Source of the DNA: an uncultured Clostridia bacterium
Lineage (GTDB): Bacteria > Bacillota > Clostridia > Christensenellales > Borkfalkiaceae
Reading direction: 5' to 3'
Length of the DNA stretch: 64,000 nt
NCBI GenBank assembly: GCA_949290575.1
Contig: CASESJ010000002.1
Coordinates: 1-64,000, forward strand
Below the pieces are notes generated by a model. That model had not been told where the DNA came from and did not search any database. It saw only the letters and a list, made by a program, of their open reading frames with translations. A program made the translations under genes and the position numbers. Positions within the stretch are counted from its first letter, which is position 1. Each line of letters opens with the position of its first letter. Below are positions 1 through 64,000 of this stretch, piece after piece.

Positions 1-504
1 AAGGGCAGCGAAACGTTTGCATACGGCGAGCCTGCGGGACACTCCTACGGCGAGTGGCAGATACCTGAAGATATAGGCGACCTGATCTATTCTGGGCAGT
101 CTGTTACGCTCACGCGCACCTGTACGGTATGTCAGGAGGGTACTGACGGCAGAGTTCAGACCTTGGTTATGTCAGAGGTGATTGACGAAAAGGAAAATCC
201 CGACGCGAACTTTATTCTCGACAGCAGCAAGGAGTGGGGAATGCTTGTGGACTTTGTCCGCACAGGCACATATGAAACAACTCCCTATAACGGCTATTTC
301 GTGACGGAATATATTATGCCCGACTGCACCAGGGATGGCATGATTTCGGGTATATATAAGAGTGAAGAATTCGGAGACATCGCCTTTGAAAATATATCCA
401 TGTCACAGCTTGAGCACATCTATTCCGACTGGATGGCAGATGAAACTCAGCATTGGGTTTATTGCTACAGGTGCGGAAACGAGTTCAATCATAGCAGGGC
501 GTAG
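1..504 (+). pseudogene. 5' fragment of the pectinesterase gene: Cys/His-module surface protein, open at window edge
   Basis: The reading frame is open from base 1 and stops at 502-504. It carries CxxC-type motifs (CTVC near 118-129, CYRCG near 463-477) and a short GEPAGHSYGEW segment. The downstream ORF contains a close parallel of this segment (GEPLGHDY), so the two look like parts of one repetitive secreted protein. The frame is cut by a stop just where the downstream frame becomes open (from 495). One missing base around the G run at 497-499 would join them. The signal peptide must lie upstream of the window. I cannot tell a true mutation from an assembly error. Confidence 0.6.
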
Positions 505-524
505 TCACAACGCCCCCCACTCAC

Positions 525-3485
525 ATGAGCGAAGGCACTATGACATACACCTGCACGGTCTGCAACTCTACAAGATTGGAAGTTATACCCGCCACAACCG
601 AACATGACTACAGTCAGCAGGTTATAGCGGACGAATACCTTGCAAGCGCGGCTACTTGCACAGAGGCGGCAACGTATTACTACAGCTGCGAGTGCGGAGA
701 GAAGGGCAGCGGAACTTTTGCATACGGAGAACCTCTCGGTCACGATTACGTTCTCGATAAAGACGAAAGCGGGCATTGGGAAGAGTGCTCGGCGTGCCAT
801 GCGCAGACAGAAAAACAGCCGCACGTCTTCGGTGACGGGGAAACCTGTTCCGAATGCGGATACGAGCGCGAACACGGCGTGACAGGCGTGGAGGCTGTAC
901 TGCACACGCAGAACAGTCAGAGGCAGACGCAGCTCGTACAGACGCTGTTCAATATAAACGATGTATTCAACTATACTAATCTTGCCGTAGAAGCTACAAT
1001 AGTTACGGCGGGCGTTGAAAGCAAACAGTATGTTGAAGGCTTTACTGTAAGTGCGCCTGATATGACTACCGCGGGACAGAAACAGGTTACCATAACTTAT
1101 GAGGGCAAGACGACAACTTATAATATTACCGTCCTCGACCTCAACGGCGTTCCGAGGAACAGTGCAAGCGTAACTGTGGATAAAAATGCCGTGGTCGGCG
1201 TGAGCGGAGGCATAGTTACCGTCAATTCCATAAATGACGCGGTGACGGTGTTCAAGCTGCTCGGTACGGACGACAATGTGACCAAGGTCATAAATGTTGC
1301 GGCAGGCGAGTATTACGAAAAGGTTGAAATAGATATACCCAAGGTCGAGCTCGTTGGCGGAACGACGAATGCCGCCGATACGGTAATATGGTATGACCTT
1401 ATAGCCGCAATAGTTGCGCCCGGCACCAATCAGGGCTATTCAACGGACGGTGCAGCTACCGTTTCTATAAGGGAGAGCGCAACAGGTTTCCACGCACAGA
1501 ATATAACTTTCAGAAACTACTATAATACCTATGAATTGTATCTTCAGTCCCAGGAGCTTGCGGCAAAGACTGACGGCAACACTCAGGCTGTAGCTTGTCT
1601 TGTGGACGCAGATATGTGCGTTTTCGACAACGTAATATTCACGGGATATCACGATACCTTATATGCCCGCTACGGCAGGCAGGTCTATAATTACTGTCAT
1701 ATAGAGGGCAGAACGGACTACGTATTCGGCTACAGCGCGACCGCGTACTTCAATGAGTGCACGTTCAAAACTCTCGGAGCGGACGGAGGAAATAACGGCG
1801 GTTACGTTGCGGCAACCCGTGGCTGCAAGACAGGTGCTGCGGATGCCGTAGAATACGGATACGTCTTCTATAAATGTTACTTTATAGCGGATACCAATGT
1901 CGTTGAAGGAACTGTTTCGCTGGCGAGAGCGTGGGGAGAATACATGACCCTTGCATTCATTGAGTGCGACATATCCTCCGCGTATTCGCTCTCGGCTTAC
2001 GGAGAGGGCGTCGACGGCAAGAATGTAAGGTATGAGGAAATGTCAGGCGTCGTGCCCGACCCCGAGCGCATTTTTGAATATGGCAACACGGGTGCCGGCG
2101 CACTCACAAATGTAAGTGAGGGGACTAACGCAAATCTTTGCACAATTCTTACGGCGGAGAGAGCGGCAGATTTCATGAGCATGAGCACGGTCTTTGCCGC
2201 GCAGAACGGCGGGTTTGCGTATTCCAAGGATTGGGACGGCAACGCAGGCGTTGAATTGCCTCTCGTCATGAGTTTTGACGGACTTACCGAGGACGAAATT
2301 GTCAACGGAAATGAATTCTTTGGCGGAAACATTATAATTAACGAGGGTTATCACCTGAATGGCAATTCTGTCCGAATGGACGTCGGCTCTGTCATATATG
2401 TTAAGGTTCAGGGTACTGTAACAGTAACCTGGTTTGGCGGTGTTTACGGTACGGAGGCAAACGGAAATATAATTTATGCCGACGGCTATGCGCAGATTGA
2501 GATAATCGCAGACGAAACTGCCACGGGCGGTATTTACATTGTCTCTGTCACGGTGGATACAGGTACTGTGCCCGACGATACGCCTAAACAGACAATAAGC
2601 ATATACGAAGGCGAAGTTATCGTAGGCACTATGCAGGTATACGCCGGAGAAAAAATCTCGTATGCGGATATATCTGACTTGCTTGCGGAAAAAGGTACTG
2701 TCAAAGCCGTCTATGCCGACGCGCAGAACCTTACCGAGTATGACTTCGATACGACAATAACCGGCGATATGTCGCTATATGTCGTATTCCTGCAGGAAGG
2801 TCAGTTATCTATGATAGAAGAAAATATGACCTATACATATTCAAACGGCGGAAGAGCAGATGGAACGGCTGAAGTATCAACGCAGTATTTTGAGTTTACT
2901 GGCTGCTACGTAAACAATTCGTGGCTCAAGTATGGCGGAGAAGGCTCGTCGATAAGATTAAACGTTGCTGCGGGTGCAGTTGTATCATTGAAACGTTACA
3001 GCTCTGAAACGATATATTTTAACGGCAAGCCGCAGACTGCCGATGAAAACGGTATGATTGTTTATACCGCAGAAGTAAGCGGATATCTTGTGATTACTGC
3101 GGACGTTACATCTTATCTGCAATCAATATCCGTAAAATTCCCCGTTGAGTATAAACAGATAACTGCAGATTATTCTTATACGTATGCTGCCAACGGCATA
3201 AACGGCGATGAATATGTGCAGATTAATGCCGCCGACGGCGGATATATCTGGCTGAAGGATGCAGGATACATAAAGATGAATGTTGCGGCAGGCGCAACCA
3301 TAACGCTGAATGGTCTCTATATAGATACAGCCAACGGTTGGGACACGGTAACAATTAACGAAACCAGGATTGAAACTGTATCCGGCAGCGTGACGTTCTA
3401 CTCGGAGTCTGGCGGAGATATCGTCATCGCGACTGCAGGTTCTCAATCGTCGATAAGAGAAATTCACGTTACTTTTTCGGCGTAA
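525..3485 (+). CDS. Pectin methylesterase-like (CE8) secreted protein, frameshifted from its 5' part
   Basis: Family CE8 enzymes remove methyl esters from homogalacturonan. The central part (roughly residues 210-500) shows CE8 landmarks: the GFHAQNITFRN block, QAVA, GYHDTLY with Asp377, RTDYVFG with Asp398, and LARAWGE with Arg468. The usual Gln in GYQDTLY is His376 here, which may alter the oxyanion site. Before the catalytic domain lie paired CxxC/His motifs; after it come at least two beta-rich repeats (about 750-860 and 880-986) that resemble carbohydrate-binding modules. The annotated ATG at 525 has no signal peptide and no good ribosome binding site, and the frame is readable back to 495, so this is the 3' part of the preceding open frame. 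A GC-rich hairpin follows. The substrate is inferred from family motifs. Confidence 0.82.
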   Translation: MSEGTMTYTCTVCNSTRLEVIPATTEHDYSQQVIADEYLASAATCTEAATYYYSCECGEKGSGTFAYGEPLGHDYVLDKDESGHWEECSACHAQTEKQPHVFGDGETCSECGYEREHGVTGVEAVLHTQNSQRQTQLVQTLFNINDVFNYTNLAVEATIVTAGVESKQYVEGFTVSAPDMTTAGQKQVTITYEGKTTTYNITVLDLNGVPRNSASVTVDKNAVVGVSGGIVTVNSINDAVTVFKLLGTDDNVTKVINVAAGEYYEKVEIDIPKVELVGGTTNAADTVIWYDLIAAIVAPGTNQGYSTDGAATVSIRESATGFHAQNITFRNYYNTYELYLQSQELAAKTDGNTQAVACLVDADMCVFDNVIFTGYHDTLYARYGRQVYNYCHIEGRTDYVFGYSATAYFNECTFKTLGADGGNNGGYVAATRGCKTGAADAVEYGYVFYKCYFIADTNVVEGTVSLARAWGEYMTLAFIECDISSAYSLSAYGEGVDGKNVRYEEMSGVVPDPERIFEYGNTGAGALTNVSEGTNANLCTILTAERAADFMSMSTVFAAQNGGFAYSKDWDGNAGVELPLVMSFDGLTEDEIVNGNEFFGGNIIINEGYHLNGNSVRMDVGSVIYVKVQGTVTVTWFGGVYGTEANGNIIYADGYAQIEIIADETATGGIYIVSVTVDTGTVPDDTPKQTISIYEGEVIVGTMQVYAGEKISYADISDLLAEKGTVKAVYADAQNLTEYDFDTTITGDMSLYVVFLQEGQLSMIEENMTYTYSNGGRADGTAEVSTQYFEFTGCYVNNSWLKYGGEGSSIRLNVAAGAVVSLKRYSSETIYFNGKPQTADENGMIVYTAEVSGYLVITADVTSYLQSISVKFPVEYKQITADYSYTYAANGINGDEYVQINAADGGYIWLKDAGYIKMNVAAGATITLNGLYIDTANGWDTVTINETRIETVSGSVTFYSESGGDIVIATAGSQSSIREIHVTFSA

Positions 3486-3521
3486 TTTGTACTCTGAGAG
3501 CAATCTGAACTTCTGATGTGA

Positions 3522-3553
3522 CCGCCGCTGCGCAAACTGCGCAGCGGCGGTTT
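3522..3553 (+). terminator. Hairpin after pectinesterase
   Basis: A 13-bp perfect stem (3522-3534 with 3538-3550, 3-nt loop) is followed by a short T run. It lies 37 bases after the stop codon. The weak T tract makes termination efficiency uncertain. Confidence 0.55.
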
Positions 3554-3753
3554 GCCTTAAATCAGGCAGGGTTAAAAAATGTTTTTGTCGCTCCCGACGG
3601 GCAGGATAAATCGGGTTGCGCGGCGGTACGCGTATGATTGCGGCATAATGTTCGGGTTAAGGTTGGTTGCTTCAGTTGCGGGCATATTGACAAATCATGC
3701 AAGCGGCGGTAATATTAAGTATATAGATAAGTACGAACAACGGAGAAATGGCA

Positions 3754-4470
3754 ATGAAGGTCAACGTTGCTTTGCTTGAAGACGAGCAGGACGATTTGCT
3801 GCATACCCGCAGCATGCTTGAAAAATTTTTCGGGGAAATCAATGCGGAATATACTGTAAGCTGTTTTTCTGACGCAAAGAGTTTCTTGGAAGGGGGCAGG
3901 GCGTTTAAAGATTTTCAGCTTCTTATAATGGACATCATTCTTCCCGCAGGTCAGCCTAACGGCATTGAGCTCGCTCGCGAGATAAGAAAAGTAAACAGAG
4001 ACGTCGCCATAATGTTCATAACAAAGACGGCGCAGTTCGCCATAAACGGATACGAGGTGGACGCGGTTGATTACGTTTTAAAACCCTGCGTCTACGAAGA
4101 CCTTGTTCTGAAGCTCAAAAAAGCTATGCGTTATATTCTTCTGCACAACGAAAAATTTATTGTGCTCAATCGCAAAGACGGCTCTGTGCGCATAGGCGAA
4201 AGCGAAATTTATTACATAGAAGTAATGCTGCATTACCTCATAGTGCATACGACAAAGGGCGATATCACCGTGCGCGGCAGCATAAAGGAGATGGAAAATA
4301 AGCTCTCAAAGAGCTTCTGCCGCTGTGCCAACAGCTTTATAGTCAACCTCAGGCACGTCGGACAAATAAACCGCAACGAAGTAATCGTAAATGGCGAAAG
4401 CGTTCCCGTAACAAAGTCGCGCAAAGTACAGTTTATCAACGCGCTCAATGCGTATAACGGGGTGATGTGA
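3754..4470 (+). CDS. LytTR-family response regulator (AgrA-like)
   Basis: This is a two-domain regulator of 238 residues. The N-terminal receiver has the acidic pair Glu9/Asp10, phospho-acceptor Asp60 (in LLIMDIILP), Thr90 and Lys110. The C-terminal half (about 130-236) is a LytTR DNA-binding domain with the typical IxYIEV and F.RC.NSFIVNL segments. ATG 3754 is preferred over ATG 3748 because GGAG at 3742-3745 is 8 bases from it and only 2 from the earlier ATG. The stop overlaps the start of the sensor kinase, so the two form one operon. Such pairs often read peptide signals, but no AgrB/AgrD-like gene is next to it; what it senses and controls is unknown. Confidence 0.88.
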   Translation: MKVNVALLEDEQDDLLHTRSMLEKFFGEINAEYTVSCFSDAKSFLEGGRAFKDFQLLIMDIILPAGQPNGIELAREIRKVNRDVAIMFITKTAQFAINGYEVDAVDYVLKPCVYEDLVLKLKKAMRYILLHNEKFIVLNRKDGSVRIGESEIYYIEVMLHYLIVHTTKGDITVRGSIKEMENKLSKSFCRCANSFIVNLRHVGQINRNEVIVNGESVPVTKSRKVQFINALNAYNGVM

Positions 4471-5810
4471 TGCCGCTGACTGCCTTTTTCATAATGCGCT
4501 TCAGTCTGTTTACGGCGGAAGTTATGTCGTTTATGTTCATACTTATGCATAAGTTCGAAAAACGACCTCGCTTTGCCTTGCGCGTCGCGCTCTCGGCTTT
4601 AATGCTTGCCGCCGCCGTCGTTGTCGTAGGCATATCAACTAAATTGTGGCTCAGAGTTTTTAACTACGACGAGAACGATTTCAGAGTGTACCTGATAAGT
4701 ACTCTGCCTTATATGGTGATGTTCGCCCTCAGCGTAACGGCTTACGGAATATGCTATCGTTGCAGGTTTTACAGCCTGTTATTCTGCGGAATTTCGGGCT
4801 ATTGCGCAAGACATCTCATGTTCAGCATATATCTTCTGTTTGTCGTCCCCGTGTGCCCGCAATACAATATCTATGCTTACATACCTTTTACATGGACTGT
4901 GATACCTGTTTATATTGCCGTCTGCGCCGTCGCGGGAGCTTTTATCTGCTTTACACTTATCGGCAGAATACGCCGCGAAAGCATCAATGAGGTCGGCAGA
5001 GAGGTTCTGCTGTTCTGTCTTATAACGCTGTTCATAAACGTTGCCGTCAACTCCGTAATCGAGCTTAAAGCGGGCAGCCGAAACGAACTTTATATCACAG
5101 GGCTCGTGTTGCAGTCGGCATGTATGATGCTTATGCTCGGGCTGTTTGTGACAATGTCTGACCGCATCAGACTGATAAATGAGAAAAAAATTATAAATAC
5201 CATCCGCGAGCAGCAGGAAAAACAATATAAATTTGCAGAGATCAACGCGGAGATGCTGAGTATACGCGCGCATGACCTCAAACACCAGGTAGCCGTCCTT
5301 CGCGCGGGCGGGAAGGAGGCGGAAAAGTTGCTTTCAGAGCTCGAGGAGCTGACAGATAATTACGGCTACGTAACCAACAGAAGTCACAATGCAATAAATA
5401 CGGTAATTGCGGAAAAGTGGATGTACTGCCGCGCGCACGACATAAAACTTTCCAGAATGGTAGACCCGGACGCCTTGAATTTTATGGAAAATACCGACGT
5501 GTATGCGTTAATCGGCAACATACTTGACAACTGCGTCGAGGCGGTAATGCACATAGAGGACAAGAATAAAAGGGTAATAACAATCACCGTCAGCGAACGC
5601 GGCGGGGCGGTCAGTCTGTCTACGAACAACTACTACGAGGGACAACTGAAGATGTCGGACGGCTTGCCCGTTACAACAAAACCTGACGGCGACAACCACG
5701 GCTTCGGTATGCGCAGCATAAGGTGCATAGTCGATAAATACGACGGCAATATTCAGGTCACCACCGACGACAATATATTTATTCTCTGCATAACTTTCTG
5801 TAAAAAATAG
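4470..5810 (+). CDS. AgrC-like sensor histidine kinase (GHKL ATPase)
   Basis: The protein has 446 residues. About six hydrophobic segments fill residues 1-230, followed by a coiled linker, the HDLKHQ phospho-acceptor motif near residue 270 and a GHKL ATPase domain. The N box is LIGNILDNCVEAV and a G box is HGFGMRSI near the C terminus. The ATG at 4470 shares one base with the stop of the regulator and is preceded by GGGG at 4459-4462; GTG at 4467 is an alternative start. The topology is that of class-10 (AgrC-type) kinases that recognise extracellular peptides through the membrane domain. It most likely phosphorylates the adjacent LytTR regulator. Its position between pectin esterase genes suggests, but does not prove, a link with surface polysaccharide use. 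Confidence 0.87.
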   Translation: MPLTAFFIMRFSLFTAEVMSFMFILMHKFEKRPRFALRVALSALMLAAAVVVVGISTKLWLRVFNYDENDFRVYLISTLPYMVMFALSVTAYGICYRCRFYSLLFCGISGYCARHLMFSIYLLFVVPVCPQYNIYAYIPFTWTVIPVYIAVCAVAGAFICFTLIGRIRRESINEVGREVLLFCLITLFINVAVNSVIELKAGSRNELYITGLVLQSACMMLMLGLFVTMSDRIRLINEKKIINTIREQQEKQYKFAEINAEMLSIRAHDLKHQVAVLRAGGKEAEKLLSELEELTDNYGYVTNRSHNAINTVIAEKWMYCRAHDIKLSRMVDPDALNFMENTDVYALIGNILDNCVEAVMHIEDKNKRVITITVSERGGAVSLSTNNYYEGQLKMSDGLPVTTKPDGDNHGFGMRSIRCIVDKYDGNIQVTTDDNIFILCITFCKK

Positions 5811-5898
5811 TGCCTGCGACGAGTTGCTCGCTTTTTGCGGCTTATAATTGCCTTATGTGTTATCTGTGCCAGAATAACGTAAAGATATGCCTCGGGTA

Positions 5899-5927
5899 TT
5901 GATTTTATAATAAGGTATAATTATAAT
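5899..5927 (+). promoter_or_regulatory. sigA-type promoter of the first SGNH lipoprotein gene
   Basis: TTGATT (5899-5904), a 17-base spacer and TATAAT (5922-5927) lie 34 bases before the start codon. AAGGAG precedes the ATG. Confidence 0.75.
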
Positions 5928-5960
5928 CTGTACGAAAAAATTCATAAGGAGAAAAATATA

Positions 5961-8039
5961 ATGAAAAAACCTGTCAGAAAGATAGTTTCGGTAGTTATGG
6001 GCGCAGTGTTGGTCCTGACATTTGCGGCATCGGGCTGCGCACCTGCTGAAGGTCATGTTCATGATTGGTCGACGACGTGGTCAAAAGACAGCGAAAACCA
6101 TTGGCACGACTGCTCCGGCTGCGACGAAACCAAAGATTTAGCACCCCACACGTTCAGCGAGGGCGAATGCACTGTATGCGGACAGCCCGACCCCGATTAT
6201 ACCCCCGACCAGGGCGGTGAGGAAGGCGGAGAAGAGGGCGGTACAACGCTCGTGACCGACGCAACCCCCACGATTTTCCTTGCGGGAGACTCTACCGTAA
6301 AGACCTACGATGACAATCAGTACATAGCGGGCTGGGGACAGTATCTCGATTATTTCCTCGATGAGAGCATAGAAGTCGTCAATGCGGCTCAGGGCGGCAG
6401 AAGTACGAGGTCTTTCATAAACGAGGGCAGACTGTACAACATAGACGACCCCGAGTTCAGCTATTCCTTCTCGCAGAATAACGGCAAATCGATAGAGAGC
6501 TCTATCAGCGAAGGCGACTTCCTGTTCATACAGTTCGGTCACAACGACGACGATACAAAAAAGGCCTCGTCTTACAGCACTCTGTACAACAGAATGGTGC
6601 CCCTCGGAACGCCTGACAGTAACGGAATATATCCTGTAACCGCGCCTGCCGGTAAGCAGTCGACCACCTATCTTCCTCTGGAATACACAAACAATGTCTC
6701 TCAGAGCGAGGTGACTTCGGCTCTCACCGAGATAGCAAAGTACGGCAGCGAATACTATGCTTACGACTGTGGCGGAACATATAAGTGGTTCTTAAAAGAA
6801 TATGTCGACTTTGCGCGCGAACACGGCGCGACGCCCGTACTCGTCACTCCCGTAGCGAGAGTAAAGTTCAATGCGGACGGCACTTTGCAGGACGGTCCCG
6901 GACTTCACGGCGACGACTTTGCTTATGTCAAGGCGGTTCGCCAGCTTGCGGAGGAAGAGGATGTTCTGCTTGTTGACCTCTTCGAATATACAAAAGAATA
7001 TCTCGAGACGGCAACCAAAGATTTTGCAGATTTCCTGATGGCTCTCGTTCCCAATGAACTTACAGGCTCATGGCCTACAGGCTATGACAATGCTTACGGC
7101 AATCAGCAGGCGGGTTTTGAAAAGATAGAAGCCACCCACTACAACAAGTACGGTGCGTTTATAACGGCTGCAGCGGTTGCGGAAACCATACTCGAATACA
7201 GCGAGGCGGACATCGCAGGCGACGGAACGGAGTACTTCAATTTCACGGACCACGTGCTCACCACTCCCGAAGAATATATTGACCCTTCTAACAGAATGAG
7301 CATTTCCAAGGTTGCGCTGATTGAAGACGTTCTCACGACCGTGAACCCCACAAATCCTGACAGAACTTATATGCAGGCAAGCGAGGTCATTGAAGCGATA
7401 ACCGCTCTCGAAGCTCTCGGCGAAGTGACTGCGGAAAACTATCTCACCCTTCAGCCGCAGGTTGAGGCAGTGAGGGCAAAGTACGAATCTCTCAACTTCG
7501 ACTATCGCGCAGACGTAACCAATTATTCCGTTCTTGTGGCATATGAAGAGGCTATCGCTGCGGAGATTGAGGCGGCAAGACCCAAGCCCTCGCGCATAGT
7601 GGTCGTTTCCGCAAGCGATGTCACAACGATTGCTTCGCCCTACACTGTTGGCGGAATTACATTCACATTCACCTCGGACCTCGCGCTGCAGACCAACTAC
7701 AAAGCCACGCCCTTTGAGTATAACGGCGAAAGCTACGGCGCAACAACGCAGTGTATCTACCTCAACGGCAATGCAGGTCTTACGGGTTCAACGCCTAAGA
7801 AATATATGGAGTTTACGCTTGACGGTCCTTGCAGAATGACAATCGCGGCACAGTCGACGGGTGCGGATGCGAGAACTGTAAACCTCGTTAAGAACGGCAC
7901 GGTTGTAAACGGCTTTGCCGCAAATCCCGGTCAGACTACTGTTACCTCCGCAGATATAACCGAAGGCGGAACATACCGCATAGGCTCTGCAGGAAGCAAC
8001 ATCGCATTGTACTATATAATTTTAGAATACTTCGATTAA
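5961..8039 (+). CDS. Lipoprotein SGNH hydrolase, rhamnogalacturonan acetylesterase-like (CE12)
   Basis: The 692-residue precursor has a lipoprotein signal ending in AASGC, a Cys/His module (residues about 30-75, ending CTVCG), a Gly/Glu linker, then an SGNH hydrolase domain. Catalytic landmarks are GDST (Ser), GGRS (Gly), GHND (Asn) and THYNKYG (His, with Thr where the pair Asp usually stands). Family members remove acetyl groups from pectin-type polysaccharides outside the cell. A beta-rich C-terminal domain of about 150 residues (after residue about 545) resembles a carbohydrate-binding module. The first ~90 codons are almost the same as those of the opposed gene at 8207-10060. AAGGAG sits before the ATG. 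Substrate is inferred from the family and from the neighbouring pectinesterase. Confidence 0.85.
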   Translation: MKKPVRKIVSVVMGAVLVLTFAASGCAPAEGHVHDWSTTWSKDSENHWHDCSGCDETKDLAPHTFSEGECTVCGQPDPDYTPDQGGEEGGEEGGTTLVTDATPTIFLAGDSTVKTYDDNQYIAGWGQYLDYFLDESIEVVNAAQGGRSTRSFINEGRLYNIDDPEFSYSFSQNNGKSIESSISEGDFLFIQFGHNDDDTKKASSYSTLYNRMVPLGTPDSNGIYPVTAPAGKQSTTYLPLEYTNNVSQSEVTSALTEIAKYGSEYYAYDCGGTYKWFLKEYVDFAREHGATPVLVTPVARVKFNADGTLQDGPGLHGDDFAYVKAVRQLAEEEDVLLVDLFEYTKEYLETATKDFADFLMALVPNELTGSWPTGYDNAYGNQQAGFEKIEATHYNKYGAFITAAAVAETILEYSEADIAGDGTEYFNFTDHVLTTPEEYIDPSNRMSISKVALIEDVLTTVNPTNPDRTYMQASEVIEAITALEALGEVTAENYLTLQPQVEAVRAKYESLNFDYRADVTNYSVLVAYEEAIAAEIEAARPKPSRIVVVSASDVTTIASPYTVGGITFTFTSDLALQTNYKATPFEYNGESYGATTQCIYLNGNAGLTGSTPKKYMEFTLDGPCRMTIAAQSTGADARTVNLVKNGTVVNGFAANPGQTTVTSADITEGGTYRIGSAGSNIALYYIILEYFD

Positions 8040-8111
8040 TTTGCGATTGGTGCGGCAATATATGCCAGTCAACTCAAATTTAAGTAATGGTACAACCTCA
8101 ATGAAAATACT

Positions 8112-8147
8112 CGTGCGCGCCGCACATAGCGGCGCGCACGTAGTATT
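8112..8147 (+). terminator. Terminator-like hairpin after SGNH gene
   Basis: A 12-bp perfect stem (8112-8123 with 8129-8140) with a 5-nt loop is followed by a T-containing tail. It comes first of two hairpins between the convergent esterase genes. Confidence 0.6.
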
Positions 8148-8154
8148 TATATCA

Positions 8155-8198
8155 ATAAAAAAACAAGACCGCAGTAAAAACTGCGGTCTTGTTTTAAT
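8155..8198. terminator. Bidirectional terminator between convergent genes
   Basis: A 14-bp perfect stem (8161-8174 with 8181-8194) has an A run on the left and a T run on the right, so it can end transcripts from both strands. It lies just after the stop codon of the minus-strand SGNH gene. Confidence 0.85.
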
Positions 8199-8206
8199 GT
8201 ATGCGC

Positions 8207-10060
8207 TTACGCGCCCTGAGCTACGCCGTCGTAGCTGAAAGTTACATTTGAATATTCTACCGTGAGGTTGCGGTTTGCAAACAGGCATATGTACATGTAG
8301 TTGTTGTCTACCGCCGTGAAGTCGAAGTCCGTATAGGTCTGGGTGTATACGTTTGCGCCGTCCTTTACGGTCACGGTTACGACCTGACCGAGCCTCGTGA
8401 TTGTCAGGTTATACGTATTGCCTGCGGTGGGGGTAATGCTCTTGTTTCCCTTAGTGATGGCATCCTGAGAGCTGCGGCTGAAGATGGTTGTGCCGTCCGC
8501 GAGCATGCCTGCCGCAACGTAGTTGCTCTGTATCATCTTTGAGTAGACGTCTATGTACATATCGTCGCGCAGCATAAGTCCGAAACCTGTCTGGTTGTTT
8601 CCTGCAGAGCCGCCTAAGGATACAAGTTTTGCGTCAACAGTAATTGTAAAGTTATCGTTCTTGCTCACGCGCATAAATGCTGTTGTGAAGCCGTCGGTTG
8701 TGCTTGCGAATTTACCGTTTGTTCCGCCGGGGTTGCTGACCGTGAAGGTGTTGTTCGCATATGATACGTTGAATTTTGCAAGTTTGTCGTTTCCGCCGAT
8801 GTCGCCAAGTGTCGACTTGTACCAATTTGTCTGGTAAGCTTCCTGCGTCTGCGAATTTGTGCCCGCTATCGTGGCAATCGCCGTCATGTTGTCGAGGTCG
8901 GGAGCTGTATAATCAGATTTGTTATAACCTTCCTTAATCGCAATCTTCCAATCGGTGGGAGCGGCTATATCTTCCTTGACGTGAGCGGCAAGGGGATTAT
9001 CCGTCTCCATGAGTGCGGTTGCAAGCTGATATACGACCATCTGCGCGCCGTACTTATTAATGTGCGTATCGTCTCTGCCGGCGGGGGTTTCGTTGGGTTT
9101 TACGCCGTCGTAAGAGGTGTGAGCGTGGAAGTATGCTGCAGCTGTGTTATCTGCTTCGTACAGAGTTTTTGTAATCGATGTGAGGTCGATAACCGTCGTG
9201 TCTGTAGCTTGCCCCAGCGTCTTTATAGCCTGAGTATAGTCGCCCTTGTCGGTGATATGTATCTTTGCTCCGCTGTATTCCGCCGTCGAAGAGTATCTTA
9301 CGATAGGGGTGCAGAGGATGGGCGTTGCGCCTGCGTCCTTTGCAAGCTTTACATAGTTTTCATACAGCGTGTACTGGAAGGAAGGTCCGTTTGTCGTGCT
9401 GTCGTCCGTGTATGACTTTGAGGGGTCGGTGTAGCGCGTTGCATCGTCGTCCTTCTCGTCGTTATGACCGAAACCGATAATCAGATAGTCGCCTTCGCCT
9501 ATGCTGTTTTTAAGAGTGGTGTAATTTGGTTCCGGCAAGAAGCTAAGAGAGCTTCTGCCCGAAATTGCAAGGTTGACAACCTGGTCGGCAGTTACGTTGA
9601 AGTATTCTGCAATCTGAGTGCCGTAACCGTATCTGGGCAAATAGTAATAATCGTCAAAGGAACTTACGGTTGAGTCGCCCACAACATAAATCTTGTTCTC
9701 TGCAGGGAGAGGTGTCGAAACAAATTCTTCGCCGCCTTCTTCGCCGCCTTCTTCGCCGCCCTGATCGCCGTCTTCTTCACCGCCCTGGTCGCCGCCTTCT
9801 TCGCCGCCCGGGTCGGGGGTATAGTCAGGGTCGGGCTGTCCGCAGACGGTACATTCGCCCTCGCTGAAAGTGTGAGGTGCTAAATCTTTGGTTTCGTCGC
9901 AGCCTGAGCAGTCGTGCCAATGGTTTTCGCTGTCTTTTGACCATGTCGTTGACCAATTATGAACATGACCTTCAGCAGGTGCGCAGCCCGATGCCGCAAG
10001 ACCGAAAACCATCACCGTTCCCATTACTACGGAAACAAGCTTTTTGATGGGGTTTTTCAT
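8207..10060 (-). CDS. Lipoprotein SGNH hydrolase, rhamnogalacturonan acetylesterase-like (paralogue)
   Basis: The 617-residue lipoprotein precursor has a signal ending AASGC and the same Cys/His module as its opposed neighbour. A longer Gly/Glu/Asp repeat linker (about residues 84-110) follows. The SGNH domain shows GDST, SGRSS, GHND and DDTHINKYG, so Ser, Gly, Asn and the Asp/His pair are all present. The C-terminal ~220 residues form a beta-rich domain, possibly carbohydrate binding. The catalytic domains of the two enzymes are only distantly alike while their N-terminal modules are nearly identical, which points to exchange or conversion of the 5' module. Start ATG 10060 follows AAGGAGAGA. 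It probably acts on acetylated pectin at the cell surface. Confidence 0.84.
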   Translation of the reverse strand: MKNPIKKLVSVVMGTVMVFGLAASGCAPAEGHVHNWSTTWSKDSENHWHDCSGCDETKDLAPHTFSEGECTVCGQPDPDYTPDPGGEEGGDQGGEEDGDQGGEEGGEEGGEEFVSTPLPAENKIYVVGDSTVSSFDDYYYLPRYGYGTQIAEYFNVTADQVVNLAISGRSSLSFLPEPNYTTLKNSIGEGDYLIIGFGHNDEKDDDATRYTDPSKSYTDDSTTNGPSFQYTLYENYVKLAKDAGATPILCTPIVRYSSTAEYSGAKIHITDKGDYTQAIKTLGQATDTTVIDLTSITKTLYEADNTAAAYFHAHTSYDGVKPNETPAGRDDTHINKYGAQMVVYQLATALMETDNPLAAHVKEDIAAPTDWKIAIKEGYNKSDYTAPDLDNMTAIATIAGTNSQTQEAYQTNWYKSTLGDIGGNDKLAKFNVSYANNTFTVSNPGGTNGKFASTTDGFTTAFMRVSKNDNFTITVDAKLVSLGGSAGNNQTGFGLMLRDDMYIDVYSKMIQSNYVAAGMLADGTTIFSRSSQDAITKGNKSITPTAGNTYNLTITRLGQVVTVTVKDGANVYTQTYTDFDFTAVDNNYMYICLFANRNLTVEYSNVTFSYDGVAQGA

Positions 10061-10095
10061 AAAAGTTCTCTCCTTAAATATAATTTATCAAATTA

Positions 10096-10124
10096 AGTAT
10101 AAAGTAAAAACGATATAAAATCAA
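10096..10124 (-). promoter_or_regulatory. sigA-type promoter of the minus-strand SGNH gene
   Basis: On the minus strand TTGATT (10124-10119), 17 bases and TATACT (10101-10096) precede the start codon by 35 bases. The -35 is the same as in the promoter of the paralogue. Confidence 0.72.
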
Positions 10125-10215
10125 TATACAAGGCATACTTTTATGCTGTACAGACATAATTTTTTGCAAAATTTTTATCTCGACGACAACCTGGCTGCAT
10201 CGGGGCGTAAAATTA

Positions 10216-11536
<1,321 letters not shown>

Positions 11537-11554
11537 TAAGGCGTTATATCGGGC

Positions 11555-11582
11555 GGCGCACCTTTTATGTGCGCCCTCTTAA
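11555..11582 (+). terminator. Terminator of the collagen-like gene
   Basis: A 7-bp stem (11555-11561 with 11569-11575) with T-rich tail lies 18 bases after the stop codon. Confidence 0.55.
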
Positions 11583-11614
11583 TTTAAAATGTCAACAGAT
11601 GTGCATATACGCAG

Positions 11615-11650
11615 GGCGCGCGGCGGAAAATCCGCCGCGCGCCAAAATTT
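11615..11650 (+). terminator. Second GC-rich hairpin after the collagen-like gene
   Basis: A 13-bp perfect stem (11615-11627 with 11631-11643) and 3-nt loop; the tail is AAAATTT, so termination is only possible. Confidence 0.5.
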
Positions 11651-11770
11651 GCTGCGCTTAAGTCAGGCGTATATCGTCAGAATTGCATTTTCCGTAAAAC
11701 AAAAACTTCTGAATTCGCAGAGACGGCGGGCAGGCAGGGAACACCGTATTGGGATAATTTAAAAAATTTA

Positions 11771-11799
11771 TTGCAAAAATGCCGCAAAAAGGGTATAAT
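11771..11799 (+). promoter_or_regulatory. sigA-type promoter of cysK
   Basis: TTGCAA (11771-11776), 17 bases and TATAAT (11794-11799) lie 34 bases before the start codon. Confidence 0.75.
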
Positions 11800-11833
11800 A
11801 TCATTAAACTCAACTTTTAAAGGAAGGTTTTGA

Positions 11834-12760
11834 ATGATTTATTCTGATATGGAAAAACTTGTCGGCTCTACGCCTCTTGTCGAGCTTTCGCATTTTGCGG
11901 CAGCGCGTTCGGCTTTGGCAAAAATTATTGCAAAAGTGGAATTTTTCAACCCCGCGGGCTCGGTTAAAGACAGAGTGGCTAAGCATATGCTCGACAGAGC
12001 GGAAAGAGAGGGGCTTATCCGCAAGGGGGCTACGATTATAGAGCCGACTTCGGGAAATACAGGCATAGGACTTGCCGCAATCGGCGCGGTCAGGGGATAC
12101 AGGGTAATTCTCACCATGCCCGAAACCATGAGCGTGGAGAGGCGCAACCTCATAAAGGCTTACGGCGCGGAAATCGTACTCACGGAGGGCTCTAAAGGCA
12201 TGAGCGGCGCGATAGAAAAGGCTAAAGAAATTGCCGCCTCAACCAAGGGCTCGTTCATTCCCGACCAGTTCGCAAATCCTGCCAACCCCGAGGCGCATTA
12301 CCTCACTACCGGTCCCGAAATATGGGAAGGTATGCAGGGACAGGTGGACGCATTTGTCGCAGGCGTCGGCACGGGCGGCACGATTACGGGCGTCGGAAGA
12401 TATCTCAAAGAGTGCAACCCCGATATCAGAATAATAGCCGTAGAACCTTTCTCTTCGCCCGTGCTTTCGGGCGGAAAGGCGGGCACGCACGGTCTTCAGG
12501 GCATAGGCGCAGGCTTCGTGCCCGACGCGCTCGATACGGATATCTATGACGAAATAATAACCGTCACCGAAGAACAGGCTTATTCTGCAGGCAGACAGCT
12601 GGGCAAATGCGAGGGCATGCTTGTCGGCATATCTTCGGGTGCGGCTCTGCACGCGGCTGCTGTCGTTGCCGCGAGGGAGGAGATGAGGGGCAAGAACATC
12701 GTCGTTCTTCTGCCCGATACGGGCGACAGATATCTCTCTACGCCTATGTTTGCTCAATAA
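11834..12760 (+). CDS. cysK: Cysteine synthase A (O-acetylserine sulfhydrylase)
   Basis: The enzyme makes cysteine from O-acetylserine and sulfide with PLP in the cytoplasm. The 308-residue length is normal. The PLP lysine lies in NPAGSVKDR (about residue 42), the substrate loop is TSGNTG, and the phosphate-binding GTGGT loop is GVGTGGTITG. AAAGGAAGG precedes the ATG by 7 bases. It is a single-gene unit with its own promoter and a strong terminator. No CysE or sulfide-assimilation gene is adjacent. Confidence 0.95.
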   Translation: MIYSDMEKLVGSTPLVELSHFAAARSALAKIIAKVEFFNPAGSVKDRVAKHMLDRAEREGLIRKGATIIEPTSGNTGIGLAAIGAVRGYRVILTMPETMSVERRNLIKAYGAEIVLTEGSKGMSGAIEKAKEIAASTKGSFIPDQFANPANPEAHYLTTGPEIWEGMQGQVDAFVAGVGTGGTITGVGRYLKECNPDIRIIAVEPFSSPVLSGGKAGTHGLQGIGAGFVPDALDTDIYDEIITVTEEQAYSAGRQLGKCEGMLVGISSGAALHAAAVVAAREEMRGKNIVVLLPDTGDRYLSTPMFAQ

Positions 12761-12779
12761 TATATCGTTTGATAGTTGC

Positions 12780-12814
12780 GCCGCGCCGACAATTCCGTCG
12801 GCGCGGCTTTTTTA
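12780..12814 (+). terminator. Terminator of cysK
   Basis: An 11-bp stem (12780-12790 with 12797-12807) is followed by six T. Confidence 0.88.
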
Positions 12815-12922
12815 TTCAGGAGAACCAAAAACTGTTGCAGGGCGGCAGGCGGAAAAGTCGGGATGATTACGAAAGATAAATTTTTTAATGAGCGCAAATA
12901 TATTTGTGTTTGGCGGCGAATG

Positions 12923-12931
12923 TGATATAAT
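12923..12931 (+). promoter_or_regulatory. Extended -10 promoter of the malic enzyme gene
   Basis: TGATATAAT (TGn plus TATAAT at 12926-12931) lies 34 bases before the ATG. The -35 region (TTTGTG, 17-base spacing) is weak, as is usual for extended -10 promoters. Confidence 0.65.
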
Positions 12932-12965
12932 GTAACGGTAAATTCAACTTTGTAGGAGTAATAAA

Positions 12966-14144
12966 ATGGATTACAGAAAGATGTCGCTCAAAAAGCACGA
13001 GGAGTGGAAGGGCAAGATAGAGACGGTCTGCCGCGTTCCCGCGGAGAACAGGGAAGATTTATCCCTCGCATACACCCCGGGCGTTGCAGAGCCCTGCATG
13101 GCTATTCACGCAGACGTTGAAAAGAGTTTTGAACTCACCCGCCGCTGGAATACCGTTCCCGTCATAACCGACGGCACGGCGGTGCTCGGTCTGGGCGATA
13201 TCGGTCCCGAGGCGGGCATGCCCGTCATGGAGGGTAAGTGCGCGCTCTTCAAGGCGTACGGCGGTGTGGACGCCTATCCTCTGTGTCTTCGCACAAAGGA
13301 CACCGAAGAAATCATAAACACAATCAAAATTCTCGCAGGCTCGTTCGGCGGCATAAACTTAGAAGATATCTCCGCGCCCAGATGTTTCGAGATTGAGACG
13401 AGGCTCAAAGCCGAGCTCGATATCCCCGTATTCCACGACGACCAGCACGGCACTGCGATAGTCGTCGCCGCCGCACTTAAAAACGCGCTCAAACTCGCAG
13501 GAAAGGATATGGCGACAATTCGCGTAGTTGTAAACGGCGCGGGCGCGGCGGGCATTTCAATTGCAAAATTCCTGCTTAAGCTCGGCGTCAGGAACATAAT
13601 CATGTGCGACAAGGCTGGCATTCTGTACGAGGGAATGCAGACCGAAAATGCCGCGCACAAGGAGATTGCAAAGCTTACCAACAGAGAGGGCAGACGCGGA
13701 CTTTTAGCCGACGCAATGAAGGGAGCGGACGTTTTTATAGGCGTCTCCGCACCCAACTGCGTGACGAAGGAAATGGTTGCCTCCATGGCGGAAAAATCAA
13801 TTCTGTTCACCATGGCAAACCCCGTGCCCGAAATTTCGAGGGACGAGGCACTCGAAGCGGGCGCGTACATAGTCGGAACGGGCTCTTCTCAGTTCCCCAA
13901 TCAGATTAATAACGTGCTCGTCTTCCCCGGACTTTTCCGCGGCGCGCTCGACGTCAGGGCGAGAACGGTAAACACCGAGATGATGATTGCCGCGGCGGAG
14001 GGCATTGCCGCTTACGTCGGCGACAAGTTGGCAAAAGATTATATTCTGCCCTATGCCTTCGACAGAAAGGCTCACGAATGCGTGGCTAAATCTGTCGCTC
14101 AGGCGGCTATAGATACAGGCGTATCCAAACTTTACAGCAAATAA
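12966..14144 (+). CDS. NAD(P)-dependent malic enzyme, short bacterial form
   Basis: It converts malate to pyruvate and CO2 with reduction of NAD(P). At 392 residues this is the short form without a phosphotransacetylase domain. Visible are the [12 protein letters not shown] block, the metal-binding region with HDDQHGTA, the nucleotide loop GAGAAG (GxGxxG) and the [12 protein letters not shown] block. GTAGGAG sits 9 bases before the ATG. It is flanked by its own promoter and terminator. Together with the citrate synthase further on it suggests a partial TCA/anaplerotic route. Confidence 0.93.
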
Positions 14145-14158
14145 AATCAGTTTTTAAA

Positions 14159-14190
14159 GCCCCGCGCAGCATGCTGCGCGGGGCTTTTTA
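14159..14190 (+). terminator. Terminator of the malic enzyme gene
   Basis: A 12-bp arm pair (14159-14170 with 14173-14184) is followed by TTTTTATTTT. Confidence 0.88.
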
Positions 14191-14213
14191 TTTTATATGA
14201 TTACAGGTAGAAA

Positions 14214-14255
14214 ACAGCCTCCCGCCCGAATTTTTCGGGCGGGAGGCATTAATTT
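14214..14255. terminator. Terminator, mainly for the minus-strand SH3-like gene
   Basis: A 14-bp stem (14217-14230 with 14234-14247) has TGTTTTC on the minus-strand side and ATTAATTTTT on the plus side. Confidence 0.75.
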
Positions 14256-15620
14256 TTATTCGCTGTAAAGGTCGTCGTCGCGATAGGAATAAGATTTTTC
14301 CTTTCTGCGGCGTTTTGCTTTGTTTTTGCTGCCGCGAGTGCCTATCACGGTCAGGTAGGCTATAGCTATGATGACAAGTCCGACTATGAGCAGTACTACG
14401 ATGACCGTCTGAATGTCGTTGTCGTAGGTGAAGCCCTCGGTTCCAGTCGTCTGCTGGGTCTGGTCCTCTGCGGAGAACTGGTAGGGGGTGAGGAAACCCG
14501 CCGCGACAAAGCCCGTAGCCGTCGTCTGTCCGTCGGAATAGCTTACCCTGTAAAAAACTGTGTCGAGATAGCGCAGTTCAAACTTCTCGCTGACTTCGAC
14601 AATCGTGCCCGCCTTTATGGGTGAAATTGCCGTTGCCCCGCACATATACGGGCGCGAATAGAGGGTTGTATCCATCAGAATATATGCGCCGTTCATGTCG
14701 GACGCGGGCGGGGAATAAGCCGAAGTTTCAAGGGCGGATGTCAGCGTTATATAGCTCGCGCCCCTGCCGTTTTCGTCCGCCATGATAATTATTGTGGCAT
14801 TGCCCGTCTCGGCAATGGCTAAAGCCGACCTGTCGGCGGTTATCTTTATCGTCTCTACCGACCTGAAAGTTTCGCCTATTTCTGTCAGGTCTATTCGGGT
14901 GCAGTAGGTTTCGTATCCCTCGGTCGTCTGCGGCTTTATGACTACCGTCTTTACCGTGTAATCGGACAGCAGAACCTGCGCCGCATTGCCTGCGGGCAGG
15001 GAGTAGGACGCTGAAAAATCTGTATATGTCGGAGGCGCAGCCTCTGCGGAAGTGCCGTTGAGCGCGTACACGCTTCCCTCGTGCATTACGTATGCCGTGC
15101 CGTCGTATTCCTTAAGATTGGAACAGTTCTCGTCAAATATAGTAAAACTTGCGTTGTTGTTGCCGGAATCGAAGCTCATAAGCGAGCCCGCAGACAGGAT
15201 ATACAAAAAATTACCTATCGTGACGGCGTCGGTTATGGGCGAAAACGAATAATCGCTCGGCGCAAGGTCGGGATAGCGGTAACTCAGTCCCTCCGCGCTC
15301 TGAATGTAAAGATTGCCGCCCTCGTCGCAGTCCAGCCGCTTGAGTTCGAACCCGCAGTCTACCGTAGTCAGACGTTCGTCGCCGAACTCGTCGGGCTTTA
15401 TGATGTAGAGCTTGGTGCTCTCAGCATACGCTCTTACATCTCCGTAAACCGCGTAGTCCGCAAGCGAGGTGAAGCTCAGCGTGCTCGAAAACGAGGTGGG
15501 GTAGTTGCACTCCTCTGTCGCACCGCCCTCGGCATAAGCTCTTTCAGCCGCAGTCATGTATGTCGGCGCGCACGCTATGATTGCCGCAAGCGCCGTTGTA
15601 AGTAAAACCGCCTTTTTCAC
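14256..15620 (-). CDS. Secreted, membrane-anchored protein with SH3-like domain, unknown function
   Basis: I do not recognise a named family. The 454-residue protein has a signal peptide (residues 1-30), an extracellular part of about 350 residues that may form repeated beta blades, an SH3-like segment around 330-390 (VEVSEKFELRYLDTVFYRVSY, cut here to its key part VFYRVSY), one C-terminal transmembrane helix (about 405-428) and a basic tail. The start is GTG at 15620. A perfect promoter ends 7 bases before it, so the mRNA is probably leaderless. The gene at 16417-17064 has the same layout, so the two may be related surface sensors or wall-binding proteins. Confidence 0.75.
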   Translation of the reverse strand: MKKAVLLTTALAAIIACAPTYMTAAERAYAEGGATEECNYPTSFSSTLSFTSLADYAVYGDVRAYAESTKLYIIKPDEFGDERLTTVDCGFELKRLDCDEGGNLYIQSAEGLSYRYPDLAPSDYSFSPITDAVTIGNFLYILSAGSLMSFDSGNNNASFTIFDENCSNLKEYDGTAYVMHEGSVYALNGTSAEAAPPTYTDFSASYSLPAGNAAQVLLSDYTVKTVVIKPQTTEGYETYCTRIDLTEIGETFRSVETIKITADRSALAIAETGNATIIIMADENGRGASYITLTSALETSAYSPPASDMNGAYILMDTTLYSRPYMCGATAISPIKAGTIVEVSEKFELRYLDTVFYRVSYSDGQTTATGFVAAGFLTPYQFSAEDQTQQTTGTEGFTYDNDIQTVIVVLLIVGLVIIAIAYLTVIGTRGSKNKAKRRRKEKSYSYRDDDLYSE

Positions 15621-15627
15621 GTTTTGA

Positions 15628-15656
15628 ATTATACCACCTTTTATTTATATTGTAAA
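15628..15656 (-). promoter_or_regulatory. sigA-type promoter giving a leaderless mRNA
   Basis: On the minus strand TTTACA (15656-15651), 17 bases and TATAAT (15633-15628, with upstream TGG) end exactly 7 bases before the GTG start at 15620. Transcription should begin at or within a base or two of the start codon. Confidence 0.75.
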
Positions 15657-15789
15657 GTTTTTAAAGCGCATTGAAATTGCTTATCCGTTTACAAAAAATC
15701 ACAGAATATTTTTTTAATTTTTGCCATTTATTTTTTAAATATGCAATTTTTGTCATATTAATCGTTTTATAATACAAACGTAAAACAAA

Positions 15790-15813
15790 CAAACGTTTGC
15801 ATACTGTTGCAAA
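15790..15813. promoter_or_regulatory. Operator-like palindromes before the 139-residue gene
   Basis: A perfect 10-bp palindrome (CAAACGTTTG, 15790-15799) overlaps a spaced inverted repeat TTTGCA-6-TGCAAA (15796-15813). Both lie downstream of a TATAAT at 15768-15773 and 28 bases before the start codon, the right place for a repressor site. Confidence 0.45.
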
Positions 15814-15841
15814 TGCATCGCCGTGAGGCGAGGAGGAGAGA

Positions 15842-16261
15842 ATGAAGAGCAAGAGGCTGATGAAGTTTTATTTTTGCGCCGACAGACTGAACGAGGCAAT
15901 GGACAGACTGATACTTGCAGCCGCGTGCGGGTCGGCGAACAGCATATACAACTGTGAGGAGAGCGCGGACAGGGTGGTCGCGCTGATAGAAGCGAAATAC
16001 GCGCTTTCGGGGCTGTGGAGCTATCTTGACGGAGTGATGAAGGGGTTTTGCGGAGAGGACAAGGCAGTTCTGTACGGCTATGCGTTTTCGCGCGGCGGCT
16101 GGGCGAGGCTTGGAAGGGAGCGAGGCAATGCCATAAGAAAGGTTGTCGTGCGGTTCATGCGCAGGGCGAAGTATCTTGAAAGATATGAAGAAGCCGTGCG
16201 CGTGCTTGACAGATTTTATGCTCTCGTCGGCAGGGGCGAGGGGCTGAAAGATCTCAAATAA
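15842..16261 (+). CDS. Small helical protein, possible RinA/ArpU-like phage regulator
   Basis: This 139-residue basic protein is predicted to be almost all helical and I cannot name it with certainty. The stretch from about residue 75 to 115 (EDKAVLYGYAFSRGGWARLG and onwards) has the spacing of a sigma region-4 or ArpU/RinA helix-turn-helix. Such proteins control late genes in phages of Gram-positive bacteria, and the gene lies 0.9 kb before a terminase. A strong GAGGAGG precedes the ATG, and palindromes lie upstream. A minus-strand host-type gene separates it from the terminase. It could also be an unrelated host protein. Confidence 0.55.
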   Translation: MKSKRLMKFYFCADRLNEAMDRLILAAACGSANSIYNCEESADRVVALIEAKYALSGLWSYLDGVMKGFCGEDKAVLYGYAFSRGGWARLGRERGNAIRKVVVRFMRRAKYLERYEEAVRVLDRFYALVGRGEGLKDLK

Positions 16262-16416
16262 ACACATCTCGCGCAAGGCTATATGCGGTGCAAAAAAGGG
16301 GCGTTCAGAACCGAATGCTGATTGTGCGCGGCAGGATAGCGGGCGCACAACTCTGCGGCAAAAATCTGCAGCAGACGGGTGCGGTTATGTTGAATGTTTA
16401 TAGAGGCAGAGAGTAA

Positions 16417-17064
16417 CTATTCGGTTTTGTGTTTTTTTGAGGAGACGAACACGAGGATGAGCGCGCCGGCAGACAGGGCGACAATTATGACGGCGGTTAT
16501 AATCTGACCGCTGTCCGTGCCTTCGTTTTCCTTCGGCTGAGCGTCGTCTGACGGCGCGTCGATTAAGGGGTAATCGTCGTTTGCCCCGCGGATATACCCG
16601 AACGAATCGCGGCAGAGGACATACGAATACGCCGTCGCGCCCGAATAATAAGTGCCGTAAAAGGCGGCTTCGAGCTCTATTTCGTCGAGTACTGGCAGCG
16701 AGCTGTCCCCGTCCGAGGCGGAATATGAAATGGTGAGGGCTTTATACAGATATGTAACTTCGGGCGGCTCGTCCAGCGCGGCAAAGTCGCTCTTTAAAAC
16801 ATAGCCGTACAGCGCGCGGTAGATGCCCTCGTCTTCGGCGTACTGAACATAGTACCAGTCTCCGTCGTCGCGCAGTATTTTTACGCAGTATGTAAAGGGT
16901 ACTGCGAACAGCGATGAGGATAAATCTTTCTGCTCGAAGAAGTACGACGCGCGCGACGAGGCGCGGGCGTAGTTGTCGCTCGCAGGCTCGGCGGCATAGA
17001 CGGGTGAAACTGTGTTCAGGGCGAGCGAGACTATGCAAATTATTATTAATAATAATTTCTTCAT
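16417..17064 (-). CDS. Secreted, membrane-anchored SH3-like protein, unknown function
   Basis: The 215-residue protein has a signal peptide (1-25), two SH3-like beta segments (about 40-95, with DGDWYYVQY, and 100-155), a linker and a C-terminal transmembrane helix (about 185-208) with a short basic tail. Signal, SH3-like part, helix and tail occur in the same order as in the protein encoded at 14256-15620. A TATAAT lies 8 bases before the ATG, again suggesting a leaderless mRNA. It sits inside the interval between the possible phage regulator and the terminase, on the other strand. Confidence 0.72.
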   Translation of the reverse strand: MKKLLLIIICIVSLALNTVSPVYAAEPASDNYARASSRASYFFEQKDLSSSLFAVPFTYCVKILRDDGDWYYVQYAEDEGIYRALYGYVLKSDFAALDEPPEVTYLYKALTISYSASDGDSSLPVLDEIELEAAFYGTYYSGATAYSYVLCRDSFGYIRGANDDYPLIDAPSDDAQPKENEGTDSGQIITAVIIVALSAGALILVFVSSKKHKTE

Positions 17065-17072
17065 ACCCGTCG

Positions 17073-17078
17073 ATTATA
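17073..17078 (-). promoter_or_regulatory. -10 box close to the start codon
   Basis: TATAAT on the minus strand ends 8 bases before ATG 17064. The -35 region is poor. The geometry matches the two better leaderless promoters in this window. Confidence 0.45.
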
Positions 17079-17123
17079 GCGCGCAAGCGGAGGGGGAAAT
17101 CTGGGAGATTTTGTAGAAAATAT

Positions 17124-18566
17124 ATGCAAAGACAAGAAATTATCGAAAGAATTGCCCGCATAGACGCAATTCTGTCCGCACGCGCAAGGGAGAACAAACT
17201 TCTCTCATACAATTCAGGCAGAAAAAAGCACAAAAAGCAGATAGCCTTTCACAAGTGCAGAAAGCGCAACCGCTGGGTGTTCGGCGGCAACCGCTCTGGC
17301 AAGACGGAGTGCGGCGCGGTCGAGGCGGTGTGGATGGCGCGGGGCATTCATCCCTACCGCAAGAACAGAAAAAACGTCTTCGGCTGGGTGGTTTCCCTCT
17401 CCCAGCAGGTTCAGCGCGACGTCGCGCAGAAGAAAATTCTGTACTATCTTCCGCCCTCGTGGATAGAGGACGTAATCATGCTCTCGGGCAGAAAGGACAG
17501 TCCCGCAAACGGCATAATAGACCAGATTAAAATCAAAAACGTCTTCGGCGGAATTTCCACGATAGGTTTCAAAAGCTGCGACCAGGGCAGGGAAAAATTT
17601 CAGGGCAGTTCGCTCGATTTCGTCTGGTTCGACGAAGAGCCGCCCAAGGATATCTATGAGGAATGCGTCATGCGCGTCATGGACAGACAGGGCGATATCT
17701 TCGGCACTATGACCCCGCTCAAGGGCATGACCTTCATATACAACGAAATATTCCTCAACCGCCGCGGCAATCCGCAGATATGGTGCGAGTTCATGAGCTG
17801 GGAGGATAACCCCTTTCTGCCCGCAAAGGAAATAAAACTTCTGGAAAGTTCGCTCGACGAGCACTCGCTCGACAGCAGGCGATACGGCAGATTTTCTGCG
17901 GGCGAGGGGCTCGTCTATCCCGAGTTCGACCCGTCGGTGCACGTCATACCGCCCTTCGCCGTGCCGCCCGAGTGGCAGGATACCATATCCATAGACCCGG
18001 GGCTCAACAATCCGCTTTCGGCGCACTGGTACGCCGTCGACTGGGACGGAAACATCTACGTAGTGGCGGAGCACTTCGCCGCGGGGAAAGACGTGGAGTA
18101 TCACTCTCGGGCAATTAAAAACATATGCGCTTCGCTCGGCTGGAAGAGCGACGGCGCGGGCAGATATTCTGCCCTCATCGACAGCGCGGCGTCGCAGCGC
18201 ACGCTGGCATCGAGCAAGAGCGTGGCTGAACTCTTCCGCGAAAACGGCATTATGGTCAACACGAAGGTGGATAAGGACGTGTTCGCGGGGATATGCCGCG
18301 TGAAGGAATATCTCAAGCGGGACAACGGCAAGGCGGATATATATATTTTCGATACCTGCAAAAACATGATAGAGGAGTTCTGCGGCTATTGCTGGGCGGG
18401 CGGAGACAGCCCGAAAAAGGTGGACGACCACTGCATGGACGAGCTGAGGTATTACATAATGACGCGCCCCCGCGCCGCGACGCGGACGGAGCTTTCGCCC
18501 ATAGCCGAGGACAAGAAAAGGAGGATAAGGAGGTTGAAAATTGACGCAAAAAGACGACAGTCTTGA
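17124..18566 (+). CDS. Phage terminase large subunit (ATPase and nuclease)
   Basis: The 480-residue packaging motor has an intact ATPase: Walker A GGNRSGKT (54-61), Walker B FVWFDEE (Asp170, Glu171/172) and the coupling motif GTMTP (194-198). The nuclease domain keeps Asp291 (SIDPG), Asp353 (LIDSA) and Asp434/435 with His436 (DDHCMDEL). It would thread DNA into proheads through the portal encoded just downstream. ATG 17124 was chosen because longer forms run into the opposite-strand gene; its ribosome site is weak (GGGAG, 16 bases away). It starts the head operon. All catalytic residues being kept argues against long decay. Confidence 0.92.
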   Translation: MQRQEIIERIARIDAILSARARENKLLSYNSGRKKHKKQIAFHKCRKRNRWVFGGNRSGKTECGAVEAVWMARGIHPYRKNRKNVFGWVVSLSQQVQRDVAQKKILYYLPPSWIEDVIMLSGRKDSPANGIIDQIKIKNVFGGISTIGFKSCDQGREKFQGSSLDFVWFDEEPPKDIYEECVMRVMDRQGDIFGTMTPLKGMTFIYNEIFLNRRGNPQIWCEFMSWEDNPFLPAKEIKLLESSLDEHSLDSRRYGRFSAGEGLVYPEFDPSVHVIPPFAVPPEWQDTISIDPGLNNPLSAHWYAVDWDGNIYVVAEHFAAGKDVEYHSRAIKNICASLGWKSDGAGRYSALIDSAASQRTLASSKSVAELFRENGIMVNTKVDKDVFAGICRVKEYLKRDNGKADIYIFDTCKNMIEEFCGYCWAGGDSPKKVDDHCMDELRYYIMTRPRAATRTELSPIAEDKKRRIRRLKIDAKRRQS

Positions 18567-18807
18567 AAGGGCTCTCAAAAAGTGCGCGGTGGGTTTCGAT
18601 ACGAGCGAGACGGTCGAAGAATTCGCCGTGCAGGACGGCGAGCTCAGGCTCGTCAAGCGCAAGGTGACGAGGCGGGACATTCCGCCCGACATAAAGGCGG
18701 TCAAAATGCTGCTCGACGACAGACAGGAAGAAACCGTTTCCGATGAAGAGTTGTCCGCCGAGCGCGAAAAACTTATAAAAATGTTGAAGGAGGAAGATTT
18801 TGACTGA
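18541..18807 (+). CDS. TerS-like C-terminal fragment or small packaging protein
   Basis: The 88-residue protein starts at TTG 18541 behind AAGGAGG (18527-18533), inside the last 26 bases of the terminase gene. Its centre (VEEFAVQDGELRLVKRKVT, then PPDIKAVKMLLDDR) follows the pattern of the C-terminal part of many phage terminase small subunits, where a charged strand pair is followed by a PPD..A..F.L.NR helix. The DNA-binding HTH part of those proteins is missing. Order after, not before, the large subunit is also unusual. It may bind the large subunit or portal. The assignment is inference. Confidence 0.5.
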   Translation: MTQKDDSLERALKKCAVGFDTSETVEEFAVQDGELRLVKRKVTRRDIPPDIKAVKMLLDDRQEETVSDEELSAEREKLIKMLKEEDFD

Positions 18808-20647
18808 AGAAATGAAAAGAGCCGAAAAGGCGAGAGAGCAGATTGCGGACGACGTGATGCGCGATTTCGCGCTCAGGCAGGAGGAACGCAGGCAGCTCGA
18901 AAGGGGCTGGCAGCTCAACATGAACTTTCTGTGCGGCAATCAGTATTGCGACGTCAACTCGCTCGGCGAGATTGAAGAGGACGCGCAGGGCTTTTTCTGG
19001 CAGACGCGCAGGGTATTCAACTACATTGCGCCCACGGTGGACATGCGCTGCGCCAAGCTTGCGCGCATCAGACCCAAGCTCGCCGTAAGAGCGGCTACCG
19101 ACGAGGACGGCGACATTCGCGCGGCGGACATCTCGTCGCGCATTCTCGCGGCGGTGTGCGAGAGAGAAAATATCGACGACTGCATAACCAAGGCTACCGT
19201 CTGGTCGGAGACGTGCGGCACGGCGTTCTATAAAATCATATGGGACAACGGCGCGGGCGACGTTATAGCCTCTGACGAAGACGGCGAGGTGCGCTCGGGC
19301 GGGGTAAGGGTAATTCCCGTTTCGCCCTTCGAAATTTATCCCGCTTCGCTCTCGGAGGAGAGCCTTGAAAATCAGCCGAGCATAATTCACGCCAGAGCCG
19401 TCGCGGTCGAGGATATCTATGCCGCATACGGCGTAAAGCTGGTCGGCAGGGACATAGACGAATTTTCGCTCTCGCCCTATTCTGCGTCCGTTCACTCGGT
19501 GACGCGCGTTTCGCCCGTTACAGCCAAAAAACACGGCTACGAGACGGTCATAGAGCGTTACGAGCGTCCCTCGCCCGAATGTCCGCTCGGCAGACTGACG
19601 ATAGTTGCGGGCGGCGTGCTGCTCTTCGACGGCGACCTGCCGTATACTAACGGAAAGGACGGCGGCAGAGGCTATCCCTTCGTGCGACAGAGCTGTCTGC
19701 CGCTTGCGGGCGGATTTTTCGGCGGCAGCGTCGTCGACAGGCTCATTCCCGTTCAGCGCGCCTACAACGCCGTCAAAAACCGCAAGCACGAGTTTCTGAA
19801 CAGAATTTCCATGGGCACTATCGCTGTCGAGGACGGCTCGATAGATACCGACGAACTCATGGAAGAGGGGCTCTCGCCCGGCAAAGTGCTCGTGTACAGG
19901 CAGGGCGGCACGCCGCCCGAAATGCTGTCGCTCGGCTCTGTGCCCTCGGAGTTTTCCGAAGAGGAAGACAGGCTGGTCGAAGAGTTCTCGCGCATATCCG
20001 GCGTAGGCGAAGTCAACTGGCAGTCGGGCGGGTTCAACTCCGTCACTTCGGCTACGGGATTACAGCTTTTAATCGAACAGGACGAGGCGCGTCTGAGCGT
20101 TTCATATGAGCAGATCAAGAGCGCGCTCAAAAAGATAGGGCGGCACATATTGCGCCTCTATCGACAGTTTTCAGCCCAGCTGAGGGTCATGCGCGGCGCG
20201 CACGAAAAGGGCGCGTGCGGTCTGATTTCCTTCACTGCGGGCGACATAACGAGCGACGACGTCGTGCTCGAGGCGGACAGCGAAATCAACCTCACTCCCG
20301 CCCAGCGCAGGACGGTCATATACGATATGATGGAAAGGGGACTTTTCAGCGACGACGACGGCAGGATAAGCGCGGGCGTCAGAAACAGAATTCTAAACTA
20401 TCTCGGCTATGAGGGCTTCAGCGAGAGCAGGGATATATCGTCCCTGCACAGGTCGCGCTGCGCCGAGGAGAACGCCGCGCTCTGCACGGGCGAAGTCGCG
20501 GTGAAGTCCTATGACGACCACGCTCTGCACATAGCCGAACACACCGCATACATACTGAGCGGCAAACTCACTTCCCAGCAGGAGGCGCGCTTTGTGCGCC
20601 ATCTTGAAGAGCATAAAAAACTTTTAAAGGAGGAACAGAATGGATAA
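18800..20647 (+). CDS. Phage portal protein (P22-like)
   Basis: The 615-residue protein has the profile of large podoviral portals: an N-terminal charged helix, the segment RRVFNYIAPTVDM followed by KLARIRPKL, a central GGSVVDRLIPVQRAYNAVKN region, the SGVGEVNWQSG region with QEDEA-type helix after it, and a long helical C terminus. Portals form the dodecameric DNA gate in the capsid vertex and dock the terminase. TTG 18800 follows AAGGAGG by 6 bases and overlaps the preceding gene by 8. It is full length with no frame damage. Confidence 0.88.
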   Translation: MTEEMKRAEKAREQIADDVMRDFALRQEERRQLERGWQLNMNFLCGNQYCDVNSLGEIEEDAQGFFWQTRRVFNYIAPTVDMRCAKLARIRPKLAVRAATDEDGDIRAADISSRILAAVCERENIDDCITKATVWSETCGTAFYKIIWDNGAGDVIASDEDGEVRSGGVRVIPVSPFEIYPASLSEESLENQPSIIHARAVAVEDIYAAYGVKLVGRDIDEFSLSPYSASVHSVTRVSPVTAKKHGYETVIERYERPSPECPLGRLTIVAGGVLLFDGDLPYTNGKDGGRGYPFVRQSCLPLAGGFFGGSVVDRLIPVQRAYNAVKNRKHEFLNRISMGTIAVEDGSIDTDELMEEGLSPGKVLVYRQGGTPPEMLSLGSVPSEFSEEEDRLVEEFSRISGVGEVNWQSGGFNSVTSATGLQLLIEQDEARLSVSYEQIKSALKKIGRHILRLYRQFSAQLRVMRGAHEKGACGLISFTAGDITSDDVVLEADSEINLTPAQRRTVIYDMMERGLFSDDDGRISAGVRNRILNYLGYEGFSESRDISSLHRSRCAEENAALCTGEVAVKSYDDHALHIAEHTAYILSGKLTSQQEARFVRHLEEHKKLLKEEQNG

Positions 20648-21083
20648 CACGAACGACCTCAAGCCGACGACGGCAGACCCCGCGGAGGCGGAAAGAGAGA
20701 ACGCTGCGACGGACCTCGGCAAGTTCAGGGACGTGCGTGCCCTGCTCGATGCCTACAACAGCCTGGAGGCGGAATTTACCCGACGCAGCCAACGCCTCAG
20801 AGAGCTGGAAAAAGCGGAAAAGGAGGACGACGCGCCCGTCGCAACGGATACCGCGCCCAATCCCCCGCAGGGGCAGTTGCAGGGTGCGGCTCTGCTCGAA
20901 GCGGCGCAAAATGACGAGGAGGTAAAGGCAGCCATAATTTCGGAATACCTTCTCAAAGCTTCGAAAAACAGGGGCGTACCCATAGTCACGGGCGGGGTCA
21001 ACGTGCCCGCCCGCAAAAAAACGCCCGTTTCGGTGCGCGAAGCGGGCGAACTCGCAAAACAATTTCTGAATAAAAGGAGTTAA
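20640..21083 (+). CDS. Phage scaffolding-like protein
   Basis: This 147-residue charged protein lies in the usual scaffold position between portal and capsid. Residues 24-60 contain the FRDVRALLDAYNSLEAEFTR type helix common in small phage scaffolds, then a Pro/Gln-rich linker and a C-terminal helix rich in basic residues that could bind the capsid. AAAGGAGG precedes the ATG, which overlaps the portal gene by 8 bases. No protease gene is nearby, as expected for P22-like heads. Confidence 0.75.
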   Translation: MDNTNDLKPTTADPAEAERENAATDLGKFRDVRALLDAYNSLEAEFTRRSQRLRELEKAEKEDDAPVATDTAPNPPQGQLQGAALLEAAQNDEEVKAAIISEYLLKASKNRGVPIVTGGVNVPARKKTPVSVREAGELAKQFLNKRS

Positions 21084-21088
21084 CATCA

Positions 21089-22249
21089 TTGATTACATTA
21101 ACTAACGCCGATGCGGCTCTCAAAGATTACTACCTCGACGCCGTTTCCCAGCAGCTCAACGAGGACGTCTCGCCCTTTCTGAATGCGGTTGAAAAGAGCT
21201 CGCAGTACGTGAGCGGCAAGAACGCAAAGTGCGCACTCATCAACGGCGACCTCAACAGAATTATGACGGGCGACGAGGACGGCGACCTTCCCGACGCCAC
21301 GGGCAACAACTATTACGACGTCACCGTTCCCCTCAAGAATATCTACGGCACTATAGCCATCACGGACAAAGCCCTGCGCGCGGCGCAGGATTCTTCGGGA
21401 ACGTTCGTCAACCTGCTCAACACCGAAATGGAGGGGCTCATCGCCGACGCAAAGGCAAACTTCGCCCGCATGCTCTACGGCGACGGCAACGGCATACTTG
21501 CCTATATAACCAAGGTTTCGGGCACTAAAGTCACCATCTCGACAGCCAAGAGCTGGTTCCTCGGGCTCAATGTCGACATTGCAGACATCAATACGTCCGC
21601 CGCTGCCGTCTCAGGGCTCAAGATTGCCTCTGTCGATATCCCCAACTGCACCATAACCTTCTCCACAACCGTCGAAAATCTTTCGACATACGTCGGCAGA
21701 TATATCTGCGTGAGCGGTGCTTTCGGCAAGGAAATCTGCGGTCTCGCGGGCATATTCGACTATGCGACGCTCTACGGTCACAACAAGGTTTCGGATAAGT
21801 TCTTCTATCCCTACGTGACGGGCGCGACCGCAGTCAGCGAGGACGGCATTCTCGACGCAATTCAGGTGCTCGAAGAGCGCGGCGGCAAGGTGGGAATGAT
21901 ACTCTGTTCTCACTCCATGCGCAACAAAATCGCCAAGCTGTTCAAGGACAGAATGTCAATTCCCTCTACCGACGCGAGAGGCGGCTACACTTCGGTGTAC
22001 GTCAACGACGTGCCCGTCTATGCCGACAGGTTCTGCCCCGACGACAGAATTTACTTCCTCAATCCCGACGACTTCGTGCTCTGCCAGCTGTGCGACTGGG
22101 AGTGGATGGAGGACGAGGGAGGCAAGATACTTTCCAAAGTGCCCGGAAAGGCTGCATATACCGCAACGCTCGTCAAGTACGCCGAACTCATCTGCAAAAA
22201 GCCCTATACGCAGGGTCTCTTCCAGGTATATCAGAACCTCACGACCTAA
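21089..22249 (+). CDS. Phage major capsid protein (HK97-fold candidate)
   Basis: The 386-residue protein starts at TTG 21089, 9 bases after AAAGGAG. Position after portal and scaffold, length, and content (N-terminal helix, VPLKNIYGTIAITDKALRAA, then a P-domain-like GGKVGMILCSHSMRNKI helix, and a C-terminal strand region with VYVNDVPVYADR) fit HK97-fold capsid proteins. It has an inserted beta domain around residues 150-220. It would form the icosahedral shell. Identity rests on context and pattern rather than a diagnostic motif. Confidence 0.82.
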   Translation: MITLTNADAALKDYYLDAVSQQLNEDVSPFLNAVEKSSQYVSGKNAKCALINGDLNRIMTGDEDGDLPDATGNNYYDVTVPLKNIYGTIAITDKALRAAQDSSGTFVNLLNTEMEGLIADAKANFARMLYGDGNGILAYITKVSGTKVTISTAKSWFLGLNVDIADINTSAAAVSGLKIASVDIPNCTITFSTTVENLSTYVGRYICVSGAFGKEICGLAGIFDYATLYGHNKVSDKFFYPYVTGATAVSEDGILDAIQVLEERGGKVGMILCSHSMRNKIAKLFKDRMSIPSTDARGGYTSVYVNDVPVYADRFCPDDRIYFLNPDDFVLCQLCDWEWMEDEGGKILSKVPGKAAYTATLVKYAELICKKPYTQGLFQVYQNLTT

Positions 22250-22300
22250 ATTCAGTTCCGCGGGCGCAAGCCCGCGGATAATTCCGGATAAGGAGGTAAT

Positions 22301-22855
22301 ATGACGGTAAATAATCTTATAACCGAAACGCTCGTCCTCATGGGCATGTCTCAGGCGGCGGACGAGGGCGAAGACCCCTCCGCCGCAGATACGGCGCGCA
22401 TGCGCGGCATACTGCTGCTTTGTTTCAACGCCGTCGCAGACGAGCTGGCGCGCGGCTACTTTCCGCTGAAAACCGTACAGACCCTCACCTCTGATACGGG
22501 CAGCTATATGTTCGCCGATTTTCCCCTCGTGCCTTACAGAATAATATCCGTAAAGAGCGGAGGCGAAAAGGTGGCTTGGAAACTCAGACCGCTCTGTATC
22601 GAGTGCGACAGACCGTCGATAGATGTGGAGTACGAATACGTTCCTCAGCGCAAGGAGGCGGACGACGAGTTTTCCTATCCCGACACCGCGGTGTCTGAGC
22701 TGCTCGTCGAGTACGGCATGGCGGCTGAATATATGCTCATCTGCGGCGACGCGGAGGCTTCCGCCGCGTGGGAGAGCAGGTATCGCGCCGAGATAGACAG
22801 ACAGCTCTCCGCCCGCCCCGTCAGGGGCAGAGTGCCTCCGAGGAGGTGGCTGTGA
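22301..22855 (+). CDS. Head-tail connector (gp4/gp11-type adaptor)
   Basis: The 184-residue protein starts with helices (LITETLVLMGM, then ILLLCFNAVADELARGYFPL) and continues with strands and a further helix (SELLVEYGMAAEYML). This pattern and the place right after the capsid gene match podoviral adaptors that close the portal ring. AAGGAGG precedes the ATG by 6 bases. Its stop overlaps the next start by 4 bases. Confidence 0.7.
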   Translation: MTVNNLITETLVLMGMSQAADEGEDPSAADTARMRGILLLCFNAVADELARGYFPLKTVQTLTSDTGSYMFADFPLVPYRIISVKSGGEKVAWKLRPLCIECDRPSIDVEYEYVPQRKEADDEFSYPDTAVSELLVEYGMAAEYMLICGDAEASAAWESRYRAEIDRQLSARPVRGRVPPRRWL

Positions 22856-24126
22856 GAATTCGCAAGGACAAGGAGCTCAGAGCGCCGTCCTCCAAGGTCA
22901 GAAAGATTTCTCTTCTGGGCGAGGATGAGGGCTATACGGATTCCACTCTGAATTATATCCCCGAGGGCAAGGGGTACAAGTGCGCCCCGCTTCCCGTCAT
23001 GACGACGTACTACGGAACTCTTCCCGGAAATCCGATTGCTCTGCATTATTCTCAGGCTAACGGCGCGTTCTTTTTCGTGACGCAGGACGGAGTTTATCTT
23101 ACGGACAAGTCCAAAAACAAGACGCACCAGAAGATTTATTCGGGCTCTTCGCCGCTGCCTTTCTTTGTCGATATGTACATAAACGGCTTCTCCTGCACGG
23201 TGATGTTCTGCGGCACGCAGAGAGTTGTGTACAACGGCACGCAGGTCGAAACGTTTACGGATACCCGACAGTTCCGTGCGGGAGTGATGCACTGCGGCAG
23301 ATTTTTCGGCGCGGACTACTCGGACGGCGTCAAGCTTTGGTGGGCAGCCACTCACGCGGCGGACTGGACGGAGGGCATTGGCGGGTGCGGCTATATCTTC
23401 CTTCCGCCCGAGGGCGGAGCGATAGTCAGACTGTTCAGCTACGGCGACAGGCTGGTAGTGCTGCGCGAACGCGGAATTACCGTGGTCAGAGCTTACGGCG
23501 AACCTCAGCATTACAGCGTGGAGAGTTGCGCCTCATACCTCGTGACCGAGGGCATAATCGGCGAGACCTGCGCGTTTGCGGGCGGGAAAATTCTCTTCTG
23601 CACGCCGTACGCGCTGTACGCCTTCGACGGCAACTCGACGGAGCGTCTGTGCGAGCTCGGCGAGGGGAAGTATTATCTGCCGCAATCTGCCGTCGGAATG
23701 GGGGATATCTACTGCCTGAAGTGCGCCTACGACGGTATCGGCTGCATAATGGGTTATGACTGCGTCACGGGGAAGGTCTGGAAGTGCTATACGCTCTGTA
23801 CGCTCATGTGCGTCTGTTCGGACGCCATTTACATCTTCAGTCAGAGCAGCGTATATTATTTCGACCGCTCGCAGTGCGCGCTGGCAAAATGGCATTCCAA
23901 AGAGACCGACTTCGGCACCGACGGAGTAAAGTTGCTGAAGAGCATAAACATCACAGGCAAGAACAGCATATTCATAATCGTCAAGTGCGACGGCGTGCAG
24001 CGCACCTATGAGGGTACGGGCAGGCACAAAATTATGATGCACGGCAGAAAATTCACTTTTACCGTGACGGCGAACGGCGATTTGCAGGAAATTGTTGCCG
24101 AACTGGAGGTGCGGGATGGAATTTGA
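22852..24126 (+). CDS. Tail hub, nozzle or DNA-stabilisation protein (beta-propeller-like)
   Basis: The 424-residue protein starts at GTG 22852, 5 bases after AGGAGG. It is rich in short beta strands repeated every 40-60 residues (for example GYIFLPPEGGAIV, LFSYGDRLVVL, GDIYCLKCAYDGIGC), as expected of a propeller. P22 gp10-type stabilisation proteins and T7 gp12-type nozzles occupy this place after the adaptor. I cannot choose between them. It carries many cysteines (over 15), unusual for such a protein and possibly linked to a reducing cytoplasm. Confidence 0.6.
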   Translation: MRIRKDKELRAPSSKVRKISLLGEDEGYTDSTLNYIPEGKGYKCAPLPVMTTYYGTLPGNPIALHYSQANGAFFFVTQDGVYLTDKSKNKTHQKIYSGSSPLPFFVDMYINGFSCTVMFCGTQRVVYNGTQVETFTDTRQFRAGVMHCGRFFGADYSDGVKLWWAATHAADWTEGIGGCGYIFLPPEGGAIVRLFSYGDRLVVLRERGITVVRAYGEPQHYSVESCASYLVTEGIIGETCAFAGGKILFCTPYALYAFDGNSTERLCELGEGKYYLPQSAVGMGDIYCLKCAYDGIGCIMGYDCVTGKVWKCYTLCTLMCVCSDAIYIFSQSSVYYFDRSQCALAKWHSKETDFGTDGVKLLKSINITGKNSIFIIVKCDGVQRTYEGTGRHKIMMHGRKFTFTVTANGDLQEIVAELEVRDGI

Positions 24127-24613
24127 CATAATCGACTTCAGCGAAGAGGAGGTGCAGGCTCTCACCACGGTGCAGCTCAAGCTTCTGCGCACGGCGCAGC
24201 AGAAAAAGAACGAGCTCGAGCACAAAATGCAGCAGGAACTCGAGGTGTACAGGTGTCTCTGCTACACCAACAACGTGTTCTTTTCTTCGCTGTATACGGA
24301 CAAGCAGCAGGAACTTCAGCAGGAGTTCGACTATCAGGTTGAAATTCTGCGCGAGCAGCTCATATTCAATATGAGCCTCAACGAGCCCACGCACGACGAC
24401 GAGACGGGCGACAGCGGCATGGGCGACGACGCGGCTTACGTCGTCGACTACGAGCTGTCCTATCTCGAAAGGTACATAATAGTTCGCGACTATTACATGT
24501 CCATAGAGGACCCTGCCGAAAGAATGGCTCTCTACGGCGCGGACGAGGTGGCGAAGAATTATCTGGGCAGTTACTACAACACTCTGTATAACTACCTCGC
24601 CACTTACGACTAA
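24116..24613 (+). CDS. Coiled-coil protein, last gene of the phage-type operon
   Basis: This 165-residue acidic protein is not recognised. Residues 10-95 form a long heptad-like helix (LLRTAQQKKNELEHKMQQ and following) and the C-terminal half is acidic and Tyr-rich. GGAGG lies 8 bases before ATG 24116, and the gene overlaps the tail-hub gene by 11 bases, so it is translated with the head module. It might be an ejection, tail or internal head protein. After its stop the same frame stays open for another ~45 codons with five Cys. Confidence 0.6.
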   Translation: MEFDIIDFSEEEVQALTTVQLKLLRTAQQKKNELEHKMQQELEVYRCLCYTNNVFFSSLYTDKQQELQQEFDYQVEILREQLIFNMSLNEPTHDDETGDSGMGDDAAYVVDYELSYLERYIIVRDYYMSIEDPAERMALYGADEVAKNYLGSYYNTLYNYLATYD

Positions 24614-24736
24614 AAGTCGCGTCGCTGTCTTTTGTACGGGCAGATTGTCTGTGCCCGAGGCGGAAAATCTTATGTATGCGACGGAGGAAAACCAGTCGCC
24701 TGCACCCAAGGAAAAACCTGCCGCATTGCAAGAACG

Positions 24737-24770
24737 GGGCGGGCGGTCGTATGACCGCCCGCCCTTTCAT
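24737..24770 (+). terminator. Strong terminator closing the phage-type operon
   Basis: A 12-bp perfect GC-rich stem (24737-24748 with 24753-24764) and 4-nt loop are followed by TTTCATTTTT. It separates the module from the next promoter by 27 bases. Confidence 0.88.
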
Positions 24771-24796
24771 TTTTGCGCCTTGCGCCGCGCTTTTGC

Positions 24797-24825
24797 TTTA
24801 CATTTCGTCGGGAATATTATATAAT
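24797..24825 (+). promoter_or_regulatory. Strong sigA promoter giving a leaderless mRNA
   Basis: TTTACA (24797-24802), 17 bases and TATAAT (24820-24825) end 7 bases before ATG 24833. No ribosome binding site is present between, so the message should begin at the start codon. Confidence 0.8.
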
Positions 24826-24832
24826 TGTCTGT

Positions 24833-25705
24833 ATGAAGATTGCCGACGGATGGAAAGACTATAAAATAATCGCCACGGGCGACGGAATGAAGCTCGAACG
24901 CTGGGGGGATGTGTGCCTTCTGCGCCCCGACCCTCAGGTCATATGGAAGAGCAGCACGGACTTGTATTCCTACCCGGGCATACACGCCGTGTACCGCCGC
25001 AGCGAGCGCGGAGGCGGCGCGTGGGAGCGTCGCAGACCCTTCCCCGACGAGTGGACGGTCGGCTATAAAGACCTGCGTTTCAAGGTTAAGCCGATGGGTT
25101 TCAAGCATACGGGGCTCTTCCCCGAGCAGGCGGTCAACTGGGACGCCATGCGCGCCCTCATCGAGAAGGAGAAAGCCGCGCGCGGAGGAAAGGTGAAGGT
25201 GCTCAACCTCTTTGCGTATACGGGCGGGGCGTCGGTCGCCTGCGCCAAGTCGGGCGCGGAGGTCGTGCACGTCGACGCGGCTAAGGGCATGGTCGAGCGC
25301 GCGGGCGAAAACGCCGCGCTGTCGTCGATAACTTCGGGCATACGCTACATAATAGACGACTGTTCGAAGTTTGTCGCAAGGGAGATACGCCGCGGCAACA
25401 GGTACGACGCCATAATAATGGACCCGCCCAGCTACGGTCGCGGACCGGGCGGCGAGATGTGGAAGATAGAGGACAGCCTGTTCGACTTCGTGTCCATGTG
25501 TACGGGCGTGCTCGTCGAAAATCCGCTGTTCGTGCTCATAAACAGCTACACCACGGGGCTTCAACCCTGCGTAATAAACAACATTCTCACGCTGACCATG
25601 AAGAACTTTGACGGCGACGTTCAGTCATACGAGGTCGGCATACCCACGGAGGAGGGCATACCTCTGCCCTGCGGCGCGAGCGGACTTTTCGTCGGCAGAC
25701 GCTGA
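24833..25705 (+). CDS. Class I SAM-dependent methyltransferase, RlmI/RlmK-like
   Basis: The 290-residue enzyme shows SAM motif I (VLNLFAYTGGASVA, residues about 123-136), an acidic residue at the end of strand 2 (VVHVDAAKGM) and motif IV DPPSYGRG. These are typical of 23S rRNA cytosine-C5 methyltransferases of the RlmI/RlmK group. The PUA domain of E. coli RlmI is not evident. It lies 17 bases before an RluA pseudouridine synthase, so the two probably form a small RNA-modification operon. The start ATG 24833 is fixed by the promoter, 7 bases away. Confidence 0.85.
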   Translation: MKIADGWKDYKIIATGDGMKLERWGDVCLLRPDPQVIWKSSTDLYSYPGIHAVYRRSERGGGAWERRRPFPDEWTVGYKDLRFKVKPMGFKHTGLFPEQAVNWDAMRALIEKEKAARGGKVKVLNLFAYTGGASVACAKSGAEVVHVDAAKGMVERAGENAALSSITSGIRYIIDDCSKFVAREIRRGNRYDAIIMDPPSYGRGPGGEMWKIEDSLFDFVSMCTGVLVENPLFVLINSYTTGLQPCVINNILTLTMKNFDGDVQSYEVGIPTEEGIPLPCGASGLFVGRR

Positions 25706-25722
25706 AAATGAAAGGTGAACAA

Positions 25723-26412
25723 ATGGAAGAAAAAGAACTTGTCATTTTACACGAGGATAACCACATAATAGTCGTGCTCAAGCCACAGAACGTGGCTTGC
25801 TGTCCCGACGAGAGCGGCGACGATAACCTCTTCGACTGCGTCAAACGCTATATAAAGACGACATATTCAAAGCCCGGCAACGTCTATCTCGGGCTCGTGC
25901 ACAGGCTGGACAGACCGACGGGCGGCGTTATGGTCTTTGCCAAGACTTCCAAGGCGGCGGCGAGACTGTCCGAGCAGATGAGAACGGGCGGCTTCGAAAA
26001 GCTTTACTTCGCCGTGCTCTGCGGCGTGCCCGCGAGAAGGAGCGCGACGCTCGAAAACTATTTAAGAAAGAATTCGCTCAACAATATGGTCTACGTCTGC
26101 ACGCAGACGGAGGAGGGGGCAAAGTTCGCCTCGCTCGACTATAATGTGCTTGAGGACAACGGACAGCTCAGCCTCGCGGAGGTCAGGCTGCATACGGGCA
26201 GAACGCACCAGATAAGGGTGCAGATGGCGGCTATAAATTGCCCTCTCTACGGCGATATGCGCTACGGCGGGGAGAGAGCGGTCAAGGGCAAGCTCGCGCT
26301 GTGGGCGTATTCCTTAAGGTTTTCCCATCCCACGACGGGCGAAAAACTGCGCTTCGAAATCGAGCCCCCCGTCGACGAAAAACCGTGGAATAATTTTCAT
26401 ATAGAGGTATAA
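25723..26412 (+). CDS. RluA-family pseudouridine synthase without S4 domain
   Basis: The enzyme isomerises uridine in RNA. The catalytic Asp is in VHRLDRPTGG (residue about 65), and LHTGRTHQIRVQM is the conserved second block. At 229 residues there is no N-terminal S4 domain. ATG 25723 is preferred over 25708, because AAAGGTG lies 7 bases before it. The RNA target cannot be read from sequence; RluA-type proteins of this size act on rRNA or tRNA. Confidence 0.88.
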   Translation: MEEKELVILHEDNHIIVVLKPQNVACCPDESGDDNLFDCVKRYIKTTYSKPGNVYLGLVHRLDRPTGGVMVFAKTSKAAARLSEQMRTGGFEKLYFAVLCGVPARRSATLENYLRKNSLNNMVYVCTQTEEGAKFASLDYNVLEDNGQLSLAEVRLHTGRTHQIRVQMAAINCPLYGDMRYGGERAVKGKLALWAYSLRFSHPTTGEKLRFEIEPPVDEKPWNNFHIEV

Positions 26413-26457
26413 AACCGTATTTTTTATGTGAAAATTGTCTTTGATTTTTCAAATTGA

Positions 26458-26486
26458 TTGACAACGACATTATATTATTGTATTAT
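26458..26486 (+). promoter_or_regulatory. sigA promoter of the large surface protein gene
   Basis: TTGACA (26458-26463), 17 bases and TATTAT (26481-26486). The leader of about 75 bases holds a perfect palindrome (TACGCGC-G-GCGCGTA at about 26494-26508). Confidence 0.78.
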
Positions 26487-26567
26487 TTGCAATGTACGCG
26501 CGGCGCGTATGTGCGAACACTTTGTGCACGTCGACCGCGTCAATAACCAAAAGGTTCAAAAAAAATT

Positions 26568-28946
26568 ATGAAGAAAATCAGACTTTCCCTGATTGCCTCC
26601 GCGGCGGTTTGCGCGCTTGCGGCTTCGGCAATGGCCGTCACCACGGTGGCTGCCGCAGACGATTACAGAGAGGTTACGCTCACCGGCACCAACGTGTTCT
26701 ATGCGGGCGTAAGCGGAGCAAAAGTTGCCGTCACCAGACTTGACGACGCCTCCGCTGAGGAAGGATATCGCGATTACACCCTCTTCGAGATGGGCGAAAA
26801 TCAGACTATTACCTTCCGTAAGAACCTCGCCTACAGCTGGTATGCGGCTAACGAGGACGGCACCGTCGAAAACAAGAAATTCAGCATGACGGTAGGCTTT
26901 GAAGACATCAATTTTGAAAGCTACACTATAAGATTTCAGTCCCAGCAGTACTCAAAGACCGAGGACGGCGTTACGGACAATTACCTCATTTTCAAGCCTT
27001 CGGAGGACGGACAGGCTCTCGAGCTCTATATCTCCGCCGATGAAGAGTTGTCCGACGGCGCGCAGGTTGCGGTCACGCTGGAAGATTACCTCAGCATCGA
27101 TATCGCCTTCGGCGCATACGCAAAAGGCGACTATGAATTGCTCGTAAACGGCGAAAAGCAGGGCGAGTTTGTAAACGTCAGAGAAAGTTATGCTTCCTAC
27201 GTGTCCTCAGGTTCGAGCGCGGCAACGCCCATGACGTTCAGCGTTCAGCTGCCCGACGACGCGGAAAACGGCACCGTTTGCGGCATGATTATGTACGAAC
27301 TCAACGGACAGAGCTTTGAAATTTTCGGCGCGCGCGAGAGCGACGGCAAGGTTTCGGGCGGCGTAATACACGACGACTGCGCACCCGTTGTCTGCCTCGA
27401 CAGCAACCTCAATTATCTCACTTACGGTGGTTCGATAGATATCGACTACAAGGTCATCGACGTAGTCGCATCTTCGCCCAGATCGACGCTCAGCTACTAC
27501 GTGCTCACAGCCGAACAGTACAACGCAACCGATTTTGATTATAACAACACCTCTTCGGACGCAAATCTCTTCACCGAAGTCACCACTTCGGTGGACGTAA
27601 AGCTTCTTCGCGACAGCAATACTTTCGTTCCCTATCTCGACGATGACGGAGTTGAAAGAATAGACGGCTACAGAACTTACGGACTTGCCAAGGTCTGCCT
27701 GCTTGTCAAGGATACCACCGCGTCAAACGCGCGCACCGACTATGTCTTTATGGACTGGTACGTGGACGAAAGCTACAAGCTCAACCTTTCGGACATAGAG
27801 CAGGGCAAGGCTGACGAAGACTTCATAAGAATAGTCGAGGATGAGCGCGGCGCAACCTACGGCGCGGGAATTGAAACTCTCGAAGAGTACAAGACGAGAA
27901 TACAGACAATTCAGGAAGAGTATCAGGCTGCGATTGGTGCTGCTATTGAGGAGCAGTATCCAGACGGACTGTATGCGGGCTCTTCAAAATATCTGTATCT
28001 TCCCGACTTCTCCGGCTATATAACCGATAACCTCGGCGGATATACCGACCTCACCTATCGCATTTACTACAGCGCAAAGTCGACGAATTCAACCTCGTCG
28101 CTGGCATACAACAATCTTTCTCTCGCGCTTTCCGAAGCAAACGTCACCTATCGTTTCACAATCTTTGCTACGGACGCGGCGGGCAACGAGATGTACTATC
28201 CCACTGCCGAAGAGGGATATCTCGAGCACAAGTCTATAACCACCGACGATATCTGGGACGACGAATTCAGCGATCTGCTGCCCTTCTTCGAAGTGAAGGT
28301 GTCTTACAAGGCCGCAACTGTGGAGACCCCCGGCATTCAGTCTATAGGCTATGTCGGCTCGGCATACACCGACGCGTCGTTCGATATTCAGGGCGTTTCG
28401 GGCACTTATACCACGCAATATTACCTCTATGTCCTCGACCGTAACGCTATGTATGCGGAGACGGGATTGGACCTCACCTATGACGAGGTAATCGAAAATA
28501 TCGATAAACTCTTTACGGATAAGTATAAAGACGGCGTAAATACCAGAAAGTATTTCACCACCGTCCGCACGGTGGCGTCCCTCACCGAGGGCGACCCCGA
28601 CTACGACAAATTTGCAGACTACGCATGGGACGCAAACAATGTTACGTTCGTTCCCCAGTCGCCTTCCGAATTCTATATAGTCCGCCTCATGCTCAAGGAT
28701 ACGGGACTTTCCAACACGACGACGGACAGCTTCCTCGTCGTCCGCGCCTCGGCGAGAGCAAATTCTCTCTACGGCGAGGACAACTGGCTGAGCAACAATA
28801 TCGCCTCGATAGTGCTCTTCAGCGTTGCCGGCGTATGCTTCGTCGCGCTGATAGTTCTTCTCGTAGTCAAACCCAAGGATAAGGGCGACATAGATAAAAT
28901 CGAAGTCGCAAAGACCGGACCCAAGGGCGGCAAGAGCAAAAAATAA
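26568..28946 (+). CDS. Large secreted, membrane-anchored surface protein, unknown function
   Basis: The 792-residue protein has a signal peptide (1-30), an acidic extracellular region of about 710 residues rich in beta strands and Tyr/Asp, one C-terminal transmembrane helix (about 747-770) and a Lys/Gly-rich cytoplasmic tail. Segments near residues 280-340, 475-545 and 590-700 look like Ig-type or cadherin-like domains but I find no family signature. The closest ribosome site, AAAGG, is 13-17 bases before the ATG. It is a single-gene unit between its promoter and a strong terminator. Adhesion or cell-wall roles are possible. Confidence 0.75.
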   Translation: MKKIRLSLIASAAVCALAASAMAVTTVAAADDYREVTLTGTNVFYAGVSGAKVAVTRLDDASAEEGYRDYTLFEMGENQTITFRKNLAYSWYAANEDGTVENKKFSMTVGFEDINFESYTIRFQSQQYSKTEDGVTDNYLIFKPSEDGQALELYISADEELSDGAQVAVTLEDYLSIDIAFGAYAKGDYELLVNGEKQGEFVNVRESYASYVSSGSSAATPMTFSVQLPDDAENGTVCGMIMYELNGQSFEIFGARESDGKVSGGVIHDDCAPVVCLDSNLNYLTYGGSIDIDYKVIDVVASSPRSTLSYYVLTAEQYNATDFDYNNTSSDANLFTEVTTSVDVKLLRDSNTFVPYLDDDGVERIDGYRTYGLAKVCLLVKDTTASNARTDYVFMDWYVDESYKLNLSDIEQGKADEDFIRIVEDERGATYGAGIETLEEYKTRIQTIQEEYQAAIGAAIEEQYPDGLYAGSSKYLYLPDFSGYITDNLGGYTDLTYRIYYSAKSTNSTSSLAYNNLSLALSEANVTYRFTIFATDAAGNEMYYPTAEEGYLEHKSITTDDIWDDEFSDLLPFFEVKVSYKAATVETPGIQSIGYVGSAYTDASFDIQGVSGTYTTQYYLYVLDRNAMYAETGLDLTYDEVIENIDKLFTDKYKDGVNTRKYFTTVRTVASLTEGDPDYDKFADYAWDANNVTFVPQSPSEFYIVRLMLKDTGLSNTTTDSFLVVRASARANSLYGEDNWLSNNIASIVLFSVAGVCFVALIVLLVVKPKDKGDIDKIEVAKTGPKGGKSKK

Positions 28947-28964
28947 TCTCAATGAATAATTTCG

Positions 28965-29001
28965 GGCGAAGCCGCGACTGCGGCTTCGCCCTTAATTTTT
29001 G
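28965..29001 (+). terminator. Terminator of the surface protein gene
   Basis: A 12-bp perfect stem (28965-28976 with 28981-28992) with 4-nt loop, followed by TTAATTTTT. Confidence 0.85.
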
Positions 29002-29093
29002 CGGTCGCGCGCATTGAGCCGCCCTCAAGGTTAAAATTTACAAAAAAAGATATGTCGGAGGCGGCTTTTTGGCGCGGTAAATAAAATTAACCA

Positions 29094-29122
29094 TTGACAA
29101 TTTATAAAAATCAATGTAGAAT
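29094..29122 (+). promoter_or_regulatory. sigA promoter of the GGDEF gene
   Basis: TTGACA (29094-29099), 17 bases and TAGAAT (29117-29122), 56 bases before the start codon. Confidence 0.7.
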
Positions 29123-29177
29123 AATATAAGATATAAAATACTATCATGGATAATATTTGACGGCGTAAGGGAAAACT

Positions 29178-30290
29178 ATGGGATGCTGTGCAGATAACGT
29201 CAAAAAATTTGAATATTTTGCCGACCGCGATTTGTCATACGCATTCGACTCGCTGACGGGCGTTCTCAAGCGCGAGGAGATTATAGGCTACGTCAACAGC
29301 CTCATATCTGAGGGTAAGGCATTTACTTTCGGCATAGCCGACATCGATAATTTCAAGACGGTCAACGATACTTACGGACACGTCCGCGGCGACGCCGCGC
29401 TCAGATCCATGGCGGAATACCTGTGCAAGACCTTTGCGGGCAAGGGCGTGATAGGCAGGTACGGCGGCGACGAGTTCATGCTCGTTCTCGAGGGCTGTTC
29501 GGAATATAAGGACATATGGGCTCTGGGGCATGCCGTAAACATGGATATTGGCAGCGTCAGAACAGAGGGCTGCAGAGAACTTTCCATGACCATAACCATG
29601 GGCATGTGCAGATATCCGATAGATGCGCACAGCTATAACGACCTTCTCAAGCTTGCCGACAAGGCACTCTATCGCGGCAAGATGAAGGGGCGCAACTGCT
29701 TTATAATTTATCTCGAAGAAAAGCATAAAGACATAAACATAAACGACATAATCGAGCGCAAATATTCGGGCATGCACCTTTGTTCGAGGGTGTTCACCTA
29801 CCTCACTTCGAGCGGTGATATTGCCGAGGCAATAGACATACTCTTTCGCAGAATAGTTTCGTATTTCATGGTCGACCACATCTGCATAGAGACGCGCGGG
29901 GGCATGCATTTTCAGGTCATACACAAGCTTTCCAAGCAGCGCGAATTCTGCAAGCTCGACTATGACGAGGTTATCAGTCTCTTGAACAACGCGGGACTTG
30001 CCTATTTCAACAGAATGGCAAGTCTGAGGGACGAAGATTACGGTCCCGTCATCAAGCAGATGAAGGACAGTCAGATAAGTTCGGGCGTGTACTGCAAAAT
30101 ACAGGCGTTCGGCAACGAGTACGGGTATATCAGGGTGGATATGACCGATACCGTCAGGATATGGCAGCAGGACGAAATCAACGTCATAATAATAGCCGCA
30201 AACACGATAGGGCTCATGCTCTACTACCAGGGCAGGACGATAGAGGAAATGCCTCAGACGCAGCCCGTGTTTATAGGCGGAGAGGAATAG
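29178..30290 (+). CDS. GGDEF protein (diguanylate cyclase) with C-terminal GAF-like domain
   Basis: The 370-residue cytoplasmic protein begins with a GGDEF domain (about 20-180) holding DIDNFKTVNDTYGH and the active RYGGDEF motif, so it can probably make c-di-GMP. The inhibitory I-site RxxD before the motif is absent (AGKG in that place), so product inhibition is not expected. Residues 205-350 look like a GAF-type sensor. The order catalytic-then-sensor is the reverse of the usual one. No EAL or PilZ gene is near. A TAAGGG lies before the ATG. Confidence 0.88.
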   Translation: MGCCADNVKKFEYFADRDLSYAFDSLTGVLKREEIIGYVNSLISEGKAFTFGIADIDNFKTVNDTYGHVRGDAALRSMAEYLCKTFAGKGVIGRYGGDEFMLVLEGCSEYKDIWALGHAVNMDIGSVRTEGCRELSMTITMGMCRYPIDAHSYNDLLKLADKALYRGKMKGRNCFIIYLEEKHKDININDIIERKYSGMHLCSRVFTYLTSSGDIAEAIDILFRRIVSYFMVDHICIETRGGMHFQVIHKLSKQREFCKLDYDEVISLLNNAGLAYFNRMASLRDEDYGPVIKQMKDSQISSGVYCKIQAFGNEYGYIRVDMTDTVRIWQQDEINVIIIAANTIGLMLYYQGRTIEEMPQTQPVFIGGEE

Positions 30291-30298
30291 CGTTAATC

Positions 30299-30332
30299 AA
30301 TCGCGAAGTTTTTAACTTCGCGATTTTTTTTG
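30299..30332 (+). terminator. Terminator of the GGDEF gene
   Basis: A 12-bp perfect stem (30299-30310 with 30314-30325) is followed by a run of T. Confidence 0.88.
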
Positions 30333-30351
30333 CGCAAAAAGCGTTCAGCCC

Positions 30352-30380
30352 TTGCAATTTAATACTATATCTGGTATAAT
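30352..30380 (+). promoter_or_regulatory. sigA promoter of the topoisomerase operon
   Basis: TTGCAA (30352-30357), 17 bases and TATAAT (30375-30380), the latter preceded by TGG (extended -10). Confidence 0.78.
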
Positions 30381-30436
30381 AATGAAAATAATGTACAATG
30401 GGTGTGTATTGTGCACATTCCGACTACGGAACTGAC

Positions 30437-32512
30437 ATGGCAGAAAAAAGTTATAACGCAAACGATCTGAAAATTCTTGAAGGGCTCGAGGCGGTGCGCG
30501 TCCGACCGGGCATGTATATAGGCTCTACGGGCGTCAAGGGACTGCACCACATTCTGTGGGAGATAGTCGACAACTCCGTCGACGAGGCTGCCAACGGCTA
30601 TGCGGACGAAATTACGGTTACGCTCCACGCCGACGGCTCTGCGTCGGTCGAGGACAACGGCAGAGGCATGCCCACGGACATAAACACCAAAGCCAAGATG
30701 AGCGGCGTGGAGCTCATCTTCACCAAACTGCACGCGGGTGGCAAGTTCGACAGCGAAAACTACGCCTTTTCGGGCGGTCTGCACGGCGTCGGCGCGTCGG
30801 TCACCAATGCGCTCTCGCAGTGGCTGGAGGTCGAAGTCTACCGCAAGACCGTCTTCAAAATGCGCTTCGAAAGCCATTACGACAAACAGCGTTCCAAGTG
30901 GATGTGCGGCATACCCGTCGCGCCTATAACAGACACGGGCGAAAAGACGGGCAAAAAGGGCACGTACGTCAGGTTCATGCCCGATAAAAACGTGTTCGAA
31001 ACGGTCGAGTGGAACTACGAAACCGTCCTCAAGCGGCTCAAGGAACTCGCCTTTCTGAACAAGGGCGTAAAGATTAACCTTCGCGACAAGCGCAAGCTCT
31101 TCCGCGAGGAAGAGGAGACGGGCGACGACGGCGAAACCATAGTTAAAAAAGTGCCGCTGCCCGAGAGAGAGGATGTCTCCTTCAAGTACGACGGCGGACT
31201 TACAGACTTTGTCAAGTATCTCACGGACGGCAAGACCGCGCTGTATTCAACGCCCCTTTACTATTCGGCTGTAAAGGATATAAACGTCAAGGGCGCGACT
31301 GCGGGCAAGATTAAAATAGAGTTTGCTCTCTGTCATACAAAGGACGACGACGAGAGCATGTATTCCTTCGTAAACAACATATCCACGGTCGAGGGCGGCT
31401 ATCACGAGACGGGCTTTTACAACGGACTTTTAAAAGCCGTCAACGACTATGCCCGTTCAAACGGCTTTCTCAAGGCGAAAGAGCCCTCGTTCGTCTCAGA
31501 CGACGTCAAAGAGGGGCTCACCGCCGTGCTCGCCGTCAAGATGAACAACGTCGAGTTCGAGGGACAGACCAAGACCAAGCTGGGCAATCCCGAGGCAAAG
31601 CCCGCCGTGGAGCAGGCTGTGACAGAGGGGCTGACGGCACTTATGAACACCCGCGGCAACAAGGCGGTGTTCGACGAAATGGCAAAGAAGGCGAAGTTCG
31701 CCGCCGACGACAGAATAAAGCACCGCGCCGAGCGCGACGTCGCAAAGGCTGCATCGGAAAACGACGGGCTCAATCTCGTGGGCAAGCTGGCGGCGTGCTC
31801 GGGCAAGAACCCCGAACTCAACGAACTGTTCATAGTCGAGGGCGACTCTGCGGGCGGCACGGCAAAGCAGGCGAGGGTGAGACAGTATCAGTCCATACTT
31901 CCGCTGCGCGGAAAGCCGCTCAACGTTCAGAAAAAGAGCGCGCTTCAGGCTCTGCAGAATGAGGAATTGAAGACGCTCGTTTCGGCGATAGGCGCAGGTT
32001 TCAACCGCTCTTTCGACGTCGAAAAGAGCAGGTATAAAAAGGTCATCATCCTCTCGGATGCCGACCAGGACGGAATGCACATACGCTGCATACTTCTCAC
32101 TTTCTTTTTCAAGTATATGCGCGACCTCGTCAAGGCGGGCTGCGTCTATATAGGCATGCCGCCCCTGTATAAGGTCTACAAGCGCGACCAGGTGGAATAT
32201 GCCTACGACGACAAGGAGCTCGACGAGGCGATAAAAAAAGTCGGCAAGGGCTATCAGATACAGAGGTATAAAGGTCTCGGCGAGATGTCCGCAGACCAGT
32301 TGTGGGACACGACGATGAACCCTGCAACGCGCAATCTCATTCAGGTTACGATAGAGGACTCCGCGGCAGCTGCCGAGGTCATAGATATGCTCATGGGCGA
32401 CAAGGTCGAGGGCAGAAAGCAGTTTCTTTCGGAGAACGCCAACTTCAATAAAGTTGACGGCTTTATAGAAAAGGTCAATTTCAGGCAAGAGGATAAGGGG
32501 GAGGACGACTGA
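30437..32512 (+). CDS. Type II topoisomerase ATPase subunit (ParE/GyrB)
   Basis: The 691-residue subunit powers DNA strand passage. It has the GHKL ATPase ([27 protein letters not shown]) and the TOPRIM domain ([15 protein letters not shown], and the KGLGEM block). The common DADVDG is DADQDG here. ATG 30437 is chosen because conservation starts at [16 protein letters not shown]; an upstream ATG at 30398 would add 13 poorly matching residues. It overlaps the A subunit by one base. Because the pair stands alone without dnaA/recF it may be topoisomerase IV rather than gyrase, but sequence alone does not decide. Confidence 0.9.
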
Positions 32513-35001
32513 TGGCTAAAAAGAATAACGACAGTTTCCAGACCGCCATTCCTCAGGGCAACGTGTTCATAACGCCGATTGAAGAGGTAATGCCTTCGGC
32601 GATGCTGCCCTATGCCGAGTTCGTCATACTCGACAGAGCTCTGCCGAGGGTGGAGGACGGGCTCAAGCCCGTGCAGAGGCGCATACTCTACACAATGATG
32701 GAGATGGGGCTGACGCCCGACAAGCCGCACAAAAAGTCGGCGAGAATTGTCGGCGACTGCATGGGTAAATATCACCCTCACGGCGACAGTTCGGTGTACG
32801 ACGCCATGGTCAGAATGGCGCAGGACTTCAACATGCGCATGCCGCTCGTCAACGGGCACGGCAACTTCGGCTCTGTCGACGGCGACCCCGCCGCCGCAAT
32901 GCGTTATACCGAGGCGAGGTTAGAGCCGCTCGCGCTCGAACTTCTCAGGGATATCGATAAGGAGACCGTGCCCTTTTCCTTCAACTTCGACGACAGCTTG
33001 TTAGAGCCCGACATTCTTCCCGGCAGGTTTCCCAACCTTCTCGTCAACGGCGCGAACGGCATCGCCGTGGGACTTGCAACCAACATTCCCACGCACAACC
33101 TCTCTGAGGTAATCGAGGGCGCGTGCGCCATGATAGACCGCCCTAAAATTTCGCTCGAAGAGATGATGAATATCATCCCCGGACCCGATTTTCCGACGGG
33201 CGGATTTATCATAAAAAATGAACTCGCGCAGGCATATAGGACGGGCAAAGGCAAAATCACGCTGCGCGCGAAGTACTCCGTCGAGCAGGGCGACAACGGC
33301 AAAAAGCTCATTGTCATAACAGAGTTGCCCTATCAGACCAACAAGGCGGAGCTCTTAAGAAAGATTATGCTCATGCGCGAGGATAAAAAGGATATCCTTG
33401 CGGGCATAGCCGACATTGTCGACGAGTCCGACCGCACGGGCATGCGCGCCGTCATCGTCTGCAGAAAGGACGCGGACGTTGACAGCATACTTTCATATCT
33501 TCTTAAATACACCGACCTCGAGTGCACGTTCGGCATAAACATGGTCGCCATTGCTGGCGGCAAGCCCCAGCAGCTCGGACTTTTAGACGTGCTTAAGTAC
33601 TATATAGACTACCAGCGCAAGGTGGTGGTGCGCAGAACAAAGTACGATTTAAAGCAGGCAGAGGCGCGCTGTCATATCTTAGAGGGACTTATAGTCGGCG
33701 TTCACAACATAGACGAGGTAGTGGAGATAATCAAAAAGGCGGACAGCACTCCCGACGCGAGAAGAAAGCTGATGGAACGGTTTGCGCTCTCCGAAAAGCA
33801 GGCTCAGGCGATACTCGATCTGAGGCTGGCGCGCCTTACAAAACTCGAGGTGACAAAGCTCGAACAGGAACTCAAAGAACTGCTCGAAAAGATAGAGCTC
33901 TACAAGGCGATACTCGCCTCTAAAGAGCGTCAGATGGGCATAGTCAAGCGCGAACTGCGCGAAATCAAGAATAAATATCCCTGTCCCCGAAAGAGCGTGA
34001 TAGTCGACAGCGCGGACAAGATAAGCGTTTACAGACAGGACGTAAAGCGTCCGTCTACCGAATGGATAGCCGCTCTCACGGCTGCGGACAACCTCAAGTT
34101 CATGCAGAAAGTCGACTTCGACGGCAAATTTGCAAAGGCTCTGCCGCAGACTGCAAAGCAGGACATAATGTACAGACAGACGCTTGAATGCAAGTCGGAC
34201 GGCGTTTTATTGGGCTTTACAAACTACGGCAACGCCGTAAGGCTGACTTTAGAGCAGTTCGACGACGTCGAATTCAGAGGGGGCGGCATAAAGCTCAAGT
34301 CTTTCTACGAGGGCGCGCTGAACGGCGAAAAGATAGTAAAACTCTTCGACATATCAGACGGACTGCCCGCGGGCGACGTGCTGTTCTTTACGCAGCAGGG
34401 CACGGTCAAGCGCACTGAATGGGCTGAATACGGCATAAGCAAGGGCGTGTTCCCCGCAATCAAATTAAAGCCGGGCGACGAGGTTATAAACGTCGAAAAT
34501 TACGTCGACGGCGACGAGTATACCACAATGATTTTAGTCACGCGAGGCGGCATCTGTCTCAATGCGGATACGGTGGATATCCCCTGTCAGGGCAGGATAG
34601 CGACTGGCGTGAGGGGCATGATGGTCGACAGCTCGGACAGCGTGCTCTTCGCCACGCAGATGAACTGCGAGGGGGAAATTATAATCGTCACGGACAAGGG
34701 CACATTCAAGAGGGTTATCTCTTCGATGATAGAGCCGCTCTCGCGCGGAAGAAAGGGCGTTATGATAACCGACGCACAGTCATCCGTTGTGTTTGCAGAT
34801 TATGTTACGGTGCCGTATACTCTGGCGGTAATCAATACCGACGCGACCGTCGCCGAGGTGCAGACGGAGGAAATAACCATAGAGCCCCGTCCGTCCAAGG
34901 GCAAAAAGCTCAAGCGCAGCGACATAACCGAAATAAAGAAGGTCGTCGCGCTGAAATACAAGACGGAATATCCCGACGGGAATATGCAGATTAAATTTTA
35001 A
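32512..35001 (+). CDS. Type II topoisomerase cleavage subunit (ParC/GyrA)
   Basis: The 829-residue subunit cuts and rejoins DNA. The catalytic Tyr is in AAMRYTE (residue about 127) and the quinolone-region helix reads [18 protein letters not shown] coiled arm with a [10 protein letters not shown] hinge and a C-terminal beta-pinwheel (about 505-810) follow. A clear GyrA box (QRRGGKG) is not seen; a weak relative, FRGGGIK, occurs in the first blade. This leans to ParC-like decatenating function without excluding gyrase. The start ATG overlaps the B-subunit stop (TGATG). Confidence 0.9.
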
Positions 35002-35008
35002 ATTATAA

Positions 35009-35045
35009 GCCGCGCCGCGCGGGGAGCGCGCGGCGCGGCGATTAA
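35009..35045 (+). terminator. GC-rich hairpin after the topoisomerase operon
   Basis: A 13-bp perfect stem (35009-35021 with 35027-35039), 5-nt loop. The tail has no clean T run, so it may only partly terminate before the adenine deaminase gene. Confidence 0.6.
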
Positions 35046-35070
35046 AATATTTTAAAAGGAAAAAATTGTT

Positions 35071-36789
35071 ATGCTTGAAAAGTACATCTCTGCCGCGGCA
35101 GGCAGAACGAAAGCCGATCTGGTTCTGAAGAATGCAAAGTATGTCAACGTGTTCAACGGCAAGATAGAGAGCGGCGACATAGCCATATGCGGCGACCGAG
35201 TGGTCGGCACGGGCAGCTACGACGGAATAAAGGAGATTGACGTTGCGGGAATGTACGTGCTTCCCGGATATATTGACGGACACGTTCATATCGAAAGCTC
35301 GCAGCTCTCGCCCGAGGAGTTTGCCTCACTCATTGTGCCCCGCGGCACTACGACGATAATCGCCGACCCCCACGAAATCACAAACGTGTGCGGAATGGCG
35401 GGCGTCGAGTACATTGCAAAGGCGTCGGAAAATATCCCCCTCGACGTCAAAATACAGTTGCCTTCGTGCGTGCCCGCAACGCCCTTCGAAACGAGCGGCG
35501 CAACGCTCTCGGGCGAAGATATAGCCGCACATATAGGCGATGCATGCGTGTTCGGGCTGGGTGAATTCATGAACTTCCCCGGCGTTGTCAACGCCGACGC
35601 GGACGTCGTCAGAAAGCTGGAGGCGGCTCATTCCACAGGCAAAATAATCGACGGGCACGCGCCCGCGCTCAGCGGCAGCGCGCTCAATGCATACCTCTGC
35701 GGCGGCATAACCACCGACCACGAGTGCGTCAACTGCGCCGAGATAGACGAAAAACTCGCAAAGGGCGTCTACGTTCACCTCAGGCACGGCTCGTCCACGC
35801 GCAACCTCGTCGCCAATTCCAAGGCGGTCAACGCCGCCAACATGCGCCGCTTTATCATGTGCACCGACGACAGACACGCCGCCGACCTCAAGGAGAAGGG
35901 TCACATAGACGACGCCCTGAGAAAGGTCGTGGCGGGCGGTCTCGACCCCGTCTGGGCTGTGACGATAGCGACGCTCAATGTCGCGGAGTGCTATTCTCTC
36001 AAGTGGCGCGGCGCAATCGCACCCTATTACTTTGCAGACCTCGTCGTCGTGGATAACTTAAAAGATTTCAATGCAAAATATGTGTTCAAGGACGGCAAGC
36101 AGGTTGCAGAGGACGGCAAGCCGCTGTTCGATACCTCGGTGCGCTATCTCTCGCCCGCCGTGCTCAATACCGTGCACGTCGATCCTCTCAAAGCGGACGA
36201 CTTCGTTCTCACTCTCAGGGGCAAAAAGGCGAGAGTTATGACCATTCTTCCCGACAACGTCGTCACGGGCTCGGAGATATGCGAAGTTGAAAGCAAAGAC
36301 GGCGACGTCGTGCTCGGAGGTACTGACATCCTCAAGATGGCTGTCGTCGAACGACACAAGCGCACGGGCAATATAGGCAAGGGGCTTTTAAAGGGCTACG
36401 GATTAAAGGGCGGCGCGCTGGGCATTACGATTTCCCACGATTCGCACAATATAATTCTTCTCGGCGACGACAACGAGAGCATGGCAAAGGCGGCAAACCG
36501 CCTTGCCGAGATAGGCGGCGGCATGGTAGCCGTAAACGCAAAGACGGGCGAGGTGCACTCGCTCACACTCGACATAGCGGGACTTATGTCCTCGCGCGAC
36601 GCCGAAAGCCTGCAGAGGGACAGCAAGGAGCTCATCGAAATCGCATATTCGATGGGCGTCGACAGACGGCACGAGGCATTCATGTCGCTCGCATTCCTCT
36701 CGCTTGCGGTAATTCCCGAACTCAAGCTGCTCGATACGGGTCTGTTCGACGTGACGAAGTTCGCCTTCACAGACATAAACGCCGACTGA
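35071..36789 (+). CDS. ade: Adenine deaminase
   Basis: The enzyme deaminates adenine to hypoxanthine in purine salvage. The 572-residue length is typical. The metal-dependent amidohydrolase core shows PGYIDGHVHIESS, ADPHEITNV, GHAPAL, the TDHE block and MCTDDRH. The C-terminal domain (about 390-572) with GGGMVAV is characteristic of the bacterial Ade family. AAAAGGAAAA precedes the ATG. It lies between two hairpins and may be partly co-transcribed with the topoisomerase genes. Confidence 0.94.
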   Translation: MLEKYISAAAGRTKADLVLKNAKYVNVFNGKIESGDIAICGDRVVGTGSYDGIKEIDVAGMYVLPGYIDGHVHIESSQLSPEEFASLIVPRGTTTIIADPHEITNVCGMAGVEYIAKASENIPLDVKIQLPSCVPATPFETSGATLSGEDIAAHIGDACVFGLGEFMNFPGVVNADADVVRKLEAAHSTGKIIDGHAPALSGSALNAYLCGGITTDHECVNCAEIDEKLAKGVYVHLRHGSSTRNLVANSKAVNAANMRRFIMCTDDRHAADLKEKGHIDDALRKVVAGGLDPVWAVTIATLNVAECYSLKWRGAIAPYYFADLVVVDNLKDFNAKYVFKDGKQVAEDGKPLFDTSVRYLSPAVLNTVHVDPLKADDFVLTLRGKKARVMTILPDNVVTGSEICEVESKDGDVVLGGTDILKMAVVERHKRTGNIGKGLLKGYGLKGGALGITISHDSHNIILLGDDNESMAKAANRLAEIGGGMVAVNAKTGEVHSLTLDIAGLMSSRDAESLQRDSKELIEIAYSMGVDRRHEAFMSLAFLSLAVIPELKLLDTGLFDVTKFAFTDINAD

Positions 36790-36869
36790 TTTTAAAGCTC
36801 TGCCGACGCGTGCGGCAATGCGGAAAATTCAATATAACTGCGCAGATATAAGGCTGAAAAGCCGCTGTT

Positions 36870-36904
36870 GCGCGCGGGCGCGGGACGCGCCCGCGCGCTT
36901 TTTG
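36870..36904 (+). terminator. Terminator of ade
   Basis: A 13-bp perfect stem (36870-36882 with 36886-36898) and five T. Confidence 0.88.
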
Positions 36905-36946
36905 CTTGCAATTTACATTTTTTTGCAAAAAACTTAAATAAACGCG

Positions 36947-36975
36947 TTTACATAGCCGCCAAAATATAGTACAAT
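36947..36975 (+). promoter_or_regulatory. sigA promoter of secA-prfB
   Basis: TTTACA (36947-36952), 17 bases and TACAAT (36970-36975). The leader of about 55 bases carries alternating GC-rich sequence (GCGCGCACGCGCGC-like) before AAGGAAGG. Confidence 0.72.
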
Positions 36976-37037
36976 AGTAAACGGACAAAAACGCACAACC
37001 GATGCGCGCACGCGCGCATTGCGCATAAAGGAAGGTT

Positions 37038-39950
37038 ATGGGACTTTTTAAATTCATAGCAAACGCCGACAGCCGCAGGGCGTTGAGAAAGCTTAACAGA
37101 CAGGCAGAGCGCGTTGAGGCGCTCGAACCCAAGTACGCGACTATGAGCGACGAGGAGCTCAAGGGACAGACCGCAATATTCAAAAAGCGTCTCGCCGACG
37201 GCGAAACGCTGGACGATATTCTGTACGACGCGTTCGCCGCTTTAAGAGAGGCGAGCTGGCGAGTGCTCAAGATGAAGCACTTCCACGTTCAGATAATCGG
37301 CGGTATCTGCCTTCACCAGGGTCGTATAGCCGAGATGAGAACGGGCGAAGGCAAGACGCTCGTTTCCACGCTGCCCGCATATCTCAACGCGCTCACCGGC
37401 AAGGGCGTGCACATAGTCACCGTCAACGACTACCTCGCCCGCCGCGACGCCGAATGGATGGGCAAGGTGCATAAATTCATGGGGCTTACCTGCGGCGTAG
37501 TCGTTCCCGGAATGGACGACAATCAGAAAAAGGAAGCCTATAAGTGCGATATAATTTACGCAACCAACAACGAACTCGGTTTCGATTATCTGAGGGATAA
37601 CCTCAAGACGTCGATATCCGCAATGGTTCAGCGCGAGCTCAACTATTGCATAATCGACGAAATCGACAGCATTCTCATAGACGAAGCGCGTACGCCCCTC
37701 ATAATTTCGGGCAAGGGCGGCGAGAGCTCGCAGCTCTACGTCGACGTGGACAGATTTGTAAGAAATCTTCACGGCGGTTTCGACGACGATAAAAAGGCGG
37801 CTGAAATGCGCGTTCCCGTGCGCAAGAAGAAGGGTCAGACGCTCACTGAGGAAGAGGAGGCAGTCAACAGCCAGCTCGAGGCAATCCGCCGCGACATGGA
37901 AAATTGGGACTACATCATAGACCGCAAGGATAAGTCCGTAACCATAACCGAAAAGGGTGCGGAAAAGGCAGAAAAATTCTTCGGCATAAAGAACCTCGGC
38001 GATATCGAAAACGCCGACCTCAACCACCATATACAGCAGGCTCTCAAGGCGCACGAACTCTTCGCCCGCGACGAAAACTATATCGTCACCGAGGACGGCG
38101 AGATTATGATTGTCGACGAGTTTACGGGTCGTCTCATGGTGGGCAGACGCTATTCCGACGGACTTCATCAGGCGATAGAGGCAAAGGAAAAGGTCAAGAT
38201 AAGGGAGGAAAACAAGACGCATGCAACCGTCACCTTCCAGAACTATTTCCGCCTTTACAACAAACTTTCGGGCATGACGGGTACGGCAAAGACGGAGGAG
38301 GCGGAATTCCGCACCATCTATTCTCTGGACGTCGTCTGCATACCCACAAACAATCCCGTTCAGCGTATCGACTATCCCGATAAGATATTCTCCACCGTCG
38401 AGGGCAAGAAGAAAGCCATCGTCGAAGAGGTTATAGAGCGTCACCAGAACGGTCAGCCCATTCTTATAGGTACGATAACGGTAGACAAGTCGGAAGAAAT
38501 TTCCCGACTTCTCCGCCGCAACGGCATAAAGCACAACATACTCAACGCAAAGAACCACGCGCGCGAGGCAGAGATTGTCGCGCAGGCGGGCAGGTTCGGC
38601 GCGGTCACAATAGCAACCAACATGGCAGGTCGAGGCACGGATATTCTGCTCGGCGGCAACCCCGAATACCTTGCCAAAAAGCGCATGAGGGAAGAGGGCT
38701 ACGACCATGACATGATAGAGGTCGCCATCTCCTATGCCGACAGAGAGTTCACCGAAGAGGAGACGGTTGCGAGAAAGAGATACGACGAGCTGTACAGAAT
38801 GTACAAAGCCGAAACGGACGAGGAGAAGAAAAAGGTGCTCGCGGCGGGCGGACTGTGCATAATCGGTACGGAGCGTCACGAATCGCGCCGCATAGACAAT
38901 CAGCTGCGCGGACGTTCGGGTCGTCAGGGCGACCCCGGCGCGTCGGTGTTCTTCATCTCTCTCGAGGACGACCTTGCAAAGCGTTTCTGCGGCGACAAGG
39001 TAAAGGCACTGTATTCCTCGCTCATAGACGATGACGAGTGTCTGCAGTCGCGTCTGCTTTCGCGCTCTATCGAGAACGCGCAGATGGCAATCGAGGGCAG
39101 AAACTTTGGCGCGAGAAAGCATACCCTTCAGTACGACGAAGTCATGAACGAACAGCGCAAGCTCATCTATTCCGAAAGGCTCAACGTGCTGCGCGGCGGC
39201 GACGTGCACGACCAGATGCTCAAATATATCCCCGACTATGTCGCAAAGATTGTCGGCGAGACGGTAAATACCGACGCAATGCCCGAAAAGTGGGACGAGG
39301 ACGCGCTCAATGCCGCTCTCGAGCAGAAAGTCTACCCCGAGGAGTGCACATTCACCATAACGCGCGAAATGCTCGAAAGATGGGACTATGAATATGCAAT
39401 CGAAAAGATTTCAAAAGAGGTTCAGAAAGCTTACGATCAGAAGATAGAAAACATTTCCAAAGAGACGCGCGGTCAGGTCGACTACAGACAGGTCGAGCGC
39501 AACGAACTTCTGCGCGCCGTCGACAGAAACTGGATTGACCATATAGACGCAATGGACCAGCTGCGCAAGGGCATAGGTCTGCGCGGCTACGCCCAGCAGG
39601 ACCCTGTAATCGCATACAAGCAGGAGGGTCACGAGATGTTCGAGGAGATGATAGACCGCATTCAGACGACTACCATATCCCGTCTGCTCAAGGGCAAGAT
39701 AGTTCGCGTTCAGCCCGCGCCCAGACCCGTGCGCACCGCCCAGCCTTCGGCAAAAGCACCCGCTGCAAACGGCGGCAATGCTGCAAACGCAGGAGCGAAT
39801 GCGTCCGGCGCGCCTCAGGGCGTGCGTCCCGTTCAGCCCCCCGTTGCGCCGCTCAGCAATCAGGCTGCGCCCTTCGGCGCGCCCGACGCACAGGGCAACT
39901 TCGTGCCCAAGGAGCTGAAAATTCACAGACCCAAAAAGCAGGACAAATAA
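37038..39950 (+). CDS. secA: Protein translocase ATPase SecA
   Basis: SecA drives preproteins through SecYEG. The 970-residue protein has Walker A in MRTGEGKTL, DEID for Walker B, the IIDEIDSILIDEARTPLIIS block, the NMAGRGTDI block and LRGRSGRQGDPG. It is longer than Bacillus SecA, partly by an insertion of charged residues near 250-285. The usual C-terminal Zn-binding CxCxSG...CH tail is absent; instead the last 70 residues are rich in Ala/Pro/Asn and end in KKQDK. AAGGAAGG precedes the ATG. prfB follows after 22 bases, a classic Firmicutes arrangement. Confidence 0.96.
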   Translation: MGLFKFIANADSRRALRKLNRQAERVEALEPKYATMSDEELKGQTAIFKKRLADGETLDDILYDAFAALREASWRVLKMKHFHVQIIGGICLHQGRIAEMRTGEGKTLVSTLPAYLNALTGKGVHIVTVNDYLARRDAEWMGKVHKFMGLTCGVVVPGMDDNQKKEAYKCDIIYATNNELGFDYLRDNLKTSISAMVQRELNYCIIDEIDSILIDEARTPLIISGKGGESSQLYVDVDRFVRNLHGGFDDDKKAAEMRVPVRKKKGQTLTEEEEAVNSQLEAIRRDMENWDYIIDRKDKSVTITEKGAEKAEKFFGIKNLGDIENADLNHHIQQALKAHELFARDENYIVTEDGEIMIVDEFTGRLMVGRRYSDGLHQAIEAKEKVKIREENKTHATVTFQNYFRLYNKLSGMTGTAKTEEAEFRTIYSLDVVCIPTNNPVQRIDYPDKIFSTVEGKKKAIVEEVIERHQNGQPILIGTITVDKSEEISRLLRRNGIKHNILNAKNHAREAEIVAQAGRFGAVTIATNMAGRGTDILLGGNPEYLAKKRMREEGYDHDMIEVAISYADREFTEEETVARKRYDELYRMYKAETDEEKKKVLAAGGLCIIGTERHESRRIDNQLRGRSGRQGDPGASVFFISLEDDLAKRFCGDKVKALYSSLIDDDECLQSRLLSRSIENAQMAIEGRNFGARKHTLQYDEVMNEQRKLIYSERLNVLRGGDVHDQMLKYIPDYVAKIVGETVNTDAMPEKWDEDALNAALEQKVYPEECTFTITREMLERWDYEYAIEKISKEVQKAYDQKIENISKETRGQVDYRQVERNELLRAVDRNWIDHIDAMDQLRKGIGLRGYAQQDPVIAYKQEGHEMFEEMIDRIQTTTISRLLKGKIVRVQPAPRPVRTAQPSAKAPAANGGNAANAGANASGAPQGVRPVQPPVAPLSNQAAPFGAPDAQGNFVPKELKIHRPKKQDK

Positions 39951-39972
39951 TAGATTTTTTGACGGAAATAAG

Positions 39973-41073
39973 ATGTTTAAAGCAGACGATTACAGATTAA
40001 GATTAAAGGCGTTGCAGGACACCCTCGCAGAGGCAAAGTACGCGCTCGATATCGACAATCTCGACGAAAAGCTCGCCTCGCTCAAGGCGGAGCAGGAACT
40101 GCCCGAAGTATGGCAGGACCTTGAGAGGTCCAAAAAAGTGGGCAGAGAGATTTCGGCGATAGAGAGCAAGATGGCTGCATACGAAAAGGGTTACAATGCA
40201 ATCGAGGAGGCAAAGACGTTCATCGACCTCATAGAGGAAGCTGACGACGAAAGCCTCATACCCGAGCTCGAGACAATGATTAAGGCGGCGGAGGACGACA
40301 TAGAGGATATGCGCATCCGCGCGCTTTTAAAGGGCAAGTATGACGCAAACAACGCCATGCTCAACCTTCACGCGGGCGCGGGCGGCACGGAGGCGTGCGA
40401 CTGGACGCAGATGCTGTACAGAATGTACTGTCGCTACTGTGAGGCGCAGGGTTTCAAAGTTACCGAACTCGACCTCGAAAACGGCGACGAAGCGGGCATA
40501 AAGTCGGTTTCGTTCAAGGTAGAGGGCGAAAACGCCTACGGCTTTTTAAAGGCGGAAAAGGGCGTGCACAGGCTCGTGCGCATATCGCCTTTCGACGCAA
40601 ATAAGCGCAGACACACATCCTTTGCCTCGCTCGAGGTAATGCCCGAAGTCGACGACGAGGGCGAAGTGCAGATACGCGACGAGGATATACGTATCGACGT
40701 GTACCGCTCGTCGGGCGCGGGCGGACAGAAGGTCAACAAGACCGAAACCGCCATAAGAATAACTCACTTCCCTACGGGCATAGTCGTCACCTGTCAGAAC
40801 GAGCGCAGCCAGCTGCAGAACAAGGAGATGGCGTTCAGATATCTCCGTGCAAAGCTGGTTGAAAGACAGATTGCCGAGAGGGAAGCGGCTGACGCCGAGC
40901 TCAAAGGCGAAATAAAGAAGATTGAATGGGGCAGCCAGATACGTTCATACGTGTTCTGCCCTTACACCCTTGTAAAGGACCACCGTACAGGCTACGAAAA
41001 CACAAACATACAGGCAGTCATGGACGGCGACATACAGGGCTTTATCATTGACTATCTTAAAAAGACCGTATGA
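39973..41073 (+). CDS. prfB: Peptide chain release factor 2, without programmed frameshift
   Basis: RF2 ends translation at UGA and UAA. The 366-residue protein has the stop-codon tripeptide SPF (VRISPFDANKRRHTSF) and the catalytic GGQ (SSGAGGQKVNKTE). The gene is one open frame from ATG 39973, so the autoregulatory +1 frameshift with an in-frame UGA near codon 25 found in most bacteria is missing. The ribosome site is poor (GGAAATAAG), which fits translation coupled to secA. Confidence 0.95.
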   Translation: MFKADDYRLRLKALQDTLAEAKYALDIDNLDEKLASLKAEQELPEVWQDLERSKKVGREISAIESKMAAYEKGYNAIEEAKTFIDLIEEADDESLIPELETMIKAAEDDIEDMRIRALLKGKYDANNAMLNLHAGAGGTEACDWTQMLYRMYCRYCEAQGFKVTELDLENGDEAGIKSVSFKVEGENAYGFLKAEKGVHRLVRISPFDANKRRHTSFASLEVMPEVDDEGEVQIRDEDIRIDVYRSSGAGGQKVNKTETAIRITHFPTGIVVTCQNERSQLQNKEMAFRYLRAKLVERQIAEREAADAELKGEIKKIEWGSQIRSYVFCPYTLVKDHRTGYENTNIQAVMDGDIQGFIIDYLKKTV

Positions 41074-41092
41074 TACGGGAGGAGATATAAAT

Positions 41093-41617
41093 ATGTCGAA
41101 AAATGTCAATACGCAACCCGAACAGATTGAAGTAGTTTCCATGCAGGAAGCGGCTGAAGAATTTGGCAAAAGACTTGTAAAGCTCTACAAAGCCGAATAT
41201 TTTGTGCGCGAAGGCAAGCAGTTGCGCGAACACCTCATCGAGGTGGGCGTTGAAGCGGGCGCATGCCTTTCGAGCATAGCGAGCCTTGCCGACAAGAATT
41301 CCAAGCTCGAGGCGGCAAACAGAGCGATAACGCTCTTCAACTCGGTTGCATACACGGCAAACGTAATGCTCATGACAGAGCTCTACACCAGAAAGCAGGT
41401 AGCTCCCGTCATAGGATATGCTCAGTGCATAATAAAGGCTCTTGCGGAGCTTGTGGCATCCGTACCCGAAGCTCACAGAGTAATCAGGGTAAAGACGCCT
41501 ATAGGCGTAACGGACGCAACGGACGGCGACTATGCATTCCCCGCGTACATATCCGCACCCCAGAGCTATTCCGAATATGTAGATACGGACGGCGAAGGTC
41601 TCAACGACGCTGTCTGA
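41093..41617 (+). CDS. Helical protein, possible four-helix-bundle (S23/IVP-like)
   Basis: I am not certain of the family. The 174-residue protein has four helices in residues 15-125 (for example LREHLIEVGVEAGACLSSI, then AANRAITLFNSVAYTANVM) with spacing that recalls four-helix-bundle proteins of the 23S-rRNA intervening-sequence (IVP/S23) group. The C-terminal 45 residues are different. GGGAGGAG lies 8 bases before ATG 41093, 17 bases after prfB, so it belongs to the secA-prfB operon. Its place among translation genes fits an RNA-related role, but that is inference. Confidence 0.55.
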   Translation: MSKNVNTQPEQIEVVSMQEAAEEFGKRLVKLYKAEYFVREGKQLREHLIEVGVEAGACLSSIASLADKNSKLEAANRAITLFNSVAYTANVMLMTELYTRKQVAPVIGYAQCIIKALAELVASVPEAHRVIRVKTPIGVTDATDGDYAFPAYISAPQSYSEYVDTDGEGLNDAV

Positions 41618-41671
41618 CAGCATAAATAAAGCTTTAAAGCGGCGCAAAATACTTGTGCCGCCTGTATAACT

Positions 41672-42709
41672 ATGTGCCTTAAAGATACAAACACCACAAA
41701 AAGTCAGCCTGTCATACTCGGAATAGAGAGCAGTTGCGACGAAACTGCCTGCGCAGTCATATGCGGCAGAAAGCTTTTGTCCAACCAGATAATCTCATCT
41801 GCGTCGGAGCAGGCAAAATACGGCGGCGTAGTGCCCGAAATAGCCTCGCGCATGCACATTGAGGCTGTCGACGAGGTTGCAGCCCGCGCCCTCGCTGAGG
41901 CTGAAATCACAGTAAAGGACATAGACGCCGTAGCTGTGACGTACGGCGCGGGACTTTTAGGCGCGCTGCTTGTGGGGTTATCTTTTGCAAAAGGGCTTGC
42001 CTATTCTCTCGGCGTGCCCCTGATTGCGGTAAATCACATACGCGGACACCTCGCGGCGGCATATCTCGACGCGCCCGAACTCGAGCCGCCATTTGTAACG
42101 CTGCTTGCAAGCGGAGGGCACACGGCGATACTTCACACAAAGGACTATCTCAACTTCGAGGTGCTCGCCTCTACTCTGGACGACGCCGCAGGCGAAGCGT
42201 TCGATAAATGCGCGCGCGTTTTAGGACTTCCTTACCCCGGAGGTCCGAATATCGAAAGGCTTGCGCTCGAGGGCAAAGAGGGCGTAAAACTTCCCTCCGC
42301 GCTCGTAAAGCATTCCGAGCGCACGGCGTTTTCATACAGCGGTCTCAAGACTGCGGTAATCAATTACTGCCACACGGCGGAGCAGCGCGGCGAGGCTTAC
42401 AGCAAGGCGGACGTTGCCTATGCTTTTCAGTGCGCGGCAATCGACCCGCTCGTCGAAAAGACGGTTGAATACGCGCTCTCGCTCGGCGTTGATTGCGTGA
42501 CTGCGGGCGGCGGAGTGATTGCCAACGGCTATCTTCGTAAAAAGCTCGCCTCCGCGTGCGAAAGAGCGCATTTAAAGCTCGTCCTGCCCGAAAAGAAGTA
42601 CTGCACCGACAACGCGGCAATGATAGCCGCCGAGGGCTTAAATCAGTACCGCGCGGGCAACTTTGCCTCTATGGATATAAACGCCTGCGCCGCAATACCT
42701 TTAAAATAA
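41672..42709 (+). CDS. tsaD: tRNA threonylcarbamoyladenosine transferase TsaD
   Basis: TsaD transfers the threonylcarbamoyl group to A37 of ANN-decoding tRNAs. The 345-residue ASKHA-fold protein has GIESSCDETA, the metal site HIRGHL, the LASGGHT block and DDAAGEAFDK, SYSGLK and GGGVIANG. No ribosome binding site is visible before the ATG; 54 bases separate it from the preceding gene. Partners TsaB, TsaE and TsaC are not in the window. Confidence 0.96.
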   Translation: MCLKDTNTTKSQPVILGIESSCDETACAVICGRKLLSNQIISSASEQAKYGGVVPEIASRMHIEAVDEVAARALAEAEITVKDIDAVAVTYGAGLLGALLVGLSFAKGLAYSLGVPLIAVNHIRGHLAAAYLDAPELEPPFVTLLASGGHTAILHTKDYLNFEVLASTLDDAAGEAFDKCARVLGLPYPGGPNIERLALEGKEGVKLPSALVKHSERTAFSYSGLKTAVINYCHTAEQRGEAYSKADVAYAFQCAAIDPLVEKTVEYALSLGVDCVTAGGGVIANGYLRKKLASACERAHLKLVLPEKKYCTDNAAMIAAEGLNQYRAGNFASMDINACAAIPLK

Positions 42710-42741
42710 GTAAGATTTAATTAATTTAACAAGGAGAAGAA

Positions 42742-43302
42742 ATGAAAAAGAAAATTTTTGTTGTGCTGTCGGCGATAATAGCTTGCGTTGCATTTATTTT
42801 TGCTTTTGGCGGCTGTTCTACTGACGGAAACGATGAAACAGAAAAGAATAACTATGCAGAAACTGTGCTTGTGCCTTATGATGAAGGTCCAAGTATTGGA
42901 ATGGTTTATACTTTTGTTTCTAGGAATGGTGAATATGTGATTGACTGTAATGATAAGAGTTATACAATAGCTGATTTAACAGGTCAATCAATGCCATATA
43001 ATAATTATGCGACATTTACTTTTTCATGGAAGACGAGTAATTACAAAATTAAAAAGGTTGAATTTGATATTTCAGCACAAGATACATTAAATACAACAAT
43101 TTATGTGTTTGACGACTACTCACAAAATGTAAATCTTACAGCAGGCAAGTCAATTCACGTTGCAATAGATTGTGATGTATCATATAGCTCATATCCCTTG
43201 GTAATAAGTAATAATAAGGGTACAAACGGATACTTTAATGGAAGTTATTGCACAGCAAGATGGAAATTAAGTAATTTATTCATAACAGCTGAAAAAGTAT
43301 AA
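42742..43302 (+). CDS. Small AT-rich lipoprotein gene, unknown function
   Basis: The 186-residue precursor has a lipoprotein signal ending FGGC, then a mature part of about 160 residues rich in Tyr, Thr, Asn and Ser that should form a beta sandwich. Base composition is close to one third GC, far below the genes on either side, and codon choice differs (ATA, TTA, AAT common). This suggests recent transfer. AAGGAG precedes the ATG, and a clean terminator follows. Confidence 0.75.
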   Translation: MKKKIFVVLSAIIACVAFIFAFGGCSTDGNDETEKNNYAETVLVPYDEGPSIGMVYTFVSRNGEYVIDCNDKSYTIADLTGQSMPYNNYATFTFSWKTSNYKIKKVEFDISAQDTLNTTIYVFDDYSQNVNLTAGKSIHVAIDCDVSYSSYPLVISNNKGTNGYFNGSYCTARWKLSNLFITAEKV

Positions 43303-43310
43303 AATTAATT

Positions 43311-43340
43311 CTCCCGACGGTTACTCGTCGGGAGTTTTTC
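43311..43340 (+). terminator. Terminator of the AT-rich lipoprotein gene
   Basis: A 9-bp perfect stem (43311-43319 with 43326-43334) and a 6-nt loop, followed by five T. Confidence 0.85.
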
Positions 43341-43537
43341 TATCATGAAACTTAGTCAATTTACAAGTGTACATTTCCTCATATGGGCATATCGGCTTGT
43401 CACACATCGTCAGAACTCAAAAAAGTGTATTGTCTGTATTTAAAAAATACAATACAGTTTGTACAATATATACAGATAATACAATAAAACAAACGATAAA
43501 ACAACTCATTTTAAAATTTTATAAAGGGTCAAATCGC
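43341..43537. other. AT-rich intergenic stretch without a supported gene
   Basis: Nothing coding is supported here. The stretch contains a TGTATTGT / ACAATACA inverted repeat (43426-43433 with 43449-43456) and many ACAATA-type short repeats. A 105-codon open frame starting at 43367 runs into the T-box and has no ribosome site. Confidence 0.6.
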
Positions 43538-43566
43538 TTTACTTTTTTTTATGTATTATATATAAT
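43538..43566 (+). promoter_or_regulatory. sigA promoter of the ileS leader
   Basis: TTTACT (43538-43543), 17 bases and TATAAT (43561-43566). Transcription would start near 43573, giving a leader of about 310 bases. Confidence 0.72.
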
Positions 43567-43599
43567 TAGTTTACAATTCAATCAAGAGGCGTTTGAAAA

Positions 43600-43856
43600 A
43601 GGACAACGTCGTGCGGTGCAGCCTTCAAGAGAGCTCGCGGTCGGTGTAAGCGGGCAGGCAAACCGTACGGATATCACCTTTTAAGCCTGCTCCCGGAAAT
43701 TTCTCTCGGTTCAGCCTTGCTGATTGCCGGAAAAGAGATAAAGTAAGGGCGCACGGAGTCGCAACCCGTCATAAATTGCGGCAAATGGTAGTTTGTTTTG
43801 GTGGTTTAAAAGCACTTTGTTTTGGTGTCCGAAATAAAGGTGCTTTATTTTTTTAT
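43600..43856 (+). promoter_or_regulatory. T-box leader (tRNA-Ile) of ileS
   Basis: Stem I is recognisable from AGAGAG (43628-43633), the GGTCGGTG distal element (43639-43646) and a specifier loop GGATATCACC in which ATC (43673-43675) is an isoleucine codon. A terminator hairpin with bulge (arms 43809-43818 and 43836-43846) and seven T ends at 43854. The normal UGGNACCGCG T-box is not present. A UGGU at 43786-43789, which would pair with the ACCA end of tRNA-Ile, lies in a CAAA...TTTG mini-stem, and a 12-base direct repeat (TTTGTTTTGGTG) surrounds the decision region. Uncharged tRNA-Ile should favour readthrough into ileS. Confidence 0.78.
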
Positions 43857-43882
43857 AAATTATTTTATTTTTGGGTGAAGAT

Positions 43883-46800
43883 ATGTACAAAAAGGTGGAT
43901 ACTTCCTTAAACTTTGTCGAAAGGGAAAAGGAAGTAATTAAATTCTGGAAAGACAACGACGTCTTTGAAAAGTCGATATCCAAAAACGAAGGCGGTGAGG
44001 AGTTCTCCTTCTACGACGGTCCTCCCACAGCCAACGGCAAGCCTCACATAGGTCATATTTTAACGCGCGTAATGAAGGATATCATTCCCCGTTACCAGAC
44101 GATGAAGGGCAAGCACGTCTTAAGAAAGGCGGGCTGGGATACTCACGGTCTGCCCGTCGAGCTGGAGGTTGAAAAGAGCCTCGGCATTGACGGCAAACAG
44201 CAGATTGAAAGCTACGGCATAGAGCCCTTTATCAAGCAATGCAAGCAGTCGGTCTGGAAATATAAGGGCGAATGGGAGAAGATGAGCGACCGCGTCGGCT
44301 ACTGGGCTGACATGGATAACCCCTACGTCACTTACGACGATAACTATATCGAGTCCGAGTGGTGGGCTCTCAAGCAAATGCACAAAAAAGGTCTCCTTTA
44401 CAAGGGACACAAAATTGTGCCCTATTGCCCCCGCTGCGGCACGGCACTTTCCTCGCACGAAGTTGCGCAGGGTTACAAGTCTGTCAAGGAAAATTCGGTA
44501 GTCGCCCGTTTCAGGGTCAGCGGCGAAGAAAACCGCTACATTCTCGCGTGGACGACTACGCCCTGGACGCTTCCCTCCAACGTCGCACTCTGCATGAACC
44601 CCGACGAGAGCTATATCGAGCTCGAGAGCGAGGGCGTCAGATATATAATGGCGGAGGCACTCGCGCATAACTTCTTCGAAGATTACAAAGTGCTCGAAAG
44701 AAAGAGCGGCAAGGAGTGGGAAGGTCTCGCCTACGAGCCCCTCTTTGAGTATACAACTCAGGAAATAAAGCGCATTTCGCCCGCGGCTGCGCCCATGAAA
44801 GCCCACTATGTCGTCTGCGACAGCTATGTAACCATGTCGGACGGCACGGGCGTAGTTCACATTGCTCCCGCATTCGGCGAGGACGACTATAAAGTCGGCA
44901 AGAGGTATTCTCTTCCCGTCGTTCAGCTCGTCAACGAGCGCGGCTGTTTCGACAGCCGTTTCCCCGAACTTGACGGCATTTTTGCAAAGAAAGCGGATAA
45001 AATGATAATAGAAATGCTCGAAGACAGCGGACTTTTGTTCAAAGTTGTGCCCTTCGAGCACGATTACCCTCATTGCTGGCGTTGCGACACGCCCCTTCTG
45101 TACTACGCGCGCTCGTCGTGGTTCATAAAGGTCACGCAGGTAAAAGAGGATATAATAGCTTCCAACCGTTCGGTGAACTGGATGCCCGAGACAATAAAAG
45201 AGGGCAGAATGGGCAACTTCCTTGAAAACGTCATCGACTGGGGGCTTTCCCGCGACAGATATTGGGGAACGCCCCTGCCCGTCTGGGTCTGCCCCGACTG
45301 CGGCGAGATAGAAGTTATCGGTTCAAAAGCCGAACTCAAGGAAAAATGCGGACTTCCCGCGGATAAGGACATAGAACTGCACCGTCCGTACCTCGACGAC
45401 CTCACCTGCACCTGTCCCAAGTGCGGCGGAAAGATGAAGAGGACGCCCGAAGTTATCGACTGCTGGTTCGACTCCGGTTCAATGCCCTTTGCGCAGTATC
45501 ACTATCCGTTTGAAAATAAGGAAGTTTTCGAGCGCACATTCCCCGCAGACTTCATTTCCGAAGCCGTCGACCAGACGCGCGGCTGGTTCTATACGCTGCT
45601 CGTAATTAATACTATACTCTTCGGCAAAGCACCCTTCAAAAACTGCATAGTTTTAGGTCACGTCAACGATAAAAACGGCATAAAGATGTCCAAACATAAG
45701 GGCAACGTGGTTGACCCCTGGTCTGTGCTCGATAAACAGGGCGCGGACGCCGTGCGCTGGTATTTCTACACATCTTCTGCGCCCTGGCTGCCTTCGAGGT
45801 TCTATGAAGACGCCGTTTCCGAAGCGCAGAGAAAGTATATCGGCACGGTCTGGAACACATACGCATTCTTCACGCTGTATGCAGAGATAGATAAGTACAA
45901 CCCCGCGGACTATAAACTGAGCGAATGCAAGCTCTCGCTTATGGATAAGTGGATACTCTCAAAGCTCAATTCGCTGATTAAGCTTGTAGACGAGCACCTT
46001 GCAGAGTATGAAATCACCGAGTCTGCGCGCGCATTGCAGGACTTTGCGGACATACTTTCCAACTGGTACGTCCGCCGCGGCAGAGAGAGATATTGGGGCA
46101 GCGAAATGACGGAGGATAAGGCGGCGGCGTATACCACGCTCTACACCGTGCTGGTTACGCTTGCAAAGCTTACCGCGCCCTATACGCCCTTCATGGCGGA
46201 GATGATGTATTCCAACCTCGTACCCGCGTTCTTCCCCGCAGAGCCCAAGTCTGTGCACCTCTGCACCTTCCCCGTAGCTCAGGAGAGCTATATAGACGGC
46301 GAACTCGAGAGGGGTATGGACGGCGTGCTCGACATAGTCGTGCTCGGCAGAGCTGCGAGAAACGCAGGCAACCTCAAGAACCGTCAGCCTCTTGCAAAGA
46401 TGGTTGTGGTCACGACGCGCGACTTCTCTCTTTCGGAAGACGAAAAGAGAATAGTTTTAGACGAACTCAACGTAAAGGAGTTTACCGTTGCGGACGACGC
46501 GACTAAGTATATAAGCTACAAGCTCAAACCTCAGCTCAAGACGCTCGGACCCAAGTACGGCAAGAAACTGGGCGCAATCTCTGCATTCCTTGCAAACTGC
46601 AACGCGGACGAAGTAGTTGCGGCTGTCAAGGACGGCGGAGCGTACGAAATAGCAGGCGAGGGCGTGTTCTTGAAGCAGGAGGACCTGCAGATATTCACGC
46701 AGTCGGCTACGGGCTATGTTGCGGCTGCGGATAAGGGCATAACCGTCGCGCTCGACACGGCACTCACCGAAGAGCTGATAGAGGAGGGCATTGAGCGCGA

Positions 46801-47026
46801 ACTCGTCTCCAAGATACAGAACATGAGAAAGGAGGCGGGCTTCGAAGTGACCGACCGCATATCCGTATATTACAAGGCGGAAGGCAAGGCGGAAAAGGTG
46901 CTCAGAAAGGCGGCTTTCGCAGGCGACGTGCTCGCCCAGTCGATAACCGAAGGCGACGCCGACGGCTTTAAAAAGGAACAGTCGATAAACGGCGAAAAAG
47001 TAACCCTGACCCTCTGCAAACTTTAA
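43883..47026 (+). CDS. ileS: Isoleucyl-tRNA synthetase, type 2 (eukaryote-like)
   Basis: The enzyme charges tRNA-Ile and edits valine. The 1047-residue class I synthetase has PHIGH (HIGH motif), KMSKHKGN (KMSKS motif), the CP1 editing domain with TTTPWTLPSN, and Cys pairs (CPRCG, CPDCG, CPKCGG). The segment EAVDQTRGWFYTL and the long C terminus place it in the type 2 group known for mupirocin tolerance. ATG 43883 is preferred over TTG 43871 because GGGTG lies before it. It is controlled by the T-box leader. Confidence 0.95.
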   Translation: MYKKVDTSLNFVEREKEVIKFWKDNDVFEKSISKNEGGEEFSFYDGPPTANGKPHIGHILTRVMKDIIPRYQTMKGKHVLRKAGWDTHGLPVELEVEKSLGIDGKQQIESYGIEPFIKQCKQSVWKYKGEWEKMSDRVGYWADMDNPYVTYDDNYIESEWWALKQMHKKGLLYKGHKIVPYCPRCGTALSSHEVAQGYKSVKENSVVARFRVSGEENRYILAWTTTPWTLPSNVALCMNPDESYIELESEGVRYIMAEALAHNFFEDYKVLERKSGKEWEGLAYEPLFEYTTQEIKRISPAAAPMKAHYVVCDSYVTMSDGTGVVHIAPAFGEDDYKVGKRYSLPVVQLVNERGCFDSRFPELDGIFAKKADKMIIEMLEDSGLLFKVVPFEHDYPHCWRCDTPLLYYARSSWFIKVTQVKEDIIASNRSVNWMPETIKEGRMGNFLENVIDWGLSRDRYWGTPLPVWVCPDCGEIEVIGSKAELKEKCGLPADKDIELHRPYLDDLTCTCPKCGGKMKRTPEVIDCWFDSGSMPFAQYHYPFENKEVFERTFPADFISEAVDQTRGWFYTLLVINTILFGKAPFKNCIVLGHVNDKNGIKMSKHKGNVVDPWSVLDKQGADAVRWYFYTSSAPWLPSRFYEDAVSEAQRKYIGTVWNTYAFFTLYAEIDKYNPADYKLSECKLSLMDKWILSKLNSLIKLVDEHLAEYEITESARALQDFADILSNWYVRRGRERYWGSEMTEDKAAAYTTLYTVLVTLAKLTAPYTPFMAEMMYSNLVPAFFPAEPKSVHLCTFPVAQESYIDGELERGMDGVLDIVVLGRAARNAGNLKNRQPLAKMVVVTTRDFSLSEDEKRIVLDELNVKEFTVADDATKYISYKLKPQLKTLGPKYGKKLGAISAFLANCNADEVVAAVKDGGAYEIAGEGVFLKQEDLQIFTQSATGYVAAADKGITVALDTALTEELIEEGIERELVSKIQNMRKEAGFEVTDRISVYYKAEGKAEKVLRKAAFAGDVLAQSITEGDADGFKKEQSINGEKVTLTLCKL

Positions 47027-47093
47027 TTGACCCGCATATATGCCTCGGTTAATCAGAAAGCGCGCTTAAAATCGCGCAGAATATTACGAAAAG

Positions 47094-47125
47094 AACGCTC
47101 ATAGCATATACTATGAGCGTTTTTG
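47094..47125 (+). terminator. Hairpin over the feoA start codon
   Basis: An 11-bp perfect stem (47094-47104 with 47111-47121) with loop CATATA is followed by TTTT. The feoA ATG (47113-47115) lies in the 3' arm. It has the form of an intrinsic terminator for ileS but could also hide the start codon. Confidence 0.6.
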
Positions 47126-47334
47126 ATTTGAAAAAGGGACAGGTCGGAAAAATAACAAAAATAGGAGTGCAGGGCGCGGCGGCGGAGAGGCTTAAAGCCC
47201 TCGGCTTTAAGTGCGGCGCGGATGTGTGCGCTCTGTCGTTCTGCCTGTTCAATACGGGCGTGCTCGTCGGCGTGGGCGCAACGCGCGTCGCGCTGCGGAA
47301 AAAGATTGCAGAGCTCATAGAGGTGGAGGAGTGA
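47113..47334 (+). CDS. feoA: Ferrous iron transport protein A
   Basis: FeoA is a small SH3-fold cytoplasmic partner of FeoB. The 73-residue protein shows LKKGQVGKITKIGV, a central AAERLKALGFKCGADV and a C-terminal VGVGATRVALRKKIAELIEV. There is no ribosome binding site before ATG 47113, and the start codon lies in a perfect hairpin, so translation is probably regulated. Its stop overlaps the feoB start by 4 bases. Confidence 0.88.
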   Translation: MSVFDLKKGQVGKITKIGVQGAAAERLKALGFKCGADVCALSFCLFNTGVLVGVGATRVALRKKIAELIEVEE

Positions 47335-48971
47335 ACATTGTGCTTGCGGGCAACCCCAATGCGGGCAAAACGACGCTCTTCAACAGCCTGACTAACAGCC
47401 GCCTGAAAACGGGCAACTGGCACGGCGTGACCACGCGCTCATTCAGCAAGAAGTGCGGAGATATAACCTTTACGGACAGTCCGGGGCTGTATTCCTTCGA
47501 GGCGTACACTATGGAGGAGGGAAGTGCGGCGGAAAGTATTTCCTCCGCCGACGCGGTCATAAACGTAGTCGATTGTCTGACGCTCGAAAACTCGCTCTCG
47601 CTCACGCGAAAGCTCATATCGAAGAATAAAAACGTAGTTGTCTATCTTACGAAACGCCGTGCATTGATGGCGAGAGGCGGGCGGGTGGACGCGGCTGAGC
47701 TTGAAAAATTCCTCGGCGTGCCCGTCTACGACTGTCGCCCGTCAGAGCTCAGACGCCTCGCACGGCAGGGCGCGCTGCTGCGCCCTGCCGTGCGAGGCGA
47801 AAGCTCGTTGGATAGGGCATATTACGGGGGCAATGCCAGTTTGCGCCCCGTCGAAAAGCTGTTTTACGGCAAGGTGAGCGCGCCGCTCATTTTCTTCGGC
47901 GCGATGATACTCACATTTTTTGTCACCTTTTTCCCGGGCATGCCTGGAGCCGTCTTAAAGGACGGCGCGGAGCAGCTGATATGCGTAAAGCTTTCTTCCG
48001 CGCTCCGCGGCTCAATGACCAACGAATATTTTGCCTTGTTCTTTTGCGACGGCATATTGGGCGGCGCGGGCGGCGTTCTGGCTTTCGCGCCCCAGCTCGC
48101 CATACTCTATCTCGCGCTCATTCTGCTCGACGAGAGCGGAATAATGAGCGCGCTCTGCTTTGTCACGGACGGACTGTTCGAAAAGGTTCATCTCTCGGGC
48201 AGAACGGCTTTTTCCCTGATATCCGGTCTGGGCTGTACGGCGGCTGCCATATCGACCACCCGCGGCTATGCCAACCGCTCTTCGCAGGTCAGAACGATTG
48301 CCATGCTGCCGTACATTCCGTGCGGTGCAAAACTGCCCGTCTTTATCACCTTTCTCTCGCCGCTGTTTGCCGACCCGTTTCCCGCGGTCTGCGCGCTCTA
48401 CTTTGTCGGCATAGCTATTTCACTCGTAGTGTCCGTCGTCATGCGCGGCGGAGAGGAGGGGCTGATTACCGAAATCGCGCCCGTCGCGCTCCCGTCGCTT
48501 TCACAGGTGATAAAAAAGTTGTGTTTTTACCTGACTTCGTTTATAATCAAAGTGGCGTCCGCGGTGACGGTCTTCTGCATGCTCAGCTGGCTGCTCTCGC
48601 ACCTGTCGCCCCGACTGACTTTCGTCGCCGTCGATGAGAGCATTCTCGCAAAGCTTTGCAATGTCGTTCTGCCAATCTTCAGACCTATGGGTGCGGACGA
48701 CTGGCGGCTTGCGTATGCTTTTATATCTGGCTTTGCCGCCAAGGAAAACGTGGCGGCTACAATCACCATAATGTTCGGCGAACTCGTTCTGCCCCTTCCC
48801 GCGGCAGCGGCGGCGTGCGCCTTTGTGCTTGCCTGCCCCGCCTGCATATCGGCGTTTTCGGCGTCGGTAAGGGAAATAGGCTTTTGTAAGACGCTGGCAA
48901 TCAACCTCTTTCAGCTGCTTTGCGCGTTGCTCTTTGCATACGCTGTGTATTTTGTTTTTAACTTGCTATGA
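47331..48971 (+). CDS. feoB: Ferrous iron transporter FeoB, short form with degenerate G4
   Basis: FeoB imports Fe(II) using a fused G domain and membrane core. The protein has 546 residues, short for the family. It starts at GTG 47331 (after GGTGGAGGAG) with P-loop GNPNAGKT and G3 DSPG. The expected G4 NxxD reads LTKRRA, so guanine recognition may be lost. The linker to the membrane part contains a 20-bp perfect palindrome (47754-47799). About eight helices follow, with the Gate-type block GLGCTAAAISTTR and LPYIPCGAKLP. AAKENV marks the second gate. The ATGA stop overlaps the next gene. Confidence 0.86.
   Translation: MNIVLAGNPNAGKTTLFNSLTNSRLKTGNWHGVTTRSFSKKCGDITFTDSPGLYSFEAYTMEEGSAAESISSADAVINVVDCLTLENSLSLTRKLISKNKNVVVYLTKRRALMARGGRVDAAELEKFLGVPVYDCRPSELRRLARQGALLRPAVRGESSLDRAYYGGNASLRPVEKLFYGKVSAPLIFFGAMILTFFVTFFPGMPGAVLKDGAEQLICVKLSSALRGSMTNEYFALFFCDGILGGAGGVLAFAPQLAILYLALILLDESGIMSALCFVTDGLFEKVHLSGRTAFSLISGLGCTAAAISTTRGYANRSSQVRTIAMLPYIPCGAKLPVFITFLSPLFADPFPAVCALYFVGIAISLVVSVVMRGGEEGLITEIAPVALPSLSQVIKKLCFYLTSFIIKVASAVTVFCMLSWLLSHLSPRLTFVAVDESILAKLCNVVLPIFRPMGADDWRLAYAFISGFAAKENVAATITIMFGELVLPLPAAAAACAFVLACPACISAFSASVREIGFCKTLAINLFQLLCALLFAYAVYFVFNLL
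47754..47799. repeat. 20-bp perfect palindrome inside feoB
   Basis: Bases 47754-47773 and 47780-47799 are perfect reverse complements with a 6-base centre. It is in frame and encodes RLARQGALLRPAVRG at the end of the G domain. No T run follows. Confidence 0.9.
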
Positions 48972-49771
48972 AGGAATTTACTGTAACTCAACCCTGCAAA
49001 CTCAAAGATTTTACCGACTGCACCTATCCGCAGGGCAGTTTTTACTTCAACGCCCTTTTAAAATCGGGCGATATCAGGGTCAACGGCGTCAGGACGACAA
49101 AGAACGTCGCCCTCCGCGCGGGCGACTGCGTGCGCTATTATACGACTGCTAAGATGGAGGCGAAGCCCAGTCACGAGCGGGTGTTCGAGGACGAAAAAAT
49201 CTTTGTCGCCGACAAGTACGACGGAGTGAGCACAGAAGCCCTCGCCTGCGAACTCGGGCTCTCCGCCGTTCACAGGCTGGACAGAAACACCTCGGGTCTG
49301 ATAGTCTTTGCAAAGACGCCCGCGGCAAAGGCGGGGCTTGAAAAAATTTTCAAAGAGAGGCAGGCATATAAGGCATATATCTGCATTGCCGAGGACAATT
49401 TCAGGCAGGATACCGCCGATATGCGCGCATATCTTAAAAAGGACGAAAAGCTCGGGCTTGTAAAGGTTTCCGACATTCAGGGCAACGGTTATTTACCAAT
49501 TCGCACGCAATATGAGGTGCTTGAACGTCGGGACGGACTTGCCTGCGTCAGGGTAATTCTGCATACGGGCAGGACGCACCAGATACGCGCACACATGGCG
49601 CATATCGGCTGTCCCTTGCTCGGCGACGAAAAGTACGGCAACGAGGCTCTCAACGCCCTTTACGGCGTCAGAAGGCAGTTCCTTGTGTCGAAGTGGCTGT
49701 CGTTCGTGCTCGACGGCAAGAAATATGAGTTTGAAAGCTCTTTTTCGCTGCAGTTTCCCGAGAAAAAGTGA
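48968..49771 (+). CDS. RluA-family pseudouridine synthase with S4 domain
   Basis: The 267-residue enzyme has an N-terminal S4 RNA-binding domain (about 20-62, DIRVNGVRTTKNVALRAGD) and a catalytic core with VHRLDRNTSG (Asp about 102) and LHTGRTHQIRAHM. It modifies uridines in rRNA. It starts at ATG 48968, overlapping the feoB stop (ATGA), so it shares the feo message, although the functions are unrelated. It differs from the paralogue at 25723 by the S4 domain. Confidence 0.9.
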   Translation: MKEFTVTQPCKLKDFTDCTYPQGSFYFNALLKSGDIRVNGVRTTKNVALRAGDCVRYYTTAKMEAKPSHERVFEDEKIFVADKYDGVSTEALACELGLSAVHRLDRNTSGLIVFAKTPAAKAGLEKIFKERQAYKAYICIAEDNFRQDTADMRAYLKKDEKLGLVKVSDIQGNGYLPIRTQYEVLERRDGLACVRVILHTGRTHQIRAHMAHIGCPLLGDEKYGNEALNALYGVRRQFLVSKWLSFVLDGKKYEFESSFSLQFPEKK

Positions 49772-49811
49772 CGCCTCTTTCAGGCGGAAAATCAGATAAA
49801 CTTAAAAAATT

Positions 49812-49845
49812 GCCGCCGCCCGACAGAAGTCGGGCGGCGGCTTAT
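49812..49845. terminator. Bidirectional hairpin between convergent genes
   Basis: A 13-bp perfect stem (49812-49824 with 49829-49841) lies between the pseudouridine synthase gene and citrate synthase. Confidence 0.75.
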
Positions 49846-49865
49846 CCGTTTTATTAAATTACAGA

Positions 49866-51239
49866 TTATTTTCTCTGGTCGAGGGGAACGTATTCCAGCC
49901 TGTCCTGAACGCACTGGTAAGCGGGACGGATAATCTTGTTGCCGTTGACGAGCTCCTCGATGCGGTGAGCCGACCAGCCTGCAATTCTTGCGATTGCAAA
50001 CAGCGGCGTGTAGAGTGCGGGGGGAATATTGAGCATGGAATACACAAAGCCCGAGTAGAAGTCGACGTTGGGGTTGACGGGCTTGTCGGTGTTGCGCTGT
50101 TCCTGAATGAGTTTCGAGGCGACGGAAGCGACTGTGTTATACAGCTCGAATTCGTCCTCCTTGCCCTTTTCTGCGGCGAGTTTGCCGGCATACAGTTTGA
50201 GCACCTCGGCGCGGGGGTCGGAAATAGTGTACACGGCGTGACCCATGCCGTAGATGAGACCGGAGCGGTCAAATGCCTTCTTGTGCAGAATTTTGTTGAC
50301 GTAATCGGTGATAGTGCTCTCCTTCCAGTCGTGTACGTTTTCCTTTATGTTGTCGAACATCTGCTTGACCTTTATGTTCGCGCCGCCGTGCTTAGGACCC
50401 TTTAAAGAGCCGAGCGATGCGACGGTGGAGGAATAGGTATCCGTGCCCGAGGAGGTGACGACGTGCGTTGTGAAAGTCGAGTTGTTGCCGCCGCCGTGGT
50501 CTGCGTGCAGAGTGAGGCAGATATCGAGCACTTTTGCCTCGAGGTCGGTGAAGGAATTGTCCTTTCTCATTATGTGCAGAAGGTTCTGCGCCGTCGAGTA
50601 TTCGGCGAGGGGCTTGTGAATTATGAGCGAAGCGTCGCTTACGTCATAATATTTGTAAGCTCTGAATGAATACGCCGCAAGCATGGGGAACTGCGCTATA
50701 AGCTGCAGGCTCTGACGCAGAACGTTGGAAATCATTATGTTGTCGGGGTCTGGGTCGTAGCTGTAAAGGCTGAGAACGCACCTTGCAAGCATGTTCATTA
50801 TGTCGCTCGAAGGGTTCTTCATTATGACGTCGCGCACGAAGTTTCTCGGCAGCACTCTGAATTCAGCAAGCATGTCAGAAAAGGCTTTGAGCTTGCTCTT
50901 TGAGGGCAGATTGCCGAACAGCAGCAGATAGATAGTCTCTTCAAAGCCGAAACGGTCCTCCTTAACGCAGTGCGAAACGAGGTCCTTTACGTTGTATCCG
51001 CGATAGCAGAGTATGCCGGGGATGTTTGTCTTGACGCCGTCAACCATCTCCCAGCTGGTGACTTCCGAAATCTCTGTAAGACCGCACAGAACGCCCTTGC
51101 CGTTTTTGTCGCGCAGACCGCGCTTTACGTCGTATTTTTCGTACAGCGCAGGGTTTATTGCGTGCGCCTGTTCGGATTTTGCCAGTTCGGAAATCTGGTG
51201 TGAATATTTAACTATAAGGTTGGCTTCATTGAAATCCAA
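49866..51239 (-). CDS. Citrate synthase
   Basis: The enzyme condenses acetyl-CoA with oxaloacetate. Catalytic residues are in LHADHGGGNN (His), GMGHAVY (His) and VDFYSG (Asp). A long N-terminal extension of about 60 residues precedes the core. TTG 51239 is chosen because GAGG lies 9 bases before it; GTG 51254 would give 462 residues but has no ribosome site. Substrate preference (citrate or 2-methylcitrate) cannot be read with certainty. It has its own strong promoter. Confidence 0.9.
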   Translation of the reverse strand: MDFNEANLIVKYSHQISELAKSEQAHAINPALYEKYDVKRGLRDKNGKGVLCGLTEISEVTSWEMVDGVKTNIPGILCYRGYNVKDLVSHCVKEDRFGFEETIYLLLFGNLPSKSKLKAFSDMLAEFRVLPRNFVRDVIMKNPSSDIMNMLARCVLSLYSYDPDPDNIMISNVLRQSLQLIAQFPMLAAYSFRAYKYYDVSDASLIIHKPLAEYSTAQNLLHIMRKDNSFTDLEAKVLDICLTLHADHGGGNNSTFTTHVVTSSGTDTYSSTVASLGSLKGPKHGGANIKVKQMFDNIKENVHDWKESTITDYVNKILHKKAFDRSGLIYGMGHAVYTISDPRAEVLKLYAGKLAAEKGKEDEFELYNTVASVASKLIQEQRNTDKPVNPNVDFYSGFVYSMLNIPPALYTPLFAIARIAGWSAHRIEELVNGNKIIRPAYQCVQDRLEYVPLDQRK

Positions 51240-51288
51240 AAGATAGCACCTCACAAAAAAATTGATTGCTTAAAGAATATATAAAAAA

Positions 51289-51317
51289 ATTATATCATAA
51301 AAAAATGATATTGTCAA
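51289..51317 (-). promoter_or_regulatory. Strong sigA promoter of citrate synthase
   Basis: On the minus strand TTGACA (51317-51312), 17 bases and TATAAT (51294-51289) with an upstream TGA. Confidence 0.82.
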
Positions 51318-51424
51318 ACAGAATTGTTATGCATAAATACAGCGGTTTAGCCGTTTATTCAAGTATAATTATGTATATTTTCTTAAAATATATGAATAAA
51401 AATACTTTTAAAGCAAATATGGGA

Positions 51425-51453
51425 TTGAACGGACAAAAAAGTTGTGTTATAAT
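51425..51453 (+). promoter_or_regulatory. sigA promoter of the sigma operon
   Basis: TTGAAC (51425-51430), 17 bases and TATAAT (51448-51453), with TGT before it (extended -10). Leader of about 53 bases. Confidence 0.78.
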
Positions 51454-51512
51454 GGTTTTGCAGCGGTTTAAATGCGTTTATATATAATTAAGAATAATTC
51501 GGAGCAGATTTT

Positions 51513-51824
51513 ATGGAACAAAGCGTAAAAATTCTTTCCGTCTCGGCGGATAAAATAGCAGTGGGGCTGACGGGCGACGTAGACGCCTCGGTTCACGAGC
51601 AGTTTGACGGCGTTATACAGAGCTGTTATGCGGATAACAGAACGGACGTCGTGCTGGAGTGTGCCTCGCTCGACTTTATAGACAGCACCATCCTCGGAGC
51701 GATAGTCAAGCTCTATAAGCAGCTCAAAGCTGACGGACACAGGCTTATAATAAAAGATTTAAAGCCGAGGATAAAAAAACTTTTTGAAATTTGTGCGCTC
51801 GACAGCGTGTTGGAGTTTGCATGA
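51513..51824 (+). CDS. STAS-domain anti-anti-sigma factor (SpoIIAA/RsbV-like)
   Basis: The 103-residue single STAS domain has the phospho-acceptor serine in LDFIDSTILGAI (Ser about 58) and a strand pattern typical of SpoIIAA/RsbV. Unphosphorylated, such proteins bind the RsbW-like kinase and free the sigma factor. GGAG lies 8 bases before the ATG. It is the first of four genes joined by 4-base or similar overlaps. Confidence 0.88.
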   Translation: MEQSVKILSVSADKIAVGLTGDVDASVHEQFDGVIQSCYADNRTDVVLECASLDFIDSTILGAIVKLYKQLKADGHRLIIKDLKPRIKKLFEICALDSVLEFA

Positions 51825-52174
51825 TGAAAGAATTTAAAATATCGTTCAGTCTGTCTGACAGTCGTTATCTCACGGCGTTGAGGCTTGCCGTCGGCGGAGT
51901 ATGTGCCGCGGCTGACCTCGATATAGACCTTACGGAAGATTTCAAGGTGTGCGTTACGGAGAGTTGTCTCATACTTAAAAACTGCGGTTTTTCGAGGGCG
52001 GACGTCATTCTGAATACGTGCGACGGCGTAAGTGCGGAAGTCTGCGGCGAGAACGCCGAAAAACTTCTGGACGGCGACAATGAATTCTCGCTCGCGCTGG
52101 TATCCGCACTCGTAACGACGTGCGAAATAGAGCGCGTGGGCAACACGATAAAGAAAGTCAAGTTAAAGGTATGA
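51821..52174 (+). CDS. Degenerate RsbW-like anti-sigma protein
   Basis: The 117-residue protein has the length and strand-helix plan of HATPase_c_2 anti-sigma kinases and sits where RsbW/SpoIIAB is expected. The N box is degraded (CVTESCLILKNCG) and no G boxes are visible, so it probably neither binds ATP nor phosphorylates. It may be a binding-only partner of the sigma or STAS protein. ATG 51821 and 51824 are both possible starts; the gene overlaps the STAS stop and the sigma start. Confidence 0.65.
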   Translation: MMKEFKISFSLSDSRYLTALRLAVGGVCAAADLDIDLTEDFKVCVTESCLILKNCGFSRADVILNTCDGVSAEVCGENAEKLLDGDNEFSLALVSALVTTCEIERVGNTIKKVKLKV

Positions 52175-52890
52175 CCAACGAAAAAGCCGCCGAGCTCTTC
52201 CGCGAGTATCGCCGCACGGGCGATATAAAGATAAGGAACGAGCTCGTAGAAAACTATATGTATGTAGCCGAAATACTCGCAAAGAAGTTTGCCGGCAGAG
52301 GCGTGGAGTACGACGACCTTTTACAGGTTGCGTCCGAAGCGCTCATTTCCGGTGTCGAAAAATTCGACCCTGACCTCGGCAATCAGTTCACTACATACAT
52401 TACGCCCACTATTACGGGCATAATACGCAACTATTTCCGCGACTATTCGCGCTCGGTCAGGTTGCCGAGGCGCGTATACGCGCTCTCCGCCAAAGTAAAA
52501 TCGGCGGTAAACGATTACTATAAAGACCACGGCGTAAAGCCTACGGTAAAACAGATTGCCGAAATTCTCGGCGAGGACGAAGAGAGTATAATCGAGGCTA
52601 TGGAGAGCAAAGCTCCCGTGTCATTGGATGCGCCCGTAAAGGAGGGCGACGCAATGCTCTACGAAGTCATAGCCGACGACAATTCCTCATTTGAAAAATT
52701 CGAAGACGCCGACGCTCTGCGCACCGAAATAGCCAAGCTCGACCCCACCGAACAGAAGGTGGTGAAACTGCGCTTCATACAGGGCAAATCACAGTCGGAG
52801 GCGGGCAAAATTCTGGGCGTAAGTCAGATGTTCGTGTCGCGCGCAGAACGCAAAATCATAGCCAAACTAAAGGAAGCTCTACTAAAATGA
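52171..52890 (+). CDS. Sigma factor of the sigB/F/G group
   Basis: The 239-residue sigma-70 family protein has region 2 (VENYMYVAEILAKKF, then YDDLLQVASEALISGVEKFD and FTTYITPTITGIIRNYFRD), a region 3 (KPTVKQIAEILG) and region 4 (EQKVVKLRFIQGKSQSEAGKILGVSQMFVSRAERK). It resembles stress or forespore sigma factors. Start ATG 52171 follows AAAGG and overlaps the preceding stop. Target promoters were not identified. Regulation by the flanking anti-sigma genes is inferred from known partner switches. Confidence 0.92.
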   Translation: MTNEKAAELFREYRRTGDIKIRNELVENYMYVAEILAKKFAGRGVEYDDLLQVASEALISGVEKFDPDLGNQFTTYITPTITGIIRNYFRDYSRSVRLPRRVYALSAKVKSAVNDYYKDHGVKPTVKQIAEILGEDEESIIEAMESKAPVSLDAPVKEGDAMLYEVIADDNSSFEKFEDADALRTEIAKLDPTEQKVVKLRFIQGKSQSEAGKILGVSQMFVSRAERKIIAKLKEALLK

Positions 52891-53261
52891 TGACTTTCAG
52901 GGTGGACAACTTAAAGGATATGAACGCCTCCTTGCAGGACTTCGCCGAATACCTGAAAGGTTACCGTCTGACGGACGACGACGTGTTCTACGGTCGTCTC
53001 GTCGGCTGCGAGCTGATAACCAACGTCATCCGCCATTGCGGAGAAATGGCTCTGTTCAGCGGCGGCGTGCAGAACGACAGCATAGTCATCTGCGTATCCT
53101 CCGACGGCGGCGAAGAGTTCAGCCTCTGCCCCAAACTGCCCGAACTGCTCGCCGAGAGCGGCAGGGGACTGTATATCGTCAACGTCATCTGCGCCGGCGA
53201 CCTCACTCTCTCCGGCAACCGCATTACGGCGCGCATTAAGCTGGGAAGAACTTTATTGTGA
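52887..53261 (+). CDS. RsbW/SpoIIAB-like anti-sigma kinase
   Basis: The 124-residue ATPase keeps an N box (CELITNVIRHCG) and a G box (ESGRGLYIVNVI). It probably phosphorylates the STAS protein and binds the sigma factor. Its place after the sigma gene is the reverse of the rsbV-rsbW-sigB order. ATG 52887 overlaps the sigma stop (ATGA); ATG 52890 is an alternative. Two hairpins follow the stop. Confidence 0.82.
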   Translation: MMTFRVDNLKDMNASLQDFAEYLKGYRLTDDDVFYGRLVGCELITNVIRHCGEMALFSGGVQNDSIVICVSSDGGEEFSLCPKLPELLAESGRGLYIVNVICAGDLTLSGNRITARIKLGRTLL

Positions 53262-53340
53262 ATTATCTCTTCAGTCTGACGGATTTTACGGTGATTTAAA
53301 ATACAACAGATTTAAAAAATATCAGAGATTTAAAATATCA

Positions 53341-53380
53341 GCCGCCGCCCGCAAAAAATTTGCGGGCGGCGGCTTTTTTC
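53341..53380 (+). terminator. Terminator of the sigma operon
   Basis: A 15-bp perfect stem (53341-53355 with 53359-53373), 3-nt loop and six T. Confidence 0.9.
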
Positions 53381-53423
53381 ATATTTTTATTCTCTGCACA
53401 GATTTTTTTCGGCTGTAAAGCTT

Positions 53424-53462
53424 GCGGCGATTTGCCTTGCAAGACAAATCGCCGCCTTTTTG
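53424..53462 (+). terminator. Second plus-strand terminator
   Basis: An 11-bp stem (53424-53434 with 53445-53455) with 10-nt loop and a T run at 53457-53461. It backs up the preceding terminator. Confidence 0.65.
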
Positions 53463-53491
53463 TAAAATACGGAGGCTTGCGGAAACGTGGA

Positions 53492-53528
53492 CAAAAAATA
53501 TGCGGCTTCGGAAGACCGAAGCCGCATA
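53492..53528 (-). terminator. Terminator of the minus-strand membrane protein gene
   Basis: A 13-bp perfect stem (53499-53511 with 53516-53528) followed on the minus strand by TTTTTTGT. Confidence 0.85.
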
Positions 53529-53538
53529 AAGTTTCAAG

Positions 53539-55290
53539 TTATCTGTTGTTTCTGAAGTAGAGGTAGATGTTGCGGAGCAGACCGCTTGAGAGCGTAGAGC
53601 GGAACTTGCCGAGGTGTATGAATATTTCGGAGAAGAATTCCTTGTTGTTCTCGCCCACCTCATATTCGGGCATGCCTGCGGGCAGTTTGCCCTGAGATTT
53701 CTCGAAGAATACCTTGGAGAATTCAATCTTCTGCTCAACGGTGAGGGTATCTATAAATTCGTCGGTAGGACCGTCGTAAACGAGAGCGGGAGCCTTGTTT
53801 ATGACTGCGTGGTAAACCTGAGCCGCAGGCTCGTCGGCAGGAGTTTCGTCGCTCTCCGCAACGGGAACGTCCATAGTAAGCTGTTCGGGCTCGTCGCTGA
53901 CGCTTTCTTCGGTCTTTTCGGTCTCCTCGACGGTTTCTTCGGCGACCTCTTCGGTAACGGGCTGTTCTGCTTCGGCAGTCGTTTCTTCAACAACTTCTTC
54001 GGCAGGCTGCTCTGCGACTGCGGGAGCGGCATAGACAACTCTGTCGCTCACGAGTTCGGTCTGTTCCTCGCTCGCGGAGCTCATGGTTTCGTCTCTCAGT
54101 CTCAGTCTTTCGTCATGCTGTTCGCGAGCCTTAACCTTGAGTGCGCCCGTTGTACCGACGCGTACTGCGGAGATTATCACAGCTATGAGCAGCCAGAGGA
54201 TGATGAAGTAGAGGTTGAAGCCTACGGAGACATTCTCTATGAACAGGCAAACGAGAGCAACAACTGCAACGACGAGGGTTATGATGTATCTTATGAGTGA
54301 GAACACTTTAGAACCCTTGTTTACGAGGATTATACCCGTCTGGTCGTGCTTGTTGCCGGACATAATTCCGCAGAAGTCGATTATGATATTGATTATTGCA
54401 AGTATGCCGAGCGCGAGCACGGCAACGTTTAAGATGTTTGCGGCAACCGTCGCGCCTTCGAGCCAGATGAGGTTTTCGCCCTGAACAAGTCCTGCAACCA
54501 TAACTCTGAAGAGTACGAATGCGGTGACGGGCACGTCTGCTGCGACATAGAAGCCTGCGCCCGACTTGATGGAATCGAGTGCGTTGTACCAGCCTTCGAG
54601 CGAAATGCCGAATTTAGCGGCGACATAGGACATGAGCGCGTCAAACTCGAAGAGGCAGATAATAACGAAGAGCGAGAACAGGAAGAGGAACATCTTGACT
54701 GTTCCGAGCGACTTTTTCTGCATTATGCTCTGTATGAAGAGTATGACGAGCACCGCCGTGCTGACAGCAACGAGGTTGAGGTTGCAGTAAACGAGCCACG
54801 AAGATACGGGAACGAGTACGCAGTTATAGTAAGCGAAGAAGAAGAAATAAAGTCCGGCGGTGAAGAGAGCCGCGCCTTCGCCCACGTAAGCACAGATAAT
54901 GCTTGTATTTTTATCCTTTTTGCCGAGGCAGACGGGGATAATCATAACGAGCGCGAGCACCGTAACAACCGCATAGACGAGCATGAGGATGGCGAGCATC
55001 TGAATCTGCGTTGCGTCTTCGGGGAGGACGGTGTTGGAGTAACTGAGGAATTCGGGCAGGGGATGTTCGTCCACGAATGCGCCCGAAATGAGCGGTGAAC
55101 CCGTGAAGGGCATTAAAGCGGCGTTGAGTACGGCGGGGATATACCAGAACATCATCTGTGCGTTTACGTCCTCGAAGAATTCGAAGCCGAACAGAGGAAT
55201 AAACCAACCCGCAACGAGCAGAAGCACTGCTATGACGTAGGTAACGATTACCGCAGTCTTGTTTGTCTTCTTTGTGATATCAGTTGACAT
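53539..55290 (-). CDS. Polytopic membrane protein with acidic linker, unknown function
   Basis: The 583-residue protein has about ten hydrophobic segments in residues 10-375, then a Glu/Ala/Pro-rich acidic linker (about 395-490) and a C-terminal cytoplasmic domain of about 75 residues (PTDEFIDTLTVEQKIEFSKV and onwards). I do not recognise the family. ATG 55290 is chosen because GGAG lies 7 bases before it; the longer frame to 55395 lacks a signal. The layout (membrane body, acidic spacer, compact domain) suggests an anchored partner-binding domain. Confidence 0.72.
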   Translation of the reverse strand: MSTDITKKTNKTAVIVTYVIAVLLLVAGWFIPLFGFEFFEDVNAQMMFWYIPAVLNAALMPFTGSPLISGAFVDEHPLPEFLSYSNTVLPEDATQIQMLAILMLVYAVVTVLALVMIIPVCLGKKDKNTSIICAYVGEGAALFTAGLYFFFFAYYNCVLVPVSSWLVYCNLNLVAVSTAVLVILFIQSIMQKKSLGTVKMFLFLFSLFVIICLFEFDALMSYVAAKFGISLEGWYNALDSIKSGAGFYVAADVPVTAFVLFRVMVAGLVQGENLIWLEGATVAANILNVAVLALGILAIINIIIDFCGIMSGNKHDQTGIILVNKGSKVFSLIRYIITLVVAVVALVCLFIENVSVGFNLYFIILWLLIAVIISAVRVGTTGALKVKAREQHDERLRLRDETMSSASEEQTELVSDRVVYAAPAVAEQPAEEVVEETTAEAEQPVTEEVAEETVEETEKTEESVSDEPEQLTMDVPVAESDETPADEPAAQVYHAVINKAPALVYDGPTDEFIDTLTVEQKIEFSKVFFEKSQGKLPAGMPEYEVGENNKEFFSEIFIHLGKFRSTLSSGLLRNIYLYFRNNR

Positions 55291-55616
55291 AATCATTCTC
55301 CGTAACAGTTTATTTTTAAAGCCGCAAAAGTGGCGGCGCGATAAATTAGTTAAATAATAGTCCTGCGCGAACCTTCTTGAAACATTGTAATACAAAATTT
55401 ATTATATGTCAAGATTTAGCATTAATTTTGCGCCGCTGCAAAGGCATAAAATTTAATTTTTATGCAGCCTTGCGCAGAGGCGGAGCAGCGGCTTGTCCGC
55501 GCGCGTTTTTTTGAGTAAAGTGTTGAAATTTTTTTGTGCATATAGTATAATATTATGCACTGAAGGCAACAATTCAGCCGTGCACATGCGCACTCAGCAA
55601 CATAACGGAGGTTCTC
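55291..55616. other. Divergent promoter region
   Basis: No gene is seen. The minus-strand gene has a promoter TTGACA (55412-55407), 17 bases, TACAAT (55389-55384) and a leader of about 87 bases with a short GCCGC/GCGGC hairpin. The plus-strand gene has TTGAAA (55523-55528), 17 bases, TATAAT (55546-55551). GC-rich sequence fills the middle (55440-55500). Confidence 0.75.
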
Positions 55617-55940
55617 ATGGCGGCAAAGTCGCACGTCGGCGGGTTGAACGTCGGCGACCTGATAGCTCAACTCAATAAATCGAGCAGGGAAAAATTGCTC
55701 GAGGGAAGAGATCTGAAAAATCTCGTAAAAATTTTCGAGGACGGCGAGCTCATGTCCACGCTCACCTGCCTCTTCGAAAACGACCTCAACGTGTCAAGGA
55801 CCGCCCGCGCGCTGTACATGCACCGCAACACGCTCATTTACAGGCTGGATAAGGTACGTTCGGTCACGGGGCTCAACCCCGATTGCTTCAACGACGCCGT
55901 TACCTTTCTCATATTATACGCGCTTTACAGCGCAAAGTAG
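55617..55940 (+). CDS. Orphan PucR/CdaR-type HTH protein
   Basis: The 107-residue protein contains only the C-terminal HTH_30 type domain of CdaR/PucR regulators (NVSRTARALYMHRNTLIYRL with DKVRSVTGLNP). The sensor domain of those regulators is missing. AACGGAGG lies before the ATG. It is followed after 7 bases by an S41 protease gene and probably shares its message. It is likely a DNA-binding protein; the target is unknown. Confidence 0.82.
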   Translation: MAAKSHVGGLNVGDLIAQLNKSSREKLLEGRDLKNLVKIFEDGELMSTLTCLFENDLNVSRTARALYMHRNTLIYRLDKVRSVTGLNPDCFNDAVTFLILYALYSAK

Positions 55941-55947
55941 GCATTAA

Positions 55948-57267
55948 TTGAAAAAATCTCTGACAAAAAAAATACTCATAGCCTCCGCGGCGTTCATTGT
56001 CGCCGCGGCAGTCATTCTTACGTCGATATATTTCGGCATATTCGGCGTCTACTTTTCCACCACCGACTGGGTAATAGGCATGATTGATAAATACTACTAT
56101 TACGAAGTCGACGCGCAGGACGTGCGCGAGGCGGGGCTGGAAAATCTTACGGGCAACGTGCTCGATATCTATTCGGGCTATTACACCGCGGAGGAGTACA
56201 AAGCTCTCACTCAGTCCAACGCGGGCAACAGCACGGGCATAGGCGTCAGCGTCAGCTATGTGGACAATTCCTTCGGCAAGGGCGTGTTTGTAAACGAAGT
56301 CGTCGGCAACTCGCCCGCATACCGCAGCGGGCTTAAGGCGGGCACTTTCATAACGGGCGCAACTTCTGGCGACGGTCAGACGGTGCAGTTCGGCTCTTCG
56401 TCGGCTTTCTCCGATTTCGTGTCGGCGAGAGCGACGGGCGAACAATTCACCTTAATTACCGACAGGGGCGAATTTACGGTGAGCAGGCAGGCTTATCACT
56501 CTTCCTATTGTTTCATGGCTACGTCCGACGCGGAGTGGAACATAGAGTATGACGGCTCCAAGAGGGAGATAGTAAAGACGTCCTCCGACGAGTATTCCTT
56601 CCTGCCCGAAGGCGCGGCATATCTCAGGGTAACGCAGTTCTACGGCGACGCCGCGGCGGAGACGGCTGAACTCATCGGCGAGTTCAACGACGAGGGGTGT
56701 CATAGCCTCATTCTCGATCTGCGCAACAACGGAGGCGGCTATGTGGACGTGATGCAGGAGATGGCATACGTCTTTGTCGGCAGCAGGGACTATATGAGCG
56801 CGGCAATGACGGCAAGGTATAAGGACGGCTCAGAGACGGTCTTCCCCGTAACGGCTGAGGCGATAAAGAGCTGTCTGTTCCCCGCCGACTGCGAGCTGTA
56901 CATTCTTGCCAACAACGGCACGGCGAGCGCGTCGGAAGCTCTGATAGGCGTGCTCGTATCCAACTCTGTGGCGGACTATTCCGACATATATCTCTCCGAC
57001 TTTTCGCAGGCTTACCTCGACTGGTCGGGCATGGCGGAAAAGAACTGCCGCACCTACGGCAAGGGCATAATGCAGACGACATACAGGTACATTGTGACGG
57101 GCGAGGCAATAAAGCTCACCACGGCGGAAATTTTCTGGCCGAACGGCAACTGCATTCACGGCGTCGGACTTACGCAGGAGGACGGCTGCAAGACCGTCGG
57201 AGCGGAGTGGAGCGTCACCTATTCCGACGAGGAACTGCGCGCGGCTGCGGCAATGATTTTCAACTGA
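55948..57267 (+). CDS. S41-family carboxy-terminal processing protease (CtpA-like)
   Basis: The 439-residue protein has an N-terminal membrane anchor (about 8-32), a PDZ domain (about 95-180) and an S41 protease domain with catalytic Ser in NNGTASASEAL and Lys in YGKGIMQ. It acts outside the membrane on protein C termini. The start is TTG 55948, which encodes MKKSLTKK; the ribosome site is weak. Coupling with the HTH gene suggests shared control. Confidence 0.9.
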   Translation: MKKSLTKKILIASAAFIVAAAVILTSIYFGIFGVYFSTTDWVIGMIDKYYYYEVDAQDVREAGLENLTGNVLDIYSGYYTAEEYKALTQSNAGNSTGIGVSVSYVDNSFGKGVFVNEVVGNSPAYRSGLKAGTFITGATSGDGQTVQFGSSSAFSDFVSARATGEQFTLITDRGEFTVSRQAYHSSYCFMATSDAEWNIEYDGSKREIVKTSSDEYSFLPEGAAYLRVTQFYGDAAAETAELIGEFNDEGCHSLILDLRNNGGGYVDVMQEMAYVFVGSRDYMSAAMTARYKDGSETVFPVTAEAIKSCLFPADCELYILANNGTASASEALIGVLVSNSVADYSDIYLSDFSQAYLDWSGMAEKNCRTYGKGIMQTTYRYIVTGEAIKLTTAEIFWPNGNCIHGVGLTQEDGCKTVGAEWSVTYSDEELRAAAAMIFN

Positions 57268-57289
57268 AATACGTAAATTTTTTCAAGGC

Positions 57290-57331
57290 GCGGCGCGCGG
57301 GATTTTCATCCCGCGCGCCGCTTGTTTTTAT
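57290..57331 (+). terminator. Terminator of the S41 protease gene
   Basis: A 14-bp perfect stem (57290-57303 with 57308-57321) and TTGTTTTT. Confidence 0.85.
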
Positions 57332-57471
57332 AAAATTTTTTTCCGAATTTATAAGCTTGTTTTACCCGTAAATTTGTCTGTAAAAGAACAGCTGAAAAGG
57401 GCAGAAAACAAAAAATTTATATATTATCATATAATATATAATTTTTAAAATTTCCGCAACTGAAAATTAAC

Positions 57472-57500
57472 TTGCGGCGCGGCGTAAAGCCGCGCCGCAA
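57472..57500 (-). terminator. Terminator of the MinDE-like genes
   Basis: A 12-bp perfect stem (57472-57483 with 57489-57500) downstream of the minus-strand stop codon. The minus-strand tail is AGTTAATTTTC. Confidence 0.7.
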
Positions 57501-57509
57501 AACTAAAAA

Positions 57510-57713
57510 TCAAAGGGGTTTTCTGAAGCGTTTTATCCTGCGCGCGTCGAAGATTAAGCAGACTGAAAATCCGCCCTCGGTGCGCGTTATGTCGAGGGAA
57601 AACCGCCCCTCGTTTTCGAAGTATTCCGAGCAGACTTTTCTTATGTCCGCAAGGAAGAGCTGCTTTTCTCCGTCGGTGAAATCTTCGCGTTCAAATATGA
57701 TGTTCTCGCTCAT
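57510..57713 (-). CDS. MinE-like small protein (putative)
   Basis: The 67-residue protein overlaps the MinD-like gene by 4 bases (ATGA). Its middle (LADIRKVCSEYF, then FSLDITRTEGGFSVCLIF) has the helix-strand-strand pattern of the MinE topological-specificity domain. An N-terminal membrane-binding MinD-activating helix is not clear. The assignment rests on this pattern and on the neighbour; it could be an unrelated small protein. Confidence 0.5.
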   Translation of the reverse strand: MSENIIFEREDFTDGEKQLFLADIRKVCSEYFENEGRFSLDITRTEGGFSVCLIFDARRIKRFRKPL

Positions 57714-58441
57714 ATCTTCGTCCTCATTTTTCGCTTTATGTAGCCGCTCACGCCCATGTAAGTGCGGGCGGGAGAGTAGCTCTTTTTGCCCCTTCCTGCA
57801 ATGCGCGCCGCCGTCATTTTGAACGCCTTCACGCTGCCGGGGCGCATACAGCCGAGCGGCATTGACAAATCTTCGGGAATGACGCCGAAGAGGGGCGAGC
57901 GCAGCGTCTTTGCTATGTCCGACGGCGGCATTATTTTCGCGTCGTAAATCAGTCCGCCGTTTACTTTGTTTATAATCAGCCCGACTTCCTTATACCCCTC
58001 GTCGTTGAGCCTGTTTATGCAGACCTCCGCGCTCTTCAAAGAGGGAGTGTAGGGTTCGCACACTACCGCCGCGCGGTTGCAGAGAGGGCGCGCCGCGCCG
58101 TCGCAGATTACGTAGTCGAAGAGCTGTTCGACTTCGCTGACGGCGGCGGTGCGGTAATCTTCGTCCTCGCAGCCGAGGGTGGGCAGTATAAAAAAGTTGG
58201 GCGAGCGCGGATGGTTTACGAGCACCTGTTTCACCCTGCACGCGCCCCGCTGCGCCTCCGCAAGGGAATATACCTGCAGTCCGCCCGCACCCGAGAGCCA
58301 GAGCGCGGAAGCGCAGACAAAGTCGCCGTCCACAAGCAGAACGCGCTCGCCCGCCGAGGCGAGCGCGAGCCCCGTTCCCACTGCGCAGGTTGTGACGCCC
58401 GTGCCGCCTTTGAGCGAGGCAAACAGTATTTTTTGCGCCAT
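57710..58441 (-). CDS. MinD/CpaE-like deviant P-loop ATPase lacking the P-loop lysine
   Basis: The 243-residue protein has the deviant Walker A region as ASLKGGTGVTT. The signature lysine is present, but the second lysine (GKT) is Val. The Walker B strand is FDYVICDGAA, and INKVN matches the base-recognition part. The C-terminal 14 residues (GVSGYIKRKMRTKI) could form the amphipathic membrane-targeting helix of MinD. Some CpaE/TadZ relatives have a similar change and bind nucleotide poorly. GGAGG lies before the ATG. No MinC is in the window. Confidence 0.8.
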   Translation of the reverse strand: MAQKILFASLKGGTGVTTCAVGTGLALASAGERVLLVDGDFVCASALWLSGAGGLQVYSLAEAQRGACRVKQVLVNHPRSPNFFILPTLGCEDEDYRTAAVSEVEQLFDYVICDGAARPLCNRAAVVCEPYTPSLKSAEVCINRLNDEGYKEVGLIINKVNGGLIYDAKIMPPSDIAKTLRSPLFGVIPEDLSMPLGCMRPGSVKAFKMTAARIAGRGKKSYSPARTYMGVSGYIKRKMRTKI

Positions 58442-58749
58442 TTTTTTGTCTTCCTCCGAAAAAAATCAAATAAATATTATTTTATTTATTATACCTGTCC
58501 ATATGACGAAAATAGTGGCGAATGACGTCATAATTGCGCTGTTTTGCTCATTTTTCACACAAAAAAACGCGCCCGTCCGCGCACGGAAAGGCGCGCGGAC
58601 GGGCGGGAAAGACAAAACTTTTTTGAGTTTATTTTTAGTTTATAAAAATTTATATTATATATTATGTTTGATGCGCATGGGCATTTTATGCCTTTTTTCG
58701 CGCAGATAAATGCGTTTAAAATTTTTTTGCGAGAGGCAAATTCAGTATA
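58442..58749. other. Intergenic region before the giant lipoprotein gene
   Basis: A 13-bp perfect stem (58569-58581 with 58592-58604) has a T run only on its minus-strand side. AT-rich sequence (58605-58740) follows. No gene is supported here. Confidence 0.65.
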
Positions 58750-61700
58750 ATGAAAAAGTTTTTCAGGTCGGTAACCTGTGTTGCGCTTGCTACGGCGAGT
58801 GCAGCCTGCCTGACGCTCGGCATTACGGGCTGCGCGGGCAAGACGCAGTCTACCGAACGCCCCACAAACGTCGATATAACCAAGGTCGAAGCTCCGACCG
58901 ACGGCAGTCTTCCCACCGCGCACTCCGCGGCGGAGAACCTTTCGTATATCGCATACGTGCTCGACGCACAGCCGCAGTATCACTGCTACACATACACGGT
59001 TACGTCCGCTTCCATAGCCACGCAGTACACCAAGAGTTATAAAGATTATAAGGACGGAGTGACAATCTCTTCGGACATAACTTATTCCTCTATGGTAAAG
59101 TCGGGCTCGCAGGCGTGCTTTATCGAGGGCGCGAACGGTCCCGAGGCATATATGCGCTTCAGCTCCGCGCCCGGTGCGGATACCACGCACCTCACGGCAG
59201 ATTGGTCGACGGAAGCCCCCGTTCACTACAACGAGCAGGCATATCTCTACACATACGGTCTTTTCCAGACGGAAATGACTAACTATATTATCAACGCCGA
59301 GACGATAGCCGACAGCGGCGAAGTCAGGCAGAATTCGGACGGAACATATTCTCAGTCCGTACTTCTCGACCCCATAGCCAGCACTTATTACTATCAGTTC
59401 GGCATGAAGACGAGGGGCGGACTTGCGGGATATCCCGAATTCCAGAGCGTCAGCCTCGACCTCACATTTGACGCGTCGTGGCGCATTCTGTCTATAGATA
59501 TAGACGAAGTCAGCCTTGTCAACAAGGGCGTGACCGTAACCAGCGTATCGAAGAGCCGCGTAGAGTATTCTTACGACGACGCCTCCTTCGACAGCGCGCA
59601 TTATGCGTATTACGACAATTACTTCAGTCAGTACGTCGGCGACGAGACGCTCGAAGAGGGCGGCGAATTCGAAGAGGAGATGACCGTCGACCTCACCAAC
59701 GTGCTCTCAAACGGCTTTTCCAAGATAATGAACGGCGGTCAGCAGTTTGAAATTACCGCCGAACTCGGTCAGAACAAATACGTGGGCTATATCTTCGTAT
59801 CCCTCGACCTTGCCGACCCTCTCGGCAGCCTCGGACTAAAACTCAGTCTGGGCAGAACGTTCGAAGAGCAGGGTTTCTATGCAGAGTATGCGGACGGTGA
59901 GGCAAGGGCTTACTACGGCGAAGATTTTGCCGCACAGGTCAACATAGCCGCGTTCAAGCCCGTCATAGAGCAGTTCACGCAGTGGGCGGACGGACTTAAT
60001 GAAATATTCTCTCAGACCGAGCAGAGCGAGGACGGCGCGCTCGCGCTCTCGTCGGACGCTCTCACCGACCTTATGAACGAGATGAAGCTCGAAGTCGTCG
60101 GCGACAGCGCAAAGATTGTGCTCAGGTCAGACAATCTTCTCGGTCTGGGCGTGGGCATAGACGCACAGCTGCACTTCGGCGTGGGAGAAAAGGACATAAC
60201 CTTCCACGGAGCGACTGTCAGCGGCATTGCCTTCGGCGGAAGCGGCATTGACCTCGCGCTCTCGCTCAGGACGACGACCGTTCCCGTGATAGACAGGGAG
60301 GACACTTCGGCGAGTGCCGACCTTGCGGAATTTGCCGCAGACATATTCAACCTGCTCTCTGCGGACATCATCAAAGTCAATCTGAACCTTGACGGAAGTT
60401 CGGAAAATGTCAACATTTCCGCGCTCAAGGGCATAGACGTAGCCGCGTCGGCATACGTCGACATCGACGGCGTGACGGTCGGCGCGGAGGTTGACGCCTC
60501 ATACAGCCGCGCAGAGGGCGCGCTCAGCGCAAAACTTATCGCTTACTACGATTATGACACCTCGTCGCCCGACTATGGCAGAATTATTCTCAAAGTCGTG
60601 TCAATCAACGGCGTAAAGACGGATATAGGCGTCGTGTGCGACATATCGGAAGTCACCGAAGCCGTTCCCGCACTTTTAGAATTTGCGGGACTTGAAACCG
60701 AACTCTTCTCATCCGGCTCTTCGGCAACTCTGAATGTTGCGGATATAATAAATTCGCTGCTTGCAAGCGACCTTTCGGGGCTTATCGGCGAACTCTATGC
60801 CGACAGAGTGCAGATAAAGGCGAGCGTCAGCGTTGACGAACTTTTAAGCGCACTGTCGATTGACGCGGGCGTGAAGTTCGGCTACTTCAATCTTACATAC
60901 ACCCGCGGCGGAGCAAACGGCGGAATTATGACCGCGGCTCTTCCCGCAATGGGACTTTCTCTTTCGGTCAGCGGCACGGACGGACAGCTCACGCTGCCCG
61001 ACACGAGCGGCTACCTCGACCTTGCCGACCTCGTGAACACGGTCACCAACGCATGGCGCAATGTGAACGGAATAATTGCCGAGGGCGGAATAAATCTCGA
61101 CCTCCCCGAGGGCGGAACATACATAAGCTACGGCGGAACGACACTCGCCGCAGACGGCGCGGTCAGCGTGAACTGGAAGAAGGGGTATGTTGCGGCAGAC
61201 CTCAACGTAAAAATAGCTTCGCGCGCAACGGCGGTTACCCGCGTGCAGGTGGTATATAACAGATATAATTCCGCGAATAAGCCCATGGTGAGACTTGCCA
61301 TAAACGGCGCGGCAATGGATATCTACGCGAGCGACATACAGAGCGCGCTGTCTCAGATAGGCAGCGTGGCAACAACGCTTTCGCCCGCAATGGACGGCGG
61401 AGATGAAGAGCAGCAGCTCCTCGCGCTGGTATTCGGCATGCTCTCTGACGGCGAGTGGATAAACGTTCTCAACAGAATGACGCTCACCACGGACGGACAG
61501 TCGGTTACGCTCTCATACCTCAACAACGCAGCCGTAAAGGTGACGGCTACCGAGGCGGGAGAGCTCGGACTTGACCTCAGTTTCAGGTCGGGTCTGTTTA
61601 TGGGTTCTGCCAGCGTGAGCACGTCCGCGCAGAATATCTATGACGAAACGTATGCCGTTATAGGTTCATACAACCCCGTAAGCACGGCAAACGGCGACAG

Positions 61701-64000
61701 CTTCATAAAGGTAGTATACGACTATCTCTTCGACGCGTTCGGCACAGTCGACCTCACCGACGTGCTCGGCGGAGCATACAATGTAACTCTTTCGCTCAAC
61801 GGCAACAACAGCGGCATAGACCAGCTCAAGGGCGTGCAGGTCAACGCGGAAATTTACCTCTCCGAGTACAGGAACAAAAATATCCTTACAGCGGACGTCT
61901 GGCTCAACATAAGCAATGTCGAGGTTAAATTCGATATAACCGTCTGGGGCGAAGAAATCTATGTTTCGGTCACCAACATAACGGGCAAAGAGCTTCCTCA
62001 CCTCAAGGTAAAGACGACTTCAGACAGTCTTTACAGTCTGATTTCAGACCTCGTGGATACGGCGGTGAACAGCGGCATACTCGGCGGAACGAAGGCGGCA
62101 ACGCTTTCGGCGAGTGCGGCAGAGAGCGGCAAGGCTGTTGCAACCGACCTCATTTTCAGTCTCGTCAACTTTGATTTCGGTTCGGCATTCCTCTGCACGG
62201 AAGTCAACGGCGTAAAGAGCGTCACTATTGACGTGGACGACATACTTTCGCAACTCAACGTTGCCGCGCCCTCGATAGGCTGCATAACGGCGAGCATAAG
62301 CGCAGCCGATATCAGCGCGAGCGCGACAAACAGCGGCAGGGAATGGCTTTCGGTCAGCTGCGGCACAAAGCAGAAAGATTATTCATCCTTCAGACCTGAT
62401 GAATACATAGATTTTTCGTCGGTAACGGCATTGCCGATAGTCGATATACTCAATCTCTTCAACAGCGAAAACCTCGCGCTTTCGCTCGGCTTCGAAAACG
62501 GCGGATTAAAGCTCGACGCGCAAGCCTGCATAAACGTCACGGGACTTGTTGCGTCCGTCAGCGCGGATATAGAATATGCCTACGGCGACAAACTCATTTC
62601 GGCAACCATAGCGGCATATTACGACGGCGAAGGCGGGGTGTACCTGCACGTAACAAAACTTCAGGGCAGGGACTACAGCCTGAGCGTTTTCTGCAACACG
62701 GACGAAATATCCGTGGCGGTTACAAACCTTCTCGCCGCACTTCAGACGGAAGCAGCCGAAGGCGGCATAATAAATCTGCCCGACATTGATACGAGCGCGC
62801 TCATTACAAACGCGCTTACGGCGGACTATGCAGCCATCTTCTCGGGCATATATGCAAACAAGGGCGGCATAGGCGTGAATATCGACGGCGACAAGCTGCT
62901 TACAGAACTCGGTCTCGATCTGGGCATAGCCCTCGGACAGATAGAACTTCGCTATGTAACGGGCGGCAGTCTTACAGTCAGCGCACCCGTCACGGGTCTC
63001 GATCTGGCGGTAGCTTCAAGCAAGAGCGCGCCTTCCAACCCCTCGTACGACTGCTTTGACATAACGCAGCTCATAGATACGGTTACGGGCATAATAGAGG
63101 GCAAGACCTTTACGGTCGAGGCGTCGTTCGACGCGGACAAATCCACCGTCAGCGAGCTTGAAAGCCTTGCAGGACTCAGTGCGGATATCAAGGCATATGT
63201 GCAGATAGGTTCTGCGCCCAAGGCTCAGGCAGACCTTGCGCTCAGCTATACTTCGGAGGGCAAGAGCGTAAGCGCGGAAATTTGCGCGTACTATGAACTC
63301 AGCTCTCTCGACGGCTACAGCTATAACAACGTATACCTCTCTGTAAACAGCATAAACGGCAAGAGTACGGATATCGCGGTAATGTGCGAAGTTTCCGAAC
63401 TTGCAGAGGCTGTCGGACAGCTCATGCATGCGATAAACGTGCAGTCGGCAACTCTGGCATTGCCCGAAATTTCTGTCGACGGCGCGCAGATAGTCGGCGC
63501 GCTCCTTGCGGCAGATTTCGGCTCGCTTGTAAAGGAACTCAGCGCGAACTCGCAGGGAATTAATCTTACAATCGGACTTGACGAACTTCTCGGCGCGCTC
63601 GGCACAGACCTCGGTCTGCAGCTCGGCGATATGACGTTCGGATACTCCTCGGCAAACGTTGCGCAGGCTGCGCTTCCCGCACTTGGCGTCAATGTAAAGG
63701 TGAGCTGCTTTGCCGACGAACACATATTTGTCCTGCCCGAAAAGGACTACCTCGACCTTGCCGACCTCGTGAACACGGTCAATGCGGTCTGGGCGGAGAT
63801 AGACAAGGTAATCTCTTCGCAGTCGCTTTCGTTTGATATCGCCGAGCAGACCCCCGCATACATAACGGTGGACGGCATAACGGCGTCGGTAAGCGGCAGG
63901 GGAGAGGTCAGCTGGCGCGCAGGCGCAACGAGCGTCGCGCTCGACCTCATTGTGGCTATCGCCGAAACGGGCAGAGACGTGCTTGAACTCAAACTCGTCT
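58750..64000 (+). CDS. Giant repetitive lipoprotein, open at window end
   Basis: The frame is open for at least 1750 residues. It starts with MKKFFRSVT and a lipobox ITGC (residues about 25-28). The rest alternates between hydrophobic and polar residues and contains related modules: YLDLADLVNTV at about 61012 and 63750, SINGxKTDI-type strands (about 60604 and 63352, with a weaker version near 62650), and LG(A)xGLxLS-type stretches. Repeat copies are roughly 2.7 kb apart. The pattern fits a long beta-sheet or beta-solenoid body. TATAAT (58745-58750) shares its last base with the ATG, and the ribosome site is weak (GAGAGG, 13 bases). Function is unknown. Confidence 0.75.
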   Translation, partial: MKKFFRSVTCVALATASAACLTLGITGCAGKTQSTERPTNVDITKVEAPTDGSLPTAHSAAENLSYIAYVLDAQPQYHCYTYTVTSASIATQYTKSYKDYKDGVTISSDITYSSMVKSGSQACFIEGANGPEAYMRFSSAPGADTTHLTADWSTEAPVHYNEQAYLYTYGLFQTEMTNYIINAETIADSGEVRQNSDGTYSQSVLLDPIASTYYYQFGMKTRGGLAGYPEFQSVSLDLTFDASWRILSIDIDEVSLVNKGVTVTSVSKSRVEYSYDDASFDSAHYAYYDNYFSQYVGDETLEEGGEFEEEMTVDLTNVLSNGFSKIMNGGQQFEITAELGQNKYVGYIFVSLDLADPLGSLGLKLSLGRTFEEQGFYAEYADGEARAYYGEDFAAQVNIAAFKPVIEQFTQWADGLNEIFSQTEQSEDGALALSSDALTDLMNEMKLEVVGDSAKIVLRSDNLLGLGVGIDAQLHFGVGEKDITFHGATVSGIAFGGSGIDLALSLRTTTVPVIDREDTSASADLAEFAADIFNLLSADIIKVNLNLDGSSENVNISALKGIDVAASAYVDIDGVTVGAEVDASYSRAEGALSAKLIAYYDYDTSSPDYGRIILKVVSINGVKTDIGVVCDISEVTEAVPALLEFAGLETELFSSGSSATLNVADIINSLLASDLSGLIGELYADRVQIKASVSVDELLSALSIDAGVKFGYFNLTYTRGGANGGIMTAALPAMGLSLSVSGTDGQLTLPDTSGYLDLADLVNTVTNAWRNVNGIIAEGGINLDLPEGGTYISYGGTTLAADGAVSVNWKKGYVAADLNVKIASRATAVTRVQVVYNRYNSANKPMVRLAINGAAMDIYASDIQSALSQIGSVATTLSPAMDGGDEEQQLLALVFGMLSDGEWINVLNRMTLTTDGQSVTLSYLNNAAVKVTATEAGELGLDLSFRSGLFMGSASVSTSAQNIYDETYAVIGSYNPVSTANGDSFIKVVYDYLFDAFGTVDLTDVLGGAYNVTLSLNGNNSGIDQLKGVQVNAEIYLSEYRNKNILTADVWLNISNVEVKFDITVWGEEIYVSVTNITGKELPHLKVKTTSDSLYSLISDLVDTAVNSGILGGTKAATLSASAAESGKAVATDLIFSLVNFDFGSAFLCTEVNGVKSVTIDVDDILSQLNVAAPSIGCITASISAADISASATNSGREWLSVSCGTKQKDYSSFRPDEYIDFSSVTALPIVDILNLFNSENLALSLGFENGGLKLDAQACINVTGLVASVSADIEYAYGDKLISATIAAYYDGEGGVYLHVTKLQGRDYSLSVFCNTDEISVAVTNLLAALQTEAAEGGIINLPDIDTSALITNALTADYAAIFSGIYANKGGIGVNIDGDKLLTELGLDLGIALGQIELRYVTGGSLTVSAPVTGLDLAVASSKSAPSNPSYDCFDITQLIDTVTGIIEGKTFTVEASFDADKSTVSELESLAGLSADIKAYVQIGSAPKAQADLALSYTSEGKSVSAEICAYYELSSLDGYSYNNVYLSVNSINGKSTDIAVMCEVSELAEAVGQLMHAINVQSATLALPEISVDGAQIVGALLAADFGSLVKELSANSQGINLTIGLDELLGALGTDLGLQLGDMTFGYSSANVAQAALPALGVNVKVSCFADEHIFVLPEKDYLDLADLVNTVNAVWAEIDKVISSQSLSFDIAEQTPAYITVDGITASVSGRGEVSWRAGATSVALDLIVAIAETGRDVLELKLV

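What the first reader, a model, noticed from the sequence alone, without database searches (positions are those of the whole stretch)
17124..24770. Compact phage-head module with intact packaging motor but no integration, lysis or fibre genes
Eight tightly overlapping genes run from terminase to a tail-hub-like protein and stop at a strong terminator. Active-site residues of the terminase are intact and no gene is broken. Base composition looks like the host. Both sides are host-type genes, and no integrase, repressor, holin, att repeat or fibre is visible. This is what a domesticated capsid system (gene-transfer-agent-like or capsid-borne effector) would look like; a decayed prophage is the alternative.
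Basis: partly seen in the sequence, partly recalled or inferred. Interest (0 to 1): 0.8.

Follow-up and report, generated by a model that had tools for sequence, protein, structure and literature searches.

The report
Ancient domesticated podovirus capsid, probably GTA
A compact set of virus-head genes in a gut bacterium proves to be an intact, very old piece of the bacterial chromosome, inherited from parent to daughter across about ten related bacterial families, and it most likely builds small virus-like particles that package the cell's own DNA (a gene transfer agent) rather than being a dead or active virus.

Summary
Window 17124-24613 holds eight intact genes: TerL, a TerS-like stub, P22-type portal, scaffold, SU10-type capsid, adaptor, P22 gp10-type nozzle and a short DUF7934 relative. 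They end at a 13-bp terminator. A regulator-position gene (15842-16261) and a divergent exported SH3/TM protein (16417-17064) belong to the unit.

The host is a 1.54-Mb MAG near Candidatus Coproplasma. The unit sits at the same chromosomal place in essentially every congener with enough contig. The capsid gene is found in 243 of 396 genomes of the order, almost binary by family (for example 35/35 in f19, 0/39 in f4), usually single copy. Module and rpoB trees have no strongly supported conflict. Synonymous divergence equals that of flanking housekeeping genes, and TerL dN/dS is 0.07. TerL ATPase and nuclease residues are invariant. One family keeps TerL intact 24-55 kb away from the capsid block, which a phage could not tolerate. 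Other families carry two holins; none was found here.

Best explanation: an ancient, vertically inherited podovirus-type gene transfer agent (GTA), comparable to the recently described Faecalibacterium FpGTA. DNA packaging and delivery are inferred, not shown. A decayed prophage is excluded.

The parts
14256..15620 (-). Exported, membrane-anchored neighbour (signal peptide, C-terminal TM); constant neighbour in the genus, similar-looking exported (-) strand genes in other families; membership uncertain
   Evidence: Conserved position; survives where the rest of the unit is deleted in G025, so it may be a neighbour, not a part
15842..16261 (+). Small gene in the position of a sigma-70 region-4-like regulator
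   Evidence: Other families have Sigma70_r4_2 proteins here; the window protein links to them only weakly (hhalign E 6.5e-4, probability 27); the regulator stays with TerL when the locus is split in f27
16417..17064 (-). Exported protein: signal peptide, two SH3-like barrels, C-terminal TM; divergent from TerL
   Evidence: AlphaFold pLDDT 78; homologues beside TerL in about 25 further viral-collection loci and in other families; lost with the module in G025
17124..18566 (+). Large terminase TerL, ATPase and nuclease motifs intact
   Evidence: Terminase_6N 2e-14, Terminase_6C 1.4e-5; invariant motifs; dN/dS 0.074
18541..18807 (+). p2, 88 aa: probable GTA-type small terminase stub without DNA-binding domain
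   Evidence: 11 of 15 homologues match phrog_309 terminase small subunit; matched stretches start at profile position 194-204 of 319; the window copy itself has no direct hit
18800..20647 (+). Portal, P22 type
   Evidence: P22_portal 4.7e-15, phrog_156 3e-33; dN/dS 0.116
20640..21083 (+). Scaffold-like protein
   Evidence: Position between portal and capsid, conserved in synteny; no family match
21089..22249 (+). Major capsid protein, SU10/HK97 type
   Evidence: SU10_MCP 7.6e-9, phrog_14242 3.9e-40
22301..22855 (+). Head-tail adaptor
   Evidence: One of 15 homologues matches phrog_2377 head-tail adaptor, 1.7e-6; position
22852..24126 (+). Short-tail nozzle (P22 gp10 / Sf6 gp8 / T7 gp12 type), fastest evolving gene of the unit
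   Evidence: Model pLDDT 89.9; podovirus tail proteins fill the top Foldseek ranks; Z 24.9 to Pa223 tail, about 21.7 to P22 gp10; dN/dS 0.34
24116..24613 (+). Short relative of DUF7934 coiled protein
   Evidence: hhalign p8 family against DUF7934 loci E 6.6e-9, probability 95.8
24736..24765 (+). Intrinsic terminator
   Evidence: 13-pair stem, 11 G-C, T-rich tail

Best explanation
The locus is a domesticated, vertically inherited podovirus head and short-tail module that works as a gene transfer agent. Step 1 (shown by conservation): one chromosomal unit with TerL, a shortened TerS, portal, scaffold, capsid, adaptor and nozzle, kept under purifying selection since the ancestor of about ten families of the order. 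Step 2 (inferred): it is switched on, in many families probably by the sigma-70 region-4-like regulator encoded upstream. Step 3 (inferred from intact motor motifs and a TerS stub without DNA-binding domain): TerL packages chromosomal DNA without sequence choice into small heads. Step 4 (inferred): particles leave by lysis, using the BhlA and phage_holin_1 holins in most families and an unidentified route in Coproplasma and f19. Step 5 (inferred): DNA is delivered to kin through the portal-adaptor-nozzle conduit.
For: Same locus and gene order across the genus, ORFs open. Order-wide presence that follows families. Module tree against rpoB tree, 45 genomes of 11 families: 30 of 42 bipartitions shared, no strongly supported conflict, genus-only distance r 0.91, Mantel 0/999. 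dS of module (0.66-0.86 for TerL, p2, portal, capsid, p8) equals that of flanks (0.70-0.83), and dN/dS is 0.06-0.34 except the short scaffold gene at 0.37. TerL catalytic residues invariant. TerS-like stub lacking the N-terminal part, the trait proposed as defining for GTA TerS (PMC6854486). In f27 the regulator-SH3-TerL unit lies 24-55 kb from the capsid block, all intact, and G063 lacks both. Module TerL and capsid clades exclude true phages such as L206 (supports 0.995 and 0.98). Published parallel: podovirus-like FpGTA of Faecalibacterium, and GTA-like packaging seen in Christensenellaceae without a known locus (PMC12946183).
Against: No particle, packaged DNA or transfer was observed. No holin of the two families found in relatives occurs in this genome, and no fibre or endolysin was identified at the locus, so release and adsorption are unexplained. 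The unit is dispensable: cleanly deleted in G025 and disrupted in G061. p2 of the window has no direct TerS hit. The regulator identity is weak in this genus.
Confidence: 0.75

Rival explanations
1. A decaying or satellite-like prophage remnant that happens still to be intact.
For: All module proteins are of phage origin; true prophages with homologous portal and capsid genes exist in the class (L322, L323, L324); two congeners have lost or disrupted the unit.
Against: Intact genes at one locus across a genus at 45-93% protein identity, housekeeping-like dN/dS and equal dS to flanks, congruent trees, near-universal in several families, no integrase near.
Confidence: 0.03
2. A domesticated capsid that packages DNA but acts as a killing or lysis particle of the PBSX kind, without gene delivery.
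For: Fast-evolving nozzle (dN/dS 0.34) would suit target choice; no fibre is visible; PMC12946183 raises the same alternative for FpGTA.
Against: No toxin or lysin gene was recognised in the unit; the short-tail conduit is complete; there is no contractile or long tail.
Confidence: 0.13
3. A domesticated capsid used for a non-DNA purpose (protein compartment or effector delivery).
For: p8/DUF7934 and the SH3/TM protein have unknown roles and could be cargo or surface parts.
Against: TerL ATPase and nuclease residues are invariant and TerL is among the most conserved genes; a DNA motor would be useless without DNA.
Confidence: 0.06

Closest known systems
FpGTA of Faecalibacterium (PMC12946183)
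   Same: Gram-positive gut Clostridia; podovirus-type operon of TerS without DNA-binding domain, TerL, portal, scaffold, capsid and others; no tail visible; present in all genomes examined of its genus
   Different: FpGTA has a second operon with fibre, receptor-binding protein, holin and endolysin and has observed 40-nm particles with about 9 kb DNA. Here no second operon was found in this genus, holins are in the same operon in other families, the spread covers many families, and a divergent SH3/TM protein and a regulator are linked. Sequence homology could not be tested because its sequence is not held
RcGTA and other rhodogtaviriformids (PMC9662315)
   Same: Vertical inheritance with host-congruent trees, loci that can be split, TerS without DNA-binding domain
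   Different: RcGTA has its genes over five loci, a different phage ancestor (my knowledge: siphovirus-like) and tested transfer
P22/SU10-like short-tailed phages
   Same: Portal, capsid and nozzle are of this type
   Different: No integrase, repressor, replication, fibre or lysis gene and no full TerS here
Temperate phage contig L206 (IMG/VR)
   Same: Same order of TerL, portal, scaffold, capsid, adaptor, nozzle; TerL 52% identical
   Different: Has resolvase, repressor-type and replication genes, full TerS and a likely fibre; falls outside the module clade

Membership tests
Gene transfer agent (definition in PMC9662315) | Uses caudoviricete-derived particle proteins | tested here: met
   Terminase, portal, capsid, nozzle
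Gene transfer agent (definition in PMC9662315) | Fully endogenised, often across several loci | tested here: met
   Fixed locus in the genus; split loci in f27 and f70; no integrase near
Gene transfer agent (definition in PMC9662315) | Mostly vertical inheritance, congruent with host phylogeny | tested here: met
   rpoB against module trees, no strong conflict; equal dS; family-wise distribution
Gene transfer agent (definition in PMC9662315) | Packages random host DNA | not testable with these tools
   Needs particles; intact TerL and TerS stub are only consistent with it
Gene transfer agent (definition in PMC9662315) | Head too small to hold the whole GTA gene set | not testable with these tools
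   Capsid size unknown; unit is about 8.8 kb
Gene transfer agent (definition in PMC9662315) | Delivers DNA to other cells | not testable with these tools
   Needs a transfer assay; ComEC-type gene present is only permissive
GTA-type small terminase (PMC6854486) | TerS-like protein without N-terminal DNA-binding domain | tested here: inconclusive
   11 of 15 homologues of p2 match phrog_309 and the matched stretches start at position 194-204 of 319; the window copy has no direct hit
FpGTA | Second locus with fibre, receptor-binding protein, holin and endolysin | tested here: inconclusive
   BhlA and Phage_holin_1 families absent from the genome; fibre and endolysin not searched genome-wide
Functional or decayed prophage | Integrase, repressor, replication or lysis genes, or att repeats at the locus | tested here: not met
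Functional or decayed prophage | Patchy presence and relaxed selection | tested here: not met
Capsid-forming satellite (cf-PICI) | Own integrase and mobile, differing insertion sites | tested here: not met
   Constant locus in the genus, no integrase on contig C2

The most novel reading that the evidence does not exclude
A previously undescribed family of podovirus-type gene transfer agents that arose once in the ancestor of about ten families of this order, diversified with its hosts, carries its own sigma-like regulator and a divergent membrane-anchored SH3 protein as constant parts, and in the Coproplasma-f19 branch works without the ancestral holins. It would be a candidate source of the GTA-like DNA packaging already seen in Christensenellaceae faecal particles.
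Probability: 0.6. Interest if true: 0.85.

Novelty: new variant of a known kind. Interest (0 to 1): 0.78.

Why it matters
GTAs are known in few lineages and only recently in gut Clostridia. An order-wide, ancient GTA-like locus in mostly uncultured gut bacteria would be among the widest known and would offer a cause for gene flow and for bacterial DNA seen in faecal viromes. It also gives a clear sequence signature for finding such loci: fixed site, TerS stub, regulator-SH3-TerL unit and no integrase. Related pieces are present in the viral collection, where they may be counted as viruses.

Tried and rejected
Decayed prophage: rejected on open reading frames, dN/dS, synteny and trees. Co-evolution of the nozzle p7 with the surface proteins as sign of a self-encoded receptor: partial correlation 0.47 and 0.28, but an unrelated neighbour surface protein gave 0.52, so no specific signal. 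Second lysis operon: BhlA and Phage_holin_1 searches of the own genome gave nothing. PDB sequence profile searches for p6, p7 and capsid gave no useful hit; only the fold search resolved p7. One scan of genome contigs was used on the capsid; Faecalibacterium FpGTA proteins could not be fetched, so homology to FpGTA was not tested. Literature searches found no description of this locus.

Full report
What is there. Eight overlapping or abutting genes run from 17124 to 24613 and end at a strong terminator at 24736-24765. Terminase, P22-type portal and SU10-type capsid are identified by Pfam and PHROGs. The gene between portal and capsid is scaffold by position only. p6 matches a head-tail adaptor family through one homologue. 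p8 is a shortened relative of DUF7934 proteins that stand in the same place in other families. The portal-adaptor-nozzle conduit of a short-tailed phage is therefore complete, but no fibre, endolysin, repressor, replication gene or integrase is visible. The genome's three tyrosine integrases lie on other contigs.

Where it lives. The genome is a 1.54-Mb MAG, 95.9% complete. Named relatives in the genome collection are Candidatus Coproplasma and unnamed Clostridia MAGs. Families and genera below are the tool's anonymous labels.

Conservation in the genus. In essentially all congeners with enough contig the eight genes stand in the same order at the same place, between the exported SH3/TM gene and the rlmI-rluD genes. 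Nearly all ORFs are open; exceptions are a frameshifted capsid in G011 and a TerL stop in G032, either of which may be an assembly error. Against the nearest relative, dN/dS is 0.074 for TerL, 0.116 for portal, 0.225 for capsid and 0.342 for the nozzle, with dS 0.66-0.86 for TerL, p2, portal, capsid and p8; flanking malic enzyme and rlmI have dN/dS 0.068 and 0.056 and dS 0.83 and 0.70. dS is lower in the short scaffold gene (0.28) and higher in p6 and p7. Module and flanks have thus been diverging for the same time. Real losses exist: in G025 the whole unit including the SH3 gene is missing between the neighbouring exported gene and rlmI, and in G061 an 8-kb low-GC stretch with a DNA methyltransferase has replaced the stretch from TerL to the capsid. 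Other apparent absences checked in the genus lie at contig ends or in MAGs lacking the flank too.

Across the order. A capsid profile finds 243 of 396 genomes and 71 of 138 genera, mostly one copy. Using an rpoB search to list all genomes, my counts by family are f1 37/39, f19 35/35, f27 36/38, f31 35/38, f6 34/37, f3 25/31, f18 3/3, f10 2/2, f8 2/2, and 0/110 in f4, f11, f17, f21, f23 and f30; f24 is intermediate (21/31, weaker scores). Elsewhere in the sampled class only 11 genomes matched. Trees of TerL+portal+capsid and of rpoB for 45 genomes share 30 of 42 bipartitions, with no strongly supported conflict. In a f6 genome the module also lies between rlmI-rluD and the d3-d4 genes that flank it in Coproplasma, which suggests a shared ancestral neighbourhood. 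Together these point to one ancient acquisition and vertical descent.

The unit is larger than reported. In other families the gene upstream of the SH3 protein is a sigma-70 region-4 protein; the window's gene in that position is linked to it only weakly. SH3-protein homologues stand beside TerL in many loci. In family f27, regulator, SH3 gene and TerL stay together but 24-55 kb from the portal-capsid-holin block, with all parts intact. A phage genome split like this could not package itself; a host-maintained system can. In most other families the operon continues with full-length DUF7934, a BhlA holin and a Phage_holin_1 holin; these holins were not found in this genome, and Phage_holin_1 was also absent from the other f1 and f19 genomes tested.

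Why a GTA. TerL keeps its ATPase and nuclease residues, so DNA packaging is probably the selected function. p2 homologues match a terminase small subunit family only from about position 195 of 319 onward. Loss of the DNA-binding part has been proposed as the hallmark of GTA small terminases (PMC6854486). Of the six defining GTA features in PMC9662315, three are met here and three need experiments. The closest published system is the podovirus-like FpGTA of Faecalibacterium; the same paper saw GTA-like packaging in Christensenellaceae without naming a locus (PMC12946183). Whether those genera carry this module is unknown.

Origin. True phages and prophages with homologous portal, capsid and nozzle genes exist (L206, L322-L324, L327), and they fall outside the module clade. 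Families f70 and f100 outside the order have scaffold-capsid pieces beside or near a serC gene, with TerL elsewhere in f70, perhaps a second dispersed system.

Limits. Single-gene host tree, FastTree supports, Nei-Gojobori dN/dS with sizeable dS, MAG assemblies, and no wet-lab evidence. Mechanistic steps after gene conservation are inference.

Noticed in passing
L341 3560-11800 (genome G061): An 8-kb stretch of 36% GC with a DNA methyltransferase and other genes (some look defence-related) replaces the stretch from TerL to the capsid; viral-collection contig L177 also has methyltransferase-type genes right after the capsid gene. The locus may attract defence islands.
   Followed up: partly
L325, L326 (family f70) and L321 (f100): Scaffold and capsid genes (in f70 also small gene, adaptor, nozzle) sit close to serC in two families of other orders, with TerL elsewhere in f70: possible second, more dispersed GTA-like system.
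   Followed up: partly
Viral-contig loci L130-L203: Many short IMG/VR contigs fall inside the chromosomal module clade and may be host DNA counted as virus.
   Followed up: partly
window 14256-15620: Exported membrane-anchored protein next to the unit, fast evolving (25-50% identity in most congeners); similar-looking exported (-) strand genes occur upstream in other families; role unknown.
   Followed up: partly
L112 and L128 (genome G120, family f27): Two capsid genes side by side (G120:C2:8035-9201 and 9219-10370), an apparent tandem duplication.
   Followed up: no
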